Of a stretch of DNA of 12,190 nt, positions 1-12,190 are shown in pieces (position 1 is the stretch's first letter; each line of letters opens with the position of its first letter). The stretch is from NCBI GenBank assembly GCA_020442095.1, contig JAGRKY010000448.1, forward strand, positions 1 to 12,190, read 5' to 3'. The position numbers and the translations under genes were made by a program. Source of the stretch: Bauldia sp. (GTDB taxonomy: Bacteria > Pseudomonadota > Alphaproteobacteria > Rhizobiales > Kaistiaceae). The notes below the pieces were generated by a model that ran no database searches, had not been told where the DNA came from, and was given only the letters and a program-made list of their open reading frames with translations.

Positions 1-473
1 GCGACGGCGACCTCTTCATCATCGACACCGGCAGCACGGTCGACGGCTATTTCTGCGACGTCGACCGCAACTTCGCGATCGGCCATGCGCCCTCCCCCGA
101 CGTACAGGCGTTGGATGCATCCCTGTCCGATGCGATCGATGCCGGCTTCGCCGCCGCGCGACCTGGCGCGACCTGTAGCGACCTGTGGCATGCGATGGCG
201 CGAACGCTCGGCGAGGAAGCGGTGCGCGACGCGGATGTCGGTCGGATGGGCCACGGTCTCGGACTCGCGGTCACCGAACAGCCGTCAATCCAGCCGGATG
301 ACGTGACGCTGCTCGAACCGGGCATGGTGCTGACCCTCGAGCCCGGCATCGGCTATATCGGCCCGGAAGGCCGCAAAAAGGTCCTCGTCCACGAGGAGAA
401 TATCGCCGTCACCGGAGACGGCGCCGAGTATCTCTCGAAGCGCGGTCCGAGGCAGATGCCGGTCGTCAGATAA
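1..473 (+). CDS. M24 family metallopeptidase (Xaa-Pro peptidase-like), 3' part
   Basis: The frame is open from the window edge (first full codon at 3) to TAA at 471-473, so only the C-terminal ~156 residues of a pita-bread-fold peptidase are present. All five metal ligands of family M24 can be placed in order: Asp of IDTG (nt 24-26), Asp of CDVDR (57-59), His of GHGLG (252-254), Glu of TLEPG (339-341) and the second Glu of VHEEN (396-398). The set is complete, so this should be an active metallopeptidase of the aminopeptidase P/prolidase type and not a metal-free creatinase. The substrate cannot be read from the sequence. It shares strand with the next gene but is 580 bp away, so co-transcription is doubtful. 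Family call is firm; exact specificity is unknown. Confidence 0.9.
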   Translation, partial: DGDLFIIDTGSTVDGYFCDVDRNFAIGHAPSPDVQALDASLSDAIDAGFAAARPGATCSDLWHAMARTLGEEAVRDADVGRMGHGLGLAVTEQPSIQPDDVTLLEPGMVLTLEPGIGYIGPEGRKKVLVHEENIAVTGDGAEYLSKRGPRQMPVVR

Positions 474-649
474 GGTGGCAATCGGTTCGCCTGCGAGCTG
501 TCCGAATCCTGTCCGGTATCGGAACGGCCCGACGTCAGTGATGTCAGACGCCCGCTGCGCCCGGTCATTTCTCGCTCACGGCGCCCGTCACGACGGGCTC
601 GTGGGGCCCTCTTGTGGACGTGCGCGACCGTTTCGGAGCGCCCTTCCGG

Positions 650-672
650 TCCCTGTTCCGGCAAAACAGGGA
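650..672. repeat. Inverted repeat TCCCTGTT-N7-AACAGGGA
   Basis: Perfect 8-bp arms (650-657 and 665-672) flank a 7-nt loop CCGGCAA. A further copy of the half-site, AACAGGGGA, lies at 687-695, and its GGGGAA (691-696) forms a second dyad with TTCCCC (703-708). No T-tract follows, so a rho-independent terminator is unlikely. The spaced ACAGGG blocks resemble non-coding repeat debris that I associate from memory with alphaproteobacterial genomes; that association is unchecked. Confidence 0.5.
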
Positions 673-735
673 ATTCAGGGCTTCAGAACAGGGGAACTCG
701 GTTTCCCCATCAGGGAGGCGACGGCCGGAGATCAG

Positions 736-770
736 CCAATGCCCGGACCTTCTGTTCAGAAGGTCATTGG
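736..770. repeat. Long bulged hairpin, 14 paired bases
   Basis: CCAATG (736-741) pairs with CATTGG (765-770), and ACCTTCTG (747-754) pairs with CAGAAGGT (757-764) across a 2-nt loop. The five bases CCCGG (742-746) bulge out on the left arm. There is no T-run on either side. It could be a protein-binding dyad, the end of a decayed element or a structured transcript; nothing decides between these. Confidence 0.5.
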
Positions 771-1042
771 TGGTCGACGCGACGCTCAGCGAATACCGAG
801 GGCGCAATCTATCGCGACCGATACATTATCCGCGCGCGGCTCGAGGGCGACGCCATCGTGGTAAGATTGTCGCACATCGGCGATCGTAGCAGGGTTAGCG
901 TTTGCCTCGTGCCGAAGGTGTAGCTACCCTCGAACAGCGCGGGAGTTTTTCCTCAATTCTGCACTTTCATTCGGCGATGAGCGCAACTTTTCCCCGCCGC
1001 CAAGATGGTGGCATGACGCCACGACTTGCCGAATCAAAGGCC

Positions 1043-1050
1043 AAGGAGAG
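1043..1050 (+). promoter_or_regulatory. Ribosome-binding site fixing the GTG start at 1054
   Basis: AAGGAGAG ends three bases before a GTG codon and is the best Shine-Dalgarno match near the start of the amidohydrolase gene. No ATG in that frame has comparable support, so GTG at 1054 is preferred. Confidence 0.7.
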
Positions 1051-1053
1051 AAC

Positions 1054-2109
1054 GTGGCGAAGGAAAAGGCAGAGGGCGCTGGCGCTCGACACAAGGCGCT
1101 TTTCGGCATCGATGAGGCATGGCTGGCGGGGCATGTCGAAGACGCGCTCGAACCCGACCTTCCCGTCGTCGATCCGCATCATCACCTTTGGGACCGCGAG
1201 GCACCCTATCTCCTCAATGACTATCTCGCCGACATCAACACCGGGCACAACATCCGTGCCTCGGTGTTCGTTCAGTGTGACGCGATGTATCGCGCCTATG
1301 GCGATCCTGATCTGGCTCCCGTCGGCGAGACCGAGTTCGTCAATGGCATCGCGGCGATGAGCGCAAGCGGCGAATACGGGCCGACGCGCGTCTGCGCCGG
1401 CATCGTGGGATTCGCCGAGCTGCGACTTGGCGAACGGGTCGACACTGTTCTGGAAGCGCACCTCCGCGCCGCCGGCGATCGCTTCAAGGGCATCCGCGGC
1501 CGTTCGGTCTGGGATCCGGATCCGACGATCAAGGGTTCTTCGCAGGATTTCCCCGAAGGCCTGCTACTCGACGCGAAGTTTCGCAGCGGTTATGCGCGGC
1601 TTGCCCGCTACGGCCTTTCCTTCGACTCCTGGCTGTTTCATCCCCAGATACCCGAGCTGGCCGACCTTGCCGGAGCGTTCCCCGATACGCCGGTCATCCT
1701 CGACCATATCGGCGCGCCGCTTGCGGTCGGCGCCTATTCTGGCAAGCGCGACGAGGTCTTTTTCGACTGGAAGCGAAACCTGACGGAACTGGCCCGCCGT
1801 CCGAACGTCAGCGTCAAGCTCGGAGCCCTGGCGATGCACCTCTTCGGGTTCGATCTCGACCCGGCACATCGGCCGACGCCCCTCCCCTCCGAGCAAATCG
1901 CGGACCTGTGGCGTCCCTACATCGAGACCTGCATCGAGATCTTCGGCGTCGGACGGTGCATGTTCGAAAGCAACTTCCCGGTCGACAAGCGCGCCGTCAG
2001 CTACGTCACGCTGTGGAACGCCTTCAAGCGCATCGCCGCCGGCTATTCGGCCGACGAGAAGGCCGCCCTCTTCTGCGAAAATGCCCGCAGGGTCTACCGG
2101 CTGGCCTAG
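1054..2109 (+). CDS. Amidohydrolase family 2 / COG3618 metal-dependent hydrolase (lactonase-like)
   Basis: A 351-residue cytoplasmic TIM-barrel hydrolase of the amidohydrolase_2 family. The metal-binding HxH lies in VVDPHHHLWD (His42-His44) at the end of strand 1. ILDHIGAP (about 215-222) supplies a later active-site histidine, and FESNFPVD (304-311) is the typical C-terminal strand-8 motif with the catalytic aspartate. COG3618 members include sugar lactonases and lactonases or decarboxylases of aromatic catabolism, so opening of a lactone or similar ring is plausible, but the substrate is unknown. The gene starts with GTG behind a strong AAGGAGAG. Its stop lies only 21 bp from the stop of the convergent ATPase gene, so it is not part of that operon, though it may serve the same catabolic route. 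Confidence 0.85.
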   Translation: MAKEKAEGAGARHKALFGIDEAWLAGHVEDALEPDLPVVDPHHHLWDREAPYLLNDYLADINTGHNIRASVFVQCDAMYRAYGDPDLAPVGETEFVNGIAAMSASGEYGPTRVCAGIVGFAELRLGERVDTVLEAHLRAAGDRFKGIRGRSVWDPDPTIKGSSQDFPEGLLLDAKFRSGYARLARYGLSFDSWLFHPQIPELADLAGAFPDTPVILDHIGAPLAVGAYSGKRDEVFFDWKRNLTELARRPNVSVKLGALAMHLFGFDLDPAHRPTPLPSEQIADLWRPYIETCIEIFGVGRCMFESNFPVDKRAVSYVTLWNAFKRIAAGYSADEKAALFCENARRVYRLA

Positions 2110-2130
2110 CCCTGGAGAATGCTCTCTCGT

Positions 2131-3639
2131 TCAGGCAAGATAGCACTGCTCGGCAATGCGGTTTTCGGTGAGATCCTCGCCGGTGAGTTCGCGCGCGATG
2201 CGGCCATGCCTGAAGATGAGCACGCGATGGCAGAGATGCGCGAGCTCGTCATATTCCGATGAGGCGATCACCACGGCCGCCCCTGATGCCGCCACCTCGG
2301 CGATGACTTTAAGGATCTGCTGCCGGGAGCCGATGTCGACGCCCTGGGTTGGCTCGTGCAGGAGCAGGACCGCCGGGTTGGTCTGCAGCCACTTTCCCAG
2401 AAGCGCCTTCTGCTGATTGCCTCCGGACAGTGTCGCGAGAAGGCGGTCCGGCGCGGCCGGGCGCACATCAAAGCGTTCCAGCAATTCCTGTACGGCCGAA
2501 CGCTCGGCCCGATGCCTCAGGAAGCCATTTCTGACATACCGCGACCCACTCGCCATCGCGACGTTCTCAAGCAGGGTCGCCTTGGGAATGCCGCTCTGGC
2601 GATGGCGGTCAGCGGGCAGGAAAGCGACCTTCGCGGCAATCGCATGGTCGGGCGTGAGCTCGGCCAAGGACTTTTCCGCGACCGACACCGAGCCGCCACC
2701 GGCCTTTGTCGCACCAAACAACAGATAGGGAATCTCGTCGTGCCCCATGCCGAGCAGCCCGGTGAGCCCGATGATCTCGCCTTCATGGGCGGCGAAAGAC
2801 ACGCCACGGGAAATCGGACCGGATAGATTTTCCACGGCAAGCGCCGGGCGCCCGCGCGCGACACTCCGTTTCGGATACAGGGAATCAATCTCACGGCCGA
2901 GCATCAAAGCGATCAGCTCCCGCTCGCTGGTCTCCTTCGTGACCACCGTGTCGATCAGGCGTCCGTCCCGCAGGATGGACGTACGATCGGCGATGTCGAG
3001 AATTTCGTCCAGTCGGTGGCTGACAAAGACCACCGCGGATCCGCGCCGTGCGACGTTCCTAATCGCCGCGAATATCTTCCTGACCGAAGGTGCCGGCAGG
3101 AAGGCCGTCGGCTCGTCGAGGATGAGAACCTCGCCGCGCTCGTGGTCCATCTCCTGAATCGCCCGCATGAAGCCGATCAGCGCACGCTCGGCAGGCGGCA
3201 CATTGCGGACCAGGGTGTCGGGATCGAGATCGAGCTGCATCTCGGCGAGGGTCGCGGCTGCCGCCTTCCGTTCGTCGGCCCAGAGCAACCGGCCGTAGTA
3301 CGTAGTCTGGAATCGACCAATCCGGAGGTTTTCCAGAACGGTCATCGTCCGGACGACGCCGACGTCCTGATGAAGGAAGCGAAGTCCGAGCCGGCTCGAC
3401 TGTCCCGGCCTCAATGGCAGGGGTACCGGCTCGCCGCGTATCAGCACCTCACCGCTGTCGGGCTGATGATAGCCCGACAGGATCTTGATGATCGTCGATT
3501 TGCCCGAGCCATTCTGCCCAATCAGGGCATGGACCTCTCCAGGTCGAATATCGAGATCGACGGACGAGAGCACCCGCACTCCCGCGAAGCTCTTGACGAG
3601 CCCGCGCAGTTCCAGGAGCGGGGCGCCCTTGTCCGGCAT
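2131..3639 (-). CDS. CUT2 (ribose-type) ABC importer, double ATPase subunit
   Basis: A 502-residue tandem ATPase of the RbsA/XylG type, last gene of the - strand operon, 23 bp after the binding protein. The N-terminal half has Walker A GQNGSGKST (41-49), Q-loop Gln91, Walker B VLILDEPT (171-178) and H-loop His208, but its signature motif is lost (VPPAER, 147-152, where LSxGQ is expected). The C-terminal half has a degenerate Walker A (GLTGLLGMG, 291-299), an intact signature LSGGNQQK (404-411), a Walker B with His428 replacing the usual Asp (LLLHEPT), and Ser in place of the H-loop His. ATP should therefore be hydrolysed at only one composite site: Walker A/B of half 1 with the signature of half 2. 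The second-half changes are common in this family; the lost first signature is more notable. The ribosome-binding site is weak, suggesting coupling to the upstream gene. Confidence 0.93.
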   Translation of the reverse strand: MPDKGAPLLELRGLVKSFAGVRVLSSVDLDIRPGEVHALIGQNGSGKSTIIKILSGYHQPDSGEVLIRGEPVPLPLRPGQSSRLGLRFLHQDVGVVRTMTVLENLRIGRFQTTYYGRLLWADERKAAAATLAEMQLDLDPDTLVRNVPPAERALIGFMRAIQEMDHERGEVLILDEPTAFLPAPSVRKIFAAIRNVARRGSAVVFVSHRLDEILDIADRTSILRDGRLIDTVVTKETSERELIALMLGREIDSLYPKRSVARGRPALAVENLSGPISRGVSFAAHEGEIIGLTGLLGMGHDEIPYLLFGATKAGGGSVSVAEKSLAELTPDHAIAAKVAFLPADRHRQSGIPKATLLENVAMASGSRYVRNGFLRHRAERSAVQELLERFDVRPAAPDRLLATLSGGNQQKALLGKWLQTNPAVLLLHEPTQGVDIGSRQQILKVIAEVAASGAAVVIASSEYDELAHLCHRVLIFRHGRIARELTGEDLTENRIAEQCYLA

Positions 3640-3662
3640 ATCAGATCGACTTGACCCGGGCC

Positions 3663-4790
3663 TTACTGGAGGCCCCAGAGCTTGCTGTATTCCGCGGCAT
3701 AGTCTCCGCCAAACAGCTCGTTCTCATCGTTCGAGATGTCCTTGAGATTCTCCTGAACCAAGAGGCGAAGCGGGATCTGCTCGTCGACCGCGGTCATGCC
3801 GAGCATGCCGCGGGCGACTTCGTCCAGCGCGGCCCATCCGAGCCAGACGCTCGGCTCGCCGACGTCACCAACCTGGATGTTGCCTTCCCGGATCCAGTCG
3901 AGGTTACTCGGCACGGCGTCCGCGCCAATCACTTCGATCGGGTTGCTGAAGTTCGCGGCCTTGATCGCCGGGACAACGTAGATGCCCTGTGCGTCGTAGG
4001 TGGGCAGCACCATGTTGATGTCAGGACTGCGGCGAAGCAGGGTCTGAACCTGCTGGCCGAGCTTGACGCCAAGGTTCGCGACCTGGGTGTCCTCGACCGT
4101 CACGACGCAGTCCGGGCACATTGCCTTGAAGGCGCTCTGCATGCCTTCGACGCGCGACACCTCGCCCGGGAACTCGTTGTCGCCGAGAATGAGGACGTTC
4201 GCCTTGCCCTCGGTCCGGGCGATCGCATAGGCCGCCTGCAGCTCGCCGGAATGAACGAAGGAGATGCTGACATGCGCGAAGGTGCCCGGAACCAGCGGCG
4301 CCTCCTTGTCCGCGGTCACCGCGTCAACCACCGGGATGCCGGCCTCGAGCGCGTCGTTCATCGGGCCCTTCATCAGCTCGGGCGAAGCACCGACCGTCAC
4401 GATGCCATCGGCATGCTGGCTCACCGCCTGGGCGAGGCCCCGGTTCCATTCGGAAACGTTGCCCTTGCCGTCGATCAGCGACGTCTCGATACCCGCCTTC
4501 GCGGCCGCCTCTTCGACGCCGTGAGCGATGGTCGCGACAAATGGTACCGCCATGGTCGAGGTGATGATCCAGATGTGCTTGCCCTTGAGCTTGCCGATGT
4601 CGAAGCCTTCGCCCGGCGCGACGAAGGTCGGCATCTTCATGGCCTCGTCCGCCATCGCCCTGGCGTCGGCAACCCCGTCGGCCTGCGCGAAGGATACCTG
4701 ACCCGCCAGAAGAACGGCGGTCGATCCGGCGATTGCCACCGCCGCGGACAGGCGACGCCACGTATCCGCACCACTCTGCATAGTCTTCAT
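3663..4790 (-). CDS. CUT2 ABC importer periplasmic substrate-binding protein
   Basis: A 375-residue secreted binding protein of the periplasmic-binding-protein 4 (ribose-type) family. The N-terminus has basic residues (WRR, 11-13), a hydrophobic run to about residue 30 and a likely Sec cleavage at FAQA-DG (after Ala37). The mature part shows the usual order: IWIITSTMAVPF first strand, a DGIVTVGASPELM segment, GIPVVDAVTAD, a VLILGDNEFPG hinge region and a NMVLPTYDAQGIYVVPAIK stretch. The CPDC pair could form a disulfide. GGGAGA lies 7 nt before the ATG. The gene follows the permease after an 84-bp gap with a hairpin, which may allow separate or higher expression. Its ligand cannot be deduced; the neighbouring enzymes suggest something other than a plain sugar, perhaps a nitrogen-containing ring compound. 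Confidence 0.93.
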   Translation of the reverse strand: MKTMQSGADTWRRLSAAVAIAGSTAVLLAGQVSFAQADGVADARAMADEAMKMPTFVAPGEGFDIGKLKGKHIWIITSTMAVPFVATIAHGVEEAAAKAGIETSLIDGKGNVSEWNRGLAQAVSQHADGIVTVGASPELMKGPMNDALEAGIPVVDAVTADKEAPLVPGTFAHVSISFVHSGELQAAYAIARTEGKANVLILGDNEFPGEVSRVEGMQSAFKAMCPDCVVTVEDTQVANLGVKLGQQVQTLLRRSPDINMVLPTYDAQGIYVVPAIKAANFSNPIEVIGADAVPSNLDWIREGNIQVGDVGEPSVWLGWAALDEVARGMLGMTAVDEQIPLRLLVQENLKDISNDENELFGGDYAAEYSKLWGLQ

Positions 4791-4822
4791 GTCCAGTCTC
4801 CCATTGGTCGGTGGTCTATTGC

Positions 4823-4841
4823 GGCCGATCGGCGATCGGCC
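4823..4841 (-). repeat. GC-rich hairpin between permease and binding-protein genes
   Basis: GGCCGATC and GATCGGCC form perfect 8-bp arms around a 3-nt loop. It is the only sizeable gap inside the operon (4791-4874). No T-tract follows on the - strand, so a complete terminator is unlikely. Such structures between transporter genes can act as 3' stabilisers or partial attenuators that set the binding protein level; that role is inferred here. Confidence 0.6.
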
Positions 4842-4874
4842 TCACATGCAATTCCCTTGTGGCCGCGCTCTCCC

Positions 4875-5891
4875 TCATGCGGCCTGGTCGCGCACGACGA
4901 AGCGCGCGAAGGTCACCGCGATCAGCAGGGCGAAGCCGTTGAACAGTTCCTGCACCCACGACGACGTTCCGAGCAGTTCGAGCCCGATGACGCCGGTCAC
5001 CAGCAGATAGAGAGCGACGACCGTGCCCCAGGCGTTGAATCGCCCGGGCTTGATCGTCGCTGCGCCAAGGAAGGCGGCCGCATAAGCAGGCAGGAGGAAG
5101 CTCGGGCCGACCGAAGGATCGGCAGCACCGAGCTGGCCGGCGGTGAGAATGCCCGCCGCCGCGCTGATGGCGCCGGAGCCGATGAAGGCCGCGAAGCGCA
5201 GACGGTCGACCGGAAGCCCGGTGAGGCGCGCCGCCTCGCGGCCCTCACCGACGAAGAATAGGTGACGGCCGGTGGGCGTGTGTTCGTAGAGATACCAGAG
5301 CGCGATCGCGACGCTGAAGCCGATATAGGCTGGCACCGCCAGGCCGAAGATCTGATGCTGCACGAAATCGCTCAGCGGTTCGGCGACGGTGTTGAGGATC
5401 TGACCGCCCGACACCGCAAGGGTCACGCCGGTCAGGATCGTCGAGGTGCCCAGCGTCCCGATGAAGGCATTGACGCCCATCCGGACGACGAAGAAGCCGT
5501 TGATTGCACCGGCAATCACACCGACGAGGATCGTCACGACGACCACCAGGACGAGCGGAAAATGGAGCGAGCCGGTGAAATAAGCGGTCAGGACCGCTCC
5601 GCAGCCCAGCATCGATCCGATCGACAGATCGAATTCGCCAGTCGTCAGCGGCAGCGTCAGACCGAGGGCCAGAATCATCAGCACCGCCTGCGAACTGACG
5701 ATGGTGCGGAAGTTGCCGAGGGTGAAGAAGGTGTTGGGGAGCAGGACAGAGAAGACGACCACCAGCAGGACGAGCGCGAAGACGACCGCGTAGCGGTAGG
5801 CGAACATCCGTATCCTGCTCGCCCGCAGCCTTGCCGCCTCCGACGCGTCTTCGGGCTCGCTGCGCACCGTATCCCGGGTCGTCTCGTTCAT
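4875..5891 (-). CDS. CUT2 (ribose-type) ABC importer permease
   Basis: A 338-residue inner-membrane permease of the RbsC-like family (BPD_transp_2). After a charged cytoplasmic tail of about 30 residues it has hydrophobic segments at about 34-51, 64-83, 92-107, 111-133, 143-161, 183-201, 233-252, 264-280, 288-308 and 317-333. Family motifs are GEFDLSIGS (85-93), NAFIGTLGTS (141-150) and the coupling loop around GREAARLTGLPVDRLRF (217-233). The frame stays open 66 codons upstream, but ATG at 5891 is preferred: it overlaps the amidase stop as ATGA and gives the normal family length, and the extension is not family-like. Translation is probably coupled to the amidase. No second permease is present, so a homodimer is likely. 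Confidence 0.92.
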   Translation of the reverse strand: MNETTRDTVRSEPEDASEAARLRASRIRMFAYRYAVVFALVLLVVVFSVLLPNTFFTLGNFRTIVSSQAVLMILALGLTLPLTTGEFDLSIGSMLGCGAVLTAYFTGSLHFPLVLVVVVTILVGVIAGAINGFFVVRMGVNAFIGTLGTSTILTGVTLAVSGGQILNTVAEPLSDFVQHQIFGLAVPAYIGFSVAIALWYLYEHTPTGRHLFFVGEGREAARLTGLPVDRLRFAAFIGSGAISAAAGILTAGQLGAADPSVGPSFLLPAYAAAFLGAATIKPGRFNAWGTVVALYLLVTGVIGLELLGTSSWVQELFNGFALLIAVTFARFVVRDQAA

Positions 5892-6601
5892 GCCGGATCG
5901 CCCCGATTGTCCGGCCGGGCGCCGATCCGGGAGATGACCTCTTGCGACGTGACCACGTCTGCAAACTGCCGGTCCATGTCGAAAAGACTGATCGCATGCG
6001 AAATCGGCAGCCGGTCGAAGACGGCATCGGCGGGGACGATGGTGCGGTAGTTGTAGGACGTCGAGTCCATGACGGTCGCCCGCACGCAATTACTGGTCGA
6101 CCCGCCGAGGACGACCAGGGTGTCGACGCGACGGTCGATCAGGTAGCCAAGCAGCGGCGTTCCATGGAAAGCGCTCGGCTTCTTCTTGACGAAGACGATA
6201 TCGCCCGGCCGGGGACCGACCTCCGGCAGCAGCTCGGCGCCTTCCGTCCCTTCGAGGCACCAGTCATCGCGTTGCATGAAGGTGCGCTTGCGGGCATAGA
6301 CGCCAATGTCGCCGCCCTCCGGATCGAGGGCGAAGCGCGTCAGGAAGACCGGGACACCGGCGGCGCGCGCCGCATCAAGGATCGCCGCCGCCCTGTCGAC
6401 CGCCGCCCAGCCAACAGCGCCGCACGACGACGGGAAACGCCCCTCGCTCGTCACACCACGCTCGCCGACCATGTAGCGCTGGCAGTCGATGGCGACGACG
6501 GCCGGCCTGGAGCCGAAACCCATGCGCTTGCCGAAGCCGCCGCGCGCAAGGACCGCACGATCGGCATCCGTCAGGAAGGAGTCCCAGACCTTCTCGCTCA
6601 T
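5888..6601 (-). CDS. Isochorismatase-family cysteine amidase
   Basis: A 237-residue cysteine hydrolase. The triad can be placed: Asp39 in AIDCQ, a lysine in VKKKPSAF (Lys139 by alignment to the family pattern) and nucleophile Cys172 in GGSTSNCVRATVMDS. GGSTSN before the cysteine corresponds to the family's cis-peptide segment. The N-terminal 30 residues and this motif resemble N-carbamoylsarcosine amidohydrolase, maleamate amidohydrolase (NicF), RutB and biuret hydrolase, all amide or carbamoyl hydrolases, more than true isochorismatases. It overlaps the ring hydrolase by 4 bases (ATGA) upstream and the permease by 4 bases downstream. The likely role is ammonia release from the ring-opened half-amide or carbamoyl product of its neighbour. 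The exact substrate is unknown. Confidence 0.88.
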   Translation of the reverse strand: MSEKVWDSFLTDADRAVLARGGFGKRMGFGSRPAVVAIDCQRYMVGERGVTSEGRFPSSCGAVGWAAVDRAAAILDAARAAGVPVFLTRFALDPEGGDIGVYARKRTFMQRDDWCLEGTEGAELLPEVGPRPGDIVFVKKKPSAFHGTPLLGYLIDRRVDTLVVLGGSTSNCVRATVMDSTSYNYRTIVPADAVFDRLPISHAISLFDMDRQFADVVTSQEVISRIGARPDNRGDPA

Positions 6602-7545
6602 CTGCCCTGCCCCACGGTGGCCGTATCCCGATGCTCGGCGTGCCAGTGCCGCGCGACATCGACCCGGCGGCAGATCCAGACGCGGTCGTGGCCGAGGATG
6701 TGGTCGAGGAAACCGGCGAGAGCCCGCACACGCGCCGGCCGGCCGACAATCCGCGGGTGCAAGCCGATCGACATCAGGCCCGGCGCGTCGGCACCCTCTT
6801 CGTAAAGCTGGTCGAAGGTCGCCGTGAGATAGGTCTCGAAATCGAGCGCGCTGCCGAACCCGGCGGGCAACGTGAACTTCACGTCGTTGGTATCCATCGT
6901 GTACGGCACGACCAGGTGCTTCCGGCCGGACACCTCCACCCAGTAGGGCAGTTCGTCGGCATAGGAATCCGAGTCGTAGAGAAAGCCGCCTTCCTCGACC
7001 AGCAGGCGGCGGGTCGCCTCGCTCGGGCCGTATCGGCAGTACCAGCCGACCGGGCGTTCCCCGGTCGTCCGCGCGATCGAGGCGACGGCCATCGCGATCC
7101 GTTCGCGCTCATCCGCCTCGCTGAGGCGAAACTGCTCTTCCCATCGCCAGCCATGGCAGCACACGTCGTATCCGGCGCGAGCGATCGCCTCCGCGACGCG
7201 CGGGTTCCGTTCAAGCGCCAGCGCTGCGCCGAAGATCGTCACCGGCACCTGCCGCTCGCCGAAGATCCGGAAGAGTCGCCAGATTCCGACGCGACTGCCG
7301 AACTCGTACATTGTCTCGAAGGCAAGATCGCGTGACGTCGGGGGAACCCGACCGCCCGGGGCCTCGGCGAGACCGAGTTCCGTCCGTCCGTCGCCATCGG
7401 CGATAGTGTATTCGGATCCCTCCTCGTAGTTGATCGCGAACTGAACGGCGATCCGGGCGCCTCCGGGCCAGCGCGGATCAGGCCGGCTGTCGGCGTAGCC
7501 AACGAGGTCGCGGGGATAGTCCTTGCCGACGGCGGGCGGCTTCAT
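6598..7545 (-). CDS. PuuE-type polysaccharide deacetylase-fold cyclic amide hydrolase (allantoinase/imidase-like)
   Basis: A 315-residue protein whose N-terminus (YPRDLVGY, then RWPGGARIAVQFAINYEEGSE) and core (YEFGSRVGIWR, 80-90) match the PuuE allantoinase type recruited from polysaccharide deacetylases. The classical NodB metal motifs are altered as in that group: the DD motif is NYEEG (39-43), the HxxxH motif is HGWRW (131-135) with the second His lost, and a late His lies in GLHPRIVG (262-269). No signal peptide is visible, so it acts in the cytoplasm on a small cyclic amide, not on a polysaccharide. From memory, bacterial cyclic-imide hydrolases of this fold are also known. No purine genes are visible nearby, so an imide or hydantoin-like ring is as likely as allantoin. 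ATGA overlap with the CoA-transferase; AGAAGGG precedes the start. Confidence 0.87.
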   Translation of the reverse strand: MKPPAVGKDYPRDLVGYADSRPDPRWPGGARIAVQFAINYEEGSEYTIADGDGRTELGLAEAPGGRVPPTSRDLAFETMYEFGSRVGIWRLFRIFGERQVPVTIFGAALALERNPRVAEAIARAGYDVCCHGWRWEEQFRLSEADERERIAMAVASIARTTGERPVGWYCRYGPSEATRRLLVEEGGFLYDSDSYADELPYWVEVSGRKHLVVPYTMDTNDVKFTLPAGFGSALDFETYLTATFDQLYEEGADAPGLMSIGLHPRIVGRPARVRALAGFLDHILGHDRVWICRRVDVARHWHAEHRDTATVGQGR

Positions 7546-8783
7546 GAGCGATCACCCTTCTCACGGGCGGCCGCCGCATCGACGGGCAGCCGCCCCGCGG
7601 CACGAAGTTCGTCGAGGATCTCCTCGCGGTCCTGATCGATCCGCGCCCCCGCCCGCCAGACCGACCCAGGCGTCCGGGAGAGCCGCGGAAAGACGTTCTG
7701 CATCCGCACCGGGCCGAGATCCTCATCCTCGACCGTCGTGATCGATTGTCTCGCGATGAATTGAGGGTCGCTGAAAATCTGCTCGATGTCGTAGATCGGT
7801 GCGATCGCCGCTTCGACCTTTTCGAAGGTCTCAACGACTTCGTCGAGATCGTGTTCGGCGATCCATCCCCCGACGATGGCGTCGATCTCCTCGACGTGGC
7901 GAACGCGATCGATGTTGCTCTGGAAACGCGGATCGAGGGCGGCCTCTTCACCGCCGGTCAGTTCGAGCACGCGGCGCACGATGCTCGGCGAGGCGGCGGA
8001 CAGCGCGACCCAGCGCCCGTCGCGCGTGCGATAGGCGTTGCGTGGCGCATTGTTGACCGAGCGGTTGCCGTTGCGCTTCTGGATGACGCCGAGCTGATCG
8101 AAGATGATCGGCTGCGGCCCGAGGACGGCGAAGATCGGCTCATAGATGGCGAGGTCTATGAACTGGCCTTTTCCGCTCCCTCGAACGTCCCGCTCGTAAA
8201 TCGCGAACATCGTCGCGAAGCAGCCGAAATAGGCGGCGATGCCGTCGGCGAGCCCGAATGGCGGCAGGGTCGGCGGTCCGTCCGCCTCGCCGGTGATATG
8301 CGCGAAGCCGGACATCGCCTCGGCGAGGGTGCCGAAGCCCGCTCGCCGCCGGTAGGGCCCGGTCTGGCCGAAACCGGTGACGCGCACCATCACCAGTCGC
8401 GGGTTGATCGCCGAGAGCTCCTCCCAGCCGAGGCCCCAGCCCTCCAACGTACCGGTGCGGAAGTTCTCGACGAGCACGTCCGCGTCGGCAACGAGCGCCT
8501 TGAACACCTCCGCGTCGTCGGCCGCCTTGAGATCGAGAGCGATGCAGCGCTTGTTGCGCGCGCTCGTCTTCCACCACAGCGGATGGCCATCCTTTTTCGC
8601 GCCCATGTTGCGGAGCGGATCGCCATTCGGGTGCTCGACCTTGACGACGTCGGCGCCGAAGTCCCCCATCAGGGTGGTGATCATCGGCCCGGCAAACAAC
8701 GTCGCGCAGTCGATGACGCGGAGCCCTTCGATAGGACCGCCGTGCTTCCGCCCTGAACCCGGAACGCCTTTCGTTTCAGACAT
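7542..8783 (-). CDS. Class III CoA-transferase (CaiB/BaiF family)
   Basis: A 413-residue CoA-transferase of the formyl-CoA transferase fold. It has the family N-terminus (PIEGLRVIDCATLFAGPM, 17-34), GADVVKVEHPNGDP (43-55), VLVENFRTGTLEGWGL (103-118) and TGFGQTGPY (136-144). The catalytic Asp is expected at Asp180 in PPFGLADGIAA, the residue that forms the acyl-aspartyl intermediate. These enzymes move CoA from a donor such as succinyl-CoA to a carboxylic acid, here probably the (hydroxy)dicarboxylate made by the ring and amide hydrolases; acceptor and donor are inferred. The start ATG lies inside the lyase 3' end (8-nt overlap ATGTCTGA) behind AAGGG, and the stop overlaps the next gene. Pairing with a CitE-type lyase is familiar from malyl-CoA and citramalyl-CoA pathways. 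Confidence 0.92.
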   Translation of the reverse strand: MSETKGVPGSGRKHGGPIEGLRVIDCATLFAGPMITTLMGDFGADVVKVEHPNGDPLRNMGAKKDGHPLWWKTSARNKRCIALDLKAADDAEVFKALVADADVLVENFRTGTLEGWGLGWEELSAINPRLVMVRVTGFGQTGPYRRRAGFGTLAEAMSGFAHITGEADGPPTLPPFGLADGIAAYFGCFATMFAIYERDVRGSGKGQFIDLAIYEPIFAVLGPQPIIFDQLGVIQKRNGNRSVNNAPRNAYRTRDGRWVALSAASPSIVRRVLELTGGEEAALDPRFQSNIDRVRHVEEIDAIVGGWIAEHDLDEVVETFEKVEAAIAPIYDIEQIFSDPQFIARQSITTVEDEDLGPVRMQNVFPRLSRTPGSVWRAGARIDQDREEILDELRAAGRLPVDAAAAREKGDRS

Positions 8784-9675
8784 CGACCCTTGCCCGCTCC
8801 GCCACTCTCAGAATCTCGCGCGCCCGCGCGATGAAGGGGCCGTCGGCCATCACCCCGTCCACAGTGAACGCTCCGACCCCGCTCGACTCCATTTCGTCCG
8901 CCACCGAGACGATCCTGCGGGCGCGGCTGATCTCGCCGTCGGTCGGCATGAACACGTCGTTGGCGACAGCGATCTGCGAGGGGTGGACGCAGCTCTTCCC
9001 GGCGAGGCCGAGAGCCCGCGCGGCCTCAGCTTCCAGCCTGAACCCGGCCAGGTCGCTGATGCCGACGAATGCCCCATCGTAAGCCGGAACTCCGACTTCC
9101 GCAGCGGCGAGCCGGCAGGCAAGGCGGACGTGGTGCAGCGTGGCTTGGGTCCGCCCGATGCCGAGCGGCTCGAAGAGATCGCCGAAGCCGAGCTGCAGCC
9201 CCGCAACCCGCTCGCTGGCGCCGGCGAGGAGGTACGCATTCCGGAGCCCGCGGGGTGTTTCGATATTGACGAGAAGGCCGATCGGAGTCTCCACCCCGCG
9301 TTCCCTCTCGAGGCTTTCGAGCCGTTCGGCGGCCAAACGAATCTCGTCCTCACCCTCGACCTTGGGGAGGTTGACCAGATCGAGACCCGGCCGCACCACG
9401 GCATGGAGATCGGCCTCGAACAGTCCGCCGCCGACACTATTCACCCGAACGATCGTCGTTTGTGCGCCGGAGGTCGGGCGGGCCGCGATCTCGGCCCCGA
9501 CCAGCCGTCGCGCCTCGTCCTTGCGCTCGGCAACAACCGCGTCCTCAAGATCGAAGGATATAGCGTCGGCTGCCGAACGGCGTGCCTTTTCGAAGAGCTC
9601 CGGTCGGGAGCCCGGAACGAAAAGCTTGCTGCGCATGAGCACGGTCCGCACGCCGATAGACCCCTTTTCGACCAT
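8776..9675 (-). CDS. CitE/HpcH-type CoA-ester lyase (malyl/citramalyl-CoA lyase-like)
   Basis: A 299-residue TIM-barrel lyase of the HpcH/HpaI/CitE family, first gene of the operon. Motifs are RSKLFVPGSRPELF (15-28), FDLEDAV (41-47), Arg77 in IVRVN, LPKVE (103-107), the Mg-binding Glu139 in NIETPRG and Asp166 in FGDLF, and GKSCVHPSQI (227-236). Family members cleave a 3-hydroxyacyl-CoA into an acyl-CoA and a 2-oxoacid, for example acetyl-CoA with glyoxylate or pyruvate. The start is uncertain. ATG at 9675 lacks a clear ribosome-binding site. GTG at 9651 (residue 9) sits 9 nt after AAAAGGGG (9661-9668) and would give a 291-residue protein beginning close to the conserved RSKLFVPG. ATG at 9636 also has no good site. 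Expression should come from the divergent region shared with the LysR gene. Confidence 0.9.
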   Translation of the reverse strand: MVEKGSIGVRTVLMRSKLFVPGSRPELFEKARRSAADAISFDLEDAVVAERKDEARRLVGAEIAARPTSGAQTTIVRVNSVGGGLFEADLHAVVRPGLDLVNLPKVEGEDEIRLAAERLESLERERGVETPIGLLVNIETPRGLRNAYLLAGASERVAGLQLGFGDLFEPLGIGRTQATLHHVRLACRLAAAEVGVPAYDGAFVGISDLAGFRLEAEAARALGLAGKSCVHPSQIAVANDVFMPTDGEISRARRIVSVADEMESSGVGAFTVDGVMADGPFIARAREILRVAERARVDV

Positions 9676-9740
9676 AGGCGCTCGTTATCGCAACGATGAC
9701 CACCACGGTCGGCGTCCATCGAGAATTCCGCCCTATCTAA

Positions 9741-9784
9741 GACCCTCCTGCGGCGTTCGACCAATATTTCATTGCTGGAGGGTC
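9741..9784. repeat. Inverted repeat GACCCTCC-N28-GGAGGGTC
   Basis: Perfect 8-bp arms (9741-9748 and 9777-9784) lie 36 bp apart centre to centre, with a smaller dyad CAAT-N5-ATTG (9762-9774) between them. The arms abut or overlap the tentative promoters of both divergent genes. They could be paired regulator sites or form a hairpin. The role is unknown. Confidence 0.5.
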
Positions 9785-9799
9785 ATTCCAAAATGGTAT
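9785..9799. promoter_or_regulatory. Candidate LysR/NAC-type operator
   Basis: ATTCCAAAATGGTAT contains a T-N11-A LysR box (9786-9798) in an imperfect dyad (TTCCA/TGGTA). It also fits the enterobacterial NAC consensus as I recall it, ATA-N6-TnGTAT, with one mismatch on this strand; the reverse complement also fits with one mismatch. It overlaps the tentative -10 of the LysR gene, so it could serve autorepression. Confidence 0.45.
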
Positions 9800-9836
9800 A
9801 GAATAGGCGTGTCGTGGAGCCAGACGGATCGTCGCG

Positions 9837-10766
9837 GTGGATTTACGCAAGCTTCGCTATTTCGCAGGCGTTGTTGAAGCGAAAAGCATCAGCCGTGCTG
9901 CCCATGCCCTCAACGTCGCACAGCCAGCGCTGAGCAAGAGCATCCAGGCTCTGGAACTCGATCTCGGGACACCGCTTCTGCAGCGCTCCCGACAGGGCGT
10001 CACAACGACCGAAGCCGGTGACCGCCTTTATGACCATTGCCAGATCCTCTTCAAGCAGGTCGAACGGGCCAGATCCGACATCCGCCGTTCGGTCGGCGAC
10101 CCTTCGGGCCGGGTCGTGGTCGGGATGCCACACAGCCTCGCCTCCGTGATCGCGCTCCCCCTGCTCCAGGCCATGACGAAACGCTATCCCGAGGTCCGCT
10201 TGGAACTCCGGCAGGACCAGAGCCACTTCCTTGCCGTCGACCTCAGGGCAAACAAGTTGGACTTCGCGGTCATCGCCAGCCCCCGCTCGCGTTCCGGCCT
10301 TTTCTGCTTTCCGCTCCTCGTCGAGGAACTGATGTTCATTACAAGTCGGAATGACGGCCCCAATGATTCGAAACCCACCATCTCCTTCGAGGACGCATCG
10401 CGCCGTCAATTCGTCCTGCCCTCCATGGGTAACGGATTGCGCGCCTGTGCAGAGGGCCATTTCCGGGCCCGGTCGCTGCCGCTCGAGGTCAAGTACGAGA
10501 TCGATGCGATCGCTCTGATGACGCAGTGTGTCCTTGCCGGCCTCGGCGCTTCCCTGTTGCCTGGCGGCTGTCTCGAGCGCGATGCCAACTACGCCCGCAC
10601 GAGGGTAAGGGCTTTTGCCGAAGGCGGCTGTCACCGGGGGATCGTTCTGTGCCACGCAGAAGAAGCAACTATGTCGCCAGCGGCAGCCTGCACCATCTCA
10701 ATGATCGAGGAGATCGTGAAGGAAATGGTCAACAAGGGCTCATGGCTGGGCGCCCGACTTCCTTGA
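9837..10766 (+). CDS. LysR family transcriptional regulator, Nac-like
   Basis: A 309-residue regulator starting with GTG (MDLRKLRYF). The winged HTH spans about 1-60 (SISRAAHALNVAQPALSKSI, then a GTPLLQRSRQGVTTTEAG wing). A linker helix follows and the effector-binding domain runs from about 92 (GRVVVGMPHSLASVIALPLL) to the end. The N-terminal half reads much like the nitrogen assimilation control protein Nac (LRRLKYF, VAQPALS, RQGVTPTEAG-type wing, SITMPLLQA-type segment). Divergent placement marks it as the likely regulator of the seven-gene operon, with an intermediate or the imported compound as possible co-inducer. The C-terminus looks intact although recombinase debris begins within about 50 bp. 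The ribosome-binding site is poor, so low expression is likely. Family is certain; the Nac link is by eye only. Confidence 0.92.
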   Translation: MDLRKLRYFAGVVEAKSISRAAHALNVAQPALSKSIQALELDLGTPLLQRSRQGVTTTEAGDRLYDHCQILFKQVERARSDIRRSVGDPSGRVVVGMPHSLASVIALPLLQAMTKRYPEVRLELRQDQSHFLAVDLRANKLDFAVIASPRSRSGLFCFPLLVEELMFITSRNDGPNDSKPTISFEDASRRQFVLPSMGNGLRACAEGHFRARSLPLEVKYEIDAIALMTQCVLAGLGASLLPGGCLERDANYARTRVRAFAEGGCHRGIVLCHAEEATMSPAAACTISMIEEIVKEMVNKGSWLGARLP

Positions 10767-10812
10767 CTATCCAACTGGGGAGATTTGGATAAAGTCGGCG
10801 ATCCCTGACAGC

Positions 10813-11915
10813 CGCTATGTCGAGATTGGATCGGTGGCCGATCTAAAGCGATGGCTAGATGCCGAAGGAGTCGTGTCCAAACGGCGTTGCTTCAAGGATG
10901 GGAAGGTTGTTGGCGGAGTGCCCATGAGCCGCGGAGCGATCTATCAGATCCTTCGCAACCGACTTTACCGCGGCGAGATCGAACATCGCGGCGAAATCCA
11001 AACGGGCAAACACCAGCCGATCATAGATCAGGATCTCTGGCAATCGGTGCAAGCCCGACTAACCGAACAGAGCGGTCGTAAGAGGAAGGCGCGCGCAACT
11101 GGGATGGACCCCGCCCTCCTCGCCGGGCGAGCGTTCGATGACCGCGGCAATCGGCTGACGCCGACCTATGCGATCAAAGCCGGACGCCGTTACCGCTACT
11201 ACGTCTCGGCTCCACTTGTCCGGGGCGCAGCGCAAAACGGCATTCGTGTTCCCGCACCGGACTTGGAATGTCTCGTGACGGACGAAGTCGCAACCCGGCT
11301 TCGGGATCCACTATGGGTAACCGGACGATTTGCGGTGAACCTCGGCATCGCGGGGCTGCGACGCATTATCGATGCCGCTTCGCAACTCGGCCATTCTATC
11401 GGGCACGCCTCCGATGCCAACAAGCGACTGCTAATCGAACGCCTGGTCGTTGGCGAAAGCGAGGTTTCCATCCGACTCCATGCTACCGCCCTCGCTGAAG
11501 TTCTTTCGAGTGCCGCCGATGGTTCAGCGCTCACACTGAGAAGTGAGAACCCGATTGACATCGTGATCCCGGCTCGGGCCATGCGACGCGGCAAGCAGGT
11601 TCGCCTGGTGATCGGTACCGCGGAGGGCGATCATGTACCGCCTGATCCCTCGCTGCTCGCCTTGGTCTCAGATGCCTATCGCTGGTTCGATGATCTGCGC
11701 CGCGGCGGCGCAGGACCATCACTGAGATCGCTAAGCGAGAGCGCATCCAGGCTTCATATGTGAGCCGCATGATCGGCCTCGCCTTCCTAGCTCCCGACAT
11801 CGTTGAAATGATCCTCACTGGTCGCCAGCCACCATCGCTCACCGCAGAGCGATTGAAAGCCACGCGGCCCCTCCCTCAGAATTGGGACGAGCAGCGGGCG
11901 TTGTTACTAAGCTGA
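10813..11915 (+). pseudogene. Large serine recombinase, 5'-truncated and frameshifted
   Basis: Homology starts abruptly at about 10813 with RYVEIGSVADLKRWLDAEG, the beginning of the Recombinase domain. SRGAIYQILRNRLYRGEI, HQPIIDQDLW and the LLAGRAFDDRGNRLTPTYA and RRYRYYVSAPLVRG segments of the alphaproteobacterial subgroup follow. The N-terminal resolvase domain with the catalytic serine is absent, so it cannot recombine DNA. GTG at 10834 could start a 309-residue frame ending at 11763. However, the family's C-terminal tail continues in another frame from 11718 (ITEIAKRERIQASYV, then IGLAFLAPDIVEMIL and GRQPPSLTAERL) to TGA at 11913-11915, implying a one-base loss (or two-base gain) near 11716-11718. 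The upstream frame is open but unlike the family, so the breakpoint lies between the LysR stop (10766) and 10812. Confidence 0.82.
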
Positions 11916-12169
11916 TCAAGCATCCGCGTCGTCGAGCACTCTGGACTGCGAGCAGGATAAGATCCGCTCGCACCACTACCGCGACCGATCCAATCCGCTA
12001 GCAGCAGCATGTCGCAATATGCACCTTTAGAGAAAGGGCGTCGAAATCTACGATGTTCTCCGGCACGGTCGGGGCGGAGAGAGACTAGAACATCGCGTTT
12101 GAGTGGCTAACTCCCGGACATGACGCTCTTTTTCCAAAGCGCGGCCCCAGGCGTCAAAATCGGGCAGAC
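11916..12169. other. Non-coding stretch between recombinase remnant and tRNA
   Basis: No gene is supported in these 254 bases. Base composition appears less GC-rich than in the operon. A weak dyad GACGC (12122-12126) / GCGTC (12151-12155) brackets a T-run near the tRNA 3' end. It is not a good terminator for the - strand tRNA because no T-tract follows the second arm. I found no direct copy of the tRNA 3' end that would mark an attachment site. Confidence 0.5.
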
Positions 12170-12190
12170 TGGCTGGGGCGGCAGGATTCG
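12170..12190 (-). tRNA. tRNA-Gln, 3' end only (cut by window edge)
   Basis: The reverse complement reads part of a T-loop (CGAAT), the T-stem strand CCTGC, the acceptor strand CGCCCCA, discriminator G and an encoded CCA. The acceptor strand ending in A72 with G73 implies a U1-A72 pair, which is characteristic of tRNA-Gln, and the sequence matches my memory of alphaproteobacterial tRNA-Gln 3' ends. The anticodon is outside the window, so identity rests on these acceptor features alone. Confidence 0.75.

Follow-up and report, generated by a model that had tools for sequence, protein, structure and literature searches.

The window analysed here, a 12,190-nucleotide stretch of Bauldia sp. DNA, carries on its minus strand a block of seven genes (positions 2131–9675) for an importer and four enzymes. 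From the permease through the amidase, PuuE-like protein, CaiB-type CoA-transferase and CitE-like lyase, each gene runs into the next, with overlaps of 4, 4, 4 and 8 bp; gaps between the importer genes are 23 bp (ATPase to binding protein) and 84 bp (binding protein to permease). Coordinates, overlaps and Pfam matches agree with a preliminary description of seven packed genes of these families. That description nevertheless drew the unit too narrowly, leaving out a PF04909 hydrolase gene (1054–2109) and a divergent LysR gene (9837–10766), both of which are kept in the related locus L104. The unit comprises nine genes, and the features of the region are as follows.

1054–2109, plus strand: PF04909 amidohydrolase (AmHyd2; E 3e-38), convergent with the operon
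2131–3639, minus strand: CUT2-type ABC importer ATPase (PF00005)
3663–4790, minus strand: CUT2 substrate-binding protein (PF13407)
4875–5891, minus strand: CUT2 permease (PF02653)
5888–6601, minus strand: isochorismatase-family amidase, a putative half-amidase or decarbamoylase (PF00857)
6598–7545, minus strand: putative PuuE-like cyclic amide/imide hydrolase (PF01522; TIGR03212 sub-cut-off)
7542–8783, minus strand: class III (CaiB) CoA-transferase (PF02515, E 8e-116)
8776–9675, minus strand: CitE-like lyase, predicted to act on a 3-hydroxy-3-carboxyacyl-CoA (PF03328)
9741–9789, no strand: putative regulator site, a conserved block in the divergent intergenic region
9837–10766, plus strand: LysR-type regulator, divergent from CitE (PF03466/PF00126)

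All nine genes are syntenic in L104 (genome G359, taken as Kaistia algarum) at 73–89% identity, and dN is well under dS for nine of the nine in this comparison. With the recurrence of the enzyme core elsewhere, these observations place the seven-gene grouping beyond chance. Relatives of the LysR protein are found in L104 (77%) and next to the core in L001 and L002 (67–68%), and the block at 9741–9789 is conserved in L104, Bosea (L001) and Limobrevibacterium (L002). An 11-nt inverted repeat in this region of the window was not found in L104, and a promoter and terminator scan of 9600–9900 returned none. Nowhere in the plasmid collection does a near DNA match cover more than 2% of the window, and 30 pattern matches among viruses included no true relative.

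The recurrence of the enzyme core was assessed in the best 80 of 555 loci. PuuE, the amidase and CitE occur together in 14 of the 16 fetched loci whose PuuE is 66–77% identical to that of the window and in 0 of the 64 at 55–63% identity; CaiB is present in 13 of 16 and 3 of 64, respectively. Fisher p values on these counts ignore the shared ancestry of the loci, and since one of the two patterns used to search for loci was GWYCR[YF]G[PA] itself, the frequency of this motif among the 80 loci is a product of selection. The two exceptions, L009 and L011, have the amidase and CitE elsewhere in the same genomes. The four enzyme families that the preliminary description had assembled into one pathway therefore do travel together among close loci. 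The nine genes are collinear in L104; elsewhere the core recurs with a rearranged gene order, a swapped CoA-transferase paralogue, a different regulator or another importer. A further correction to the preliminary description is that the CUT2 importer is not constant among loci with the core. The gene set is rare yet common to distant bacteria. As points against the imide reading proposed below, CaiB was not found beside the amidase and CitE in L108, L113 and L116, PuuE/amidase clusters without CitE or CaiB occur in L105, L110 and L111, and an SDR gene present in seven examined clusters is absent in the window. In unannotated loci, genes were called from codon usage learned mostly from the window; these calls were poor on several loci (L007–L011, L113–L116), for which tblastn or plain ORFs were used.

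The family name of the PuuE-like protein, and its 56% identity to the urate-linked PuuE of L083, could mean that ordinary allantoin (purine) catabolism lies by chance beside a CoA-acid module. We regard this as most improbable. The protein scores 393.2 bits against the PuuE allantoinase model TIGR03212, under the curated cut-off of 424.6, and has the motif GWYCR where solved PuuE proteins and the L083 protein have GWYTGR. Its gene overlaps its neighbours and is recurrently paired with CitE. In contrast to L083, neither the window nor the other core rows have a match to UraH, UraD, PuuD or ureidoglycolate lyase less than 7 kb from PuuE; the searches for pathway genes covered the 12-kb window. 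Score, motif and the absence of urate-pathway matches nearby led us to reject purine or allantoin breakdown as the main reading.

The lineage of the protein bears on a second alternative. Of 67 gene-called loci with less similar PuuE relatives, 35 also have ureidoglycolate lyase, and because these relatives are the nearest, the lineage probably acted on a ureide ancestrally; the PuuE comparison used 64 of 114 rows, with most of the sister set and five of the duplicate short loci L087–L103 dropped. This proximity keeps alive the main rival to an imide pathway, in which the PuuE-like enzyme would open a substituted hydantoin (e.g. 5-hydroxyhydantoin), the isochorismatase would remove the carbamoyl group to leave a 2-oxo acid such as glyoxylate, and CitE and CaiB would assimilate it, glyoxylate and an acyl-CoA giving a malyl-type CoA and then the free acid. 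We consider such a route unlikely; near the window PuuE, the missing ureidoglycolate-lyase match speaks against it.

The amidase offers evidence in both directions. Its best solved relative is N-carbamoylsarcosine amidohydrolase (26st, 1nba; 121 bits), with 3ot4/3uao lower (86 bits for 3ot4), a ranking that favours removal of a carbamoyl group. The Asp, Lys and Cys catalytic residues of isochorismatase-type amide hydrolases, named for BiuH/NicF in PMC5806882, are present and, among the core rows covering them, D39 (16/16), K139 (15/15), C172 (15/15) and R174 are invariant. In L114, a PEP-mutase/ICL-family gene adjoins, on the opposite strand, a 57% identical amidase that nests within the CitE-linked clade (97/97). 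Among 11 annotated regions around more distant amidases (37–42%), six have a PEP-mutase-family, aconitase, PrpD or HMGL-like gene close by; a lyase or hydratase of such kind is absent from the other five (L117, L120, L121, L122 and L125). These regions come from 13 of 25 listed plasmid matches that were viewed, 12 of them annotated. The amidase tree omits L111, L015 and the duplicate short loci L087–L103, and the CITE label that it gives to the second isochorismatase of L113 and that of L116 is an artefact of labelling by locus. The presence of several unrelated C–C lyases and hydratases near amidase relatives points to a substituted malate as the amidase product, and such neighbours fit the cleavage of an acid, contrary to the hydantoin-type route. 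A nicotinate pathway was also considered, as the distant relative in L125 lies in a nicotinate cluster, but was rejected because such families are absent from the window.

In L084, L107, L113 and L116 a sub-threshold AtzE-type amidase replaces PuuE near 59–64% identical amidases and CitE, and an asparaginase-like gene is nearby in L113 and L116. This exchange counts in favour of the imide reading and would also suit a scheme in which the importer carries an open-chain amide, diamide or formamide of a dicarboxylate, on which the PuuE-like protein and the isochorismatase act. We think it distinctly unlikely: RutA lies near the CUT2 relatives in L130 and L133, and the known PuuE-type enzymes open small rings (PMC3084791, PMC9304392).

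The best NCBIfam model for the CaiB protein is succinate–glutarate CoA-transferase, at a sub-threshold 240 of 750 bits. D180, which we take to be the catalytic Asp of class III CoA-transferases, is present in 15 of 15 rows. The CitE protein has the PF03328 fold, and its best solved relatives are 1sgj, which bears the deposition name citrate lyase beta subunit, and the malyl-CoA/beta-methylmalyl-CoA lyases 5ugr and 4l9y; R77, E139 and D166, the active-site residues of CitE-type lyases, are found in 16 of 16 rows. Citrate lyase beta subunit proper (TIGR01588) was rejected, with 201 bits against a cut-off of 443.4 and CitD/CitF partners absent from the window. Around CitE relatives of 54–55% identity (three of 20 listed regions viewed), 2-hydroxycarboxylate or TctC transport genes occur in three of three, and CaiB and PF04909 genes in two of three each. 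Carboxylate transport genes in CitE modules without PuuE suggest the breakdown of an imported acid, the reverse of the assimilation that the hydantoin-type route would call for.

Evidence linking AmHyd2 to the pathway is mixed. One relative occupies the same place in L104 (84%) and another lies in a Vineibacter cluster, L016 (59%). Of three regions viewed among 12 listed, L131 has CaiB and citryl-CoA lyase near a 58% relative, whereas the second has a different set of oxidoreductases and the third a TctABC/SMP-30 set. With an E threshold of 1e-4, BLAST did not match the PF04909 proteins of L128 and L129 to AmHyd2. We infer, tentatively, that AmHyd2 is likely to provide a lactonase- or hydratase-type step.

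The importer has complete CUT2 features, with a double ATPase, a PF02653 permease and a PF13407 binding protein. CUT2 systems usually carry sugars, most of its PDB matches bear the name of a sugar-binding protein, and the enzyme core occurs elsewhere without CUT2, so that a sugar importer might merely adjoin an unrelated acid-amide operon. Against this, the ATPase forms a clade (support 100/99) with seven PuuE- or RutA-linked CUT2 ATPases, apart from E. coli Rbs, Als, Ytf and Lsr, and the importer is conserved in L104 and joined to the amidase gene by an overlap. Scores against CUT2 sugar importers of known specificity are far below the NCBIfam cut-offs (in the case of the ATPase, among the 25 top-scoring of 188 families), and those of the binding protein are all ≤29 bits. 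We therefore think a sugar importer very unlikely, and the check on this point that the preliminary description proposed turns out, by the neighbourhood of the ATPase relatives, to point away from sugar. CUT2 relatives in L024 and L027 directly precede PuuE and ureidoglycolate lyase, which favours the hydantoin-type route; in L105 the importer is ~6 kb from the enzymes. These loci, with L110 and L111, were fetched via PuuE or the amidase, and the CUT2 pairing is partly selected. Only L130, L133, L134 and L135, the four highest-bit of 15 listed, were chosen by binding-protein similarity; L134, with a PuuE-like gene adjoining CUT2, and L135, with a gluconolactonase, fall outside the ATPase clade, and the placement of L134 counts against a simple clade rule. 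Tree diagnostics gave three kinds of warning: long terminal branches for E. coli sequences in every importer tree, long branches that meet in the trees of the binding protein and the permease, and an odd Als composition in the ATPase tree. The permease tree leaves the window branch unplaced and was for that reason given no weight. Importers beside PuuE are of CUT2 or branched-chain-amino-acid type, and amidase clusters without PuuE have TctC or TRAP transport.

We interpret the nine genes, with moderate confidence, as serving the breakdown of a small cyclic imide. Uptake of the ring would fall to the CUT2 importer; the PuuE-like enzyme, by its family, would open it to a half-amide, and the amidase, by family and catalytic residues, would release ammonia and a dicarboxylate. 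CaiB would then move CoA onto the dicarboxylate and the CitE-like lyase would cleave the ester to yield an acyl-CoA together with a 2-oxo acid, both enzymes retaining their catalytic residues; AmHyd2 may contribute a lactone or hydration step, and regulation probably falls to the LysR protein. CoA transfer followed by such cleavage implies a substituted-malate acid, citramalate or an alkylmalate rather than malate, which is an unlikely end product because it should need no CoA activation. The comparative evidence thus favours the order set out in the preliminary description (ring opening, amide hydrolysis, a malate-type acid, CoA activation and C–C cleavage), with the exception of malate itself; the substrates named there, a hydroxylated succinimide or a citramalic-type imide, are candidates. 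Should the imide be unsaturated, the lack of a recognised hydratase family counts against this reading. More speculatively, and with little confidence, we envisage a modular scheme in which interchangeable openers (PuuE, AtzE-type, dihydroorotase-like and caprolactamase/HyuB-like) would all supply a single isochorismatase-type amidase, whose alkylmalate-type product would be split by equally interchangeable lyases (CaiB with CitE, HMGL-like or PEP-mutase-family). Maleimides from tetrapyrroles (chlorophyll, heme, bilin) could be a natural feedstock, soil bacteria recycling tetrapyrrole nitrogen.

The literature searched yielded no description of the combination of ring hydrolase, amidase, CoA-transferase, CitE lyase and importer and, on cyclic imide use, only single imidases and one fungal pathway. 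If our reading is right, these are genes for complete bacterial use of a cyclic imide, from uptake to acyl-CoA, and the labels of close relatives (allantoinase PuuE, putative urate catabolism protein, ribose transport protein) should be corrected. The module could also help to find bacteria degrading imide pesticides or tetrapyrrole fragments.

Among known systems, the PuuE allantoinases (3cl6, 1z7a) share family and full-length alignment with the window protein, which differs in score, motif and neighbourhood as described. NicF and N-carbamoylsarcosine amidohydrolase share the isochorismatase family, the Asp-Lys-Cys residues and the CVR.T motif; the window amidase nevertheless has 41.6% identity to the L125 protein that stands where NicF would, and the window, unlike L125, has no nicotinate-pathway family. 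HxnN, the amide hydrolase of the hxn nicotinate pathway, belongs to another amidase family. As described in PMC9304392, the pathway of A. nidulans resembles our proposal: a dehydrogenase makes the imide, the PuuE-related imidase HxnM opens this hydroxylated ring, 3-hydroxypiperidine-2,6-dione, and HxnN then frees ammonia to give 2-hydroxyglutarate, a 2-hydroxydicarboxylate. It differs in being fungal, in its six-membered ring and, among the steps described there, in lacking a CoA-transferase and a C–C lyase; the same paper gives 64% identity between HxnM and an imidase of P. putida. The Rut pyrimidine pathway likewise has an isochorismatase-family amidase after ring opening (PMC5806882). Two CUT2 relatives of the window system lie near RutA, but the window has no RutA, and ring opener and fate are different. 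CoA-transferases and CitE-type lyases are combined in Chloroflexus SmtAB/Mcl and in itaconate breakdown by RipC. The malyl-CoA, beta-methylmalyl-CoA and citramalyl-CoA lyase routes share with the window a CoA-transferase followed by a 3-hydroxy-3-carboxyacyl-CoA lyase; the window proteins score far below the NCBIfam equivalog cut-offs, and the proposed route differs in that a ring hydrolase and an amidase would supply its acid.

The seven genes of the preliminary description and their coordinates (2131–9675, minus strand) are correct. They lie among the following features.

3–473: M24 peptidase gene (PF00557) truncated at the window edge, with its 3′ part inside
1054–2109, plus strand: PF04909 amidohydrolase (window gene call, Pfam)
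2131–9675, minus strand: from left to right, CUT2 ATPase, binding protein, permease, isochorismatase-family hydrolase, PuuE-like protein, CaiB CoA-transferase and CitE-like lyase
9837–10766, plus strand: divergent LysR gene
10834–11763: serine-recombinase fragment (ORF, PF07508)

Gaps of 23 and 84 bp separate the importer genes, and overlaps of 4, 4, 4 and 8 bp run from the permease through the four enzyme genes. All nine genes from PF04909 to LysR recur, with order and strands alike, in one of the 397 genomes searched from the order of Bosea (genome G359, locus L104), the identities being 84% for PF04909, 84% for the ATPase, 82% for the binding protein, 89% for the permease, 82% for the amidase, 84% for PuuE, 85% for CaiB, 73% for CitE and 77% for LysR. 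Across these genes dN is 0.06–0.20 against a dS of 0.77–1.28, and all nine are under purifying selection. The M24 and recombinase genes of the window have no match in L104, so that synteny stops outside 1054–10766, and since it covers this whole interval, the PF04909 and LysR genes are parts of the unit. The recombinase fragment is a decayed mobile gene adjoining the operon; in the stretch 10834–11914, the sole domain matched by the ORF is Recombinase (PF07508), the resolvase domain being absent, and an apparent C-terminal tail, judged by eye, lies in another frame. Within the 161-bp divergent region between CitE and LysR, the block 9741–9789 is conserved with L104 and with the Bosea (L001) and Limobrevibacterium (L002) loci, the copies in L001 and L002 carrying the palindrome GGGCATTCC/GGAATGCCC; this block is probably the site of the LysR regulator.

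An alignment built from 28 relatives of PuuE was scanned against genome contigs; it detected 555 related stretches, and 80 loci were kept. The preliminary description proposed a combination of seven families; what recurs is the enzyme core, the importer and gene order not being constant. Of the 16 loci whose PuuE is 66–77% identical to that of the window, 14 have the amidase and CitE within 7 kb and 13 have CaiB; where PuuE is 55–63% identical (64 loci), the counts within 7 kb are 0/64 for the amidase, 0/64 for CitE and 3/64 for CaiB, and the p values for this co-occurrence ignore the shared ancestry of the loci. The genomes of the two exceptions, L009 and L011, hold an amidase (61–64%) and CitE (51–52%) at a separate site, and the L015 locus stops inside the amidase gene. 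Gene order, the regulator (LysR or GntR), the importer (CUT2 or branched-chain-amino-acid type) and the CoA-transferase paralogue (69–85% or about 30% identical to that of the window) all vary between clusters, which argues that the kept enzyme set is not merely an inherited block. An SDR gene accompanies seven of the examined clusters and is absent from that of the window. The amidase is rare: at an E-value of 1e-65 or better, and counting the centres, it is found in 3/397 genomes around Bosea, 3/399 around Variovorax and 6/385 around Limobrevibacterium.

The window's PuuE-like protein scores 393 bits, below the allantoinase PuuE cut-off of 424.6. In the PuuE tree the 16 core proteins group with those of L009 and L011 with support of 89/96, short of the 95/80 mark; L108, whose PuuE adjoins an amidase and CitE, is placed apart. 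L105, L110 and L111 make up a separate group (100/100). Nearly all proteins of the window lineage and its close sisters carry GWYCR, which was also used as a search pattern, whereas solved PuuE proteins and the urate-linked L083 carry GWYTGR. Ureidoglycolate lyase is present in 35 of the 67 gene-called sister loci, suggesting that the window lineage has left a ureide setting and gained a different downstream set. At three loci (L044, L062 and L066) PuuE and ureidoglycolate lyase sit inside a conserved stretch of transketolase-, glyceraldehyde-3-phosphate dehydrogenase- and aldolase-like genes (names judged by eye), with a 58–59% relative of the window's PF04909 gene a few kb away. Three others (L052, L060 and L078) have adjacent pairs of divergent PuuE-like genes (39–46%) close to the main PuuE gene, possibly a heteromeric relative.

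The best solved relatives of the amidase are the N-carbamoylsarcosine amidohydrolases 26st (121 bits) and 1nba (99 bits). It scores 86 bits against 3ot4, which has the same sequence as 3uao, named as the maleamate amidohydrolase NicF in PMC5806882; the same source lists Asp, Lys and Cys as the catalytic residues of the family. D39, K139, C172 and R174 are invariant among the core sequences that cover them. In the amidase tree the window protein falls within a 21-member group (97/91), 20 of whose members are CitE-linked. An AtzE-type amidase takes the place of PuuE in L084, L107, L113 and L116, all inside this tree group; CaiB was seen in the first two of these clusters and not in the last two. 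The amidase of L114 also belongs to the 21-member group; next to it, in the opposite orientation, lies a PF13714 gene of the PEP-mutase/isocitrate-lyase family (its best NCBIfam model, methylisocitrate lyase, stays below threshold), with an amidase gene on the far side. L003 carries both a PuuE set and an amidase set.

Thirteen of the 25 plasmid matches listed for the amidase were viewed; 12 are annotated, of which 11 are distant (37–42%), the other being L084. Six of the 11 distant regions contain a lyase or hydratase. PEP-mutase-family and MmgE/PrpD proteins occur in L085 and L119; a dihydroorotase-like or amidohydrolase-family protein, an isochorismatase, an aconitase and a PEP-mutase-family lyase in L118 and L124; two MmgE/PrpD proteins and a dihydroorotase-like protein in L123; and a hydantoinase/oxoprolinase pair, an isochorismatase, a CoA transferase and an HMGL-like lyase in L126, on a conjugative plasmid of Acidiphilium, where the second hydantoinase/oxoprolinase gene resembles caprolactamase beta (221 of 1000 bits). 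In the nicotinate cluster L125, the amidase occupies the maleamate position. None of these lyases or hydratases is annotated in L117, L120, L121 or L122, L120 having CaiB and a thiolase and L117 an RraA-family gene. The common pattern, a ring or amide opener and an amidase together with enzymes that split a hydroxylated di- or tricarboxylate, points to a substituted malate as the putative product of the amidase. Aconitase-type dimethylmaleate hydratase and PEP-mutase-superfamily dimethylmalate lyase are parallels to these clusters. L118 and L124 might represent a parallel route for alkylmaleimides, and L126 is another analogous set.

Modules without PuuE bear on the direction of the last steps. 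Were the substrate a hydantoin-type ureide, CitE and CaiB would run in the assimilating direction on a glyoxylate-type 2-oxo acid. Of 20 listed CitE relatives, three (54–55%) were viewed: L127 has LysR, CitE, TctC and CaiB; L128 has LysR, a 2-hydroxycarboxylate transporter, CitE, CaiB and PF04909; and L129 has LysR, PF04909, CitE and TctC, the region ending at the record end. In L131, a DASS symporter and CaiB occur with a citryl-CoA lyase of the citrate-synthase family (475.7 bits against a cut-off of 261), LysR and a relative (58%) of the PF04909 protein in the window. Since carboxylate transport genes accompany these modules, their enzymes probably work in the breakdown direction, which speaks against the ureide alternative with its assimilating direction.

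The ATPase tree places the window and L104 with seven systems near PuuE or RutA genes (100/99); outside this group fall E. coli Rbs, Als, Ytf and Lsr together with L135 and L134, the last adjoining a distant PuuE-like gene (33%). The binding-protein tree gives the same grouping weakly (84/87), and the permease tree does not separate it. Two of the seven systems, L130 and L133, were chosen by binding-protein similarity alone; nearby RutA proteins score 604.7 and 622.5 bits, above the curated cut-off of 498.3, and these importers are possibly an import system for uracil-like rings, unlike the usual permease. The preliminary description held that a binding protein for an ordinary sugar would count against it; gene neighbourhood, as grouped by the ATPase tree, points away from a sugar and makes a cyclic amide, imide or ureide the more likely ligand. 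At L024 and L027 a CUT2 importer directly precedes PuuE (59–60%) and ureidoglycolate lyase, and possibly imports allantoin or a ureide.

The most likely route, as far as enzyme families, catalytic residues and context indicate it, would begin with CUT2-mediated uptake. The PuuE-like enzyme would open the ring to a half-amide, from which ammonia would be released; CoA would then be transferred to the resulting acid, and cleavage of the ester would give an acyl-CoA plus a 2-oxo acid. The preliminary description allowed both malate and citramalate levels. Malate itself would require no CoA activation, which makes hydroxysuccinimide less plausible than a compound at the citramalate or alkylmalate level. 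With an unsaturated ring, a hydratase would be missing from the unit; the PF04909 protein is a candidate solely by family membership, its NCBIfam relatives including lactonases and the family also a hydratase. Maleimides or hematinic acid are a possible natural feedstock: both are cited in PMC7318184 as present in senescent leaves and lake sediments, though in leaves the study itself found hematinic acid and no maleimides.

No account of the gene combination was found in searches of the open PMC literature. The closest published precedent found for the ring-opening and amidase steps is the fungal HxnM/HxnN pair, as described in PMC9304392. Overall, the unit is a catabolic operon, a known kind of system, and each of its enzyme families is already known; it is their assembly as a recurrent, rare module with swappable ends that appears undescribed.
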